Positions 1-64,000 of a DNA stretch of 64,000 nucleotides are shown here, one piece after another. The notes beneath the pieces were generated by a model. It was not told the origin of the DNA, made no database searches, and saw only the letters and a program-made list of their open reading frames with translations. The translations under genes were made by a program, and so were the position numbers. How positions within the stretch are numbered: position 1 is the first letter of the stretch; each line of letters begins with the position of its first letter. Source of the stretch: an uncultured Flavobacteriaceae bacterium (GTDB lineage Bacteria > Bacteroidota > Bacteroidia > Flavobacteriales > Flavobacteriaceae); NCBI GenBank assembly GCA_905182835.1, contig CAJJDI010000001.1, positions 37,781 through 101,780 of the forward strand. Direction: 5' to 3'.

Positions 1-543
1 TTAGGTGCTTTTGACACCTTTGAATCCATTGCATATTATTCAGTCGCCGTTAAAATAGCGACAGTAACGTCATTAGCTTTAATATCGGTAAACATTGTAA
101 TAGCGCCTAAAATTGCAAAAATTTATAATGATAGAAATTTCTCAGAGTTAAAATCAATGATAAGAAAGGCAACACGAATTAATGTCCTTATTAGTAGTCC
201 TATTTTACTTATACTTTTCTTTTTCCCTGACTTTTTGCTGTCCATGTTTGGCGACAATTATATTTTGGCAAAAAACGCTTTTTTAGTTTTACTGATAGCT
301 CAATTTTTTAATTCTATAACAGGACCCTCTGCCCTTTACTTAAATATGACTGGAAGGCAGAAAATATTAAATTTTATTTTGCTAATCTCTTTATTAATTA
401 ATGTAATATTAAATGTAATACTAATACCTAAATTTGGGATGGTAGGTGCAGCGTCTGCCACAACAATAAGTTTTGTTATATCTAAACTAATAGCCTCTGC
501 AGTTGTCTTATATTTAGATAATGTGAAAACCTACATCTATTAG
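1..543 (+). CDS. Polysaccharide biosynthesis flippase (Wzx/MATE-like), C-terminal part; 5' end outside window
   Basis: Frame +1 is open from base 1 (LGAFDTFESIAYYSVAVKIATVTSLALISVNIVIAPKIAKIY...) and continuous with ORF 157..543; multiple hydrophobic helices typical of polysaccharide flippases. Confidence 0.8.
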   Translation, partial: LGAFDTFESIAYYSVAVKIATVTSLALISVNIVIAPKIAKIYNDRNFSELKSMIRKATRINVLISSPILLILFFFPDFLLSMFGDNYILAKNAFLVLLIAQFFNSITGPSALYLNMTGRQKILNFILLISLLINVILNVILIPKFGMVGAASATTISFVISKLIASAVVLYLDNVKTYIY

Positions 544-546
544 ATC

Positions 547-1455
547 ATGAAAAAGCCAAACTTTATTATTATGGGATTTCCAAAATGCGGCTCTACCGCA
601 TTACATTATTACTTAGATGCGCACCCAGAAATATACATGCCAAACCAAAAAGAATTACACTATTTTACTCAGCCATATATTTCGAAACTTAACCAAGGTG
701 AGGGTGATGTTGCGGCCAAAGAAGGTCAAATCAAAACCACACATGCATATTTTAATTTATTTAAAGGAGTTAAAGGCGAGAAAGCGATAGGAGAAACCTC
801 CCCTTCATATATAAATTATCCAGACTCTTTTAAGAACATAAACAAACACTTGTCGAACCCGAAAGTTATTATACTAATAAGAGACCCGGTAAAAAGAGCT
901 TATTCAAATTATCTACACCTTTTAAGAGAGCAAAGGGAAACGAAAAATTTTAGTCAGTCTCTTGAGTTAGAAGACAAAAGAAAAGAGGAAGGATATTCAG
1001 ACTTTTGGTATTATAAGTTCAACTCTTTTTATTATGATAAAATTATTAAAGCAAAAGAAGCTTTCACAGACGTATTAATTTTGACCCAAGAGGAATTGAA
1101 CAAAAACACTAAAAAAACCATAGCAACAGCATATAGGTTTCTAGAAGTTGATGATGATTTCACCCCAGCGAACTTTAACAATAAATACAACAAGGGAGGT
1201 TTATACAAAAAAAATACAATAACGAATTTTGTGTTTAGACAAGGAAAAATAAAAAGCTTGATAAAAAAAGCATTTAATATTACTCCTTGGATGAAATCAA
1301 TTAAAAACAACATCATCAGTAGGTATCAATATAAACCCGACCCAATAGATTCAGACCTACAAAATAAGCTAATTAAACTCTTTAAAAAAGATGTGCTTAA
1401 AATCACTGAAATTGGAGTAGATACAAGTCTTTGGGATGATAATTTTTTTAAATAA
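547..1455 (+). CDS. Sulfotransferase family protein
   Basis: 5'-PSB-like motif FPKCGSTALHYYLDAHPEI near N-terminus and 3'-PB-like VIILIRDPVKRAYSNY. Confidence 0.85.
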   Translation: MKKPNFIIMGFPKCGSTALHYYLDAHPEIYMPNQKELHYFTQPYISKLNQGEGDVAAKEGQIKTTHAYFNLFKGVKGEKAIGETSPSYINYPDSFKNINKHLSNPKVIILIRDPVKRAYSNYLHLLREQRETKNFSQSLELEDKRKEEGYSDFWYYKFNSFYYDKIIKAKEAFTDVLILTQEELNKNTKKTIATAYRFLEVDDDFTPANFNNKYNKGGLYKKNTITNFVFRQGKIKSLIKKAFNITPWMKSIKNNIISRYQYKPDPIDSDLQNKLIKLFKKDVLKITEIGVDTSLWDDNFFK

Positions 1456-1458
1456 TAA

Positions 1459-2829
1459 GTGAAAATAAACCTTAACATATTAAACATTTCTTTGTTTCTG
1501 ATTTTGTCAGGAATCTTCTTCATGCCCTTTAACTCATGGGATGGGATACCTTTTTTAGGAGAGTATTACAGAGACTCCTGTGTGTTGTTTTTTATTGCCG
1601 CTTTTCTGATTTTACTGTTTAAGAAAAAAATAAAACTCCCATTTCATAGTCCAATATTTTATATTCTAGTAATATTTTTTCTTTGGGCGTTATTGTCAAC
1701 AGCTTTAAACACTGAAACAGTTTCGCAATATTATTTTAAGCAAACAAGCGGAACGACAAGGTTTATTAGGCAATTTCTATCTCTTATTATAGCAGCTTTT
1801 ATACTCCCAATTACATTTTATAATTGTTTTTTGAATTTTGAAACTGAAAAATTACTATATAAGATAAGAAGAGTGATTTACTATTCTTTTATTATAGTAA
1901 TTATATATTCAATAGTTGAAGTTCTAATTGTGAAATTTAATTTACAGTTTTTAAAAAAACCCGTATTAAACCTATTTGATTACTTCCCTTTTGTTGATGC
2001 TAAAACAGACCTTAGACTCGGAAGAATTTCATCAGTTACATTTGAGCCCCCCGCACTAGGAACTTATTTGATCACTATTTTTTCTTGGATGTGCAGCTAC
2101 ATAATAACTTCTAAAAGTTACTACAAGCATATCCCCTCAATTGCAGTTATATTATTAGCTTTTATTTCAGGATCTAGGGCGGCATTTTTCATTATTTTAA
2201 TTCAAGCAATTATATTTATAGCAGTTATTTCTCAGTCACAACAATACAGTAAATTGTTCACAAAGATTATAGTCGCTTTATCAATTACAATTTCTACAGG
2301 GCTTATAATATCAGCCCCTAAAATCATTAGCTATTTAGATAATGAAATACAGTCCTTTAAGCTAGATAATGCTGACCATTCTTTGTCTAACAAATCAAGA
2401 TTTGGGATTCAATATGCGATGTATGAAGTGTTTTTAGAAAACCCTATTATAGGGGTGGGTTACGGCCAACAGGCATTTGAATCAAGATCTAAATATCCAA
2501 GCTGGGCAAAAAGAAATAACTGGGAGTTTAGGCTAAAATATTTAAATCAAAACAATAAAAGGTTTCCTCCAGGCTATAACCTATATCTAAGATTAGCTTC
2601 TGAAGTAGGGATTGTTGGAGTTGGTATATTTTTGTTATTTACAAGCTATATATTGATTTGGTGTTACAACAACATTAACTCTAAAAACAACTTGCTAGGG
2701 ATAATAATTTTCATCTCAATTGTTGGCTTTCTTTTAAATTGGCTTAAGATGGATACTTTTAGAATTTATGGGTTTTGGATTTGCCTCGCGCTTATTTTTA
2801 CATCAACAAAACCTATAAAAAATGAATAA
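1459..2829 (+). CDS. O-antigen polymerase/ligase-like membrane protein (GTG start)
   Basis: Multi-helix protein with large loop and GVGYGQQAFESR / NLYLRLASEVGIVGVGIFL, typical of the Wzy/WaaL family. Confidence 0.7.
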   Translation: MKINLNILNISLFLILSGIFFMPFNSWDGIPFLGEYYRDSCVLFFIAAFLILLFKKKIKLPFHSPIFYILVIFFLWALLSTALNTETVSQYYFKQTSGTTRFIRQFLSLIIAAFILPITFYNCFLNFETEKLLYKIRRVIYYSFIIVIIYSIVEVLIVKFNLQFLKKPVLNLFDYFPFVDAKTDLRLGRISSVTFEPPALGTYLITIFSWMCSYIITSKSYYKHIPSIAVILLAFISGSRAAFFIILIQAIIFIAVISQSQQYSKLFTKIIVALSITISTGLIISAPKIISYLDNEIQSFKLDNADHSLSNKSRFGIQYAMYEVFLENPIIGVGYGQQAFESRSKYPSWAKRNNWEFRLKYLNQNNKRFPPGYNLYLRLASEVGIVGVGIFLLFTSYILIWCYNNINSKNNLLGIIIFISIVGFLLNWLKMDTFRIYGFWICLALIFTSTKPIKNE

Positions 2830-3619
2830 AAAAATCATCATAACCTTACCTCACTTTAATAACCCTAAAGGGCTTTTAAAAACAATATTATCAATTAATG
2901 AAAGCATTACAATTGACATAATTATAGTTGATGACGGTAGCACCCATAAATTAGACGAAAAGGGCATTACATCAATTTATAAATACGGAAAAATATATTT
3001 TCAATATTTAGATAAAAATCAAGGAGTGGGTGTTGCGGCAAACGTTTGTTTAGATTTCGCAATAAAATTCAAATATGAACTAATTGCAAGACTTGATGCT
3101 GGGGACATTTGTTATAAAGACAAGTTTGGTAAACAAGTCCAATACTTAGAAAAAAACCCAGAAATTAAACTTCTTGGGACTTGGGCTAGAGTTCTTGACT
3201 CAAAGGGGAAACACCTATATGACCTAAAACACCCAATAGACTATAAGACAATAAAACAGAAAATGTATTTTAATAGTATGTTTTTAAATCCATCAGTCAT
3301 GTTTTATTCTCACATACTAAATGAAGTCGGAGGCTATCCTTATAAGTACAGAAGAGCTGCCCAAGATTACGCTTTTTTCTTTAAAATAATAAAACGCTAT
3401 AAAGCAGAAAATTATCCAGAAATATTATTGGATTATGTTACGTCTAACAGCTCTATTTCTAGAGTTAAGAGAAAGTTACAGGTTTATCATAGAATTAGAA
3501 TTATTTTAGATAATTTTTATTTTGGCATAATTCCAATTTATGCAATTGTTAGAAATTTAATATTACTAATAATACCTATAAATATTCTTACATTTATTAA
3601 ATCAAAATTATATAGATGA
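2822..3619 (+). CDS. Glycosyltransferase family 2
   Basis: GT-A motifs IDIIIVDDGSTHK, NQGVGVAANVCLDFA, LIARLDAGDIC. Confidence 0.85.
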   Translation: MNKKIIITLPHFNNPKGLLKTILSINESITIDIIIVDDGSTHKLDEKGITSIYKYGKIYFQYLDKNQGVGVAANVCLDFAIKFKYELIARLDAGDICYKDKFGKQVQYLEKNPEIKLLGTWARVLDSKGKHLYDLKHPIDYKTIKQKMYFNSMFLNPSVMFYSHILNEVGGYPYKYRRAAQDYAFFFKIIKRYKAENYPEILLDYVTSNSSISRVKRKLQVYHRIRIILDNFYFGIIPIYAIVRNLILLIIPINILTFIKSKLYR

Positions 3620-4818
3620 AAGTTACTTTAGACAATATATATACTGTTTTATTTTCAGTTCTTTGTTTTTCGTTAGCTTTTATTGGTGATAGGTTTTACG
3701 CTATCCCTAATGGGATTAATATTTCTTTAGTATTAATATTCCCCTTTTTGGTAAACAAACAAAAGTTTATTAATCACATTGTCAAAAAACCAATTGTTTG
3801 GTTTGCTGTTTTCTTGTCTTTTATCTTGGTTAAGTCAGTATTATTAGGACATTTTTTAGAGGACATTTCTGTAATTAAAAAATTATCACAAGCCCTACTT
3901 CTTCTTATTCTATCGTGTGGGTTAAAACCAAAAAGTACAGAGACCTTAAAGTCTGGAATTGTTTTAGGGACATTCATTGCTGTAATTTATTCTTTAATCA
4001 AGATTGGTATAATAGTCATACAAACTACTACTTTTAATTTTGCAAAAGGGCCAATAATAAACGAAACGCTACCTGTTCAAAGATTATACTTAGGGTTGTT
4101 ATGTACAATAAGTTTAATACTTGTTATAGAGAAGTTTTTTAAAAATCGTCAAAAATTAAATTTATTTTTAGCAGTACTATTTACCTTATTTGTTTTTTTA
4201 ATAGCAGCAAGGATAGCAATTATTTCAGTTTTAATTGTAATAATATACTATGTTTTCATAATGATAAAAGCTAAATATAAATACATTTTTTTATTGTTAA
4301 TAATATCCACAACCTCTATGGTAGTACTCTTAAACAACAATTTATCTAAAAGAATACTCCATTTAGACGACACTTTTAGAGAAAGCTATGTAGATAAAAT
4401 CGCAATGCACGAGCCCCGATTTTTAATTTGGAAATACTCTTACGAAGCACTTCAAAGTACTAATTTGTTTCTAGGTAACGGGTTTAATCGAACAGAGGAA
4501 AAGTTAGTTTCTAGTTATAAAAAAATACCGCAATTAAAAAAGAGAGCCTGGTTTATTAATAAGAGATTTAATACCCACAACCAATATATAGACATCGCTT
4601 TAAGCCAGGGGTTTATCGGTCTCTCGCTTTTTTTAATCTTTCTTTTCCAACTCTTTGTTATAGCTAAAAAATCACATTCAGACCTTTTATTATTGTTAAG
4701 CGCTTTGATATATATGTTAGTTTACAATAATTTTCATAGAGTAATTGGAGTTTACATATTTTCACTGATTTTTATTTTTATTTTAGAAAAATCGAATTAC
4801 CAAAAATTAAAAAAATGA
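3616..4818 (+). CDS. O-antigen ligase/polymerase family protein (second copy in cluster)
   Basis: Multi-helix; FLGNGFNRTEE...THNQYIDIALSQGFIGLSLFL pattern of the O-antigen ligase domain. Confidence 0.7.
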   Translation: MKVTLDNIYTVLFSVLCFSLAFIGDRFYAIPNGINISLVLIFPFLVNKQKFINHIVKKPIVWFAVFLSFILVKSVLLGHFLEDISVIKKLSQALLLLILSCGLKPKSTETLKSGIVLGTFIAVIYSLIKIGIIVIQTTTFNFAKGPIINETLPVQRLYLGLLCTISLILVIEKFFKNRQKLNLFLAVLFTLFVFLIAARIAIISVLIVIIYYVFIMIKAKYKYIFLLLIISTTSMVVLLNNNLSKRILHLDDTFRESYVDKIAMHEPRFLIWKYSYEALQSTNLFLGNGFNRTEEKLVSSYKKIPQLKKRAWFINKRFNTHNQYIDIALSQGFIGLSLFLIFLFQLFVIAKKSHSDLLLLLSALIYMLVYNNFHRVIGVYIFSLIFIFILEKSNYQKLKK

Positions 4819-5909
4819 AAAAATTAATTGTTGTTGATTGGCTAGACAAGTATGGCGGCGCAGAAAGAGTTATTTCTTCTCTAACAACTATATTTCAGTT
4901 TGACACGTGTTATACTTTAGTTAACCTAATGTCTAAACAAGATCAGAATCAAGTTTTTTCTGAAAAAAAAACAATAATCAAAAATTCTCCACTTCAGTTA
5001 TTAAAAAGAAAGTTCAGATACCTGTTTTTTTTATTCCCATATTTTATCAGAAAGATGAAAGTTAACACAAATGTTAGACTGATTTTTTCATCATCATTTT
5101 CTGTTTCTAAGGGAATAAAAAAATCTAGCTCCGAGCAAATTCACATTTCATACATTCAGGCAAGAAATCAAAGGTACTTGTGGGATACAGAAGGTGTTTA
5201 TTTTGGAGAATTTAGCAGATTTTTATTATCCCCTCTTTTAAGTTTTTTAAAAAAAACAGATATAAAACAGGCTTCAAATCCAGATTATTTAATAGCCAAT
5301 TCTAAGTTTGTTCAAAGATGGATAAAAGAAAATTATAAACTGAACTCACAAGTAATTTACCCCCCAGTTGATGTGGATAAATTTATACTCGAAAGAAACA
5401 AAAAAAACTACTTCGTTACTGCCTGTAGGCTTGAGCCATACAAAAGAGTTGATTTAATAGTTAAGGCATTTAATAAAATTGAAGATCAACTAATAATTGT
5501 AGGGTCGGGCTCACAGAAGAAATATTTACAAAAAATTGCAGCTTCAAACATCACGTTTATAGACTACTCAGACTCTTCTGTAGTCTTTGAATATGTAAGC
5601 AAAGCAAAAGCCTTTATACACGCAGGAATTGAAGATTTCGGCATCGCTCCTGTAGAAGCACAGGCATGTGGCACCCCAGTCATAGCCATTAAAAAAGGGG
5701 GGTTAAAAGAAACTGTAATTGAGAACAAGACAGGAGTATTTTTTGAAACCCAAGATGATGAGGCAATTTTAAAGGCAATAAATCGTTTTAATAAAATTGA
5801 CTTTGATTATGAATTCATAAGAAATCATTCATTAAAGTACAGCACCTCAAATTTTGAATCAAAAATCAAGGAATTTGTTGAATCAAAAACAAAAAATGAT
5901 AAAATCTAA
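4815..5909 (+). CDS. Glycosyltransferase family 4 (GT1 domain)
   Basis: GGAERVI N-terminus; VTACRLEPYKRVDLIVKAF; EDFGIAPVEAQACGTPVIAIKKGGLKETV. Confidence 0.9.
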   Translation: MKKLIVVDWLDKYGGAERVISSLTTIFQFDTCYTLVNLMSKQDQNQVFSEKKTIIKNSPLQLLKRKFRYLFFLFPYFIRKMKVNTNVRLIFSSSFSVSKGIKKSSSEQIHISYIQARNQRYLWDTEGVYFGEFSRFLLSPLLSFLKKTDIKQASNPDYLIANSKFVQRWIKENYKLNSQVIYPPVDVDKFILERNKKNYFVTACRLEPYKRVDLIVKAFNKIEDQLIIVGSGSQKKYLQKIAASNITFIDYSDSSVVFEYVSKAKAFIHAGIEDFGIAPVEAQACGTPVIAIKKGGLKETVIENKTGVFFETQDDEAILKAINRFNKIDFDYEFIRNHSLKYSTSNFESKIKEFVESKTKNDKI

Positions 5910-7257
5910 AACAACAAGATACTCTGGATTAATAACCCCGCTTTCATATTTTATTGATTTAGTTATAATAAACTTCATATCATTTCAGATATTTACACTT
6001 TTTTTATATCAAGAATTTGAATTAAAGCATGCTTTAACATTATCTGCATCATGGGTTTTAATATCCGTGTTTAACAGATTTTACTATATTTACAGATACA
6101 CAAATGCTCTTCGGATACTTAATTTATTATTAAATCAAATTATATTATTTACATTATCTGTTTTTGCTTTTTCTGGCTTGTTCCCAGGATTAAACCTAGA
6201 GCCGATTTTAATCTTCAAAATGTTGTTTTCACTTTCTACTTTGATAGCAATAGTTAAGTTATTCACCTACTACTCAATTAAAAAATTTAGATCGTATTTT
6301 GGAGGAAATTACAGAAAAACCATCATAATAGGGAGCGATATAGATTCCCAAAATTTAGAGCTGTTTTTCAACTCAACCAAAGAAGCAGGCTATTTGCATA
6401 AGAAAACTTTTTTATCGCTAACACAAAAATCGCTCGATCAATGTCTTGAATTTGTAAAGGAAAATGAAATTGATGAAATATATTGCTCACTAGAAGAGGT
6501 TAAAGACACTGAGCTTAAGAGTTTGATTAAGTTTGCAGATAATAACTTAAAAACCATTAAGTTTATTCCAAACACAACAAAGTTAAGTTCCAAGAAACTT
6601 ATTTATGAAAACTATGGCGCACTACCTGTATTGTCTTTAAGAAAAGTGCCGCTGCAAGATTCTGTTAATCAGTTTTTCAAAAGAGCTGGAGATATCGCAA
6701 TCTCAATATTTGTCATAGTTTTTGTTTTGAGTTGGCTAATTCCAATCATAGCCTTATTTATTAAAAAAGAATCGAATGGTCCTGTTTTCTTTAAGCAAAT
6801 TAGAAATGGAATTAATTATGAAGAGTTTTATTGTTATAAATTTAGATCTATGATTGTTAATGAAAATGCTCATAAATTACAAGCAACAAGAGAAGATTCA
6901 CGAGTAACAAATTTTGGTAAATTCTTAAGAAAGTCTAGCCTAGATGAAATGCCTCAGTTTATTAATGTCTTGCTGGGAGACATGTCTGTGGTTGGCCCAA
7001 GACCTCACATGATTAAAGAAAATGATAAGTACTACAATACCGTAAATAAATACATGTTACGACATGTAATTAAACCAGGAATTACTGGACTAGCACAAGT
7101 AAGCGGGTATCGTGGTGAAATTCAAAAAGAAACAGATATAATTAACAGAATAAAGTTTGATATATTTTATTTAGAAAATTGGTCCTTATTGCTAGATGTT
7201 AAAATTATATTTAGGACTATAATAAACGCTATTAAAGGAGAAGATAAAGCATATTAG
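5896..7257 (+). CDS. Undecaprenyl-phosphate sugar phosphotransferase (WcaJ-like priming transferase)
   Basis: C-terminal bacterial sugar transferase domain (KRAGDIAISI, YKFRSMIVN, RKSSLDEMPQFINVLLGDMSVVGPRPH, KPGITGLAQVSGYRGE). Start reset to ATG 5896 rather than ORF-track 5854. Confidence 0.9.
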   Translation: MIKSKTTRYSGLITPLSYFIDLVIINFISFQIFTLFLYQEFELKHALTLSASWVLISVFNRFYYIYRYTNALRILNLLLNQIILFTLSVFAFSGLFPGLNLEPILIFKMLFSLSTLIAIVKLFTYYSIKKFRSYFGGNYRKTIIIGSDIDSQNLELFFNSTKEAGYLHKKTFLSLTQKSLDQCLEFVKENEIDEIYCSLEEVKDTELKSLIKFADNNLKTIKFIPNTTKLSSKKLIYENYGALPVLSLRKVPLQDSVNQFFKRAGDIAISIFVIVFVLSWLIPIIALFIKKESNGPVFFKQIRNGINYEEFYCYKFRSMIVNENAHKLQATREDSRVTNFGKFLRKSSLDEMPQFINVLLGDMSVVGPRPHMIKENDKYYNTVNKYMLRHVIKPGITGLAQVSGYRGEIQKETDIINRIKFDIFYLENWSLLLDVKIIFRTIINAIKGEDKAY

Positions 7258-7276
7258 TTCTGCTTTTATTTTTTTT
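7246..7276 (+). terminator. Possible Rho-independent terminator at end of polysaccharide cluster
   Basis: AAAGCA (7246-7251) / TGCTTT (7261-7266) stem followed by a T-rich tract; overlaps the stop codon. Confidence 0.4.
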
Positions 7277-7314
7277 AATAATTATAGAAGCTTTATTTTT
7301 ACAAAAAAAAATCA

Positions 7315-8586
7315 ATGAATATATTAATTCTTGGCTCTGGAGGAAGAGAACATGCTTTTGCTTTAAAAATCGCCCAAAGTAAACTTAGCGATAAACTATA
7401 TGTTGCTCCAGGAAATTCAGGGACTCAGAATATAGCTAAAAACATTTCAATAAACATCAATGATTTCAATGAGGTAAAAAAGACTGTTCTTGAATTAAAC
7501 ATAGAAATGGTAATTGTAGGCCCTGAAGACCCTTTAGTTAATGGAATTCATGATTTTTTTGCAGATGACAGCGAAATAAATTCAATAATAGTTATTGGCC
7601 CAAAGCAAATGGCTGCTAAACTAGAAGGAAGTAAAGACTTTGCAAAAGAGTTTTTAATGCGACACAATATTCCAACAGCAGCTTATGCCACTTTCACAAA
7701 ACAAAATTTAAACGAAGGCTATGAGTTCTTAAGCTCTTTAAGACCACCTTATGTACTTAAGGCCGATGGTCTAGCAGCAGGAAAAGGAGTTTTGATCCTA
7801 GAGAGTCTACAAGATGCAAAGAGCCAGTTAAGAGAGATGTTAATAGGAGAAAAATTTGGGGAAGCAAGCTCTAAAGTAGTAATTGAAGAGTTTTTAGATG
7901 GGATAGAATTAAGCTGCTTTGTAATTACCGATGGTGAAAACTACAAAATCTTACCAACAGCTAAAGATTACAAAAGAATAGGAGAAGGAGAGACCGGCTT
8001 AAACACGGGCGGTATGGGGGCTATATCACCGGTTCCATTTGCTAATAAAAGCTTGTTGTCTAAGATAGAAAAAACTATTATTAGACCAACAATGGACGGG
8101 CTTAAAAAAGACAATATTGAATACCAAGGGTTTATATTTATAGGGTTGATTAATGTAAACAATGAGCCAAAAGTTATTGAATATAACGTTCGAATGGGAG
8201 ACCCTGAAACAGAAGCTGTATTCCCTAGAATTCAAAATGATTTTGTAGAAATTTTTCAGTCATTTAAAAATAAAACACTAGATGAGATTAATATTAAAAT
8301 TGACGAAAGAGCATCAGCTACGGTTGTTTTAGTTTCTGGAGGGTATCCAAATAAATATAAAAAAGGGCTTAAAATAACAGGTATAGATGAGGTTATCAAC
8401 TCAACAGTTTATCATGCAGGATCAATCCAAAAGGGAAAGGACATATATACAAATGGCGGAAGGGTATTAGCAGTCACTTCTTTTGGCAATAACTTTAAAG
8501 ACGCGCTTAATAATTCATACCAGAGCGCTTCTAAAATTAATTTTGAAGGGATGTACTACAGAAAAGATCTAGGATTCGATTTATAA
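7315..8586 (+). CDS. purD: Phosphoribosylamine--glycine ligase
   Basis: MNILILGSGGREHAFALKIAQS; KADGLAAGKGV; NTGGMGAISP; NVRMGDPETEAVFPR. Confidence 0.97.
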   Translation: MNILILGSGGREHAFALKIAQSKLSDKLYVAPGNSGTQNIAKNISININDFNEVKKTVLELNIEMVIVGPEDPLVNGIHDFFADDSEINSIIVIGPKQMAAKLEGSKDFAKEFLMRHNIPTAAYATFTKQNLNEGYEFLSSLRPPYVLKADGLAAGKGVLILESLQDAKSQLREMLIGEKFGEASSKVVIEEFLDGIELSCFVITDGENYKILPTAKDYKRIGEGETGLNTGGMGAISPVPFANKSLLSKIEKTIIRPTMDGLKKDNIEYQGFIFIGLINVNNEPKVIEYNVRMGDPETEAVFPRIQNDFVEIFQSFKNKTLDEINIKIDERASATVVLVSGGYPNKYKKGLKITGIDEVINSTVYHAGSIQKGKDIYTNGGRVLAVTSFGNNFKDALNNSYQSASKINFEGMYYRKDLGFDL

Positions 8587-8808
8587 AAATGAATGAGCAG
8601 AAATTGATTTATCTTCCTCACTGTTGTCATCAAATTTTTTCAATTGAAGCATCCAATATGTAAATGCACAAATAAACACAGCTATAGAAATCCATGTCAT
8701 GAAATTAGAAAGCCACCAGTTATCAGCCTCTAAAAATCTTAAAAAATCAAATGGGAATAAAATATAATTTAGAAACAAATCTTGAATTCCATAAAATAAA
8801 TCACGCAT
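8581..8808 (-). CDS. Small DUF6341-like flavobacterial membrane protein
   Basis: 75 aa with one hydrophobic segment (LSNFMTWISIAVFICAFTYWMLQ); position beside purD. Confidence 0.6.
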   Translation of the reverse strand: MRDLFYGIQDLFLNYILFPFDFLRFLEADNWWLSNFMTWISIAVFICAFTYWMLQLKKFDDNSEEDKSISAHSFL

Positions 8809-8834
8809 ATTCTTTATATATTATTTTTACCTTG

Positions 8835-8842
8835 CAAATATA
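8835..8842 (-). promoter_or_regulatory. TAnnTTTG -7 element (TATATTTG on minus) for the DUF6341-like gene
   Basis: Plus-strand CAAATATA, 26 nt upstream of the minus-strand start. Confidence 0.4.
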
Positions 8843-8854
8843 CAAACTCTTTAG

Positions 8855-9775
8855 ATGATAGCAACTTTTTTTACAAAATCAAACCCTATTCATTATATAT
8901 TAGCGTTTATATACTTAATGCTCTTGTTTTATATTAAGGGTAGTCACGATTTTTCATCTTTGTTTTCCTTAGTCCTATTATTAATTTCTGTATTTTTTGT
9001 TAATTTTATTATTAGCAAAAACACACTTAATAAAAATAATAATTTCGGAATTGTAGCAATTTGTTTTTTTATTGGACTCTTTATTGAAGAGCTTCAGTCA
9101 TATGATTTATTATTTTCAAATATTTTCTTGCTTTTAGCACTTAGAAGAATTTACAGCATTAGATCACCCCTTAAGATAAATAAAAAAGTTTTTGACGCTG
9201 CTTTTTGGATTTTAATGAGCTCTATATTTTACACCCCAATTCTACTATTTTTTATTTTATTATTAATTACTATGCTTTTGTATTCCCATTTTAATCCAAA
9301 GACTATTTTAATAATTATTTTTGCTATAATTTCTGGCTCATCTTTTATATACTGTCTAGAAATTATTAATTCAGGCTATTTTTCATTATTTGAATTTATA
9401 AACATTTCTCTTTTCGAAATAACAACAAATGGAATTTATCTTCTCTCTTTTAATGATAATTCCTTTATTGATTTCAAATGGAGTTTTAAAATTGTAATAC
9501 TTTTAGTGTTTTTAACAGGCTTCACATCACTTTATATATGGAATGGACTTGTTAAAACCAACGAAAGAAGAAGGTCTATTACTTTAGTTCTTTTCACAAC
9601 AGTTTTGTCATTAATTATTGTACTTAACAACTTAAATTCTGCCGCATTTGTTTTTTTATTACTGCCAATAATAGTTATTTTCACAAGCTGTTTGGAAAGG
9701 TCTAAAAGCTCGATAATTAGGAATTTAATTTTGTCTATAAGTATTCTTTTGCCTTATCTTTCTGTTCTATTTTAA
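8855..9775 (+). CDS. DUF6427-like polytopic membrane protein
   Basis: About 10 hydrophobic segments, MIATFFTKSNPIHYI start; consistent with the flavobacterial DUF6427 family. Confidence 0.6.
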   Translation: MIATFFTKSNPIHYILAFIYLMLLFYIKGSHDFSSLFSLVLLLISVFFVNFIISKNTLNKNNNFGIVAICFFIGLFIEELQSYDLLFSNIFLLLALRRIYSIRSPLKINKKVFDAAFWILMSSIFYTPILLFFILLLITMLLYSHFNPKTILIIIFAIISGSSFIYCLEIINSGYFSLFEFINISLFEITTNGIYLLSFNDNSFIDFKWSFKIVILLVFLTGFTSLYIWNGLVKTNERRRSITLVLFTTVLSLIIVLNNLNSAAFVFLLLPIIVIFTSCLERSKSSIIRNLILSISILLPYLSVLF

Positions 9776-9806
9776 TTACTTTTGTGTATATAATAAAATA
9801 TAATTT

Positions 9807-10193
9807 ATGAAAATTGAAATTTCAAATGGTGAACTTTTAGATAAACTATCTATACTGGAGTTAAAGTTAAAAAACATTACAGATGAAAATAAATTAATAA
9901 ATGTTCGATCTGAATTTGAAGAACTTAGTCCTTTAGTTCAACAAATTTTCAAGAAAAAAGCTGTAGGTATTAACGAATTATATTTAAAACTTTCAGAAAT
10001 AAACGGTAATCTTTGGGAAATAGAAGATGACATAAGACAATGTGAAAGAGACAAAAAGTTTGACTCAAAATTTGTTCAGTTAGCTAGGGACGTATACTTC
10101 ACTAATGATATTAGATCTGAACTAAAAAAAGAAATTAATATTTTGACCAAATCTGGACTAATTGAAGAAAAGTCATATGAAGATTACTCTTAA
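9807..10193 (+). CDS. DUF6165-like protein
   Basis: MKIEISNGELLDKLSILELKLKNI...; adjacent to a GT9 gene as is common for this family. Confidence 0.55.
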   Translation: MKIEISNGELLDKLSILELKLKNITDENKLINVRSEFEELSPLVQQIFKKKAVGINELYLKLSEINGNLWEIEDDIRQCERDKKFDSKFVQLARDVYFTNDIRSELKKEINILTKSGLIEEKSYEDYS

Positions 10194-10199
10194 ATAATT

Positions 10200-11210
10200 A
10201 TGAAAAAGTCTAAACACATCCTAATAATTAGACTTTCAGCAATGGGTGATGTAGCGATGACGGTCCCTGTTTTAAGAGAGTTAACAAAAACGAATCCAAG
10301 CTATAAAATCTCTATTTTAACAAATTCCCAATATTTTTGTTTTTTTAGAAAATTCAAGAATTTTAATTTAATTCAGTTCGACAAAAAGCAAAGACATAAA
10401 GGTTTGACAGGGATTGTAAGGCTTTATAGAGAGCTTAAGAAGCTAGAAATAGATTATGTTATTGACCTTCATGATGTGTTAAGAACAAAATTCCTAAAAC
10501 TATTATTTAATATTCCCTTTTATCAAATTGATAAAGGAAGACTTGAAAAACAGAAATTAATTTCTGGTGAAGTTTTTAAGCCCTTAAAAAACACTCATCA
10601 AAGGTATAGAGATGTTTTTAACAACTTAGGTATTCTGATTAAGCCTATAACAAGCTCAAAAATTGATAAAGTAGATATTTCATGTTTAAAAATAAGCTCA
10701 CAAAACAAGTCAACCAAAACAATTGGAATAGCTCCTTTTGCAGCCCACAAAGGAAAAACATATTCTATTAAGCTAATGGAAGAAGTAATTAAAACGCTCG
10801 CTATTGACTTCCATGTTTTTTTGTTTGGAGGGGGTGAAAAAGAAGAAATTGAGTTAGATGAGCTGTCGAATAAGTACCCGAATGTTGTTAATCTTGCTAA
10901 TAAATACTCCTTAGATCAGCAGATGGATGTGATTTCTAATTTAGAAATTATGATTTCTATGGATTCTTCAAATGGACATGTTGCTGCTTTGTTAGGGGTT
11001 AAAGTGTTGACGATATGGGGGCTTACCCATCCATATGCGGGGTTTAGTCCCTACGGACAAAGTAAAGAAAATAATATTTTGGTTGATAGATCTTTATTTC
11101 CAAAAATACCAACATCAATTTATGGAAATAAAAGTCCTGCTGGTTATGATAATGCAATTAACACAATAACAACTCAAGAAATAATCAATAGAGTTAGAGA
11201 ACTGATCTAA
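10200..11210 (+). CDS. Glycosyltransferase family 9 (heptosyltransferase-like)
   Basis: ILIIRLSAMGDVAMTVPVLREL; IGIAPFAAHKGKTY; MISMDSSNGHVAALLGVKVLTIWGLTHP. Confidence 0.88.
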   Translation: MKKSKHILIIRLSAMGDVAMTVPVLRELTKTNPSYKISILTNSQYFCFFRKFKNFNLIQFDKKQRHKGLTGIVRLYRELKKLEIDYVIDLHDVLRTKFLKLLFNIPFYQIDKGRLEKQKLISGEVFKPLKNTHQRYRDVFNNLGILIKPITSSKIDKVDISCLKISSQNKSTKTIGIAPFAAHKGKTYSIKLMEEVIKTLAIDFHVFLFGGGEKEEIELDELSNKYPNVVNLANKYSLDQQMDVISNLEIMISMDSSNGHVAALLGVKVLTIWGLTHPYAGFSPYGQSKENNILVDRSLFPKIPTSIYGNKSPAGYDNAINTITTQEIINRVRELI

Positions 11211-12238
11211 ACATCATCAAAATCCACCTCTAGTGTGTCCGAAACAGGAATAGCTTGACAAGCTAAAATTAAACCATCCGAAACTTCAGAATCAGTCAAC
11301 ACTGTATTTTTTAACATTTTAATATCTCCATTTTTTAATCGGCCAATACAACTTCCACAAACTCCACCACTACAAGAATAAGGCGCGTCTATGTCATTAT
11401 CTAAAGCTGAATCAAGGACAGTTTTCTCTTTAGTAGATTTTATTTTTGTAGTGTAATCGTCTACAGTATAAATAATTTCAACACCCCCCTTGTCAGTAGT
11501 AACGAATTTATTTTCTTCAGAGCTTTTAAATAGTTCATAACAAATGTTTTCATTTAAAACATTGTTCATTTCTAAACCAGCCTTAACTTCAAAGAGCATT
11601 TTTTCTGGGCCACATATGTAAATTTTATTATTATGTAAATTTTCAAAACCTATTAGATTAGAGATATTTGAGCTGTTAATTCTTCCAAAATAGTGCTTTT
11701 CAATTTCAATTTTAGTATAAACTAAATTAAGAAACAACCTGTCCGGATAATCCTCCTTTAATTTGATTAGGTTTGAAAGAAACATAGTTTCTTCAGGAGA
11801 CTTATTAGAGTAAATTAAAAAGAACTTGTTAGACCCCTCAAATAAAGTAGTTTTTAGCATTGACATAATTGGGGTTATTCCACTACCAGCAGCTATACCA
11901 ATTGTGTCTTCAGCCAAATTATTGTCTAAAATAAACTTACCTCTAGGTGTTGAGACCATAATTACATCTCCAATATTAATTGAGTTGTTTAAAAAGGAAG
12001 AAGCATAACCCTCAGGAATTTCCTTAATTGCAATTGATAATACTTCATTTTTAGAAGAGCAAATGGAGTAATCTCTTAATACTTCCTTATTGTCTATTAA
12101 TAACTTTAGAGAAACATATTGTCCAGGCAAATAATTAAAAAAACTAATTAGATCTTGCGATACATTAAAAGAAATAACAACAGAACTTGAAGTTTCTTTT
12201 TTAATATTTTTAACTTTTAAATTGTGAAAAACGGACAT
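11207..12238 (-). CDS. PaaE-like ferredoxin-NADP reductase / 2Fe-2S oxidoreductase
   Basis: FAD-binding RDYSICSS, NAD-binding GIAAGSGITPIMSML, C-terminal 2Fe-2S CSGGVCGSCIGRL...CQA. Start set to MSVFHNL at 12238 because a -7 element overlaps the ORF-track start. Confidence 0.85.
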   Translation of the reverse strand: MSVFHNLKVKNIKKETSSSVVISFNVSQDLISFFNYLPGQYVSLKLLIDNKEVLRDYSICSSKNEVLSIAIKEIPEGYASSFLNNSINIGDVIMVSTPRGKFILDNNLAEDTIGIAAGSGITPIMSMLKTTLFEGSNKFFLIYSNKSPEETMFLSNLIKLKEDYPDRLFLNLVYTKIEIEKHYFGRINSSNISNLIGFENLHNNKIYICGPEKMLFEVKAGLEMNNVLNENICYELFKSSEENKFVTTDKGGVEIIYTVDDYTTKIKSTKEKTVLDSALDNDIDAPYSCSGGVCGSCIGRLKNGDIKMLKNTVLTDSEVSDGLILACQAIPVSDTLEVDFDDV

Positions 12239-12250
12239 TTTTTTTATTTT

Positions 12251-12258
12251 CAAAGATA
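12251..12258 (-). promoter_or_regulatory. TAnnTTTG -7 element (TATCTTTG on minus)
   Basis: Plus-strand CAAAGATA, 12 nt upstream of the proposed ATG at 12238. Confidence 0.45.
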
Positions 12259-12370
12259 GTATTGCAATTGTATTAATTCAAACATATAAAATAAAATTAT
12301 GATTATTTTATTGATGTTATATACAATTTATATAAATTAATCGTTGTTAATTTACACTTTAAACTGTCAA

Positions 12371-14875
12371 TTGAAAAATATCACACAAAATATTAGTTTA
12401 ATCTTAATTGCGATTGCTTTATTAGGAAGTTGTTCTAGAAAAAAAGACAAGTTTTTAAATAGAGAGTTTCACTCACTTACCACGCAGTACAACTACTTAT
12501 TTAATGGAAATAATTTATTAAATCAAGGTAAAGAGGAGGTTGACCAATCTGTGTTTGATAATTACTGGGAGTTATTACCTATTGAAAAAACAATTGTAAA
12601 AGAAGATAAAAAACCACTTAAATCAGACGAAACAGAATCCAGTTTATTTTCTCAAGCTGAAGAGAAAGCTGTAATGGTAATACAGAAGCACTCAATGAAT
12701 ATTGGCGGTAAAGAAAAAAATCCAGAAATGGATGAAGCCTACTTCCTTTTAGGGGAATCAAGATATTACGACCAGCGTTTTATTCCCGCACTAGAAGCGT
12801 TCAATTATATTTTATTTAAATATCCAATGAGTGAGCTTGTTAATAAAGCTAAAATATGGAGAGAAAAAATCAATATAAAACTGAATTATAATCAATTAGC
12901 AATTGACAATTTAAATAAAGTAAAAAACAAAGGCAGGTTGTCAAAAGTTGATATTGCTGGTTTAAACAGCGTGTTGTCTCAAGCTTACTTAAACTTAAAA
13001 AATCTAGATAGTGCGAAGCGCTATCTAAAAATTGCATCAACTAAAACAACGAACCTAAACAAGAAATCTAGACATTTTTTTATTTTAGGTCAGTTATATA
13101 AAAAGCTTAACAAAACAGATAGCTCAACCGTTTTTTTTGATAGAATTATTAATTTACACAGAAAAGTGCCAAGAGAATATTATGTATATTCTTTCATAGA
13201 GAAGTCGAAAAATTATGATAATAAGAACAGTGCAATAACAGAGCTTGTAGAGCTGGAAAAAGACATTGAAAATAAAGATTATTTGAGTATTATCTTTCAT
13301 CAAACAGCTAATTTATATCTGGAATTAAAGCACGACAGCACTGCAATCAATTATTATAACAAATCAATTAAAAGCCCAGGGAAAGATTATTTAATTAATA
13401 TTAAAAATTACAATATACTAGCAGATTATTATTTTGACAATAACGAATATGTAACATCCGCTGCGTATTATGACAGTACACTTTTAAGTATTAAGAATAA
13501 TAAAAGGCTCTTTAGAAAAATTAGTAAGCGAAGAGCTAGTTTAGATGATGTTATTTATTATGAGTTATCAGCTAAGAACAGTGATAGCATTCTGAATTTA
13601 GTAAAAATGTCAGAGGCTGAAAGAATTGTTTTTTTTAATAATCATATAGATAAATTAAAGGATAAATTAAAAGAGGAAGAAGAAGCTATTGAAAATAAAA
13701 ACGAAAATATTTTTTCTGTTTCAAAGAAAAATGATCTAACAACTAAAGGGGCTTTATTTTATTTTTATAACCCCACAGCAGTAGCATATGGAAAAAATGA
13801 ATTCAAAAAAATATGGGGAGATAAAAAACTAACCGAAAATTGGAGAAATGGTCAAAATAATGAGACCTCCAACTCTTTAAAAATAAATGAAAAAGAGAAT
13901 CCAAAGGCCGAAACTACTTTTGATTTAGAAGGCTACTTAAATGCAGTTCCAAATTCTCCAGCAGTTATCGACAGCATATATAAGCAGTTAAATTATTCGT
14001 ATTTTCAGCTGGCATCTATTTACAGTAGTAAATTCTTAGAATATGAGCTGTCAAACAAAAGGCTACAAAAGATAGATTTTAATAGAAACAAAGAGAAACT
14101 TGTCTTACCTGCAAAATATTTGAATTATAAAAACTGTATTATACTGGGGCTGATTAGTGATGCAGAAAGTATAAAAATTGAGATCATCCGATCCTACCCT
14201 AGATCCAAATATGCAGAAATATTAAACAATCCAGATTCGTATTCTGGCTCAGATTTGGACAACATAACACAGATATACGCGGATTTATTTAAAGATTTTC
14301 AAAACCAACAATACTTAGGGTTAATATCAGATCTGGACAAGCTTATTTCTATCTACGAAACACACCCTTTAGTGCCAAAAATGCAATTACTAAAAGCTTC
14401 TGCCGTTGCTAGAATTGAAGGGTTTGAAAACTACAAGATATTATTAGAATTTATAGTTGCAAACTATCCTAACTCAATTGAAGGAAAGGAAGCGAAAATA
14501 GTACTTAACGAAGTGATTCCATTAATTGAAAACACTGAATTTGAAGAGTTTTCTAAAAGCGAAAATTTTAAAATAATTTATTCTTTTCCAAAAGAAAAAA
14601 ACAAAGAAATTGAGTTGTTTAAAAAAGAATTAATCTTAGCTGTTAATGATTTAAAAAACATTGAATTAAGCTCATCTATAGATGTTTACGATAATAGCAC
14701 TACATTTGTTGTATTACACGGACTTAAAAGTTTTGATGGAGCAAAGGGTTTAAATATCATTTTAGAAAAAAACAAAAACGTTACGAACGACTCTTCGTTT
14801 GTCATTTCTTCTGAAAATTATCAAACCCTTCAAATCCACAAAAATTTGAGTGTATATCTAAATAATAATTTATAA
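12371..14875 (+). CDS. PorW/SprE-like gliding-motility / type IX secretion lipoprotein
   Basis: Lipobox-like LIAIALLGSCSRKKDKFLNREFHSLTTQYNYLFNG and TPR-like repeats. Proposed TTG start 12371 gives a proper signal peptide. Confidence 0.75.
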   Translation: MKNITQNISLILIAIALLGSCSRKKDKFLNREFHSLTTQYNYLFNGNNLLNQGKEEVDQSVFDNYWELLPIEKTIVKEDKKPLKSDETESSLFSQAEEKAVMVIQKHSMNIGGKEKNPEMDEAYFLLGESRYYDQRFIPALEAFNYILFKYPMSELVNKAKIWREKINIKLNYNQLAIDNLNKVKNKGRLSKVDIAGLNSVLSQAYLNLKNLDSAKRYLKIASTKTTNLNKKSRHFFILGQLYKKLNKTDSSTVFFDRIINLHRKVPREYYVYSFIEKSKNYDNKNSAITELVELEKDIENKDYLSIIFHQTANLYLELKHDSTAINYYNKSIKSPGKDYLINIKNYNILADYYFDNNEYVTSAAYYDSTLLSIKNNKRLFRKISKRRASLDDVIYYELSAKNSDSILNLVKMSEAERIVFFNNHIDKLKDKLKEEEEAIENKNENIFSVSKKNDLTTKGALFYFYNPTAVAYGKNEFKKIWGDKKLTENWRNGQNNETSNSLKINEKENPKAETTFDLEGYLNAVPNSPAVIDSIYKQLNYSYFQLASIYSSKFLEYELSNKRLQKIDFNRNKEKLVLPAKYLNYKNCIILGLISDAESIKIEIIRSYPRSKYAEILNNPDSYSGSDLDNITQIYADLFKDFQNQQYLGLISDLDKLISIYETHPLVPKMQLLKASAVARIEGFENYKILLEFIVANYPNSIEGKEAKIVLNEVIPLIENTEFEEFSKSENFKIIYSFPKEKNKEIELFKKELILAVNDLKNIELSSSIDVYDNSTTFVVLHGLKSFDGAKGLNIILEKNKNVTNDSSFVISSENYQTLQIHKNLSVYLNNNL

Positions 14876-14879
14876 ATTT

Positions 14880-15302
14880 ATGTTTACAGAATCTAAAAAA
14901 GAAAAAAACATGTCAGCATCAACGACTCAACAAAACATGATTACTCAAGGAACTTCTTTTGTAGGAGACTTAACAAGTGAGACAGGATTTAGAATTGAAG
15001 GAACTGTTCACGGCACAATTAAAACATCTGGCAAAGTTGTTGTTGGTAAAACAGGAGTAATTAACGGTACATTAGAAGGTGTTAACGCAGATTTTGAAGG
15101 TGGTTTTTCTGGTAAACTAAAGCTTAGCGGCACTTTGACTTTAAAGGCTTCTGCTTACGTCGAAGGAGAGGTTGAGGCAGTTAAGTTGGCTGTTGAGCCA
15201 GGAGCAACTTTTAATGCAAATTGTAGCATGAAAGGTGGCGTTAAAGAATTAAACAAAGGTGAGCAGCAAAAAATCATATCGAAAACAGAAAAAACAGCTT
15301 AA
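14880..15302 (+). CDS. Bactofilin (polymer-forming cytoskeletal protein)
   Basis: Beta-helical core GTSFVGDLTSETGFRIEGTVHGTIKTSGKVVVGKTGVINGTLEG; true start may be ATG 14910. Confidence 0.9.
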   Translation: MFTESKKEKNMSASTTQQNMITQGTSFVGDLTSETGFRIEGTVHGTIKTSGKVVVGKTGVINGTLEGVNADFEGGFSGKLKLSGTLTLKASAYVEGEVEAVKLAVEPGATFNANCSMKGGVKELNKGEQQKIISKTEKTA

Positions 15303-15486
15303 TAAATTCGCTCAATTTTCAGGTTTAGCATTTCAAATGGTTGCTATTATATCTCTAGGCACTTTCCTGGGCTACAAAATTGATATGCACTTTGAAATAA
15401 CTAAAAGTGTTTTTACAATAATTCTATCTCTTTTATCAATCGGATCCTCTCTGTTATATGTAATTTATAAATCCAAGGAAATTTAA
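15259..15486 (+). CDS. AtpZ/AtpI family protein (GTG start, overlaps bactofilin)
   Basis: QLNKFAQFSGLAFQMVAIISLGTFLGYKIDMHF, typical AtpZ; immediately upstream of atpB. Confidence 0.78.
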   Translation: MSSKKSYRKQKKQLNKFAQFSGLAFQMVAIISLGTFLGYKIDMHFEITKSVFTIILSLLSIGSSLLYVIYKSKEI

Positions 15487-15493
15487 AGTTAAA

Positions 15494-15877
15494 ATGGGTA
15501 AAAATAACAGTTTCTATTACCGGTTAATTTTGCTTTCACTTTCCTTATTTGCAATTAACACCGCATTCAACAGTTTTGTTTATGAAATACTATTTATAAT
15601 ACCTCTTTGGAAAATACATGTTTTTAATGCCGCTTTAGTTTTGATGTCTTACTGGACTCTATACTGGGTTGAAAAAACAAAATTTAACATCTTAACGGCT
15701 TTTATTGTTGCCTCTATTAATAAAATGCTTATAAGTATTATATTTCTTTCCCCAGCATTTGATTCAAATGGAAATAAAGAAGGCTTAATATTAACTTTTT
15801 TTACAATCTATTTTGTTTTTCTATTTTTTGAAATTACTTCATTAAAAAAAATCTTTCTTAGCGAGAATCATTCTTAA
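15494..15877 (+). CDS. DUF6168-like membrane protein of the ATP synthase locus
   Basis: Four hydrophobic segments, located between atpZ and atpB. Confidence 0.55.
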   Translation: MGKNNSFYYRLILLSLSLFAINTAFNSFVYEILFIIPLWKIHVFNAALVLMSYWTLYWVEKTKFNILTAFIVASINKMLISIIFLSPAFDSNGNKEGLILTFFTIYFVFLFFEITSLKKIFLSENHS

Positions 15878-15884
15878 TTTTTTA

Positions 15885-15915
15885 TTTGAAATTTGAATTT
15901 ATGTATGTACATTTG
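15885..15915 (+). promoter_or_regulatory. Bacteroidota-type promoter TTTG-N19-TACATTTG for the atpB operon
   Basis: TTTG at 15885-15888 and TACATTTG at 15908-15915; spacing 19 nt. Confidence 0.65.
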
Positions 15916-15966
15916 CAACCAAATTTATAGGATTAATTTAGGAACATTAAAAACCGTATTATTAAA

Positions 15967-17046
15967 TTGAAAAATTTTGTTTTTTTATTATTTATTTTTT
16001 CATTCTCTGCTAGTTTTTCTAGCACAGTAGAAAGCAGTGAAAACTCTGAAGAATTTAATGTGACAGACATGATTATGCACCACATAAAGGATTCACATGA
16101 ATTTCACATTTTAGACTGGAATGGTAAAGGTGTTTCTATTCCTCTTCCAGTTATACTATGGACAGAACAAGGGTTAGTAACTTTTCTTTCATCCGAATTT
16201 CATCATGATGATGACGCAAAGGAAGTTGTTACTATAAAAGGGCAATCTTTTGTAAAGTTCCACGAGGAAATATATTACGCTAATTCAGAGCCAAACTCTT
16301 CTGGTCAATATGTTCTTTTAGGCATAGACACTCACCCTACTAACTCCAAACCATTAGACTTCTCAATAACCAAGCTAGTATTTTCAATGTTCTTGTCTAT
16401 CATACTTTTATTATTAATATTTGGAATATCTGCTAGAAATTACCGTAAATCAGAGAAAGGACTCCCAAAAGGCATCGCAAAATTCACAGAACCTCTAGTT
16501 TTATTTATTAGAGATGAGGTTGCAATTCCTAATATTGGAGAAAAGCATTATAAAAAATACATGCCATACCTGTTGACCTTATTTTTCTTTATTTGGATCA
16601 ATAACTTAATGGGTCTTATCCCATTTTTCCCTTTTAGCGCAAACCTTAGTGGAAACATAGCATTTACAGCTGTGCTAGCGGCCATTACTTTTGCGATTAC
16701 AACGCTCGTAGGAAATAAAAATTACTGGAAACATATTTTCTGGATGCCAGGTGTTCCAGTTCCAATGAAATTATTTTTGGCACCAATCGAATTTATGGGA
16801 ATTTTTATTAAACCCATTTCATTAATGATTAGACTTTTTGCAAATATTTCTGCAGGTCATATTATAGTATTAAGTTTAATATCATTAATATTTATTGCTG
16901 AAACAGTTTGGATCGCTCCGGCATCTTTATTCTTTTCAGTTTTCATTAGTGTAATAGAAATTTTAGTAGTAGCCATACAGGCATATATATTTACCATGCT
17001 GTCCGCATTGTATATCGGCGCAGCAATGGAAGAACATGAACATTAA
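15967..17046 (+). CDS. atpB: F0F1 ATP synthase subunit A
   Basis: C-terminal MKLFLAPIEFMGIFIKPISLMIRLFANISAGHIIVL; N-terminal signal-like extension. Confidence 0.95.
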   Translation: MKNFVFLLFIFSFSASFSSTVESSENSEEFNVTDMIMHHIKDSHEFHILDWNGKGVSIPLPVILWTEQGLVTFLSSEFHHDDDAKEVVTIKGQSFVKFHEEIYYANSEPNSSGQYVLLGIDTHPTNSKPLDFSITKLVFSMFLSIILLLLIFGISARNYRKSEKGLPKGIAKFTEPLVLFIRDEVAIPNIGEKHYKKYMPYLLTLFFFIWINNLMGLIPFFPFSANLSGNIAFTAVLAAITFAITTLVGNKNYWKHIFWMPGVPVPMKLFLAPIEFMGIFIKPISLMIRLFANISAGHIIVLSLISLIFIAETVWIAPASLFFSVFISVIEILVVAIQAYIFTMLSALYIGAAMEEHEH

Positions 17047-17307
<261 letters not shown>

Positions 17308-17313
17308 TAAAAA

Positions 17314-17346
17314 AATAGAGTGTAGTGTATTATACTACACTCTATT
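17314..17346. repeat. Perfect inverted repeat (13-bp arms, 7-nt loop) in atpE-atpF intergenic region
   Basis: AATAGAGTGTAGT-GTATTAT-ACTACACTCTATT read directly. Confidence 0.95.
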
Positions 17347-17381
17347 AAATTTTTATTAAAAAAATATTAAAACCTAACAAT

Positions 17382-17879
17382 ATGGATTTAGTTACACCCG
17401 ATGTGGGTCTATTATTTTGGACTTTTGTATCATTTGCTATTTTATATTTCTTATTGAAAAAATTTGCATGGAAGCCTATATTAGGTTCGGTTAATGAAAG
17501 AGAACAATCTATTCATGAAGCTCTTTTAGCTGCAGAAAAGGCAAAAAATGAAATGCAAAATCTTAAGTCTGATAACGAAAAGATTTTAAAAGAAGCAAAA
17601 GTTGAACGTGAAAACATGCTAAAAGATGCTAGAGAAATTAAAGCTAAATTAATCTCAGAAGCAGAGAATCAAGCAAAAATTCAAGCTTCAAAATTAATTG
17701 AGTCAGCACAGATCGCTATTCAAAATGAAAAAAATTCAGCAATGAATGAGCTTAAACAAACTGTTGTTGAGCTTTCTATCGGTATTGCAGAAAAAGTTAT
17801 CTCTAATGAACTAGAAGATAAAAACAAGCAATTAAAAGTTGTTGAAACAATGTTGAACGAGGCGTCTTTAAATAATTAA
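17382..17879 (+). CDS. atpF: F0F1 ATP synthase subunit B
   Basis: N-terminal membrane helix and long coiled coil; position between atpE and atpH. Confidence 0.95.
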   Translation: MDLVTPDVGLLFWTFVSFAILYFLLKKFAWKPILGSVNEREQSIHEALLAAEKAKNEMQNLKSDNEKILKEAKVERENMLKDAREIKAKLISEAENQAKIQASKLIESAQIAIQNEKNSAMNELKQTVVELSIGIAEKVISNELEDKNKQLKVVETMLNEASLNN

Positions 17880-17880
17880 A

Positions 17881-18411
17881 ATGAAACAATCCAGAGCAGC
17901 AATAAGGTATGCGAAAGCAGTTTTTTCATTAGCAAATGAGAGTAACATTTCATCTAATGTCTACAAAGACATGCTGTTTTATATAGATTTCTCAAAGAGT
18001 GATAGCTCTTTTTCAGCGATGTTAGCTAATTCTGTTATTAATTTAAAAGCTAAACAGGATATTATCTTATCACTAAACACCCAGACTTGCGATTTATCAA
18101 AGGATCTAATTGGGTTGTTAATTAAAAACAAAAGGCTCTCTATATTTGTAGATGTTGCAAATTCTTATAAATCCTTATATGAACAAAGCAACAACATGAC
18201 TAAAGCGATTGTTATTACAGCGCTCCCAATTACCGAAGACATAAAACAGTCTGCCTTAAATAAAATTAATTATATATCTAACAAAACTGTAGCAATACAC
18301 AATATAATAGATAAAAACATATTAGGAGGCTTTATCCTTCGCTATGAAGGGAAAGAGTATAACGCTAGCCTATCAAACAAATTACAAAAAATTAAAAAAG
18401 AACTTACATAA
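17881..18411 (+). CDS. atpH: F0F1 ATP synthase subunit delta
   Basis: RAAIRYAKAVFSLA N-terminus and IIDKNILGGFILRYEGKEYNASLSNKLQKIKKEL C-terminus. Confidence 0.93.
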   Translation: MKQSRAAIRYAKAVFSLANESNISSNVYKDMLFYIDFSKSDSSFSAMLANSVINLKAKQDIILSLNTQTCDLSKDLIGLLIKNKRLSIFVDVANSYKSLYEQSNNMTKAIVITALPITEDIKQSALNKINYISNKTVAIHNIIDKNILGGFILRYEGKEYNASLSNKLQKIKKELT

Positions 18412-18435
18412 AGGTTATTAACCAAAAATATCAAA

Positions 18436-20010
18436 ATGGCAGAAGTAAATCCAGCTGAAATATCAGCAATCTTAAAGCAACAACTTTCGAATCATGATGC
18501 TAATATATCATTTGATGAAATAGGAACAGTATTAACAATAGGAGATGGAATTGCACGTGTATACGGCTTATCTAACGTTCAGTATGGTGAATTAGTAGAG
18601 TTCTCAAACGGAATTGAAGGAATTGTACTAAACCTAGAAGAAGATAATGTAGGGGTTGTTCTTTTAGGAGCATCTAATGACATTAAAGAAGGAGATACAG
18701 TAAAAAGAACAAATAGAATTGCTTCAATACAAGCGGGAGAAGGTATTGTTGGAAGAGTGGTTAATACTCTTGGATTACCAATAGACGGAAAAGGACCAAT
18801 ACAAGGAGAGCTATATGAAATGCCTTTAGAAAGAAAAGCTCCAGGAGTAATATTTCGTCAACCAGTTAATGAACCTTTACAAACTGGAATAAAATCAATC
18901 GATGCCATGATTCCTGTTGGAAGAGGTCAAAGAGAATTAGTAATAGGAGATAGACAAACAGGAAAAACAACTGTTTGTATAGACACTATTTTGAATCAAA
19001 AAGAATTCTATGATGCAGGAGAGCCTGTATATTGTATTTATGTTGCCATAGGACAAAAAGCTTCAACTGTTGCTGCTATAGCAAAAGTTTTAGAAGATAA
19101 AGGAGCATTAGCTTACACAACAATTGTTGCTGCAAACGCTTCTGACCCTGCAGCAATGCAGGTATATGCACCTTTCACAGGAGCATCAATCGGAGAATAC
19201 TTTAGAGATACTGGTAGACCAGCATTAATTGTATATGATGATTTATCTAAGCAAGCAGTTGCTTACCGTGAAGTATCTTTATTACTTAGAAGACCTCCGG
19301 GACGTGAAGCTTATCCAGGAGATGTGTTTTACTTACACTCTAGGTTATTAGAAAGATCTGCAAAAGTTATTGCAGATGACAATATAGCAAAAGAAATGAA
19401 TGATTTACCAGCGTCATTAGTGCCTATTGTTAAAGGAGGAGGCTCTCTTACTGCTTTACCAATTATCGAAACTCAGGCTGGAGATGTATCAGCATACATT
19501 CCTACAAATGTTATATCAATTACTGACGGACAAATATTCTTAGAATCAGATTTATTTAACTCAGGTGTTAGGCCTGCAATTAATGTAGGGATTTCTGTTT
19601 CAAGAGTTGGAGGATCTGCTCAAATTAAATCTATGAAAAAAGTAGCAGGAACATTAAAGCTAGATCAAGCTCAATTTAGAGAGTTAGAAGCTTTTGCTAA
19701 ATTTGGATCTGATCTTGATGCAGCTACTCTTAACGTAATAGAAAAAGGGAGACGAAATGTAGAGATATTAAAACAAGCTCAAAACGATCCATTTACTGTA
19801 GAAGATCAAGTTGCAATAATTTATGCAGGATCAAAAAACTTACTTAGAAATGTTCCAGTTGAAAAAGTTAAGGAATTTCAAAATGATTACTTAACCATTC
19901 TTAGAACTAAGCACCAGGATGTTTTAAACGAACTTAAACGAGGAAAGTTAACGGACAATGTAATTCAAACCCTCCAGGCAGTTTCTAAAGATTTATCAGA
20001 CAAATATTAA
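18436..20010 (+). CDS. atpA: F0F1 ATP synthase subunit alpha
   Basis: [16 protein letters not shown]-loop, [26 protein letters not shown]. Confidence 0.99.
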
Positions 20011-20019
20011 TTTTATAGT

Positions 20020-20874
20020 ATGGCTAACCTAAAGGAAATAAGAAATAGAATTGCATCCGTATCATCAACAATGCAGATAACTAGCGCCATGAAAATGGTT
20101 TCGGCTGCCAAGCTAAAAAAAGCCCAGGACGCCATCACAGCAATGAGGCCTTACTCAAACAAGCTAACAGAAATTTTACAAAGCTTAAGCTCTTCTATAG
20201 ATTCCGACAATAAGTTTGCTCAAAAGCGTCAAGTTAAAAGAGTTCTTATCGTATCAATCACCTCTAATAGAGGTCTGTGCGGAGGGTTCAATTCAAATAT
20301 TTTTAAAAAATCGACTGAATTAGCAAACTCAGTTTATAATAACTGCGATGTGTCTTTTGTTGCAGTGGGTAAAAAAGGAAATGATTTCCTTCGAAAGAAC
20401 CTTAACGTAGTATCAACTCATATTGATATTTTTGATAATTTAAATATGAGTAGCGTTTCGCTAATTGCCGAATCATTAATGTCAAAGTTTATCAACGAAG
20501 AATTTGATAAAATTGAGATTGTATATAACAAATTTAAAAATGCCGCTACTCAGATTGTTGTTAACGAACAATTTCTCCCTATTTCAGAAGTTGAAGATAA
20601 ATCAAACAATAATTTAGACTATATTTTTGAACCTTCAAAAACTGAGATTATAGATGAGTTAATACCCAAATCCTTAAAAAACCAACTCTTCAAAGCTATT
20701 AGAGACTCCTGGGCAAGTGAGCATGGGGCCAGAATGACAGCAATGCACAAGGCTACAGATAATGCAACTGATTTGAGAGATCAGCTAAAGTTAACATACA
20801 ACCAAGCTAGGCAGGCAGCAATTACAAATGAAATATTAGAAATAGTTGGAGGGGCCGAAGCTCTTAACAATTAG
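20020..20874 (+). CDS. atpG: F0F1 ATP synthase subunit gamma
   Basis: ANLKEIRNRIASVSSTMQITSAMKMVSAAKLKKAQ; C-terminal ATDNATDLRDQLKLTYNQARQAAITNEILEIVGGAEAL. Confidence 0.98.
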   Translation: MANLKEIRNRIASVSSTMQITSAMKMVSAAKLKKAQDAITAMRPYSNKLTEILQSLSSSIDSDNKFAQKRQVKRVLIVSITSNRGLCGGFNSNIFKKSTELANSVYNNCDVSFVAVGKKGNDFLRKNLNVVSTHIDIFDNLNMSSVSLIAESLMSKFINEEFDKIEIVYNKFKNAATQIVVNEQFLPISEVEDKSNNNLDYIFEPSKTEIIDELIPKSLKNQLFKAIRDSWASEHGARMTAMHKATDNATDLRDQLKLTYNQARQAAITNEILEIVGGAEALNN

Positions 20875-20902
20875 AATCTCTAAAAATTCAACTTACTTTG
20901 AT

Positions 20903-20926
20903 AGCTTTAATTAAAAGCTTATTTTT
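20903..20926 (+). terminator. Weak possible terminator hairpin after atpG
   Basis: AGCTTT-AATTA-AAAGCT stem (20903-20919) followed by tatttttaag. Confidence 0.3.
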
Positions 20927-20937
20927 AAGATAAATAT

Positions 20938-22398
20938 TTGAATTTGAACAAACTAAAGTCAGCTTTTAAACAAACTGTTGTTTATGGAATAGCTACAGTA
21001 TTCCCTAGAGTAGTTAGTGTTCTATTAGTCAGATTACACACTGATAAATCTGTACTTGAGGACATATCTGATTATGGAGATTTGTCGATTATCTTTTCCT
21101 ATATAATTTTATTTAATGTGCTCCTTTCCTATGGCCTAGAAACAGCTTTTTTTAGATTCTTTAACTCTTATAAAAATAAACTGAGCGTAGTCAGCACTTC
21201 CTCAATATCTATAATAATAACATCAGCTTTGTTTTTAGTTTTAGGTATTTTTTTTACAGATCAAATTTCAACTTTGATAGGGATTAGGGCAGATTATTTG
21301 AGTTTAGTTCTTTGGATTTTAGTTTTAGACTCATTAGTAGTTATTCCATTTGCTTATTTAAGAGTCAAAGACAATGCTATAAAATACACCATCATTAAAA
21401 TATTTAATGTCGTTGTTAATGTGTCGCTAAATATTTTCTTTTTAGTTATTGTTAAAAACTATTACACCCAGATTGCAGTTCTAGAATTTTTTTATTTAGA
21501 CAATTTTGAAATAAACTACATCTTTATTTCTTTACTTATTTCTAGCGCTCTTACTTTTTTAGCAATGAGCAGTTTTTATTTAAGAATCAAATATAAAATT
21601 GATTATAACTTACTTAAAAAAATGTTGAAATATTCACTTCCAATTTTACTTGCAGGATTTGCATATTCTATCAATGAAAGTTTTGACAAAATATTGTTAG
21701 ATTACTTCGAAGTTGATAAGTCCCAAATCGGAATGTATGCCGCTTGTTATAAATTAGCGCTATTTATCAGCCTATTCTCAACAGCTTTTAAGTTAGGTAT
21801 TGAACCTTTTATTTTTAGCCACGCAAAGAATAGTTCTGCCGAAAAAATATATGCTTTAATTTTAGAAATATTTGTAATTATAAGTTCATTTATCTTAGTA
21901 ACTATTGTAGTATTTATTGATGTATTAAAAGTTGTTTTTATAGGTGATTCAGCCTATTGGGAAGCCCTAAAAATTGTCCCAATTATACTTTTAGCAAACC
22001 TGTGTTTGGGGATATATCAGAATTTATCGGTTTGGTACAAAGTGACTGATAAAACAAAGTTTGGGGCATACATCTCTATGTTTGGAGTTTTAATCACACT
22101 TTCAATCAATATCATTTTGATTCCACTCTATGGATATGTAGGATCTGCAATAGCCACATTCTTTGCGTATTTCTTTATGGCTGTAATCTCTTATTTTATA
22201 GGTAAACGACATTATCCTATTCCTTATAATATCACAAAAATTTTAACATATATTTTATTTACATCTGGACTTGCTTTCCTTTCTTTTTATGTTTTCCGGG
22301 GTAATTATTATTTTGGCATTGGAATATTAGTTATTCTTGGCTTATCAATACTTAAATTTGAAAAACACACTATTAAACTTTTAATTAATGAAAATTAA
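20938..22398 (+). CDS. Polysaccharide flippase / lipopolysaccharide biosynthesis protein (TTG start)
   Basis: About 12-14 hydrophobic helices; [18 protein letters not shown]...; oligosaccharide flippase pattern. Confidence 0.8.
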
Positions 22399-22822
22399 GA
22401 TTATAAACAAATCTAACAATCAATTGCCTCATTACGAGACTAAATCTTCTGCAGGAATGGATATAAAAGCCTATACTCCTAATGAAATCATACTTGAGCC
22501 TCTTGAAAGAAAAATAGTTAAAACAGGCTTATTTCTCTCCCTGCCCGTAGGATACGAAGCTCAGGTTAGATCTAGAAGCGGATTGTCTATAAAACATGGT
22601 GTTTGTGTGCTTAATTCGCCAGGAACTATTGATTCAGACTATAGAGGTGAAGTTGGGGTTATACTAATCAACCTCTCCAAAGAACCATTTTTAATCCATA
22701 ATGGAGATCGCATCGCACAACTTGTAATTGCTCACCACGAACAGGGAGAATGGATTGAAGTAGAGGAGCTTTCAAATACAGAAAGAGGAAACAAAGGATT
22801 TGGTAGTACAGGAATTAATTAA
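22388..22822 (+). CDS. dut: dUTP diphosphatase
   Basis: [65 protein letters not shown]. Confidence 0.97.
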
Positions 22823-22827
22823 GATAT

Positions 22828-23625
22828 ATGAACCTTTTAAAATATTTTTTTTTAATACTAATAGTTGCGTCTTGTAAGCCATTACAAAACACTAACTCTG
22901 TAGTTGAATTTGAAAAATTCAACTCAAAGCAATTAGTTAGAAAAGTAACTAGAGCTAAATCAAAATTTAAGACATACCAAGCAAAAGTAAAGCTTAGGTT
23001 AAATAACAATGGCAAGAACAAGAGTTATGGCTTAAATGTTAGAATTCAAAAAAATGAAGCTATATGGTTAAGCTCAACCGCAGGAATTGTTAGGGCATTA
23101 TTAACTAAAGACTCCATCTATTACTATAATAAACTAGAAAAAAATTATTTAGTATCCGATTATAAAAATATCGAAAACATTATTGGATTAAGCTTAACCT
23201 ATAATATGCTACAGAATTTATTATTGTCAGAACCCATCACCGATATTAAAAACTCTTTATTTAATAATGAAATGAGTGAGCAAAACCTGTCTTATATTTT
23301 TAATTGGAGCTTAACTAACGAAGAGTATAAAAAACTCAATTTTGAAAATTTTGAAGGCATTTATAAAGTAAATGCAAATAACTTCAAACTAGATCTTTGC
23401 TCTTTTAAAGTGTCAGAGATTGACAATAGCTTTTCGCTTTATGAAATTAGATATTCGGATTTCATTAAATTGAAAAATCAAAATTTCACATCTAAAATTA
23501 GAATTGATATAAACGAAATCAACCAAATTAATATAGATCTAAAGTCTATCAATTTAAATAAGAAATTTAAACTCCCTTTTAGGGTTCCTAAGAATTATAA
23601 AAAAATATTGATTGATGCTAAATAG
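22828..23625 (+). CDS. DUF4292-like lipoprotein
   Basis: Lipobox-like FLILIVASCKPLQ; KFKTYQAKVKLRLN...SIYYYNKLEKNYLVSDY pattern. Confidence 0.7.
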   Translation: MNLLKYFFLILIVASCKPLQNTNSVVEFEKFNSKQLVRKVTRAKSKFKTYQAKVKLRLNNNGKNKSYGLNVRIQKNEAIWLSSTAGIVRALLTKDSIYYYNKLEKNYLVSDYKNIENIIGLSLTYNMLQNLLLSEPITDIKNSLFNNEMSEQNLSYIFNWSLTNEEYKKLNFENFEGIYKVNANNFKLDLCSFKVSEIDNSFSLYEIRYSDFIKLKNQNFTSKIRIDINEINQINIDLKSINLNKKFKLPFRVPKNYKKILIDAK

Positions 23626-24826
23626 ACTTAGTTTTATAATATTGTTTTTGTTTATGTCAAGTGGAGAGGTTTATTCTCAGTTTTTAAATCAAAAAGATTT
23701 AGAAAAAAAAAGAATTGAATTAACTAACGAAATAAAGAATATTCAAAACCTGATTACTAGTTCAAAAAACGAAAAAAAACTAGTTATTGAGAATATTGAA
23801 AACCTAAATTATAAGCTAGACCTTCAAAATGAAGTTATCAAAATCATTAATAATGAATTAAATATAATTTCAAATTCTATACATAATAACCAGTTAAAAA
23901 ATAGTCAGCTTTTGGAGGCTCAAGAGCTGCTAAAGAGTCAGTATGGTGAAATGATATTAAGGTCTTATAAAACTCGATCTAAGACCGGAAAACTTATGTT
24001 TATTTTTTCATCAGCTAACTTTAAACAAGCGGTCAAGCGAATTCAATATTTTAAGCAATATTCAGATTATCAATCTAGTCAACTACAAAAAATAAAGAAA
24101 AATACCGCAGAGCTTAAGACCCTAAATAACCAATTACGTGAAGAACGAAATCGTCAACAAGTTTTGATAAACAACAATCAAAAGCTTAAGACTAATATTA
24201 ACACGCAAATAGTAGATAAAAATTCTTTGCTCCAATCTATCTCATCTAATCAGAGAAAATACATTAGAGAAATTACCAGTAATCAAAAAAAAACTGCTGA
24301 AATAGATAAACAAATTCAAAGAATTATAGCGCTAGCTATAGCGGAATCTAATAAAAAGAAAAACATATCATCTAAAGTCTTTGATTTAACCCCAGAAGCA
24401 AAAATATTGTCCAATAACTTTATGTCTAATAAAGGTAAATTACCTTGGCCAGTAGAAAAAGGTTACGTAACATTAAGGTATGGTAAGCAGCGCCATCCAG
24501 TTGTTAAAACGGCTACAATTCAAAGTAATGGAATAAGAATAATGACTTCATCTTCTCAAAAAGTAAGATCTATTTTTACAGGTGTTGTTTATAGAATTAT
24601 AAGCTCTAAAAGTGGCGCTAAAACAATTTTAATCCAGCATGGAAACTTTTTTACTGTTTATAAAAATCTCTCCAACATTTATGTAAAAAAAGGGGATGTT
24701 ATTTCAACTAAACAAGATTTAGGAGAAATTATAACTAATAAAAATTCAGGACAAACAATACTTAGCTTTAGCTTATTTAAAGATAACAAGACTGAAAACC
24801 CACTATTGTGGCTCGGGAAGAAATAA
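23612..24826 (+). CDS. EnvC-like murein hydrolase activator, M23 peptidase domain
   Basis: Signal peptide, long coiled coil, C-terminal LysM/M23-like KLPWPVEKGYVTLRYGKQRHP...GVVYRIISSKSGAKTILIQHG. Confidence 0.82.
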   Translation: MMLNRLSFIILFLFMSSGEVYSQFLNQKDLEKKRIELTNEIKNIQNLITSSKNEKKLVIENIENLNYKLDLQNEVIKIINNELNIISNSIHNNQLKNSQLLEAQELLKSQYGEMILRSYKTRSKTGKLMFIFSSANFKQAVKRIQYFKQYSDYQSSQLQKIKKNTAELKTLNNQLREERNRQQVLINNNQKLKTNINTQIVDKNSLLQSISSNQRKYIREITSNQKKTAEIDKQIQRIIALAIAESNKKKNISSKVFDLTPEAKILSNNFMSNKGKLPWPVEKGYVTLRYGKQRHPVVKTATIQSNGIRIMTSSSQKVRSIFTGVVYRIISSKSGAKTILIQHGNFFTVYKNLSNIYVKKGDVISTKQDLGEIITNKNSGQTILSFSLFKDNKTENPLLWLGKK

Positions 24827-25321
24827 AGCTTTTAATTCAGTGGCATCTTGCGCGTTTAATTTACCTGCCAACACAAGGCTAAGTTGACGCCTTCTTAAAG
24901 CTCCTTTATACCTCTCAATTTCTTCTTTTGATTCAGGTATTATTTCAGAAACAGGAGTTGGTCTTCCGTTTTTATCTACCGCAACAAAAGTGTAAATTGC
25001 TTCGTTAGCTTTAATTTTACCTCCTCCATCAGTATTTATCCACACATCTAGGTAAACTTCCATAGATGTTCTAAAAGCTCGGGATACTTTAGCTTCTATA
25101 GTAACAATACTTCCCAAAGGAATTGCTTTATTGAATGCAACATGGTTTACAGAAGTTGTAACCACGACTTGCCCAGAATGCCTTCTAGCAGCAATACAAC
25201 CAGCCCTATCCATTCTCGCTAGTAGTTCGCCTCCGAATAAGTTATTAATTGGATTAGTCTCACTAGGGAGCACTAAATCTGTCATCACAGTTAATGATAG
25301 ACTAGGAGTTTTTATTGGCAT
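24803..25321 (-). CDS. Acyl-CoA thioesterase (hot-dog fold)
   Basis: VLPSETNPINNLFGGELLARMDRAGCIAARRHSGQVVVTTSVNHVAFNKAIPLGSIVTIEAKV. Confidence 0.88.
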   Translation of the reverse strand: MPIKTPSLSLTVMTDLVLPSETNPINNLFGGELLARMDRAGCIAARRHSGQVVVTTSVNHVAFNKAIPLGSIVTIEAKVSRAFRTSMEVYLDVWINTDGGGKIKANEAIYTFVAVDKNGRPTPVSEIIPESKEEIERYKGALRRRQLSLVLAGKLNAQDATELKALFLPEPQ

Positions 25322-25324
25322 TAA

Positions 25325-26197
25325 TCAGTTTATTTCTTTATTTAGGATCCAAGCAGCTTGATTATCAGACAAGCGTATTTCTACTAATGCTATATCAGCT
25401 TCAGATCTAGTGTTAAAACTTGAATATGCAACTTGGAAAAGACCAAATTTGTTCTGTCCAATTTTTCTAGCGCTATAACCTTTAGACTTTAATTGACTAA
25501 GTCTTGTAAAGCTATTTTCTTCAATACTAAAAGACCCTGCAACTACATGAAATACGCCAATATTTTCTTTTACAAACATTTTTACAAGCGGCAGAGGACT
25601 CTCTATAACAAATGTAGCTTTTTGGATTTTTTCTTCAATCAAAGAGTTTGCTTTTTGATAAGCGATTATGTTTTTTTGATTAGTTTTAGTGAGTTCATTA
25701 TTATAAACAAAAGCAGATAATAAAAATCCAGTAATTAATATGGCAGCATATTTTGTAAAGCTAGAGATATTGCTTTTTTCCTTTCTTTTAATTAATGAGC
25801 TAGAAACATTAGATAGTCCATAGGCTTCTTTTAAATAATTCACTCCTTTAGAAGACTTAAACTCTAATACGTTATTTTTAATAGAAATAACCCCAATTTT
25901 ATTAAAGGCTATTTCTTTCTTATTTAGAATATCATTTTTAAAATTAGACACATTTAACTTAATTATATCCATTGCCTCGTCAAATGACATATCATTTACT
26001 TCCGCTATATAAGTAGCTAAAATTCCATCATTTTTTTGTAGTTTATTGTTGAATGAAATTGATTTTGATGGCGGGACAAACACACCTTCAATGTTAGCTT
26101 GAGCTGAATTTAAGGATGTAATAAACGCTCCAAAATTAGGGATTATAACACATTCATTTCTAAAAAGAAGGTCTTCTAAATATTTATCTAAGTTCAT
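25325..26197 (-). CDS. HU/CCDC81-like plus SPOR domain membrane protein
   Basis: N-terminal NECVIIPNFGAFITSLNSA; one TM helix; C-terminal FHVVAGSFSIEENSFTRLSQLKSKGYSARKIGQNKFGLFQVAYSSF (SPOR). Confidence 0.75.
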   Translation of the reverse strand: MNLDKYLEDLLFRNECVIIPNFGAFITSLNSAQANIEGVFVPPSKSISFNNKLQKNDGILATYIAEVNDMSFDEAMDIIKLNVSNFKNDILNKKEIAFNKIGVISIKNNVLEFKSSKGVNYLKEAYGLSNVSSSLIKRKEKSNISSFTKYAAILITGFLLSAFVYNNELTKTNQKNIIAYQKANSLIEEKIQKATFVIESPLPLVKMFVKENIGVFHVVAGSFSIEENSFTRLSQLKSKGYSARKIGQNKFGLFQVAYSSFNTRSEADIALVEIRLSDNQAAWILNKEIN

Positions 26198-26237
26198 TTT
26201 TTGAATTATTTATATATAACTAAAGTTAACAATCTTT

Positions 26238-27209
26238 TTAATTAAACCCAACTTTTAACCTAACTCTATTTAGTACTGTATTAGCTGTTTTAGAGGCTAG
26301 TTCAGCACCGTTTTTTAATATGCTGTCTATTTCATCTAGGTTGTTCATGTAATAAGTGTATTTTTCTCTTTCAACACTATAGCGTGTAAGTATTAAATTC
26401 AACATATCATTTTTAGCATGGCCATAACCATAACCACCTTGTTCGTAGTTTTTTTTCATTATTTCAATTTGATTTTCGTCAGCTAACAATTTATACATAT
26501 TAAACAAATTACAATTCTTCCAATCTTTTGAAGCCTCTAATGGAAGACTGTCTGTTTTGATCCCAGAAATTTGTTTTTTTAGCAGCGTCTCTTCTAAGAA
26601 AATATTAATCACGTTGTTTTTACTTTTACTCATTTTATTGCCATCTGTACCGTTTATCAGCATAGTACTTTCATTAATCTTTGATTCAGGAATAATAAGA
26701 GTGTTTCCATTTAAATTATTAAATCGTCCAGCAACATTTCTCGTTATTTCAATATGTTGGAGTTGATCCTTGCCAACAGGAACTATATCAGCATCGTATA
26801 ATAAAATATCTGCAGCCATCAGCATTGGATAAGTAAACAATCCAGCATTAACATCTTCTAAACTGTCTGCCTTGTCTTTAAAACTATGCGCTAATGTTAA
26901 TCTTTGGTACGGAAAATAGCAATTAAGATACCAAGAAAGCTCAGTAACTTGAGGTACATCACTTTGTCTATAAAAAACAGTTTTACTATAATCTAATCCA
27001 AAAGCTAGCCAACATGCTGCTGTGGAATAGGTGTTAAATTTTAATTCTTTAGGATCTTTTATCTGTGTTATAGAGTGCATATCTGCTATAAACAAATAAG
27101 ATTCGTTCTGCGATCCGTTAGCCATTTTAATGGCAGGAATTATAGCCCCCAAGATATTTCCTAAATGCGGGGTTCCCGTACTCTGTATTCCTGTTAAAAT
27201 CCTACTCAT
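26238..27209 (-). CDS. trpS: Tryptophan--tRNA ligase
   Basis: RILTGIQSTGTPHLGNILGAI; GKDQLQHIEITRNVAGRFN; KMSKSKNN. Confidence 0.98.
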   Translation of the reverse strand: MSRILTGIQSTGTPHLGNILGAIIPAIKMANGSQNESYLFIADMHSITQIKDPKELKFNTYSTAACWLAFGLDYSKTVFYRQSDVPQVTELSWYLNCYFPYQRLTLAHSFKDKADSLEDVNAGLFTYPMLMAADILLYDADIVPVGKDQLQHIEITRNVAGRFNNLNGNTLIIPESKINESTMLINGTDGNKMSKSKNNVINIFLEETLLKKQISGIKTDSLPLEASKDWKNCNLFNMYKLLADENQIEIMKKNYEQGGYGYGHAKNDMLNLILTRYSVEREKYTYYMNNLDEIDSILKNGAELASKTANTVLNRVRLKVGFN

Positions 27210-27230
27210 TTATTGGTGTCTTTTGATTGA

Positions 27231-27261
27231 CAAAGTTAAATATTTTATTAAAATAGATCAA
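27231..27261 (-). promoter_or_regulatory. TTG-N20-TAACTTTG promoter for trpS
   Basis: Plus-strand CAAAGTTA 27231-27238 and CAA 27259-27261; spacing 20 nt. Confidence 0.6.
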
Positions 27262-27284
27262 TTAATTTAATTAGTTTTGAAATT

Positions 27285-28016
27285 ATGAATTTATTCAACT
27301 ATTTTTTTCTGATTTTATATAGAATATGGTTTTATATAACATCTTCTCTAACATGGATAATTATTTTTCCATTGCTATTTGTTTTTAGCCTTAAAGAAGC
27401 ATGGTATCCTAGAGTATTTCAACTAGCAACCTTATGGTCAAACGTAGTCTTATTTTGTATGGGTTTTTACTGGAAAATAGATTCTGCTCCAAAACTACAG
27501 AAAGGAAAAAACTATATGTTTATAAGCAATCACACTTCAATGATAGATGTCATGCTTATGATCTCCATTTTTAAAAACCATCCATTTGTTTTTGTAGGCA
27601 AAAAAGAACTTTCCAAAATTCCATTATTTGGTGTCATTTACAAAAGAGGCTGTATTTTAGTAGATAGGTCAAGTGTAGAAAGCAGACAATCAGTTTTTTA
27701 TAATACTCAAAGAAAACTAGAAGCTGGTCTTAGCATTTGTATATATCCAGAAGGTGGAGTGCCAGACCCTTCGGTTGTTTTAGACAAATTTAAAAAAGGA
27801 GCTTTTAAAATAGCAATTGATCATCAAATTCCTATAGTCTGCTTAACTTTTTTAGATAATAAAAAAAGACTCCCATTTACTTTTTCTGCAGGGAAGCCAG
27901 GGCTTCTAAGAGTCAAGTATCATGAGCCACAATGCACGAAGGGTTTGAAACAATCAGATATCCAATTAATAAGTGATCAATTTAGAGAATTAATCTTTCA
28001 AGACTTAACTACTTAG
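27285..28016 (+). CDS. plsC: 1-acyl-sn-glycerol-3-phosphate acyltransferase
   Basis: [12 protein letters not shown] (NHxxxxD), [16 protein letters not shown]. Confidence 0.9.
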
Positions 28017-29014
28017 CTAGCTGCGACTAATTCTTTAACTTTATTTTCTAATTCATCCATTAATTCAGGATTATCTTTGATCATCTTCTTTACAGCATCT
28101 CTTCCTTGACCTAATTTGGTTTCATCATAGCTAAACCAAGAACCGCTCTTTTGAATGATATTTGATTCTACAGCTATATCTAGTATTTCTCCCACTTTAG
28201 AGATCCCTTTACCGTACATAATATCAAATTCAGCTAATTTAAATGGAGGTGCTACTTTGTTTTTCACAACTTTCACCCTTGTTTTGTTCCCTAAAACAGC
28301 CCCATCACTATCTTTTATTTGTGTAGACCTTCTAATGTCTAATCTTATTGACGCGTAAAATTTTAATGCATTACCCCCAGTTGTTGTCTCTGGATTTCCA
28401 AACATAACCCCAATCTTTTCTCTTAATTGGTTTATAAACATTACTGTACATTTTGTTTTACTAATTGAGCCAGTCAGTTTTCTAAGTGCTTGGGACATAA
28501 GTCTTGCATGTAATCCCATTTTTGAATCACCCATCTCTCCTTCAATTTCACTTTTAGGAGTTAAAGCAGCTACAGAATCTATTACAACCATATCAATAGC
28601 CCCCGATCTAATTAAATTATCTGCAATCTCTAAAGCCTGCTCTCCATGATCAGGTTGAGAGATAATTAAGTTGTCAATATCTACACCTAAATTTTTAGCA
28701 TAATACCTATCAAATGCATGCTCAGCATCAATAAAAGCAGCTATACCTCCTTTTTTTTGACATTCAGCAATTGCATGTAAAGTTAAAGTTGTTTTACCAG
28801 ATGATTCAGGCCCGTATATTTCCACAACCCTACCTCTAGGATAACCACCAACTCCCAAGGCTAAATCAAGACCTAGAGAACCTGAAGATGTTGCTTCAAC
28901 ATTATCCACAGGTGCATCACTCATTCTCATTACAGTCCCTTTTCCATACGTTTTATCCAACTTATCTAATGTTAGTTTTAACGCCTTTAACTTGTCTTCT
29001 TTATTATTGCCCAT
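28013..29014 (-). CDS. recA: Recombinase RecA
   Basis: [78 protein letters not shown]. Confidence 0.99.
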
Positions 29015-29038
29015 TTTGTGTAGATTTGAAATTTATTC

Positions 29039-29069
29039 CAATGCTAATTTAATATAACTTTAATGACAA
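29039..29069 (-). promoter_or_regulatory. Predicted recA promoter TTG-N20-TAGCATTG
   Basis: Plus-strand CAATGCTA 29039-29046 (one mismatch to TAnnTTTG) and CAA 29067-29069; spacing 20 nt. Confidence 0.5.
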
Positions 29070-29087
29070 TACAATTATATTGTCATT
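29062..29087. promoter_or_regulatory. Perfect 10-bp-arm palindrome in the recA/trhO divergent region, candidate operator
   Basis: AATGACAATA-CAATTA-TATTGTCATT. Confidence 0.6.
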
Positions 29088-29124
29088 CGTTTTAATACTT
29101 TTTCTTCATTAATTTAATTAATAT

Positions 29125-29132
29125 TATTTTTG
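29125..29132 (+). promoter_or_regulatory. TAnnTTTG -7 element (TATTTTTG) for trhO
   Basis: TATTTTTG 28 nt upstream of ATG 29161. Confidence 0.4.
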
Positions 29133-29160
29133 TTCTTTTAAATCATTAAACAAGTATAGA

Positions 29161-30213
29161 ATGCAACTGTACAACAAATTAAGCTCTAAAGAAAGAGCTA
29201 CCCTAATAGATCAGTCTAATAAAGAAAGAATAACCCTTTCTTTTTATCAATATGCAAAAATTTTAGATCCAAAACCTTTCAGAGACCAGCTATTTATTAA
29301 ATGGGATTCGTTAGATGTTTTAGGAAGAATATATGTGGCCAATGAAGGTGTTAATGCGCAACTATCAATTCCAAAGGAAAATTTTCAGGAATTTGAGAGA
29401 CATTTAAAATCAATCTCTTTTTTTAAGAACACTTCCTTAAACATTGCTTTCGAGCACGATAACAAATCTTTTCTCAAATTAAAGATAAAGGTTAGGGATA
29501 AAATTGTTGCTGACGGACTAAATGACAAGACATTCGATGTTACAAATACAGGAATTCATTTAGACGCTGTTGAATTTAATAAAATAGCCGAAAAAGAAGA
29601 CTCTATTATAGTAGATATGAGGAATCATTATGAAAGTGAAATAGGGCATTTTAAAAATGCAATTAAACCAGACGTGAATACTTTTAGAGAGTCACTAGAT
29701 TTAATAGAAAATGACTTGAAAAACCACAAAGAGGACAAGAATTTAATAATGTACTGTACTGGTGGGATTAGATGTGAAAAAGCTAGTGCATATTTTAAAC
29801 ACAAAGGTTTTAAAAATGTTTTTCAATTAAAAGGTGGAATTATAGAATACGCCAAACAAGTCACAGATAAAAAACTAAAGAACAATTTTATTGGTAAAAA
29901 TTTTGTTTTTGACGAAAGAAGAGCAGAAAAAATAAGTGAAGATATAATATCTCAATGCCACCAATGTGGATCTGCATTTGATATACATACTAATTGTGCC
30001 AATGACGCATGTCATTTATTATTTATTCAATGTAAAGATTGTAAAAATAAAATGAATAATTGCTGTTCTGATAAATGCAAACAGATCAATAGTTTGCCTT
30101 TTGAGGAGCAAAAAAACCTACGTAAAGGACATAAAAATAGTAATGATATTTTCAAAAAAGGTAGAGGCGAAAACCTTTCTTTAAATCAAGCGAATCAAAT
30201 AGAAGATTTGTAA
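29161..30213 (+). CDS. trhO: tRNA uridine(34) hydroxylase, rhodanese family
   Basis: YVANEGVNAQLSIP, VDMRNHYESEIGHFKNAI, YCTGGIRCEKASAYF, C-terminal Cys-rich CHQCGSAFDIHTNCAN. Confidence 0.93.
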   Translation: MQLYNKLSSKERATLIDQSNKERITLSFYQYAKILDPKPFRDQLFIKWDSLDVLGRIYVANEGVNAQLSIPKENFQEFERHLKSISFFKNTSLNIAFEHDNKSFLKLKIKVRDKIVADGLNDKTFDVTNTGIHLDAVEFNKIAEKEDSIIVDMRNHYESEIGHFKNAIKPDVNTFRESLDLIENDLKNHKEDKNLIMYCTGGIRCEKASAYFKHKGFKNVFQLKGGIIEYAKQVTDKKLKNNFIGKNFVFDERRAEKISEDIISQCHQCGSAFDIHTNCANDACHLLFIQCKDCKNKMNNCCSDKCKQINSLPFEEQKNLRKGHKNSNDIFKKGRGENLSLNQANQIEDL

Positions 30214-30254
30214 AAACTATATATTATATTTATTAAAATAAAATATTAAAAGCA

Positions 30255-31397
30255 ATGTCTTGTAAAACATGTAGTTCAAAAACAGATGGTTCACCAAAGG
30301 GATGTAAAAACAATGGTACATGTGGAACGGACAGTTGTAATAAATTCACAGTATTTGACTGGCTGTCAAACATGACATTGCCTTCAGGTCAATCGCAATT
30401 TTTATATTCAGAAGTGAGATTTAAAAATGGAAGAAAGGACTATTTTTTAAATAAAAACTCACTTTCACTTTCTGTTGGCGACGTTGTTGCTACACAAGTT
30501 GAGAGTGGTTATGATATTGGCATGATTACATTAACAGGAGAGCTTGTAAAGGTCCAAATGGACAAGAAAAAAATTGACTACTCACAAGAAAACCCTAAGA
30601 TAACTTACAGAAAAGCTTCTCAAAAAGAAATCGATAAGTGGTCAAATTTAAGAGATCAAGAAGAGGTCATCAAAGTAAAAGCCAGAAAATACGCTATCGA
30701 TTTAAGGTTAAAAATGAAAATATCTGACATTGAATATCAAGGAGATGGTAGTAAAGTGACTTTTTACTATACTGCTGAGGATAGAGTAGACTTTAGAGAG
30801 TTAATCAAACTCTTTGCTAGGGAATTTAGAACAAAGATTGAAATGAAGCAAGTTGGGTTAAGACAAGAAGCTGCACGACTTGGCGGAATAGGTTCTTGTG
30901 GAAGAGAGTTATGTTGTTCAACTTGGTTAACTGATTTTAGATCGGTTAGTACTTCAGCAGCAAGGTACCAACAGTTATCTCTGAACCCTCAAAAGTTAGC
31001 AGGTCAGTGTGGTAAACTAAAGTGTTGCTTAAATTATGAATTAGGCTCTTATATGGACGCTCTAAACAACTTTCCAAAGAAAGAAATCAAACTCAAAACA
31101 GAGAAAGGCACTGCGGTATGTCAAAAGACAGATATTTTTAAAAAACAATTATGGTACGCTTACGAGGGTGAATGGAATAATTGGTTTTTATTATCAGTTG
31201 ATCAAGCCAATGAGGTTATTAAAATTAATAAATCCAATAAATTGGTTTCTAGCTTAGAAGAATATACAACTGAAAATAAAACTCCTATAGAAAATAAATT
31301 TGAAAATGTTGTAGGTCAAGATAGTTTAACAAGGTTTGATAAGCCAAAAAATAAAAAACATAATAAAAGAAGAAAAATAAACAAGCATGTTAGCTAG
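30255..31397 (+). CDS. ricT: RicT/PSP1 (YaaT) family protein with N-terminal Cys-rich extension
   Basis: LGGIGSCGRELCCSTWL, LAGQCGKLKCCLNYE; N-terminus MSCKTCSSKTDGSPKGCKNNGTCGTDSCNKF. Confidence 0.88.
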   Translation: MSCKTCSSKTDGSPKGCKNNGTCGTDSCNKFTVFDWLSNMTLPSGQSQFLYSEVRFKNGRKDYFLNKNSLSLSVGDVVATQVESGYDIGMITLTGELVKVQMDKKKIDYSQENPKITYRKASQKEIDKWSNLRDQEEVIKVKARKYAIDLRLKMKISDIEYQGDGSKVTFYYTAEDRVDFRELIKLFAREFRTKIEMKQVGLRQEAARLGGIGSCGRELCCSTWLTDFRSVSTSAARYQQLSLNPQKLAGQCGKLKCCLNYELGSYMDALNNFPKKEIKLKTEKGTAVCQKTDIFKKQLWYAYEGEWNNWFLLSVDQANEVIKINKSNKLVSSLEEYTTENKTPIENKFENVVGQDSLTRFDKPKNKKHNKRRKINKHVS

Positions 31398-31863
31398 GGC
31401 AGTAATCTTATTAATTTTCTTTGGATTTTTATCATGCGATCAAAATAAAGTATTTGACAATTATCAAACTATTTCAAATCAATGGAACAAAGATAGTTTG
31501 ATTAACTTCAATTTTGATTTAAAAGCCGACAGATACAACACCTTTGTAAATGTTAGAACTGACAAAAATTACAAATTTAATAATCTATTTTTGATTGTCA
31601 CGGTTTCAGATTCAACCCAAGTAATATTAAAAGATACTTTAGAATACAAAATGGCTGATTCCAAAGGGATGCTATTAGGGAATCGACTTCTTAACACCTT
31701 TGAGAACAAGCTTTGGCATAAAAAAAGTATGATTTTTGAAAAGGGAAAATACACCGTTAGCATTCAACATGCTATGAGAAAAATTAATCAAATTAACGGT
31801 CTAAAATCACTAGGCGGAATAATAAATATTGGCTACAGAATTGAAAAAGAAACAGAAAAATAA
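31387..31863 (+). CDS. gldH: Gliding motility lipoprotein GldH
   Basis: Lipobox-like FFGFLSCDQNKVFDNYQTI; length and position between ricT and PBP1A. Confidence 0.8.
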   Translation: MLARAVILLIFFGFLSCDQNKVFDNYQTISNQWNKDSLINFNFDLKADRYNTFVNVRTDKNYKFNNLFLIVTVSDSTQVILKDTLEYKMADSKGMLLGNRLLNTFENKLWHKKSMIFEKGKYTVSIQHAMRKINQINGLKSLGGIINIGYRIEKETEK

Positions 31864-34162
31864 ATATAAAAAATACACAATAATTCTTTGGATGCTTTTT
31901 ACGCTAGGGGTATCTTCATTCTATGGAGTTTTTTATTTAGCTTCAATTGGAGTACTTGGCGATATGCCTGATTTAAAAGTGTTAGAAAATCCAAAAACAA
32001 ACTTAGCTAGCGAAATATTATCGGAAGAAGGAAAAACAATCGGCAAATTTTATTTTAACGATAATAGAACTCCAGTTAGTTTTTCAGAATTCCCACCTCA
32101 CTTAGTCAATGCTCTAATTGCAACTGAAGATATACGCTTTTTTGAACATTCTGGAATAGATTGGAGATCAACTTTAAGAGCTATTGTTAAACTAGGAAAA
32201 GATGGCGGAGGGAGTACAATTACTCAACAATTAGCCAAACTGCTTTTTACAGGTGAGGGATCTAGGGATGTTTTAGAACGAATTAATCAAAAAATTAAGG
32301 AATATATAATATCGATAAGACTTGAGAAACAGTACACTAAAAATGAAATTATTGCACAATATTTAAATATTTACGATTTTGGCAATAATGGCGACGGCAT
32401 AAGAAGTGCTTCAAGAATTTATTTTGCTAAAGAGCCCATTGATTTAGATATAAGCGAATCAGCAATGTTGGTAGGTATGTTAAAAAATTCCTCGTTATAC
32501 AACCCTAGACCTCACAAAAACCCTGTCGGAGTTAAAAACAGAAGAAATGTGGTTTTTGGACAAATGTATAAATATGGTTTTATTAACAAGCAATTAAAAG
32601 ATTCTTTACAGTTAACAGATTTAAAATTAAACTACACTCCTGAATCTCATAGAGATGGAATAGCACCATACTTTAGAGAGTATTTACGATCTTATATGAA
32701 GAATTGGGTTAAAGATGAAAATAACAGAAAGCCTGACGGATCTAAGTATAATATAAATACGGACGGTTTAAAAATACACACTACCATAAATTATAGTATG
32801 CAATCCTATGCAGAAGATGCCATTAACCAGCACATGCCGAGATTACAAAAAGAGTTTTTCAAACAAAACGATATAGAAAATAATCCAACCGCACCATTTA
32901 GCGAACTAACAGAAGGAGCTATTGATACTCTTTTAAGGCGCGCAATGAAAAGGTCTGAAAGATGGAGAAAAATGAAATATGATCTTAAGAAATCGGACGA
33001 TGAAATAAAAAAATCTTTTCAAAATCCCGTAAAAATGACTGTGTTTTCATGGAATGGAGAAAGAGATACGATTATGAAACCTTGGGACTCTATGATATAC
33101 TACAAATCATTTTTAAGACCAGGAATGATGTCCATGGACCCAAAAACAGGCTTTGTAAAAGCATGGGCCGGAGGGATGAATTACAAGCACTTTCAATACG
33201 ACATGGTAAAAAAAGGCAAGCGACAAATAGGGTCAACTTTTAAACCATTTGTATATGCTGCGGCAATTGACCAATTACATCTATCTCCTTGTGATACTTT
33301 CCCAGATAGTCAATTTTGTATAGAAAAAAATAAATTTGGAAATCCTGAAAAATGGTGTCCAAGAAATTCAGGGGATAAGTATGGAAGAACAAGAACTTTA
33401 AAAAATGCGCTTGCAAACTCTATAAATACTGTAACCGCAAGATTAATGGATAAAATAGGGCCAAAACCAGTTATTAAATTAGCAAAAGATTTAGGGATTG
33501 AACAAAAAATATTAGCAGTTCCTTCTATTGCATTAGGCACGCCAGACCTTAGTGTTTATGAAATGGTTGCCGCCTATTCTACATTTGCTAATAAAGGCGT
33601 TTACACTAAGCCGATATTAATAGAAAAAATAGAAGATAAAAATGGAACAATTTTATATGAGTATAAACGCGAAACAAGAGATGTATTAAGTGAAGAAGCT
33701 GCGTATGTTACAGTAAATTTACTTGAAGGCGTAACTCAAGCTGGATCAGGAATTAGATTAAGAACTACAGGGGCAACCAATAACGCCTACGAATCTGTTG
33801 TTACTGGCTACCCATACGAGTTCGACAATCCCATTGCGGGTAAAACAGGCACAACACAAAACCAAAGTGATGGCTGGTTTATGGGCATGGTTCCTAATTT
33901 AGTGACTGGAATTTGGGTTGGCGCAGAAGATAGATCTATTCATTTTGAAACCATTGATTATGGTCAAGGAGCTACAATGGCTTTACCTATTTGGGGTTTA
34001 TATATGAAAAGTTGTTATCAAGATTCTTTATTACAGATATCTAAAGAACCTTTTACTAAGCCAGAAAAACTAACTATTGAATTAAATTGTAATAATTTCA
34101 AAAACGATTCATTAAATAAAATAAACAACAACAACAAGAAGTTGTTAGATATCGACTTTTAA
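31829..34162 (+). CDS. Penicillin-binding protein 1A (transglycosylase/transpeptidase); start may be TTG 31841
   Basis: [70 protein letters not shown]. Confidence 0.95.
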
Positions 34163-34172
34163 AATATTTATT

Positions 34173-34871
34173 ATGATTAACAAAAAAGTATTAAACGTAA
34201 AGAGTGCTTTAGACGGTATTAAAGACAATATGACAATAATGCTGGGAGGCTTTGGCTTGTGCGGAATACCTGAAAAATCAATTGACGAATTAGTTAAATT
34301 AAAAGTTAATGGCTTGACTTGTATTTCTAACAATGCTGGAGTGGATAATTTTGGACTTGGCTTACTCTTGAAAGACCACCAAATAAAAAAAATGATATCG
34401 TCATATGTTGGTGAAAATAATGAGTTTGAAAGACAAATGCTTTCTGGAGAGCTTGAAGTTGATTTATTGCCTCAAGGAACAATTGCGGAATTATGTAGAG
34501 CATCTCAAGCGGGATTTCCAGCAATATATACACCTGCAGGGTTTGGAACTGAAGTTGCTAAGGGAAAAGAATCTAGAGAGTTTAATGGTAAAATGTATAT
34601 TTTAGAACATGCTTTCAAAGCAGATTTTTCGATTGTTAAAGCTTGGAAAGGAGACGAGGCTGGAAATTTAATTTTTAAAGGTACTGCAAGAAACTTTAAT
34701 CCAAACATGTGTGGAGCTGCTACAATTACTGTCGCAGAAGTTGAAGAGTTGTATCCAGTAGGAGCTCTTGATCCAAATGAAATTCATATTCCTGGGATTT
34801 TTATTCAAAGGATATTTAAGGGGGAGGGTTATCAAAAAAGAATTGAACAAAGAACTATAACACAAAGATAA
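34173..34871 (+). CDS. scoA: 3-oxoacid CoA-transferase subunit A
   Basis: [29 protein letters not shown]-like [15 protein letters not shown]. Confidence 0.93.
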
Positions 34872-35527
34872 TGCTAGACAAAAATGGAATTGCTAAAAGA
34901 ATAGCAAAAGAAGTAAAAGACGGCTATTATGTTAACCTAGGTATAGGTATCCCAACCTTAGTTGCTAATTATGTAAATAAAAACTTAAGTGTAGAGTTTC
35001 AAAGTGAAAATGGAGTTTTAGGAATGGGCCCATTTCCATATGATGAAGATGTAGATGCAGATATAATCAATGCTGGAAAACAAACAATTACCACACTACC
35101 TGGCGCAAGTTTTTTTGATTCTGCGATGAGCTTCTCTATGATTAGAGGAAGGCATGTAGACCTTACAATTTTAGGCGCAATGGAGGTTTCTGAAAACGGA
35201 GATATAGCTAATTGGAAAATACCTGGAAAAATGGTAAAAGGGATGGGTGGAGCAATGGACTTAGTAGCAAGTGCAGAAAACATTATAGTGGCAATGATGC
35301 ATACAAATAAAAAAGGGGAATCTAAACTGCTTAAAAACTGTTCCCTTCCATTAACAGGAGTTGGATGTGTAAAAAAAATAGTGACCAATTTAGCTGTTTT
35401 AGAAGTTACCGAAAGTGGTTTTAAGTTAGTAGAAAGAGCTCCTGGAGTTAGCGTTCAAACAATTAAAGATTCAACAGAAGGGACCCTTATTGTTGATTCA
35501 GAAATTCCAGAAATGAAGATTAGTTAA
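34871..35527 (+). CDS. scoB: 3-oxoacid CoA-transferase subunit B
   Basis: VNLGIGIPTLVANYV, QSENGVLGMGP, SFSMIRGRHVDLTILGAMEV. Confidence 0.94.
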   Translation: MLDKNGIAKRIAKEVKDGYYVNLGIGIPTLVANYVNKNLSVEFQSENGVLGMGPFPYDEDVDADIINAGKQTITTLPGASFFDSAMSFSMIRGRHVDLTILGAMEVSENGDIANWKIPGKMVKGMGGAMDLVASAENIIVAMMHTNKKGESKLLKNCSLPLTGVGCVKKIVTNLAVLEVTESGFKLVERAPGVSVQTIKDSTEGTLIVDSEIPEMKIS

Positions 35528-37217
35528 TCCCTTTCGGAATCGACTCAATTAATTTTCTCGTATAATCCGTTTTAGGATTATTATATATGTTTTCAGAAAA
35601 ATCAATTTCATTAAATTTTCCGTCTTTCATTACAATAATTTTATCCGCCATATATCTAACTATTGACAAATCGTGAGATATGAAAATATAAGTTAGATTT
35701 AACTTCGATTTCAGCTCATTTAAAAGGTTTAAAACTTGAGCCTGGACAGAAACATCTAATGCCGAAACAGACTCGTCACAAATCAGTATTTTTGGCTTAA
35801 GACTAATTGCTCTTGCGATTCCAACTCTTTGCTTTTGACCTCCTGACAATTCATGAGGATATTTATAAAAGTCATCTTTATCTAGCCCAACATCTTGTAA
35901 TAATTTCACACATTGATCCTTATATGACATTTCTTTATTATCAATTCCATGAACTACCATTGGCTCTATTATTAATGATCCTATTGTTTTCTTAGGGTTT
36001 AAAGAAGAGTTTGGATCTTGAAAAATCAACTGCACACTTCTTCTATATATTTTTAAGTCTTTAGCTGAAAACTCAGTAACATCATTTCCGTCATAATAAA
36101 TAGACCCATTATTGGCTTTCTCAATTTGAACAATTGTTTTTACTAAAGTGGACTTGCCACATCCTGACTCTCCAACTAAACCAAGAGTCTCTCCTTCATA
36201 TAATTCTAAATTAATATTATCAAGAGCTTTAAATGAAGTACTTTTTTTAAACCAAATTTTATTTTCAATATAATATTTGTCTAAATTTTTTATCTCTAAA
36301 ACAGGTCTTTTAGAATATATATACTGATGATTTTTTTCAACTTCCTGGACGCTTATAGCTGAAGGATCAACAGTGTCGTTAATATAATCGGTAACAGTGG
36401 GTAGTCTTTTTAGCTTGATTTTATTATTCGGTCTTGAATATAAGAGCCCTTTAGTATAGTTTTTAGTAGGTTTTTTAAATATTTTTGATGCTCTCCCTTG
36501 CTCGATTATTTCTCCTTTATACATCACAATTACTTTGTCTGCAATTTCTGAAACTAATGCAAGGTCATGCGAAATAAAAATTATACTTAGTCCTTCAGAA
36601 TTTCTAATTTGAATTAATAACTCAATTATTTCTTTTTGAACTGTTACGTCAAGTGCTGTAGTTGGTTCATCGGCAATCAATAATTTTGGCTTAGAGGCAA
36701 TAGCCATGGCAATCATTAACCTTTGTTTTTGACCTCCCGATAATTGATGTGGGTATTTAGAATTAAAATCCTCTACCTTTTCTAATTTAACTTTATCAAT
36801 CAATAAACCTATTTCTATATCTCTGGCTTTTTTATCAATATGAACTTCCTTAATACATTCGCGAAGTTGATCTACACACCTCATTGTAGGGTTTAATGCT
36901 GACATAGGTTCCTGGAAGATTATTGCGATATCTTTCCCCCTTATTTTACGAATTTCTATATCTTCTAAATCTAATAAATTATTGTTTTGATAATTTATCG
37001 AACCCTCTAAAATAGTTTTATTTTTTGGTAATAACTTCAGAATAGCTAATGCTGTAACTGACTTTCCGCTACCAGACTCTCCTACAATACCTAGAATTTC
37101 GTTTTCTAATACATCAAAACTAATGCTACTTACGGCATTGACTATTTGCTTATTAGATAAAAAGCTAATACTTAAGTTTTTTATTGAGATCAGTGGTTTA
37201 GATGATGGTTCTTTCAA
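35520..37217 (-). CDS. ABC transporter ATP-binding protein with two fused NBDs (Dpp/Opp/YejF-like)
   Basis: Two Walker A motifs (GESGSGKSVTAL, GESGCGKSTLVK) and two LSGGQKQR signatures. Confidence 0.92.
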   Translation of the reverse strand: MKEPSSKPLISIKNLSISFLSNKQIVNAVSSISFDVLENEILGIVGESGSGKSVTALAILKLLPKNKTILEGSINYQNNNLLDLEDIEIRKIRGKDIAIIFQEPMSALNPTMRCVDQLRECIKEVHIDKKARDIEIGLLIDKVKLEKVEDFNSKYPHQLSGGQKQRLMIAMAIASKPKLLIADEPTTALDVTVQKEIIELLIQIRNSEGLSIIFISHDLALVSEIADKVIVMYKGEIIEQGRASKIFKKPTKNYTKGLLYSRPNNKIKLKRLPTVTDYINDTVDPSAISVQEVEKNHQYIYSKRPVLEIKNLDKYYIENKIWFKKSTSFKALDNINLELYEGETLGLVGESGCGKSTLVKTIVQIEKANNGSIYYDGNDVTEFSAKDLKIYRRSVQLIFQDPNSSLNPKKTIGSLIIEPMVVHGIDNKEMSYKDQCVKLLQDVGLDKDDFYKYPHELSGGQKQRVGIARAISLKPKILICDESVSALDVSVQAQVLNLLNELKSKLNLTYIFISHDLSIVRYMADKIIVMKDGKFNEIDFSENIYNNPKTDYTRKLIESIPKGIN

Positions 37218-37227
37218 AACAAATTAC

Positions 37228-38364
37228 TTATTGAATTATCTTGTAAGCTTCATCAATGTATGTATAAAAGTCTTTTGAATGAGCCTCTCCATTTTCTTTA
37301 GAAATTAAATTTCCTAATCTCACAATAATTAAGTCGTCCTCTGGTATAACTATAGATAGCTGGCCGAGGTGACCTCTGTTATAAAATATTTCTTTGTTCT
37401 TATAATTTGCTAGCCACCAACCGTACGCATAAAATGGTGCATTAGAAAATTTTGGAGTTATTGAATTTGCTATAAAAGTTGAGTCTAGTAATTGTACTCC
37501 ATTCCATTCCCCATTTTGCTTATATAGTTTGCCCAGTCTAGCGAAGTCTCTAGCGCTACTTGCAATACAACAGAATGCTTTTACCATATTGTTCTCCTTA
37601 CTATCTACTTGCCATGGGGCAGGTATTTTAGCACCCATTGGTTTCCAAAAAGAATCACTCAAATAGTCAGATAGGTTTTGTCCTGTTGCTTTTTCAAGTA
37701 TCATTCCTAGTAGCTGAGTATCACTACTTAAGTATTTGTACTTCTGCCCAGGTTCTTCAACAACTTCTAAATCTAAAATTAAAGATTTAATATCTTCTGT
37801 AAAATAACTTTTAGCAGTAATAGAGAAAGGGCTATAATATTCTTCAACGTAATTTAAACCAGAAGACATTGAAGATAGATCTCCAACAGTTAAATTAGCA
37901 GCTTTACCTTCACTAAACTCTTTGAAGTAATCTGAAACTGGCTGATCGAGGCTCTTAATGTGCCCATCCATTATAGCTTTGCCTAGCATGGCACTAACAA
38001 AACTTTTCGCCATTGAAAACGAGTTTGAAATAGAATCTTTATGGTAGCCTAAATAATATTTTTCAAAAACAATACTATCATTTTGAATAATTAAATATGA
38101 TGTAGTTTCCTTTGATTTATTTAATTCAATTAATTTTTCAGATTCATTTTTATTATTATATCTATCACTAATTAGCCATGGCTGGTAATCACCAACATCA
38201 ATTGTATCATTATCAAAGTGTATGTAATCGGACAAGAAAGCAGTAGTATGACCTTTTGAGTATCCTATTTTTACAGCTTTAATTAAATAGCCAAGATCAA
38301 ATACATAAAAGCAGATTGGAATTAATAGTAGAGCAACTACAGTTACTTTTTTTTTAGATAACAT
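37228..38364 (-). CDS. Serine hydrolase, class C beta-lactamase-like
   Basis: SMAKSFVSAMLGKAI (SxxK), YKYLSSDTQLLGMI, C-terminal YNRGHLGQLSIVIPEDDLIIVRLG. Confidence 0.85.
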   Translation of the reverse strand: MLSKKKVTVVALLLIPICFYVFDLGYLIKAVKIGYSKGHTTAFLSDYIHFDNDTIDVGDYQPWLISDRYNNKNESEKLIELNKSKETTSYLIIQNDSIVFEKYYLGYHKDSISNSFSMAKSFVSAMLGKAIMDGHIKSLDQPVSDYFKEFSEGKAANLTVGDLSSMSSGLNYVEEYYSPFSITAKSYFTEDIKSLILDLEVVEEPGQKYKYLSSDTQLLGMILEKATGQNLSDYLSDSFWKPMGAKIPAPWQVDSKENNMVKAFCCIASSARDFARLGKLYKQNGEWNGVQLLDSTFIANSITPKFSNAPFYAYGWWLANYKNKEIFYNRGHLGQLSIVIPEDDLIIVRLGNLISKENGEAHSKDFYTYIDEAYKIIQ

Positions 38365-38367
38365 ATT

Positions 38368-39342
38368 TTATGAAATTAGTTTAACAACATCTTTTGCGAA
38401 ATAACTAGCAATAAAATTCGCTCCAGCTCTTTTAAAAGCGATAGAGGTTTCTAAAATTGCTTGGTCTTCATTTATCCAGCCGTTTTTAGCTGCCGACTTA
38501 ATCATTGCATATTCACCACTTACTTGGTATGCTGATATAGGGATATTAAAATTATTTTTAATATCTCTAATAATATCAAGATACGAAATCCCAGGCTTAA
38601 TCATAACAATATCTGCGCCTTCCTGAATGTCTAATTTAACCTCATTCATAGCTTCATTTCGGTTCCCTATATCCATTTGATAAGTTTTTTTATCTCCAAA
38701 ACCAGGTTTAGAATCTAAAGCATCTCTAAATGGGCCATAGAAACATGAAGCATATTTAGCACTATAACTCATAATTCCAGCATTATGATAACCTTCCTTT
38801 TCAAACAATGTTCTTATAGCTTTTACCCTTCCATCCATCATGTCACTAGGAGCAACAAAATCTGCTCCAGCCTCTATATGTGTTAGGCTCATTTTTGATA
38901 ATATATCATTGGTAATGTCATTAACTATTAGTCCATTTTCTACTACACCATCATGCCCATTAGAAGAATAAGGATCTAAAGCGACATCACTCATGACTAA
39001 AAGACTAGGGAATTTGTCTTTAATGCTTTTTATAGCTCTTTGCATTAAGCCATCTTTGTTAATAGCTTCACTCCCATAATTATCTTTTAATTTTTCATCA
39101 ACTTGTGCAAATAATAATACGGACTTTAACCCTAGGCTATATAAAGCTTCAACTTCTTTTAAAAGAACATCTATGCTCATTTTAAAATAGTTTGGCATCG
39201 ATTGAATTTCTTCTTTTTTATTTTGCCCTTCTATAACAAAGAGTGGCACTAAGAAATCGTTTGGAGTAATTACAGTTTCTCTAATTAAACCTCTTAAAGT
39301 TTCGTTTACTCTAAGCCTTCTGTTTCTATTAAGTGGATACAT
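38368..39342 (-). CDS. hemB: Delta-aminolevulinic acid dehydratase (porphobilinogen synthase)
   Basis: DVALDPYSSNGHDGV, GADFVAPSDMMDGRV, MIKPGISYLDIIR, AYQVSGEYAMI. Confidence 0.98.
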   Translation of the reverse strand: MYPLNRNRRLRVNETLRGLIRETVITPNDFLVPLFVIEGQNKKEEIQSMPNYFKMSIDVLLKEVEALYSLGLKSVLLFAQVDEKLKDNYGSEAINKDGLMQRAIKSIKDKFPSLLVMSDVALDPYSSNGHDGVVENGLIVNDITNDILSKMSLTHIEAGADFVAPSDMMDGRVKAIRTLFEKEGYHNAGIMSYSAKYASCFYGPFRDALDSKPGFGDKKTYQMDIGNRNEAMNEVKLDIQEGADIVMIKPGISYLDIIRDIKNNFNIPISAYQVSGEYAMIKSAAKNGWINEDQAILETSIAFKRAGANFIASYFAKDVVKLIS

Positions 39343-39352
39343 ATATAATTAT

Positions 39353-40258
39353 TTAACTAATCCATTTTACAGGATTTTTTAATATTTTTAAAAGTTTTGA
39401 CTCTTCACTGTTTTGCTCAGGTTTAAAATTATACCTCCATTTCACTCTAGGAGGTAAGCTCATTAAAATACTCTCAATTCTACCGTTGGTTTTTAAACCA
39501 AATAGCGTCCCTTTGTCATGAACTAAATTGAATTCTACATACCTTCCCCTTCTAACTTCTTGCCAATCTTTTTGAGTATTAGAGTAATTCATTAACTTCC
39601 TTTTTTCTACAATAGGCATATAGGATTTAATAAAATTATTACTGACATCTTCAATAAAATCATACCACTTTGGAATGTTCATATCTGATGTTTCTTTACA
39701 ATAATCAAAAAATAAACCCCCAACTCCTCTGGCTTCATTTCTGTGAGAATTATAAAAATACTTATCACAGTTTTCTTTAAAATTAAAATAAAAGTCAGAT
39801 CCATGTCTGTCACAAATGGTTTTGCAAACTGAATGAAAATGTTTAACATCATCTTCAAATATATAGTATGGGGTTAAGTCTTGTCCTCCTCCAAACCAAC
39901 AATCAGAAACTTTTCCGTCTTTGTTATACATTTCAAAATACCTCCAATTTGCATGTACTGTTGGAATCATTGGGCTTTTAGGATGAATAACTAAACTAAG
40001 CCCGCAAGCAAAAAATTTATTATCCTTAGTGTCTAATTGTTTTTGCATACTTTCTGGTAGTTCTCCAAATACCTTTGATATATTCACGCCACCTTTTTCA
40101 ATTATTTCCCCATCTTCAATTATTTTAGTTATTCCACCACCACCACCTTCTCTAACCCATTTGTCTTCAAAGAACTTCCCTTTACCATCAATCTTTTCAA
40201 ATTCCTTACAGAGATTTTCTTGTAATTGGACAATATGATTGTAGAATTTATTTTTCAT
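39353..40258 (-). CDS. hemF: Oxygen-dependent coproporphyrinogen III oxidase
   Basis: REGGGGGITKIIEDGEIIEKGGVN, VHANWRYFE, WFGGGQDLTPYY, RGVGGLFFD, RGRYVEFNLVHDKGTLFGLKTNGR. Confidence 0.98.
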   Translation of the reverse strand: MKNKFYNHIVQLQENLCKEFEKIDGKGKFFEDKWVREGGGGGITKIIEDGEIIEKGGVNISKVFGELPESMQKQLDTKDNKFFACGLSLVIHPKSPMIPTVHANWRYFEMYNKDGKVSDCWFGGGQDLTPYYIFEDDVKHFHSVCKTICDRHGSDFYFNFKENCDKYFYNSHRNEARGVGGLFFDYCKETSDMNIPKWYDFIEDVSNNFIKSYMPIVEKRKLMNYSNTQKDWQEVRRGRYVEFNLVHDKGTLFGLKTNGRIESILMSLPPRVKWRYNFKPEQNSEESKLLKILKNPVKWIS

Positions 40259-40259
40259 T

Positions 40260-41285
40260 TTAAGCCTTGTAGTTTTTTACAGTATTAATAAACACCTCTA
40301 CATTTTCTAGTGGGATATTAGGCAATATCCCATGCCCTAGATTAACGATATACTTATCTTTTCCAAAATCATCTATCATTTCATTTACCATATCCTTAAT
40401 TTTTGATTTACTAGAAAGCAATCTTGAAGGATCTAAATTCCCCTGAAGTGTTACATTTCCTCCGCTTAAATATCTCGCATTACGAGCGCTTATTGTCCAA
40501 TCTATTCCTAAAGCAGAAACATTACTCTTACTCATATCGTTTAATGCGAACCAACATCCTTTTCCGAAAACTACAACTGGAGCAGAGTCCTTAAGTTCTT
40601 CAACTATTTGATTAATGTATTGCCATGAAAATTCTGAATAATCTTTTGGAGAAAGTAACCCTCCCCAAGAATCAAAAATTTGAACAACATCTACTCCAGC
40701 AAGTACTTTTTGCTTTAAGTAAGCTATTGTTGTCACGGTTATTTTACTTAACAACTCGTGTGCCAATATTGGATTTTTGAAACAAAACTCCTTTGCTTTA
40801 TCAAAGGTCTTACTACCTTGACCTTGAACAATGTAACAGAGAATAGTCCATGGTGATCCGGCAAACCCAATCAATGGAATATCATTGTTTAACAATTCTT
40901 TCGTCATTTTAACTGCATCAAAAACATACCCTAATGTTTCGTTTACATCTGGAACAATTACATTTTGAAGATCTTCTTTGGTTCTAATAGGGTTAGGAAT
41001 GTATGGGCCAAAATCTGGTTTCATTTGCACTTCAATATTCATTGCTTGTGGAATCACAAGAATATCGCTAAATAATATAGCGGCATCCATTCCATATCTT
41101 GTTATTGGCTGTACTGTAATTTCACTAGCTAGCTCTGGTGTTTGACATCTAGTAAAAAAGTCATATTTTTTTCTAATTTTTATAAATTCTGGTAAGTATC
41201 TACCTGCTTGACGCATCATCCATACAGGAGGTCTATCAACAGTTTCCCCTTTTAAGGCTCTTAATAATAAATCATTTTTTATCAT
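40260..41285 (-). CDS. hemE: Uroporphyrinogen decarboxylase
   Basis: [62 protein letters not shown]. Confidence 0.98.
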
Positions 41286-41928
41286 ATGTAAAGTATTTTA
41301 TAGCGTTATCAATAACTTGTTCTATACTATTTGATTTAGATGTTATAATTTTTTTTGAATGAGTTTCGGCCTCACTTGCAGTGGTTTTTCCAATCGTAAA
41401 TAAGGTTTCATTTTCAATTTTGTTGTGATGACAGTAGCTTTGTATAGCGCTTGGACTAAAGAATAAAATACCGTTAAACTTATCATCAATTTTTTTATAG
41501 TTTAAATGTGTTTTATAAACTTCTGTAGTTGAAAAATCAATCTTGTTTTTAGTTAATATTTTTGGTAATTCGTCTCTTTTTTTGTTTCCGCAAAAAAACC
41601 AAAATTTATCATTTTTAGCTGATTTTACTATAAAAATAGCCAATTTCGATGCATTTTCTTCACTTTTTACTACTTTTTGACCATTTTTTAAAAGCAATAA
41701 CTTTGTTTTTTCACCTACGCAATAACAGTTTTTTATTTTTATTTTTTTACTTAAAACAGCCTCTACGGCATTTTTACTTGTGAATATTGCATTATCAATA
41801 ATAGAATTAAAAGTAAATTCAATTTTTTCAATATCTATCGCATTATAATGATCTATTATTATACCAGATTTCTCAATTACCTGATAATTGTTAGCGCTTA
41901 ATACTTTTGTAGATAATAATTTTATCAT
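41272..41928 (-). CDS. hemD: Uroporphyrinogen-III synthase
   Basis: Position between hemE and hem[51 protein letters not shown]. Confidence 0.85.
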
Positions 41929-42827
41929 ATCTCATTCTTTAAAGAATTTAATATTTTATTCCCACCCATCGCAATAATTTTTTCCGCAAATTTTATTCCA
42001 ATATTTAGATTGTTTTCTATCTTTTCTGTCTCTCGTATTTCTATTTTATCACGACCATCAATAGATAAAATAATCCCACTAAACTCAATGTAGTTGTTAA
42101 TTATTTTAGCATGTGCTCCTATTGGAGCTGTGCAACCGCCTTCTAATTTATTTAAAAAATCTCTTTCAATCTTCGTGCAAATTTCTGTCTCAGCATGATT
42201 AATTTTTTTAATTATTTCTGTAATTACATCATTTTCAACTAAATTTTGTATCGATATTGCTCCTTGAGCTGGAGCTGGAATCATCCAGTCTAAATCAAGG
42301 TAGTTTTTTGGCAGTAAATTTAATCTATCTAGCCCCGCCTTCGCCATTATCGTGCCATTCCAGTCGCTTTCTTTTAGTTTTTTTAAACGGGTGTTTACAT
42401 TACCTCTAATACTAACGACATTGTCTGAATTGTATTTACTTAGCCATTGAGCTTTTCTTCTTAAGCTTCCAGTTGCGATTGTGTTACTTACATCACTCAA
42501 AGATTTGTTTATTATTATAACATCTTTTTCTAACCCCCTTTTCAATACTGCGCTTTGCCTTACTCCTAATGGCAAGATAGTCGGTACATCTTTTAGACTA
42601 TGGACGGCAATATCTATTTCTTTATTTAGTAAAGCAATATCTATTTCCTTTGTAAAGACACCTGTAATACCTAACTCATAAATGGGCTTGGTTAAGTCTT
42701 TATCGCCACTTGAAGATATTGGGACTATTGACGAAGAAATATTTATTTTTTTTAATTTTTCTTGAACTTTTTTTGCTTGCCAGACAGCCAACTCACTAGC
42801 TCTTGTACCAATTCTAATATTAGCCAT
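41925..42827 (-). CDS. hemC: Porphobilinogen deaminase (hydroxymethylbilane synthase)
   Basis: IRIGTRASELAVWQAKKV, IAVHSLKDVPT, ATGSLRRKAQ, IRGNVNTRLKKL, EGGCTAPIGAHA. Confidence 0.98.
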   Translation of the reverse strand: MANIRIGTRASELAVWQAKKVQEKLKKINISSSIVPISSSGDKDLTKPIYELGITGVFTKEIDIALLNKEIDIAVHSLKDVPTILPLGVRQSAVLKRGLEKDVIIINKSLSDVSNTIATGSLRRKAQWLSKYNSDNVVSIRGNVNTRLKKLKESDWNGTIMAKAGLDRLNLLPKNYLDLDWMIPAPAQGAISIQNLVENDVITEIIKKINHAETEICTKIERDFLNKLEGGCTAPIGAHAKIINNYIEFSGIILSIDGRDKIEIRETEKIENNLNIGIKFAEKIIAMGGNKILNSLKNEI

Positions 42828-44069
42828 CTAAAGTGTTTTTTCAAGATTAAACACCTTTTTTATTAGCTCCTCACTATTGTTGCCTGTGACATTTTCATTT
42901 ATTAAATGATGAGCGAAATGATTTGTAATTTTTTGAATTATATTATCACTAATTAATTCTGCATGTTCATAATTAAAACCATCTTTTTTCTTTTTTAAAT
43001 TCTCTAATTCTAAATTTTTAAAATCAGTTAATTTACTTTTTAAAGCTCTTATTGTAGGCGCATATTTTCTAGTTTCTAGCCAATTTTCAAACTCATTTAT
43101 TACTAAATCAATTATCTCTAATGCTTTTGGAATTTCTTTTTTTCTAGATTCAAAGGTCTTGTCTGTTATTTTAGAAAGATCATCTAAGTGTATGAGCCTT
43201 ACATTATCTAATCCAGACACATCTTCAGAAACATTTTTTGGAATCGATAAATCTAATATTAATAAAGGCGCTTTGTTTTTAATAAGTTGTTTACTAACAG
43301 TGCTTTCTAGTGCGCCAGTTGCGACTACTAGAACATCTGTTTTATTAATCTCATCACTTAAATCTGAAATATCTTTTACTTTCAAATTAAACTTACCTGC
43401 TATTTTTTCTGCTTTATTTTTTGTCCTATTGATTAAGGTGATTTGACTGTTTTTTGTTTGTTTAATTAGATTTTCACACGTGTTTCGTCCAATTTTTCCT
43501 GTACCAAATAGTAATATGTTTTTATTATTTATGTTTTCAACGTTGTTACAAATGTATTGCACAGATGCAAATGAAACCGACGTTGCTCCAGTTGATAAGC
43601 TTGTTTCTGTTTTAATTTTTTTACTAGCTCTAATAACTGAAGTTATTAGTCTTTCCAAATAGGTATTTAGTAAGCCTTCTTTTTTTGAAATTGCTGCACT
43701 GTGTTTTAATTGTCCGATAATTTCAAAATCCCCTAAAATTTGACTTTCTAAACCAGACCCTACTTTAAATAGATGTTTAATTGCAGTACTTCCGCTATGT
43801 GTATACGCAAGTTTTTTGAATTCTTCTTTCGAGCCATTTGTAACATCACATAACAAGTCTATTAGAATTTCAGGATCTTTTACAAAACCTAAAACCTCTG
43901 TCCTGTTACAAGTCGAAATAGCCATTACACTCTCAATGCTATATTCTTTTGCTTTAGTTAGTAGTGATAATTTAGATTTGGGGTCTAAACTATACCTTCC
44001 TCTAACCTCTGCATTTGAATTTTTATAGCTAATTCCAATAATAAAAAAATCTAAAGCGTTGAGTTGCAT
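42828..44069 (-). CDS. hemA: Glutamyl-tRNA reductase
   Basis: IISTCNRTE-like MAISTCNRTEVLGF, GSGLESQILGDFEIIGQLK, LLFGTGKIGRNTCENL. Confidence 0.97.
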   Translation of the reverse strand: MQLNALDFFIIGISYKNSNAEVRGRYSLDPKSKLSLLTKAKEYSIESVMAISTCNRTEVLGFVKDPEILIDLLCDVTNGSKEEFKKLAYTHSGSTAIKHLFKVGSGLESQILGDFEIIGQLKHSAAISKKEGLLNTYLERLITSVIRASKKIKTETSLSTGATSVSFASVQYICNNVENINNKNILLFGTGKIGRNTCENLIKQTKNSQITLINRTKNKAEKIAGKFNLKVKDISDLSDEINKTDVLVVATGALESTVSKQLIKNKAPLLILDLSIPKNVSEDVSGLDNVRLIHLDDLSKITDKTFESRKKEIPKALEIIDLVINEFENWLETRKYAPTIRALKSKLTDFKNLELENLKKKKDGFNYEHAELISDNIIQKITNHFAHHLINENVTGNNSEELIKKVFNLEKTL

Positions 44070-44087
44070 TAATTAAATACTTTTTTG

Positions 44088-44119
44088 CAAAAATAAGTAT
44101 GCTATTATTTAAAAAACAA
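44088..44119 (-). promoter_or_regulatory. TTG-N21-TATTTTTG promoter for the hemA operon
   Basis: Plus-strand CAAAAATA 44088-44095 and CAA 44117-44119; spacing 21 nt. Confidence 0.6.
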
Positions 44120-44188
44120 CGCTAAAAGAACTTTAAGTATCGTTAATAGTTTTTTGACAAATCAATTTTTTTTATTTATAAAATAACT

Positions 44189-44196
44189 TACTTTTG
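44189..44196 (+). promoter_or_regulatory. TAnnTTTG -7 element (TACTTTTG) for the AraC-family gene
   Basis: Exact motif match 39 nt upstream of the start codon; no clear -33 TTG at canonical spacing. Confidence 0.4.
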
Positions 44197-44234
44197 TAAA
44201 AAATTACAGGTGTAGATACCTAAATTTATTTATA

Positions 44235-45158
44235 ATGATTCTAAATAAAGAAGAAAAAAATAATTCAAATCAATTTTTAAAAAGTATCGATATAGGTTCT
44301 TCTTCTGAAACCGCCATTGATAAAGAAATTTTTATTGCAATTCATCAAAATGAAACAAGCGTATTACAAAAATTTAACAAGCTAGTCAGTAAGGACTTTA
44401 TTCAGTTTCATTTTTGCTTAAAAGGCAATTGTGATCTTGTTTTTAATGAAGGTTCTTATAAGTTAAGTTTATCTCAAGGAAAATCATTATTATTATATAA
44501 TCCACAGAGGACTTTACCTATAAATTTAATAAATGAAGCAGGTTCAAATGTGATTACTCTTTTGATTTCTATTAAAAAGTTTCATTTACTTTTTTCTGAT
44601 GAAGCAAGCTATATAACATTTTTAAGTAGAGAGAATATTTTAAAGAAATATTATACGGAAGAATCTATCTCCCCTTCAATGTCTATTGTATTAACTCAAT
44701 TATTAAATTTTAATTTAAACAATTCGGTTAAGCCATTGTATTTTAAAGGAAAAACTTTTGAGCTTCTTAGCTTATATTTTAACACAAGTGACGAAGCTAA
44801 TTTAGAACAATGTCCTTTTTTAGTTAGTGAAGCAAATGTAAATAAGATCAAGCTAGCTAAAGACATAATTATTAATAGACTATCTGAACCTCCTACTCTC
44901 ATTGATTTAGCAAATGAAATTGGACTAAGTTTAAAAAAGCTTAAAGATGGTTTTAAACAAATATATGGAGACTCTGTTTATAGTTTTTTAATTGACTATA
45001 AAATGGAATTAGCTAGAAAATTATTAGAATCTGGGGATTACAATGTAAATGAAGTTGGTCTTAAAATTGGATACAGTACGTCAAGCCATTTTATTGCTGC
45101 TTTTAAGAAAAAGTATGGAACAACCCCAAAAAAATATTTCATGTCATTATCATCCTAA
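44235..45158 (+). CDS. AraC family transcriptional regulator
   Basis: C-terminal two-HTH region: LIDLANEIGLSLKKLKDGFKQIYGDSVYSFLIDYKMELARKLLESGDYNVNEVGLKIGYSTSSHFIAAFKKKYGTTPKKYF. Confidence 0.92.
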   Translation: MILNKEEKNNSNQFLKSIDIGSSSETAIDKEIFIAIHQNETSVLQKFNKLVSKDFIQFHFCLKGNCDLVFNEGSYKLSLSQGKSLLLYNPQRTLPINLINEAGSNVITLLISIKKFHLLFSDEASYITFLSRENILKKYYTEESISPSMSIVLTQLLNFNLNNSVKPLYFKGKTFELLSLYFNTSDEANLEQCPFLVSEANVNKIKLAKDIIINRLSEPPTLIDLANEIGLSLKKLKDGFKQIYGDSVYSFLIDYKMELARKLLESGDYNVNEVGLKIGYSTSSHFIAAFKKKYGTTPKKYFMSLSS

Positions 45159-45167
45159 CAAAAACCA

Positions 45168-46193
45168 ATGAAAAAAGGAGTGCTATTAGTTAACTTAGGG
45201 TCGCCAGACTCCCCTGAACCTAAAGATGTAAAAAAATATTTGGGAGAATTTTTGATGGATGAAAGAGTTATAGATGTTCCGAAATGGGCTAGGACCTTAT
45301 TAGTTAAAGGAATAATATTAAACACTAGACCTAAGGTTTCGGCAAAGGCATATAAAAAAATATGGTGGGACGAAGGCTCACCCCTAATTGTCCTGTCTGA
45401 AAGGTTACAGAAAAAACTACAATTAAAATCAACAATACCTATTAGTTTAGCGATGAGATATGGTAGCATGACAATATTAAAAGGGATACAAGAACTTGTA
45501 GACCAAGGAGTTAATAAAATATTGTTATTCCCATTATATCCACAGTTTGCAATGGCAACTACTGAAACAATAAGTGTTTTAGTTAGGGAAATTTGTTCTG
45601 AAAAATTCCCTGACTTAACTGTAGACGAAGTTTCCCCTTTTTATAATAATTCAGATTATATTGAAGTGTTGTCAAAATCCATTAGTAGAAATATTGATCT
45701 TGATAAGGTTGAGCATTTACTGTTCTCATACCACGGAATTCCTGAAAGGCATATTAGAAAAAGTGATGTTACTAAATCACACTGTAAGGTTGACGGGACT
45801 TGTTGTGACACCCCTTCAAAAGCACATGAATTTTGCTACAGCCATCAATGTAAAGAAGTAACAAAGTTAGTGGCAGCAAAATTACAATTAAAGAACTATT
45901 CAACCTCCTTTCAATCACGTCTTGGGTTTGACCCATGGCTTCAGCCGTACACGGATAGAACCATAGAAAGATTAGGAAAATCTGGCATAAAAAATATGGC
46001 GATTGCAACCCCCGCTTTTGTAAGTGATTGTTTAGAAACTTTAGAAGAAATAGCAATGGAAGGTAAAGAGATCTTTGAAGAAGTTGGGGGAAAAGAGTTT
46101 ACTACAATTCCATGTTTAAATGATGATAAAGACTGGGTACATTTAATTTCATCTTGGGTTGAAAATTGGAAAGAAAAAGACAAATGTTTTTAG
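45168..46193 (+). CDS. hemH: Ferrochelatase
   Basis: GVLLVNLGSPDSPEPKDVKKYLGEFLMDERVID, LLFSYHGIPERH, FQSRLGFDPWLQPYT, CLETLEEIAMEGKEIF. Confidence 0.98.
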   Translation: MKKGVLLVNLGSPDSPEPKDVKKYLGEFLMDERVIDVPKWARTLLVKGIILNTRPKVSAKAYKKIWWDEGSPLIVLSERLQKKLQLKSTIPISLAMRYGSMTILKGIQELVDQGVNKILLFPLYPQFAMATTETISVLVREICSEKFPDLTVDEVSPFYNNSDYIEVLSKSISRNIDLDKVEHLLFSYHGIPERHIRKSDVTKSHCKVDGTCCDTPSKAHEFCYSHQCKEVTKLVAAKLQLKNYSTSFQSRLGFDPWLQPYTDRTIERLGKSGIKNMAIATPAFVSDCLETLEEIAMEGKEIFEEVGGKEFTTIPCLNDDKDWVHLISSWVENWKEKDKCF

Positions 46194-47534
46194 ATGAATA
46201 AAAATAATTCATCTGCTCTGGGAACAGATCCAATTCCTAAAACCCTACTTAAGCAAGCGCTACCAGCATCAATTGGCATTCTTGTAATGTCGTTAAATAT
46301 ATTGGTAGACACAATTTTTGTTGGACAATGGATAGGTTCAATTGCTATAGCAGCTATAAATGTAGTTCTACCAGTTTCTTTTTTTATTGCAGCTTTAGGT
46401 ATGGCCATAGGGATAGGTGGGTCATCTATTATTTCTAGGGCCTTAGGCACGAATAACCTTAAAAAGGCGAGACATACTTTTGCCAATCAGATTACACTTA
46501 CAATTTTGATCACAATTAGTTTTGTGTTTTTTGGCCTTTACTTTATGGAGTCTATTGTCCCAATGTTTGGAGGTAAAGGAGCGATATACGAGCCATCAAA
46601 AATATACTACACCATAGTGCTTTATGGGGTTCCATTTTTAGCCTTATCTATGATGGGGAACACTGTAATTAGAGCAGAAGGAAAACCTAAATATGCAATG
46701 TATGCAATGATGATTCCTTCAGTTGGAAACATAGTTTTAGATATTATTTTTATTAAATACTTAAACATGGGAATGGGTGGAGCGGCTTGGGCTACTACAG
46801 GTTCTTATGTTTTATGTTTTGTCTTTGTTTTTTGGTTTTTTTCTTCTAAAAAATCAGAGCTTAAAATTAATTTCTCTGATTTAATTTTAAGTAATTCTAT
46901 TGTTAAAGAAATAAGTTCATTGGGGTCAATAACTCTAGCAAGGCAAGCTACTGTGAGTGTTACGTATTTGCTGATGAATAATATTCTTTACAACTATGGA
47001 GGTGAAGTATCTGTAACTGCTTATGCTATTGTTGGAAGACTAATGATGTTTGCTCTATTTCCTGTTTATGGAATAACGCAAGGCTTTTTGCCTATTGCAG
47101 GATATAATTTTGGAGCTAATAATTATGAAAGAGTTAAAGATGTAATTTACATAGCTATTAAATACGCATCTTTTTTTGCAACGATTGTGTTTTTAATTCT
47201 AATGATTTTTCCAGAAAATATTACTAAAATTTTCACAACAGACGTTAATGTTATTAGAGAAACACCACCGGCAATGAGGTGGGTTTTTTTAGCAACACCT
47301 ATAATTGCTATTCAGTTAATAGGTGCGGCGTATTTTCAAGCAATAGGAAAGGCAAAAATAGGACTACTTTTAGCATTGCTTAGACAAGGAATTTTATTCG
47401 TTCCTTTAATACTAATTTTACCTTTGTTTTTTGGTGAAATTGGTGTTTGGATATCATTCCCAATTTCAGACTTATTGGCAACTGCAATTACAGCTTTAAT
47501 TTTATTAAGAGAAATTAAAAAAAGACTAGTATAA
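46194..47534 (+). CDS. MATE family efflux transporter
   Basis: ALPASIGILVMSLNILVDTIFVGQWIG; internal repeat VYGITQGFLPIAGYNFGANNYERVK. Confidence 0.93.
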   Translation: MNKNNSSALGTDPIPKTLLKQALPASIGILVMSLNILVDTIFVGQWIGSIAIAAINVVLPVSFFIAALGMAIGIGGSSIISRALGTNNLKKARHTFANQITLTILITISFVFFGLYFMESIVPMFGGKGAIYEPSKIYYTIVLYGVPFLALSMMGNTVIRAEGKPKYAMYAMMIPSVGNIVLDIIFIKYLNMGMGGAAWATTGSYVLCFVFVFWFFSSKKSELKINFSDLILSNSIVKEISSLGSITLARQATVSVTYLLMNNILYNYGGEVSVTAYAIVGRLMMFALFPVYGITQGFLPIAGYNFGANNYERVKDVIYIAIKYASFFATIVFLILMIFPENITKIFTTDVNVIRETPPAMRWVFLATPIIAIQLIGAAYFQAIGKAKIGLLLALLRQGILFVPLILILPLFFGEIGVWISFPISDLLATAITALILLREIKKRLV

Positions 47535-47575
47535 TAAATAATCCTTATTTTTAGTAGTAATAAAAGAATCGCCTC

Positions 47576-50500
47576 ATGAAAAAAATAACGTTAATACTAG
47601 TAATAATTGCTTGTTCATTTTCTGATCAAACATTTTCTCAAAACATTGATACTGATCAATATTCTGCATTAGAATATAGATTACTGGGCCCTTTTAGAGG
47701 AGGCAGAAGCGCTGCAGTTACAGGAGTTCCAAATAAACCAAATTTATATTATTTCGGTTCAGCTGGCGGAGGTGTTTGGAAAACTGAAAATGGAGGAGAG
47801 CAGTGGAAAAATATTTCAGACGGTTATTTTGGCGGCAGTATAGGTTCGGTAACAGTGTCTAAAAGTGATCCGAATGTCATTTATGTTGGCGGAGGAGAAA
47901 AAACTGTCAGAGGAAATGTATCGTCTGGTTATGGAGTATGGAAGAGTATTGACGCAGGAAAAACATGGTCTTTTTCAGGCTTAAAAAACTCTAGACATAT
48001 TCCTAGAATTTCAGTAGACCCAAAGGATCACAACATTGTATATGCCGGAGTTTTAGGAGATATTTATAAGGCAAATGAAGATAGGGGATTGTACAAGAGT
48101 ATAAACGGAGGAGATAGCTGGGAGAAAATATTGTTTTCAAACGAAAATTCAGGTATAGTAGATCTAATTATTGACCCTACTAATTCAAGAGTTATTTACG
48201 CTTCAACTTGGAACGTTAGAAGAACACCATATAGTTTAAGTTCTGGGGGAGATGGCTCTGCACTTTGGAAAAGTGTAGATAGCGGTAAAACCTGGAAAGA
48301 AATATCTTTAAATGCAGGCTTCCCTACTTCAACTTTGGGAATCATTGGAGTTACGGTATCCCCTGTAAATAACAATAAAGTATGGGCTATTATCGAAAAT
48401 AAAGATAAAGGTGGATTATATCTTAGTAATGACGGAGGAGAGACTTGGAGCATAGTGAATGCTGAAAGAAAATTAAGACAACGAGCTTGGTATTACACTA
48501 GAGTTTATGCAGACTCGCAAGATGAAAATCTGGTTTATGTTTTAAATGTTAGATATCATAAAAGTACAGATGGAGGAAAAAACTTTAAAACTTACAATGC
48601 TCCACATGGGGACCATCACGACTTATGGATCTCACCTGAAAATCCAAAAAGAATGATAATTGGAGATGATGGCGGAGCACAAGTATCTTACGATGGAGGT
48701 GAAAATTGGAGTACATATATGAATCAACCAACATCACAATTTTATAGAGTTACAACAGATAACCATTTTCCATTTAGAATATATGCGGCCCAACAAGATA
48801 ATTCAACGATACGAATAAACCATAGATCTAGTGGGCGCTCAATAAGTGAATCTGATTGGGAATCAACGGCAGGTGGTGAATCTGCTCATATTGCTGTAGA
48901 CCCTTCAAATAACGAAATCGTTTATGGAGGTAGTTACGATGGGTTTTTATCAAGAGTTAACCATGACACGAAATCACTAAGATCAATTAGTGTGTGGCCA
49001 GATAACCCTATGGGTCATGGAGCTGAAGGAATGAAATATAGATTTCAATGGAATTTTCCAATAATTTTCTCAAAGCATAACCCAAAGAAATTATATACCT
49101 TTTCAAACCAGGTACATGTAACTGAAAATGAAGGACAATCATGGGACATAATTAGCCCTGATTTAACAAGAAATGACCCTAAAAAATTAAAATCATCTGG
49201 AGGGCCTATAACTCAGGACAACACTTCGGTAGAATATTATTGTACAATATTTGCTGCTCAGGAATCTTCTTTAAAAGAAGGGTTGATTTGGGTAGGTAGT
49301 GATGACGGTTTAATTCATGTTACAAAAAATGGGGGAGAAACATGGGACAATGTAACTCCGAAAAACATGCCAGATTGGACTATGATAAATAGTATAGAAC
49401 CTAGCACTTTTGATCCAGGAACTTGTTATGTAGCAGGAACAAGATATAAATCTGGAGATTTTAATCCTTATTTATATAAAACTACTGATTATGGAAAATC
49501 TTGGTCAAAAATAACTAAAGGTATTGATGAAGAACATTTTACTAGAGTTTTAAGAGAAGATCCAGCGAATAAAAATATTTTATATGCAGGTACAGAAACA
49601 GGGATGTATATATCTTTTAATAGAGGTGAAAATTGGACACCATTTCAGTTAAATTTGCCGATTGTTCCAATAACCGACCTGACTATAAAAAATAATAGTC
49701 TAATTGTCGCAACACAAGGAAGAAGTTTATGGATGATTGACGATTTAACAGTATTGCACCAAGCATATATAAATAACTTGGATAAAGAAAGGTTGCCATA
49801 TAATAACCTTCATGAAAACATTCTGTATAAGCCAAAGAATGTATATAGAACAGCTGGAAGTAAAACTAGTAGAAATAATTTGACTGAGGGTGAAAATTTA
49901 GACAATGGAGTTATCACATATTTTAATATTACAAACTATAAGGATAAAGATGAGGTTACTTTAACGTATTTAAACAATAAAAGAGATACAATAGTTTCCT
50001 TTGGAAATAATTTAAAAGGAAAAAAGAATTTAAAAGTTGAAAAAGGAGCGAATAAATTTTCTTGGAATATGTATTATGATGGGGCAAGTGACTTTAAGGG
50101 CATGGTCCTTTGGTGGGCTAGTTTAAGTGGACCAAAGGCTGTCCCTGGCAGTTATTATGTTGATTTAAATTTCAATGGAAAGGTGATTTCGAAATCGTTT
50201 AATATTCTGATTGACCCAAGGTCGGAGAGCTCAACGTTAAAGATGGAAGAACAATTTAAATTTATTAGCTCTATTAATGAAACAGTAGACAAGGCTCATA
50301 AATCTATTAAAAAAATTAGAAATATTAAAAATCAGCTATCAATGTTTATTAAAGATTATTCTGAAAATGACGTTAAAGAGTTAATTGATAAAGCATCTGT
50401 TTTGGAAGGCAAGCTCTCATCTATAGAAAAAGAATTATATCAAACTCAAAACAGAAGCGGCCAAGACCCTTTAAACTTCCCTATTAGACTTACAAATAAG

Positions 50501-50695
50501 CTAGCTCATTTAAACTCTTTAGTAAGTATGGGTGATTTTCCTCCAACCTTACAAGACATTAAAGTGAAAGACTTTCTTACAGAAGAAATAAATAAGAGTC
50601 TTGAAAGATTTGATAAATTAATAGAGGATGAAATTATTGGATTTAATAATCTTTTTAATTCTAATAATTTAAACCACATCATAACTACTAATTAA
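47576..50695 (+). CDS. VPS10/sortilin-like, BNR/YVTN-repeat 'glycosyl hydrolase' type secreted protein
   Basis: Signal peptide; repeated Asp-box-like motifs (NGGEQWKNIS, DAGKTWSFSG, NGGDSWEKI, DSGKTWKEI, DGGENWSTY). Confidence 0.85.
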   Translation: MKKITLILVIIACSFSDQTFSQNIDTDQYSALEYRLLGPFRGGRSAAVTGVPNKPNLYYFGSAGGGVWKTENGGEQWKNISDGYFGGSIGSVTVSKSDPNVIYVGGGEKTVRGNVSSGYGVWKSIDAGKTWSFSGLKNSRHIPRISVDPKDHNIVYAGVLGDIYKANEDRGLYKSINGGDSWEKILFSNENSGIVDLIIDPTNSRVIYASTWNVRRTPYSLSSGGDGSALWKSVDSGKTWKEISLNAGFPTSTLGIIGVTVSPVNNNKVWAIIENKDKGGLYLSNDGGETWSIVNAERKLRQRAWYYTRVYADSQDENLVYVLNVRYHKSTDGGKNFKTYNAPHGDHHDLWISPENPKRMIIGDDGGAQVSYDGGENWSTYMNQPTSQFYRVTTDNHFPFRIYAAQQDNSTIRINHRSSGRSISESDWESTAGGESAHIAVDPSNNEIVYGGSYDGFLSRVNHDTKSLRSISVWPDNPMGHGAEGMKYRFQWNFPIIFSKHNPKKLYTFSNQVHVTENEGQSWDIISPDLTRNDPKKLKSSGGPITQDNTSVEYYCTIFAAQESSLKEGLIWVGSDDGLIHVTKNGGETWDNVTPKNMPDWTMINSIEPSTFDPGTCYVAGTRYKSGDFNPYLYKTTDYGKSWSKITKGIDEEHFTRVLREDPANKNILYAGTETGMYISFNRGENWTPFQLNLPIVPITDLTIKNNSLIVATQGRSLWMIDDLTVLHQAYINNLDKERLPYNNLHENILYKPKNVYRTAGSKTSRNNLTEGENLDNGVITYFNITNYKDKDEVTLTYLNNKRDTIVSFGNNLKGKKNLKVEKGANKFSWNMYYDGASDFKGMVLWWASLSGPKAVPGSYYVDLNFNGKVISKSFNILIDPRSESSTLKMEEQFKFISSINETVDKAHKSIKKIRNIKNQLSMFIKDYSENDVKELIDKASVLEGKLSSIEKELYQTQNRSGQDPLNFPIRLTNKLAHLNSLVSMGDFPPTLQDIKVKDFLTEEINKSLERFDKLIEDEIIGFNNLFNSNNLNHIITTN

Positions 50696-50697
50696 TT

Positions 50698-51234
50698 ATG
50701 GAATACTATCAGTATTTAAAATCACTACACTTAATATTTGTTATAACATGGTTTGCAGGGTTATTCTACATACCTAGATTATTTATTTATCATATTGAAG
50801 CAAACTCCAAACCTAAAGATCAAAAAGACATATTAATTGAGCAATTTAAAATTATGTCAAAAAGACTTTGGCTTATCATTACATGGCCATCTGCTATTTT
50901 AGCAATTGGTTTTGCAATAGCTCTATTTGTATTAAACCCAGGTCTTATCAACCTTGATTGGATGAAGGTTAAATTAATTTTTGTTTTCTTGTTAATACTA
51001 TATCATATAAAAACTCATTTAATATATAAAGAACTTCAAAATGATAAAATAAACTATTCTTCTAATTTTATGCGTTACTGGAATGAAGGGGCAACGATAA
51101 TATTATTTTCAGTAGTTTTTTTAATCACTTTAAAAAGCGCTACAAGTTGGATTTTTGGAGTTTTAGGTATAATATCTCTATCATTTTTTTTGGCCTTAGG
51201 AATTAAACTTTACAAAAAGGCAAGAAATGAATAA
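50698..51234 (+). CDS. hemJ: CopD-family / HemJ-like protoporphyrinogen oxidase
   Basis: LKSLHLIFVITWFAGLFYIPRLFIYHIEA and WMKVKLIFVFLLILYHIKTH, matching HemJ-type His and Lys regions; same region as heme genes. Confidence 0.72.
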   Translation: MEYYQYLKSLHLIFVITWFAGLFYIPRLFIYHIEANSKPKDQKDILIEQFKIMSKRLWLIITWPSAILAIGFAIALFVLNPGLINLDWMKVKLIFVFLLILYHIKTHLIYKELQNDKINYSSNFMRYWNEGATIILFSVVFLITLKSATSWIFGVLGIISLSFFLALGIKLYKKARNE

Positions 51235-52681
51235 CTCGAAATTAAAAGGAATTTCACTAAGGTTTAGAATATTTATTTTTATGATTTTGATGGTTGTTAT
51301 TTCATCAATATTCGTAGCAATAGTTACTTTAATTGAATATAATAATCAATCTGAATATTATCATAATGAAAGATTAGAGAGAAAAGAAAATCAATTAATA
51401 TTAAGCCTTAATTACGTAATTCAAAATTCAATTTTTACTAATGATAATATTATTAAAAACATCAGTGATAGTAAGATTGATGAAATTTCTAATATCCAAA
51501 ACATAGAGTTTAAGCTTTATGGCTTAAATGGGGATTTAATAAAAAACTCTGATTTAGACTCTAATGTAGATTTGTTAGAATTAAAAATACCCAATACTAT
51601 AATTGATAAATTTAAAAGTGAGAATATAAATAGATATGTGGAAAATAATATAGATAACAAGAACTATAAAGTAGCATATGATATACTGAAAGATCAAAAT
51701 AAAAGACCAATTGGGATCTTGTATATTCCTTATTACGAATTTGATGTCTTCAATTATGACAAATTAAACTCAATACTGTATGGTCTTGGACTTGTTTTAT
51801 TTAATATAATTATTATTTCTACACTGTTTGCTTATTTATTATCACGATACATAACAAAACCACTTTTTCAAATAAGCAACAGACTGAAGTCGACTAAACT
51901 ATCACAAGATGATAATAAAATTACTCTTAAAAATCCTCCAAGAGAATTAGCTGAATTGGTTAATTCATATAACCTTATGATTGATGAGTTGGAAGTGAAT
52001 GCTGTGAAATTAGCAAAAAGCGAAAGGGAAAGTGCCTGGAGAGAAATGGCAAAACAGGTTGCTCATGAGATTAAAAATCCACTTACTCCAATGAGACTCA
52101 CTATTCAGTCTTTTCAAAGGAATTTTAGTGCTGATAAAGAAAACATCGACACAATAGTTAATGAGTTTTCAAACACATTGATACAACAAATTGATGTGTT
52201 GACTTCTATTGCTAGCGCATTTTCAGATTTTGCAAAAATGCCCGAACAGAAAAAAGAATTATTAAACGTAAAGGAAATTATTGAGTCTGGTCTAGATATT
52301 TTTGACAAGAATTTTATTAATTTTTCATTTGACAATAACGAAATTTTGGCAAACTTAGATAAATCCCAATTAATTAGGGTGTTAACCAATTTAGTAAAAA
52401 ATGCAATACAGTCTATTCCTGAGGGAAGAACTCCGCTTATAGATGTTTATTTATCTAGTACAAATAGCAATGTAATTATTAAAATTAGCGACAATGGTTC
52501 TGGAATTGAAGAAGAAAATAGGTTAAAAATATTTGAGCCGAGATTCACTACTAAATCTAGCGGAATGGGATTAGGGTTATCTATGATTAGTAGTATTATT
52601 AAATCCTTTAATGGAACAATTGACTTCGAAACTAAAAAAAATATAGGGACCACATTTTCATTAACTTTCCCAAAAAATTAA
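51227..52681 (+). CDS. Sensor histidine kinase (HAMP, HisKA, HATPase; NtrY-like)
   Basis: TM, HAMP-like linker, QVAHEIKNPLTPMRLTIQ H-box, NLVKNAIQSIPEG N-box, DNGSGIEEENRLKIFEPRFTTKSSGMGLGLSMI G-boxes. Confidence 0.93.
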   Translation: MNNSKLKGISLRFRIFIFMILMVVISSIFVAIVTLIEYNNQSEYYHNERLERKENQLILSLNYVIQNSIFTNDNIIKNISDSKIDEISNIQNIEFKLYGLNGDLIKNSDLDSNVDLLELKIPNTIIDKFKSENINRYVENNIDNKNYKVAYDILKDQNKRPIGILYIPYYEFDVFNYDKLNSILYGLGLVLFNIIIISTLFAYLLSRYITKPLFQISNRLKSTKLSQDDNKITLKNPPRELAELVNSYNLMIDELEVNAVKLAKSERESAWREMAKQVAHEIKNPLTPMRLTIQSFQRNFSADKENIDTIVNEFSNTLIQQIDVLTSIASAFSDFAKMPEQKKELLNVKEIIESGLDIFDKNFINFSFDNNEILANLDKSQLIRVLTNLVKNAIQSIPEGRTPLIDVYLSSTNSNVIIKISDNGSGIEEENRLKIFEPRFTTKSSGMGLGLSMISSIIKSFNGTIDFETKKNIGTTFSLTFPKN

Positions 52682-52683
52682 AT

Positions 52684-53460
52684 ATGAAATTTGAAAACAT
52701 ACTAATAGAAACTAAGGATAAGATATCTACAATTACCATTAATAGACCTAATAAATTAAATGCACTTAACATACTTACAATTAAGGAGCTTCATAATGCA
52801 TTAGAAGCCCTATCTAGTGATAATTCCTGTAAGGTTGTAGTTATAACTGGTTCAGGGACTAAAGCATTTGTAGCCGGAGCTGACATAAGTGAGTTTTATA
52901 AATTTTCTAAACAAGAAGGATATCAATTGTCACAAGACGGACAAACAAATCTTTTCGATTTTATTGAGAATTACTCCAAGCCTGTCATAGCTGCAATTAA
53001 TGGCTATGCCTTAGGTGGTGGGCTAGAATTGGCAATGGCCTGTCATATTAGAATAGCTAGTAAAAACACGTTAATGGGGCTTCCAGAAGTTTCACTTGGA
53101 GTAACTCCTGGATATGGAGGAACGCAAAGACTAGCTCAATTAATTGGAAAAGGTAGAGCAATGGAATTAATTTTGAGCGCAAACATGATTAATGCTGAAA
53201 GAGGAGAGAAATTAGGACTAACAAACCATACAACTACTCAAGATGAGCTAATACAATTCACTTACGAGTTGGCACGAAAAATGACAACCAATTCATCTAC
53301 TGCAATTGCAGCTTCTATAAAATGCATCAATTCTAATTTTAAAGACGGTGAAAATGGTTATATTACAGAAATAAATGAATTTAGCAATTGTTTTCAATCA
53401 GAAGATTTTATTGAAGGTACTAATGCATTTATTGAAAAAAGAAAAGCAAAATTTAAATAA
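52684..53460 (+). CDS. Enoyl-CoA hydratase/isomerase family protein
   Basis: TINRPNKLNALN, AFVAGADISEF, INGYALGGGLELAMACHIRIAS, GLPEVSLGVTPGYGGTQRLAQLIGKGRAMEL. Confidence 0.94.
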   Translation: MKFENILIETKDKISTITINRPNKLNALNILTIKELHNALEALSSDNSCKVVVITGSGTKAFVAGADISEFYKFSKQEGYQLSQDGQTNLFDFIENYSKPVIAAINGYALGGGLELAMACHIRIASKNTLMGLPEVSLGVTPGYGGTQRLAQLIGKGRAMELILSANMINAERGEKLGLTNHTTTQDELIQFTYELARKMTTNSSTAIAASIKCINSNFKDGENGYITEINEFSNCFQSEDFIEGTNAFIEKRKAKFK

Positions 53461-53552
53461 CAATTTCTCTCCCCCCTCGTTATTTTTTTGAATTTAACTT
53501 ATAATAAAAATTATTTAAGAAATAATTAACTCATCAAAAAGAGCTTACTAGT

Positions 53553-53560
53553 TATTTTTG
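53553..53560 (+). promoter_or_regulatory. TAnnTTTG -7 element (TATTTTTG)
   Basis: Exact motif 17 nt upstream of ATG 53578. Confidence 0.35.
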
Positions 53561-53577
53561 TAGAAATAAAAAAAAAC

Positions 53578-55626
53578 ATGCGCAAGAATTTATTTATAAT
53601 ATTATTTATATACTCTAATTTTATTTTTTCCCAATATGAAATAATAATTGAAGCTACAGTGTTAGACTACACGACTAATAAGCCTGTAAGTCTAGCAAAC
53701 GTAAGTTTTAAGTATACCAACGTTGGTACCTTTACAAATAATTCGGGTAATTTTAATTTAAAATATGATGAAAAATTAATTTCTCTAGAGGATGTTTTTG
53801 TAATAAATGCAAAAGGGTTCAAGTCTCAGGAGATAAAAGCCTCCGAACTATATAAATTTCTGTTAAACACCAACAAGTTTTATTTAAAACGAGAAAATAC
53901 AATAAATAGTTGGGTTAAGGATTTATCGTTGAGCACAATTGAAGATGCACAACCCAAATTGTTTGGAAAAATATTCACTGTTTCTGGACCAATTCAAGGA
54001 GCCACAATTAGGATAAAAAACTCACTGATAGAATCTCAATCTGATTTTGAAGGCTATTTTAATATCGATGCAGAAGTTGATGACGTATTAATTATTAATT
54101 ATTTAGGGATGACTGAAAAGCAGACTGTAGTAGTTGATTTTAATGATTTATACATATTATTAAAAACGGAAGCTCAAATTTTAGATGAAGTCGTTTTGTC
54201 TTCATCAAAAAACGAAGACAATGAGGTTGATACTGGTTATGGCAAAAAAAATGTTGATGCTGTTGGCTTTTCGAACTCAACAATTACCAAAAAAGATATT
54301 TCTCCAGGAGCTAACAATTTATTAGATGTTATTAGGGGTAGATTTGCTGGAGTTAAAATAGAGGGATTTACCACGCCTAGAATTATAATTAGAGGAGGTA
54401 CCGGATCAATGAATACGCCAGCTTATGCCATCTATGATATTGATGGCTTGATTTTTTCAGACTTCCCATATTTTGTTAACCCACAACAAATTGAAAGTAT
54501 GACAATTTTAAAGTCATACGGTGCAACTAACCGTTATGGAAGCGTTGGTAGAGGAGGTGTGTTTGTAATTAAAATGAATAACCTGTATAAAGGGTCTTCT
54601 CAGATTTTAGACTCTGCACTAATAAAAGGAAATGACTATGCCGAAGAACTAAACATGATTAGTTCAGAAAACAACTCTAAATATATTTTAGAACTTGAAC
54701 AAGCTTCTTCTTTTGAAAATGCGAAAGAGATATATTTGAACCAAACATCATCATTAGAATTTAAATCTATCCCTTACTATTTTGACAGCTACGATTACTT
54801 CGTAAGATGGAACAAAGATTTTGCTTTTGCTATTTTGACTAGCGCGGTTTTGTCTGCTAAAAGTAATCCAAAGGCTTTAAAAGCTATGGCATATAAAATG
54901 GAGACAATTGGCAGAAATAATGATGCTGAATTGATATATGAGCATTTATTTAAAATAAGACCTACTCACGAACAATCCTATAGGGACTTGGCTTTGATTT
55001 ATGCAAAAAACAAGAAGTATGTATTAGCTGCAGATATCTATAAAAAAATTCTACTTAATTTGATTGATGAAGTTGAAGTTTTAGGTCTTCAAAAAACAAT
55101 TGCTAATGAAGCATATCATCTATACACAACGAATCGTGAAGCTTTTGATTTTAAAAACTTCCCGATAAATATTTTAAAAAAATTATTGCCAGACCTAGAC
55201 CTTAATAAAACTCAAAAAATAAACAACGCTAATTTATCACCTATTATTAAGCCACAAGATTTTGGTTATGACTATAGAGTTGTTTTTGACTGGAGCGATT
55301 CAAATATTGAATTTAATGTTCAATTTGTTAGCCCTTCAAAAAAGTTCTTCAACTGGTCTCATACTAAATTTGAAAATAAAAAGCAGTTAGTTGACGAAAT
55401 AAAATTTGGTTACAATACCGAAGAGTTTATAATAGATGACTCTCAAAAAGGAGAATGGCTGGTCAACATTGACAGCTTTAGTATAGAATCAGATATTAAT
55501 CCTACATTTTTAAAATATACGGTTTATAAGAATTACGGCAGAGGTAATGAGATCCACAAGACTAAGTTTATAAATCTAAATAAGTTAAATCAAAAAATAA
55601 CTTTAGATAAGCTTTTCTATAATTAA
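53578..55626 (+). CDS. Multidomain protein: carboxypeptidase-like regulatory domains, orphan TonB plug, TPR, DUF2135-like C-terminus
   Basis: Two CarboxypepD_reg-like segments, plug-like ANNLLDVIRGRFAGVKIEG...IRGGTGSMNTPAYAIYDIDGLIF...SMTILKSYGATNRYGSVGRGGVFVIKM, TPR-like helices, C-terminal VVFDWSDSNIEFNVQFVSPSKKFFNWSH...YTVYKNYGRGNE. Confidence 0.75.
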   Translation: MRKNLFIILFIYSNFIFSQYEIIIEATVLDYTTNKPVSLANVSFKYTNVGTFTNNSGNFNLKYDEKLISLEDVFVINAKGFKSQEIKASELYKFLLNTNKFYLKRENTINSWVKDLSLSTIEDAQPKLFGKIFTVSGPIQGATIRIKNSLIESQSDFEGYFNIDAEVDDVLIINYLGMTEKQTVVVDFNDLYILLKTEAQILDEVVLSSSKNEDNEVDTGYGKKNVDAVGFSNSTITKKDISPGANNLLDVIRGRFAGVKIEGFTTPRIIIRGGTGSMNTPAYAIYDIDGLIFSDFPYFVNPQQIESMTILKSYGATNRYGSVGRGGVFVIKMNNLYKGSSQILDSALIKGNDYAEELNMISSENNSKYILELEQASSFENAKEIYLNQTSSLEFKSIPYYFDSYDYFVRWNKDFAFAILTSAVLSAKSNPKALKAMAYKMETIGRNNDAELIYEHLFKIRPTHEQSYRDLALIYAKNKKYVLAADIYKKILLNLIDEVEVLGLQKTIANEAYHLYTTNREAFDFKNFPINILKKLLPDLDLNKTQKINNANLSPIIKPQDFGYDYRVVFDWSDSNIEFNVQFVSPSKKFFNWSHTKFENKKQLVDEIKFGYNTEEFIIDDSQKGEWLVNIDSFSIESDINPTFLKYTVYKNYGRGNEIHKTKFINLNKLNQKITLDKLFYN

Positions 55627-56033
55627 CAGTATTCGTTAAAAGCATCTTGTAGGTTTTCAGCAATTAACTCTGCAGGCCTTCCTTCAATGTGATGTCTTTC
55701 TAACATATGAACTAATTCTCCGTCTTTAAATAGCGCCACACAAGGAGAGCTTGGTGGAAAAGGAGCCATATAGTATCTAGCTTTATCTGTAGCCTCTCTG
55801 TCAACTCCTGCAAATACAGTTCCTAAATAGACCGGAGTCTTGCTGTTAGCTAAACTTGCAAGTACACCTGGCCTAGCATTAGCCGCTGCACATCCACACA
55901 CAGAGTTAACTACAATTAATGTTGTCCCTTTTTTCTTTATTAAGTTATCAACTTCACTTTCAGATATTAACTCATCAAAACCATTGACTGTTAATTGCTC
56001 TTTCATCGGGTTAACTAATTCTGGAGGATACAT
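55623..56033 (-). CDS. BrxA/BrxB-type bacilliredoxin
   Basis: CGC active-site region VVNSVCGCAAANARPG; C-terminal HMLERHHIEGRPAELIAENL. Confidence 0.9.
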   Translation of the reverse strand: MYPPELVNPMKEQLTVNGFDELISESEVDNLIKKKGTTLIVVNSVCGCAAANARPGVLASLANSKTPVYLGTVFAGVDREATDKARYYMAPFPPSSPCVALFKDGELVHMLERHHIEGRPAELIAENLQDAFNEYC

Positions 56034-56059
56034 ATGTATTTTTTTATAGATTTATTAAA

Positions 56060-56067
56060 CAAAGATA
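56060..56067 (-). promoter_or_regulatory. TAnnTTTG -7 element (TATCTTTG) for bacilliredoxin gene
   Basis: Plus-strand CAAAGATA, 26 nt upstream of the start codon. Confidence 0.4.
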
Positions 56068-56090
56068 CGATTCAAAATTATTTTATTTTT

Positions 56091-56098
56091 TATATTTG
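56091..56098 (+). promoter_or_regulatory. TAnnTTTG -7 element (TATATTTG) for the ZIP transporter gene
   Basis: Overlaps the ORF-track TTG start 56096, arguing that ATG 56114 is the true start. Confidence 0.5.
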
Positions 56099-56113
56099 CA
56101 TAAAATTATCTTC

Positions 56114-56935
56114 ATGGATGAATTATTATCAAGTATAATAAGTTATTTTGAATCTATAGACCCAGTATTAGCAGCGTTATATGCTTCTTTATTTACTTGG
56201 GTGCTTACCGCTATGGGCGCTTCATTAGTTTTCGTTTTTAACGGAATGAATAGAGCTTTATTAGATGGTATGTTAGGTTTTACAGGTGGAGTTATGGTAG
56301 CTGCAAGTTTTTGGAGCTTATTAGCACCTGCAATCGAAATGAGTGGAGGATCAGTAATCCCTGCTGCTGTAGGATTTGGACTTGGTGCATTATTCATATT
56401 CGGGTTAGATAAAGTTCTACCTCATTTACATATTAATTTTGGTGATGATGAAAAGGAAGGGCCTGATACACCCTGGCATAGAACTACACTTTTAGTATTA
56501 GCAATTGCTTTACATAATATTCCTGAAGGACTAGCTGTAGGTGTTTTATTTGGTGGTGTTGCTGCAGGAATCCCTGAAGCTTCTATAGGAGCAGCAGTAG
56601 CCCTTGCTATAGGTATAGGCATACAAAATTTTCCAGAAGGCTTAGCGGTTGCTATGCCTATGAGAAGAAATGGTGCAAGTAAATTTAAAAGCTTTTGGTA
56701 TGGACAAATGTCTGCAATTGTTGAGCCAATAGCTGCAGTTATTGGGGCCCTTGCTGTAACAGTATTTTTGCCAATTTTGCCATACGCATTAGCTTTTGCA
56801 GCAGGTGCTATGATTTTTGTAGTAGTTGAAGAGGTTATTCCTGAAACTCAAAGAGATAAGTATACAGATATTGCTACCCTTGGATTTATTGGAGGGTTTA
56901 TAATAATGATGACTTTAGATGTTTCTTTAGGGTAA
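56114..56935 (+). CDS. ZIP family metal transporter
   Basis: ALHNIPEGLAVGVLFGG and GIGIQNFPEGLAVAMPM, ZIP TM4/TM5 signatures. Confidence 0.93.
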   Translation: MDELLSSIISYFESIDPVLAALYASLFTWVLTAMGASLVFVFNGMNRALLDGMLGFTGGVMVAASFWSLLAPAIEMSGGSVIPAAVGFGLGALFIFGLDKVLPHLHINFGDDEKEGPDTPWHRTTLLVLAIALHNIPEGLAVGVLFGGVAAGIPEASIGAAVALAIGIGIQNFPEGLAVAMPMRRNGASKFKSFWYGQMSAIVEPIAAVIGALAVTVFLPILPYALAFAAGAMIFVVVEEVIPETQRDKYTDIATLGFIGGFIIMMTLDVSLG

Positions 56936-56942
56936 TAACGAC

Positions 56943-57074
56943 TTAGTTACATCCACAACCATTACCATCACTGCATTTGCTTTTTTTGCCACCAATGATA
57001 TTATACTTTCTAAGTATATATATCACAGATATTAATAAAGTTATTCCGACTAATATTTCTTGTATAATGTTCAT
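56943..57074 (-). CDS. FeoB-associated Cys-rich membrane protein (43 aa), absent from the ORF track
   Basis: Manual translation MNIIQEILVGITLLISVIYILRKYNIIGGKKSKCSDGNGCGCN; its ATG abuts the feoB stop codon. Confidence 0.82.
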   Translation of the reverse strand: MNIIQEILVGITLLISVIYILRKYNIIGGKKSKCSDGNGCGCN

Positions 57075-59183
57075 TTAATTTAATATTTGAAATGAAATAA
57101 ATGCAACTACATAAGCTATGAGAGTCATAATTATTAATTGAAGCAATGGCCATTTCCAACTATTGGTTTCTTTTTTCACTATAGCTAAAGTACTCATGCA
57201 CTGCATAGCAAAAGCATAAAATAACAGAAGAGATATACCAGAAGCCAGTGTAAACACTTTAGAACCATCACTGTATACCTCTGAAGACATGGATTCTTTA
57301 ATGGTACTCTCTACATCATCGGTATTCCCAACACTGTAAATTGTAGCTAAAGTACCAACAAAGACTTCTCTTGCCGCAAAAGAAGCAATTAAACCGATTC
57401 CTATTTTCCAGTCATAACCTAATGGCTTAATTATTGGCTCTATGCTTTTACCAATAATACCTATATATGAATGTTCAAGTTTATGAGAAGCAATTTCTGA
57501 TTCAATGTTTATATTCTCAAATTTTTCAAATTTTTCAGTGATAATGTTTTCAGCATCATTGAAATTTTCACCAGGCCCATAAGATGCTAACACCCATAAA
57601 ATTATAGATATAGCTAATATGATTTTACCCGCTTCTAACACAAATGATTTAGTTTTTTCAAATACCGTAATTAAAACATCCCTCAAAACAGGAACTTTAT
57701 AATTAGGCATTTCAATAACTAAAAAAGACTTTCTATTTGTTTTTAAAATTTTATTTAAAATATAGGCGGAAAATATTGCCATACCAAACCCAAGCATGTA
57801 AAGCATCATTAAAGTAAGCGCTTGATAGCTTACTCCAAGAAAGCTCCCTTCCGGAATCACTAAGGCTATAATGATTAAATAAACAGGTAAACGCGCCGAG
57901 CAAGTAGTAAATGGAGTTACAAGAATTGTAATTAACCTTTCTTTCCAATTTTCAATATTTCTGGTTGCCATTATAGCAGGAATTGCACATGCTGTTCCTG
58001 ATATTAATGGGACTACACTTTTACCACTTAAACCATACTTTCTCATTACTCTATCCATTAAAAAAACGACTCTACTCATGTAGCCAGTTTCTTCTAGAAT
58101 TGATATAAAAATAAATAGAAAAGCTATTTGAGGGATGAATATTACAATACCTCCAATTCCAGCAATTATTCCTTCCGCTAGTAGATCAGTCATTACACCA
58201 GCAGGGAGAACCTCTTTAGTGTAACTGGCAAGGTCTGCAAATGCAGTGTCAATCAAATCCATAGGAACTGAAGACCAGTCATAAATTACTTGAAAAATTG
58301 CAAGTAGAATTATAAAAAATATTAAATACCCATATATTTTATGAGTTAATATTCTGTCTAGAATTGCTCTATACCCAACTGCTTTAGAACTATCTATAAC
58401 TTGCCCTAACCTAAGAGCATTGTTAATGAATTGATATCTTTTTATAGTTTCTTTTTGTTGTAATCTTTTTAACTCAGAAGTTGATTTGGTTTTAAAATCT
58501 AAAATATCTAAAGAGTTCCTGTCCATTTTACCAAAGTTGGCATCTTGACTTATAACAACCCATAATTTATATAAATCTTGATTTGGAAAAGCAGAGGACA
58601 AACTATTGAAATAGTTTTCATCAATTAAGCTTAAATCAATTGAAGGTTTAGTTGAAATTTGCTTAAAATTAACAATACATTCTTTTAACTCACTAATACC
58701 TAAACTTCCATCTCTACTTGTTAAAATTATTTTTGCATCAAGCTCTTTCTCTAATAATGGGATGTCTAATGAAATGCCTTTATATTTCATCCTATCAGCC
58801 ATGTTAACAGCTAATATTACAGGTATTTTTAAGTCTTTTATTTGAGTAAATAAAACTAAATTTCTTTTTAAATTCTCAACATCACTTACAATTACAGCAA
58901 CATCTGGAAAATCTTTATCATTTTTATTTAAAAGCAATTCTATAACTAAATTTTCATCAATGGAAGATGCATTTAAGCTATAGGTTCCGGGGAGATCGAG
59001 AATATGCGCTTTTACACCTCTTTCTAATTTGCAAATACCTTCTTTTTTTTCAACAGTAATACCAGGATAATTACCTACTTTTTGATTCAGCCCAGTTAGA
59101 GCATTAAACAAAGAGGTTTTTCCTGTGTTTGGATTACCAATAAGAGAAACTTTTATTTGCTTACTCATCTTTGAGTTTATCAA
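57075..59183 (-). CDS. feoB: Ferrous iron transport protein B; likely start at MSKQIKVSLIGN
   Basis: GNPNTGKTSLFNALTGLNQKVGNYPGITVEKKEG, DLPGTYSL, Gate motifs in C-terminal membrane region. Confidence 0.97.
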   Translation of the reverse strand: MINSKMSKQIKVSLIGNPNTGKTSLFNALTGLNQKVGNYPGITVEKKEGICKLERGVKAHILDLPGTYSLNASSIDENLVIELLLNKNDKDFPDVAVIVSDVENLKRNLVLFTQIKDLKIPVILAVNMADRMKYKGISLDIPLLEKELDAKIILTSRDGSLGISELKECIVNFKQISTKPSIDLSLIDENYFNSLSSAFPNQDLYKLWVVISQDANFGKMDRNSLDILDFKTKSTSELKRLQQKETIKRYQFINNALRLGQVIDSSKAVGYRAILDRILTHKIYGYLIFFIILLAIFQVIYDWSSVPMDLIDTAFADLASYTKEVLPAGVMTDLLAEGIIAGIGGIVIFIPQIAFLFIFISILEETGYMSRVVFLMDRVMRKYGLSGKSVVPLISGTACAIPAIMATRNIENWKERLITILVTPFTTCSARLPVYLIIIALVIPEGSFLGVSYQALTLMMLYMLGFGMAIFSAYILNKILKTNRKSFLVIEMPNYKVPVLRDVLITVFEKTKSFVLEAGKIILAISIILWVLASYGPGENFNDAENIITEKFEKFENINIESEIASHKLEHSYIGIIGKSIEPIIKPLGYDWKIGIGLIASFAAREVFVGTLATIYSVGNTDDVESTIKESMSSEVYSDGSKVFTLASGISLLLFYAFAMQCMSTLAIVKKETNSWKWPLLQLIIMTLIAYVVAFISFQILN

Positions 59184-59394
59184 CGATTATTAATTTGGCA
59201 GTTTTTGATCTTATAGCTAGATGCGTACCCTCAATATTTATATACATAGGTCCAGAAAATGGAGCCTGTTGAATTACTTTTATTTCATTCCCAGGAAGAC
59301 ATCCCATTTCTAATAATTTTATTGGAATATCTATAGATGAAACATCTTTAATTATTGCAGTATCTCCTTTATTTAAGTCGGCAATTGTATACAT
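59161..59394 (-). CDS. feoA: FeoA family protein
   Basis: LLEMGCLPGNEIKVIQQAPFSGPMYINIEGTHLAIRSKTAKLI; directly upstream of feoB. Confidence 0.93.
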   Translation of the reverse strand: MYTIADLNKGDTAIIKDVSSIDIPIKLLEMGCLPGNEIKVIQQAPFSGPMYINIEGTHLAIRSKTAKLIIVDKLKDE

Positions 59395-59421
59395 TTGTTA
59401 TTTAGAATGATTTTAAGTTAC

Positions 59422-59429
59422 CAAAAGTA
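59422..59429 (-). promoter_or_regulatory. TAnnTTTG -7 element (TACTTTTG) for feoAB
   Basis: Plus-strand CAAAAGTA, 27 nt upstream of the feoA start. Confidence 0.4.
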
Positions 59430-59450
59430 CTAAAAAAAAACAGGAACTTT

Positions 59451-60116
59451 CTAATCTGATTTTTTTAATATTTTTATATCATTTATAAGTCTGTTAATTT
59501 CTTCTTTATCAGTACCGTCATAAAATCCTCGGATTTGTTTTTTCTTATCAATTAACACAAAATTCTCTGTATGAATCAGATCATACTCACTAAATTTATT
59601 ACCTTTTGCAGCCAAGTAAGATTTTCTAGCTAAATCATATATTTCTTTTTTATCTCCAGTCACTAAGTCCCATTTAGAATCAATAACACTATTGTCAATT
59701 GCATATTTTTTCAATACTTCTACAGAATCAATTTCAGGAAATACAGTGTGAGATAATAATAAAATTTCTGAATCTTCAATTAATTTATCTTGGAGATCCT
59801 TCATGTTCTTTGTCATTATAGGGCATATAGACTGGCATGTTGTAAAAAAGAAATCGGCAACATATATTTTATTATCATATTTTTTTTGAGTGACGATTTC
59901 CCCATTTTGATTAGTAAGGCTAAAGTCAGAAATTTTATGATAATTTATCTTATGTACAATCGTACTATCAACTAATTCATTGTTGACACTAGCGGGCTGG
60001 TAAACTGGAAGCCTTTCAATTGGTTTTAGAATGGTGTAGAACAGACAAATTGAAATTATACCCCAAACTATTATAGAAAGTCCAATCCACTTGTAATTTG
60101 AAAAAAAACCGATCAT
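59451..60116 (-). CDS. SCO1/SenC family protein
   Basis: YVADFFFTTCQSICPIMTKNMKDLQ (CxxxC), LIHTENFVLIDKKKQIRGFYDGT. Start set to MIGFFSNYKW at 60116. Confidence 0.9.
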   Translation of the reverse strand: MIGFFSNYKWIGLSIIVWGIISICLFYTILKPIERLPVYQPASVNNELVDSTIVHKINYHKISDFSLTNQNGEIVTQKKYDNKIYVADFFFTTCQSICPIMTKNMKDLQDKLIEDSEILLLSHTVFPEIDSVEVLKKYAIDNSVIDSKWDLVTGDKKEIYDLARKSYLAAKGNKFSEYDLIHTENFVLIDKKKQIRGFYDGTDKEEINRLINDIKILKKSD

Positions 60117-60139
60117 AAATATTAAAATAAATGTGGAAA

Positions 60140-60147
60140 CAAAAATA
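60140..60147 (-). promoter_or_regulatory. TAnnTTTG -7 element (TATTTTTG) for the SCO gene
   Basis: Plus-strand CAAAAATA, 23 nt upstream of proposed ATG 60116. Confidence 0.4.
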
Positions 60148-60200
60148 CAACACAATTAGCATTTAATTAGTATTTTAGATTGATAATAAAACAATTTTTA

Positions 60201-62129
60201 ATGAAGTTTCTTCAAATATTTACTATAGTTTTCCCTATAATGTTATTCTCTCAAAATGATATTGATAATTTACCTATAGCTGAATCAGAATTTGCAAAAA
60301 AAATTCTTTCTCAAAAAATTAATTTAAACACTACAAACTATGATTTAAAGTATCATAAATTAGATTTAAATTTAAACCCAGAAGAGGCCTTTATTAGTGG
60401 TGTAATTACTTCTCATTTTTTAGCCCTTGAAGATTTAAATCAAATTACCTTTGATTTATCTGATAACATGGAGGTAGAAAGCGTAATTCATTTGGGTTCA
60501 AATACCAACTTAGGGTTTAGTCAAAATTCTGATGACGAGGTAATAATTGATTTGCAGAGTACTCAGGCTCAAGGGGTGTTAGACTCTATTAGTATTTCTT
60601 ATTCTGGGAACCCGGTTAGCTCTGGCTTTGGATCTTTTGAGCAGTCAAATCATGATGGAGACCCTGTGATTTGGACACTTTCTGAGCCTTATGGAGCAAA
60701 AGGTTGGTGGCCATGTAAGCAAGATTTGAATGATAAAATTGATTCTATTGATGTTTTTATAAATACACCTCTTTATAATCCAAATAATGAAGATTATGTT
60801 GCTGTTTCTAATGGTATTGAAATTAGCCAGCAGATTAGTGACAATCAAAAAACCACTCATTTTAAACACAATTACCCAATTCCAGCTTACTTAATAGCTA
60901 TTGCTGTAACAAATTATGAAGTATATTCTCATGAGGTTAATAATAATGGAAACCCATTTGATATAGTCAATTATGTTTATCCAGAGGATTTTTCATCTGC
61001 CCAAAATCAAACTTTAATTACTGTTGATATCATGAATTTCTTCTCTGAAAAATTTGAAGAATACCCATTTTCAAATGAGAAATATGGACATGCTCAATTT
61101 GGTTGGGGAGGAGGCATGGAACACACAACAGTTTCATTTATGGGAAGCTTTAGTAGAGGATTAATCGCCCACGAGCTTGCCCATCAATGGTTCGGAAATA
61201 AAATAACCTGTGCTAGTTGGCAAGACATCTGGCTTAATGAAGGCTTTGCTACTTACTTGTCAGGATTAGTGATAGAACACTTAGACGGAAGTGATTCCTT
61301 TAATTCTTGGAAACAGCAGAAAGTTAATTCTATAACAAGTCAGACATCCGGTTCTGTATATGTGCCTGCTCAAGACACATTATCGGTAGGTAGAATTTTT
61401 AGCGGAAGATTGTCTTACAATAAAGGTTCAATGGTTTTGCATATGCTTAGAACAAAACTTGGCGACGATTTGTTTTTTGAAAGCTTACAGAATTATTTAT
61501 CAACTCCTGAATTTGCATACGGCTATGCGACATCTTTAGAGTTTATCTCATCTGTTGAAACAACTACAGAAATGGATCTGGCAGAATTTTTTGAGGATTG
61601 GTTGTTTAATGAAGGTTACCCGAGTTATATAGCGGAGTGGGGGCAACCATCTGATGAATTACAAATAATTTTAAGTCAATCATCAAGTCATGAATCAGTT
61701 GATTTTTTCGAAGGGTTAATTACAATAAGAGTATTGGGAGAATCAGGAGAGGCCTTAGATTTAGTTTTAGATCACAATTATAACAATCAAGTCTTTATAA
61801 ATGATGTAGGGTTTAATGTTTCATCTGTTGAAATTAATCCAGATTATAATGTGATTTCAAAAGACAATTTTGTTCTTTTAAGTTCAGACACCCCTATAAT
61901 TAATGAGGAATTAATTATATACCCAAACCCAACGAGTTCTAATATAGAAATCAATAAACCTTATGGTTTGAAAATCTCTAATATTGAGTTATTTAATATT
62001 AATGGACAATTAGTTTCATCTTATAATTATTCAAAAAACATACAGTTAGAGAATTTAAGCAAAGGTCAGTATTTTTTTAAGTTTTATTCTGATTCTGGAA
62101 CTATTTACAAAGCCTTAATTATAAATTAA
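60201..62129 (+). CDS. M1 family metallopeptidase with T9SS type A C-terminal sorting domain
   Basis: GGGMEHTTVSFMG, HELAHQWFGNKITCASWQDIWLNEGFATY; C-terminal LIIYPNPTSSNIEI...LENLSKGQYFFKFYSDSGTIYKALIIN. Confidence 0.93.
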   Translation: MKFLQIFTIVFPIMLFSQNDIDNLPIAESEFAKKILSQKINLNTTNYDLKYHKLDLNLNPEEAFISGVITSHFLALEDLNQITFDLSDNMEVESVIHLGSNTNLGFSQNSDDEVIIDLQSTQAQGVLDSISISYSGNPVSSGFGSFEQSNHDGDPVIWTLSEPYGAKGWWPCKQDLNDKIDSIDVFINTPLYNPNNEDYVAVSNGIEISQQISDNQKTTHFKHNYPIPAYLIAIAVTNYEVYSHEVNNNGNPFDIVNYVYPEDFSSAQNQTLITVDIMNFFSEKFEEYPFSNEKYGHAQFGWGGGMEHTTVSFMGSFSRGLIAHELAHQWFGNKITCASWQDIWLNEGFATYLSGLVIEHLDGSDSFNSWKQQKVNSITSQTSGSVYVPAQDTLSVGRIFSGRLSYNKGSMVLHMLRTKLGDDLFFESLQNYLSTPEFAYGYATSLEFISSVETTTEMDLAEFFEDWLFNEGYPSYIAEWGQPSDELQIILSQSSSHESVDFFEGLITIRVLGESGEALDLVLDHNYNNQVFINDVGFNVSSVEINPDYNVISKDNFVLLSSDTPIINEELIIYPNPTSSNIEINKPYGLKISNIELFNINGQLVSSYNYSKNIQLENLSKGQYFFKFYSDSGTIYKALIIN

Positions 62130-62190
62130 TTAAAGTGTTTTTTTTTGCTAAGATTCCTGTATTTTAGCCCCTTCATAAATACTAGATTAA

Positions 62191-63534
62191 ATGATAGATT
62201 TTATTATTAGAGGTTCACAGTTATTATTGAGCTTATCCATATTAGTTGTTTTACATGAGTTGGGTCACTTTATCCCTGCTAAACTGTTTAAAACAAGAGT
62301 AGAAAAATTTTATTTATTTTTTGATGTTAAATTTTCTTTATTCAAAAAGAAAATTGGTGACACAGTTTATGGAATTGGGTGGCTTCCTTTAGGGGGTTAT
62401 GTTAAAATCTCTGGGATGATTGATGAAAGCATGGATACGGACCAAATGTCACAACCTCCACAACCTTGGGAATTTAGATCAAAACCTTCTTGGCAGAGAT
62501 TGATTATAATGTTAGGTGGAGTAACTGTTAATTTTATTTTAGCATTAATTATATATATAGGCTTAGCTTATTCAAACGGAGATACATTTATAACTAACGA
62601 AAGTGTAAAAGGTGGGTATTTAATTACCAATCCAATTTTAACAGAAGCAGGATTTAAAACTGGAGATAAAATTATATCATCAAATAATGAAGAGGTTCTC
62701 ACTTACAATGAGTTACGAAAATCTATTATAACAGCAAAAACATATGAAGTTGAGAGGGATGGAAAAATAATTGATATAGACATGCCGGTTGATTTTCTAG
62801 GGAAGTTAAGTACCAGTAAAGATAGAAGCTTATTTGAATTTAGAAGACCATTAATAATTAAAGAAGTAACTGAAGAATCTTTGAATAAAAATTTTAATTT
62901 ACTTCAAGGGGATGTTATTGAATCAATTAATGGGATTGAGATACCCTATCGAGATCAGATCACGGAAATTCTTGAAAATAACAAAAATCAGACTATTGAG
63001 GTTAGTATTTTAAGAGATGAAATGCCAATGTCAAAAACATTAAATGTCAATCAGGACGGAGCATTAGGTATTATCTTTGGGTCCACAAATAAAGATTTAA
63101 TTGATTATAATTATATAGAACTAGTTACAAATACTTATGATATAGAGGAAAGTTTTTCGGTAGGATCTAAAAGATTCACTTCACAAGTTGGAAGTTATTT
63201 AGATCAATTTAAAGCTATATTCAGTCCTGAAACAGGGGCTTACAAAGGTCTGGGAGGGTTTATAGCGATTGGCAATATTTTTCCTTCATATTGGAGTTGG
63301 TCAAGTTTTTGGTCTATAACAGCCTTCCTTTCTATTATGCTAGGAGTATTGAACTTACTGCCAATACCAGCACTAGACGGAGGTCATGTAATGTTTTTAC
63401 TATATGAAATGATTACTGGCAAAAAGCCGTCAGACAAGTTTATGGAGTACGCACAAACGATCGGTTTTTTAATTTTAATTACATTAGTTGTATTCGCTAA
63501 CGGTAACGATATTTTTAAAGCTATATTTAATTAG
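62191..63534 (+). CDS. rseP: Site-2 protease / sigma-E regulator RseP family
   Basis: LVVLHELGHFIPAKLF (HExxH), PDZ-like domain, NLLPIPALDGGHVMFLLYEMITG. Confidence 0.95.
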   Translation: MIDFIIRGSQLLLSLSILVVLHELGHFIPAKLFKTRVEKFYLFFDVKFSLFKKKIGDTVYGIGWLPLGGYVKISGMIDESMDTDQMSQPPQPWEFRSKPSWQRLIIMLGGVTVNFILALIIYIGLAYSNGDTFITNESVKGGYLITNPILTEAGFKTGDKIISSNNEEVLTYNELRKSIITAKTYEVERDGKIIDIDMPVDFLGKLSTSKDRSLFEFRRPLIIKEVTEESLNKNFNLLQGDVIESINGIEIPYRDQITEILENNKNQTIEVSILRDEMPMSKTLNVNQDGALGIIFGSTNKDLIDYNYIELVTNTYDIEESFSVGSKRFTSQVGSYLDQFKAIFSPETGAYKGLGGFIAIGNIFPSYWSWSSFWSITAFLSIMLGVLNLLPIPALDGGHVMFLLYEMITGKKPSDKFMEYAQTIGFLILITLVVFANGNDIFKAIFN

Positions 63535-63566
63535 CATATTATTTTAAAAGATTAAAAAATAATATA

Positions 63567-63574
63567 TATATTTG
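63567..63574 (+). promoter_or_regulatory. TAnnTTTG -7 element (TATATTTG) for tRNA-Asn
   Basis: Exact motif 20 nt upstream of the mature tRNA start. Confidence 0.5.
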
Positions 63575-63594
63575 CGCTCATTATTTATTGACAT

Positions 63595-63668
63595 TCCTCC
63601 TTAGCTCAGTTGGTTAGAGCATCTGACTGTTAATCAGAGGGTCCAAAGTTCGAGTCTTTGAGGAGGAG
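63595..63668 (+). tRNA. tRNA-Asn(GTT)
   Basis: TCCTCCT/AGGAGGA acceptor stem, D-arm TAGCTCAGTTGGTTAGAGC, anticodon arm TCTGA-CTGTTAA-TCAGA (GTT), T-arm with TTCGAGT; no encoded CCA. Confidence 0.96.
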
Positions 63669-63673
63669 CAAAA

Positions 63674-63701
63674 AGGTTTACAGAGATGTAAGCCTTTTTT
63701 T
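63674..63701 (+). terminator. Rho-independent terminator downstream of tRNA-Asn
   Basis: AGGTTTACA-GAGA-TGTAAGCCT stem (one G-T pair) followed by seven T. Confidence 0.85.
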
Positions 63702-63888
63702 GTTTACTCTCACTTCTCTAACCAGTTGTTAAAGACTCCTAAAAGCATCTACTCTTAATTGACAATAAGTATCTCAAAGAACAAGCTAAATTTAGTAAAA
63801 CTGGCAGACAATTGACAGACATTTATGTTCTTTTCGACTTTTAGCAGTTTTCTCAACACGCTTTGTTCCAAAGCTACTGAGCCATAGT

Positions 63889-64000
63889 CTATTCTTTTCC
63901 AAGAAAATCTTTCCAACCTATCCAATCTTTTTTATATTCTAAGCATTGGTCTGGGTTTATTGGATAATACTTTGGCCTGTCAGGACTTTCTTTCCACTGT
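63889..64000 (-). CDS. Partial ORF (C-terminal end) resembling an integrase-associated repeat; continues past the right edge
   Basis: Manual minus-strand translation ...QWKESPDRPKYYPINPDQCLEYKKDWIGWKDFLGKE*; the PxNPxxxxxYxxxWxGWxDFLG pattern resembles repeats in some integrase/recombinase-like proteins. Confidence 0.4.
   Translation of the reverse strand, partial: QWKESPDRPKYYPINPDQCLEYKKDWIGWKDFLGKE

Follow-up and report, generated by a model that had tools for sequence, protein, structure and literature searches.

A SusC-type plug without a barrel in a reduced flavobacterial member of a widespread TPR-DUF2135 protein family

The 682-aa protein encoded at positions 53578..55626 of the window (the whole stretch of 64,000 nucleotides analysed, from an uncultured marine Flavobacteriaceae bacterium) represents a reduced form within the widespread VIT-vWA-TPR-DUF2135 family, and it carries a SusC-type plug. 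Approximately 347 amino acids, including the vWA domain, are missing from it, and a free plug lipoprotein is encoded in the same genome, all of which goes beyond the initial annotation of this gene. The architecture and origin of the protein are well supported. With regard to its role, the best reading, to which we give about an even chance, is that of a Sec-exported and most likely periplasmic scaffold or adaptor with a co-opted plug, an adaptor role being suggested by the domain types. Plugs are usually regarded as nothing more than the gate of a TonB-dependent barrel; the present one is maintained by strong selection across a large family that lacks barrels, and the same subtype also occurs as a free lipoprotein. 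The features of the gene, numbered along the window, are as follows.

53578..55626, plus strand: whole gene, 682 aa, CarboxypepD-like domain 1 (CPD1) - NTE/CPD2 - TonB-box-like motif - plug - TPR - DUF2135
53578..53634, plus strand: predicted signal peptide, residues 1-19; hydrophobic stretch in the sequence with no lipobox Cys, helix 2-16 in the AlphaFold2 model
53635..53907, plus strand: CarboxypepD-like domain 1, residues ~20-110; PF13620, and 38.5% identity with residues 1-109 of a 1004-aa relative
53905..53937, plus strand: junction, residues ~110-120, where the 1004-aa relative has ~347 extra amino acids (X domain and vWA) by BLASTP and alignment
53959..54168, plus strand: CarboxypepD-like domain 2, a SusC-type NTE, residues ~128-197; PF13715 and Foldseek
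54178..54198, plus strand: TonB-box-like motif ILDEVVL, residues 201-207, in a disordered linker and conserved in relatives
54223..54579, plus strand: SusC/RagA-type plug, residues ~216-334; PF07715, SusC and RagA structures, and dN/dS
54676..55185, plus strand: TPR-like helical solenoid, residues ~367-536 (~10 helices); AlphaFold2, with TPR models weak on this protein and matching most relatives
55255..55623, plus strand: DUF2135-type beta domain, residues 560-682; profile of VIT-vWA relatives without a plug, and a model of its own

The gene is an open reading frame with an ATG start and no internal stops, in a draft genome (G000) of 48 contigs that is 82% complete. Its N-terminus is predicted to be a Sec-type signal, and neither a lipobox nor a T9SS tail is present in the sequence. 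As named from sequence, the flanking genes encode a protein resembling enoyl-CoA hydratase and a bacilliredoxin-like one of 136 aa on the opposite strand; there is no SusD lipoprotein among the neighbours, and no PHROGs match was obtained that would point to a phage origin. Just 5' of the gene, at 53553-53560, stands TATTTTTG, which fits the Bacteroidota -7 motif, TAnnTTTG, a weak match in such AT-rich DNA.

Every module named in the initial annotation, namely CarboxypepD-like domains, a SusC-type plug, TPR-like helices, and a DUF2135-like tail, was borne out by structure prediction, the AlphaFold2 model of the whole protein (computed from an alignment of 54 homologues) having a mean pLDDT of 83.7. 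The model begins with a signal helix and two beta sandwiches; a disordered linker at residues 200-214 then leads to the plug, and a further linker to about 10 TPR-like helices and a beta-rich tail. The modest whole-chain Foldseek E-values (3e-4 to 1e-3) reflect how little of the protein any one module makes up. In Pfam, PF13620 was matched on residues 24-86 at 32.5 bits (cut-off 32.3) and PF13715 on residues 130-206 at 65.8 bits (cut-off 32.2). The second of these domains, the NTE, matches in Foldseek the isolated NTE domains of BT1762-63 (6ytc) and SusCdex (9hfj), with which it shares its fold and its position before a TonB-box-like motif (PMC7782687); unlike them, it is preceded by another CarboxypepD domain and is not followed by a transporter.

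The plug was identified by PF07715 on residues 229-328 (27.5 bits; cut-off 23.9) and by the NCBIfam SusC/RagA model TIGR04056, which matches the protein at 8e-30 with its best stretch at residues 137-411, a match that covers only the first 281 of the 981 model positions and reaches 103.9 bits against a cut-off of 368.25. Residues 137-368 were aligned by phmmer with solved SusC (1.2e-10), and Foldseek matches that include the plug were returned for RagA 6sml_B (E 8e-4) and SusC 8aa4_A (E 1e-3). The protein therefore resembles the SusC/RagA-type TonB-dependent transporters (TBDTs; TIGR04056; PF13715, PF07715, and barrel) in the order NTE, TonB-box-like motif, plug, and in having a plug that matches solved SusC and RagA; it differs from them in having TPR and DUF2135 modules in place of the barrel and no adjoining SusD. 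The 22-stranded C-terminal beta barrel is absent, the plug being followed by helices, a 123-aa beta domain, and the stop codon, and not one of 114 full-length relatives has a barrel (0/114). The earlier claim of a periplasmic adaptor rather than a transporter is consequently sustained in its second half, since neither the protein nor its 114 relatives possess a barrel, and its first half is plausible, given the Sec-type signal and the lack of a lipobox or T9SS tail.

The region behind the plug contains about 10 consecutive helices (368-536) with pLDDT mostly ~90-96; TPR models are sub-threshold on the protein itself in Pfam and match most of its relatives. PF09906 is likewise not called on this protein in Pfam, the homologous tails of relatives exceeding the cut-off at 41.5, 39.8, 51.6, and 66.1 bits. 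A non-circular profile, built from 20 VIT-vWA relatives only, all without a detected plug, matched the protein at 3.2e-31 over TPR and tail and at 2e-14 for the tail alone, with none of 200 shuffled sequences matching. Judged by this profile, the C-terminal half (TPR-DUF2135) is homologous to that of the bacterial VIT-vWA-TPR-DUF2135 proteins (PF08487, PF13519, PF09906), from which the protein differs in lacking both VIT and vWA and in carrying the NTE and plug before the TPR. When modelled alone, the tail reached a pLDDT of 90.6. No solved relative of it was found at a significant level (best Foldseek E 0.06; sequence-profile search likewise), and the attempt to read a function of DUF2135 from structure was dropped for that reason.

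The initial annotation had called the protein unusual. Its architecture is common in the Flavobacteriaceae, and no characterisation of it was found. A profile of the post-plug (C-terminal) half was searched against 396 Bacteroidota genomes, in which full-length members scored E < 1e-58 before a gap down to ~1e-13, and at 1e-20 the 301 genomes examined from its own family, the Flavobacteriaceae, include 99 with members. Among the named relatives are those from Kordia, Gilvibacter, Altibacter, Aquimarina, Maribacter, Muriicola, and marine MAGs, e.g., MED-G126. From the best hits, 114 full-length members (not a census) were extracted and annotated with local profiles: an N-terminal VIT-vWA is found in 42 and a plug is detected in 85. 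Of the 72 non-VIT members examined, 67 have a detected plug; 20 VIT forms yielded no plug and no CarboxypepD domain. The commonest non-VIT architectures are NTE-plug-TPR-DUF2135 (40) and vWA-NTE-plug-TPR-DUF2135 (23), and several genomes carry two to five tandem copies. The predicted common core of the family is TPR-DUF2135, and its fullest form is VIT-vWA-NTE-plug-TPR-DUF2135. No paper describing the family was found in the open-access literature searched; within the same literature DUF2135 is mentioned nowhere, and no paper joins “TonB-dependent receptor plug domain” with “VIT domain”, or VIT domain, vWA, and Bacteroidetes. The family is widespread and apparently unstudied.

The reduced state of the 682-aa protein is apparent from its BLASTP alignment with the 1004-aa relative, in which residues 1-109 pair with 1-109 (38.5%) and residues 120-681 with 457-1002 (46.4%), a layout which indicates that the ~347 amino acids of the X domain and vWA of the relative are missing here. 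VIT is absent from this protein and from every non-VIT form. In a tree of the C-terminal half, the protein and six short forms constitute a clade of seven rows that is sister to the 1004-aa CPD-vWA-NTE-plug form (SH-aLRT 96), and the label changes needed are one for VIT, eight for vWA, and eleven for the plug. As several neighbouring branches carry vWA, a loss of vWA and X would be the simpler reading, the direction being unprovable from the C-terminal tree. A simple pattern suggests an intact vWA metal site in 18 of 27 non-VIT members and a degenerate one in the nearest relative, which would fit a vWA domain on its way out.

Strong purifying selection acts on the plug of this family. In close orthologue pairs, its dN/dS values are 0.021, 0.035, and 0.073, about equal to those of the DUF2135 domain, synonymous sites being near saturation in more distant pairs. 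In a plug tree (119 rows, 109 columns, quick search), a single clade (SH-aLRT 95) unites 67 non-VIT family plugs with seven plug-only lipoproteins. Most plugs of VIT forms fall among those of TBDTs and interleave with them (row L017, labelled TBDT, is actually a VIT-form member), and several captures or exchanges are therefore possible. The family plugs are also distinct in their motifs: the KDAS-like motif typical of TBDTs occurs in 14 of 23 TBDT plugs but in none of the 67 family plugs, whereas the hairpin YG..[GA].GG marks 45 of 67 family plugs and 0 of 23 TBDT plugs. The strand-R-G motif of TBDT plugs is retained in 44 of the 67 and in the present protein. The Pfam Plug model matches just 26 of the 54 members of the alignment used for AlphaFold2, for which reason some lines may have a plug that has degenerated or can be dispensed with.

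The free plug was encountered in the same genome as a 135-aa putative plug-only lipoprotein (G000:C20:7749-8153 = L044:4747-5154, minus strand; Pfam Plug 29.1 bits). Its best matches beyond its own orthologues are family plugs (61% to the 682-aa protein, 8.5e-33), SusC plugs lying mostly at 28-40%. Seven such putative lipoproteins of 131-147 aa, all without NTE and without TonB box, are nested in the family plug clade.

L044:4747-5154, minus strand: plug-only putative lipoprotein
L045:3867-4271: plug-only putative lipoprotein
L046:5030-5434: plug-only putative lipoprotein
L047:5713-6117: plug-only putative lipoprotein
L259:4384-4827: plug-only putative lipoprotein
L260:4429-4824: plug-only putative lipoprotein
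L261:4291-4719: plug-only putative lipoprotein

A subtilase-like ORF of ~925 aa adjoins the lipoprotein gene in six of the seven loci examined; that of L044, the one tested with Pfam, comprises S8, PKD, and a T9SS sorting tail. The free lipoprotein provides the best evidence that this plug subtype would be useful without a barrel. Further plug-only small proteins of 137-178 aa were seen at L262:1483-1953, L262:3643-4056, and L263:3709-4179, which lie among TBDT plugs in the tree, and also at L031:606-1142. It seems that plugs without a barrel have originated on more than one occasion.

The initial annotation had also looked to other Bacteroidota and to conserved neighbours. The family was found across the Bacteroidota; the conserved neighbours are mostly unrelated and look like chromosomal housekeeping genes of two loci. 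The one envelope partner is a protein of ~380 aa (CarboxypepD - X domain - CarboxypepD) with 28 copies in 27 loci beside short family members, of which three examples are given below.

L031:7365-8519: partner protein
L183:5690-6832: partner protein
L223:5715-6851: partner protein

Fused versions of it occur inside 1000-aa proteins. In the genome studied here it does not adjoin the 682-aa gene, only its CarboxypepD part having been matched there, and a conserved operon partner was dropped as a functional clue.

Under the preferred reading, the protein would be a short member of the Bacteroidota TPR-DUF2135 family in which a SusC-type NTE-plug cassette has been placed before the TPR. The non-VIT members would have kept this plug as one lineage and vWA would have been lost repeatedly, in this line together with the X domain, so as to join CPD1 directly to the NTE; we infer this direction of domain changes. 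The plug may now act as a folded docking domain, independent of any barrel of its own, with TPR and DUF2135 binding other envelope proteins and the whole acting as an adaptor, to which contact with TonB through LDEVV would be a possible, optional addition. The modules beyond the signal are of kinds known for protein binding.

Should TonB contact instead be central, the protein would be a TonB-energised non-transporter, in which TonB binds LDEVV, pulls the plug, and mechanically switches TPR-DUF2135 or a bound partner. SusC likewise has NTE, TonB box, and plug in this order, and in Bt1763 the box VDEVVV occupies the same place and is essential, its deletion or mutation to Ala abolishing function (PMC7782687). 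The motif is also nearly invariant among the 54 aligned homologues (L202 in 53, E204 in 46, V205 in 50) within a linker that is otherwise variable and, at residues 200-214, disordered (pLDDT < 50), and a strict pattern for the box matches 53 of 75 plug-bearing members, compared with 12 of 16 SusC controls. However, an LxEVV-like motif stands behind CarboxypepD domain 1 in 24 of the 28 plug-less partner proteins as well, such that it may be a trait of CarboxypepD proteins and have nothing to do with TonB, and the box is thereby weakened as evidence that TonB is used; in the nested plug-only lipoproteins the box is absent. No TonB_C (PF03544) was found in the 82% complete genome either, although its TBDTs imply that a TonB must exist there, and the gap is read as incompleteness of the genome or a diverged TonB. 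We consider this explanation unlikely.

Somewhat less likely still is that the plug enters a separate outer-membrane barrel, orphan or belonging to another TBDT, and closes or regulates it. The strong selection on the plug fold and the retained strand-R-G motif would suit such a role, for which the T9SS offers a functional precedent in the separate Plug protein that closes the SprA pore from the periplasm (6H3J; PMC7463736), an analogy of possible role only, as neither the 682-aa protein nor the plug-only lipoprotein has a sequence match to it in PDB searches. Against it, each of the 11 TonB-type barrels detected in the genome lies in an ORF that matches a plug-bearing ORF by position and length, which makes it less likely that an orphan barrel awaits a plug in trans; none was seen in this 82% complete genome. 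The C-terminal TPR and DUF2135 would, in addition, need room below the barrel.

It is doubtful that the plug is a relic, an accidental and structurally tolerated insertion without a specific role, with TPR-DUF2135 doing the work. The 20 VIT forms without a detected plug or CarboxypepD domain would accord with this, as would the many members whose plugs fall below the Pfam threshold, but the plug evolves at a dN/dS as low as that of DUF2135, persists in 67 of 72 non-VIT members, and recurs in the same subtype as a separate lipoprotein. Finally, a broken or truncated SusC gene fused during assembly of the 48-contig draft is ruled out for practical purposes by intact, full-length orthologues of the same length (80-81% identical, with conserved neighbours, in independent assemblies) and by dozens of more distant members of a wide family.

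Beyond the adaptor reading of this one protein, it is conceivable, as a tentative generalisation, that flavobacteria use SusC-type plugs as autonomous, barrel-independent modules, whether built into VIT/vWA-TPR-DUF2135 scaffolds or free as lipoproteins; TonB may address some of these plugs, in which case TonB energy would drive something other than import. If the plug works alone, it would be a general envelope module, and gene names such as “TonB-dependent receptor plug” would mislead. At ~680 aa and with no membrane barrel, the present protein is a convenient form for testing the plug outside a barrel and the involvement of TonB.

Several other gene neighbourhoods of the family are of note. 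Four tandem NTE-plug-TPR-DUF2135 genes followed by a partner gene occupy L081:3029-10334, and an MG2-domain (alpha-2-macroglobulin-like) protein lies beside a short family member at L037:7603-10317. A small protein with the motif RVQRGQRGY.PPP adjoins a vWA form at L036:9700-10197, where it has no Pfam match, and a VIT form at L038:5353-5877.
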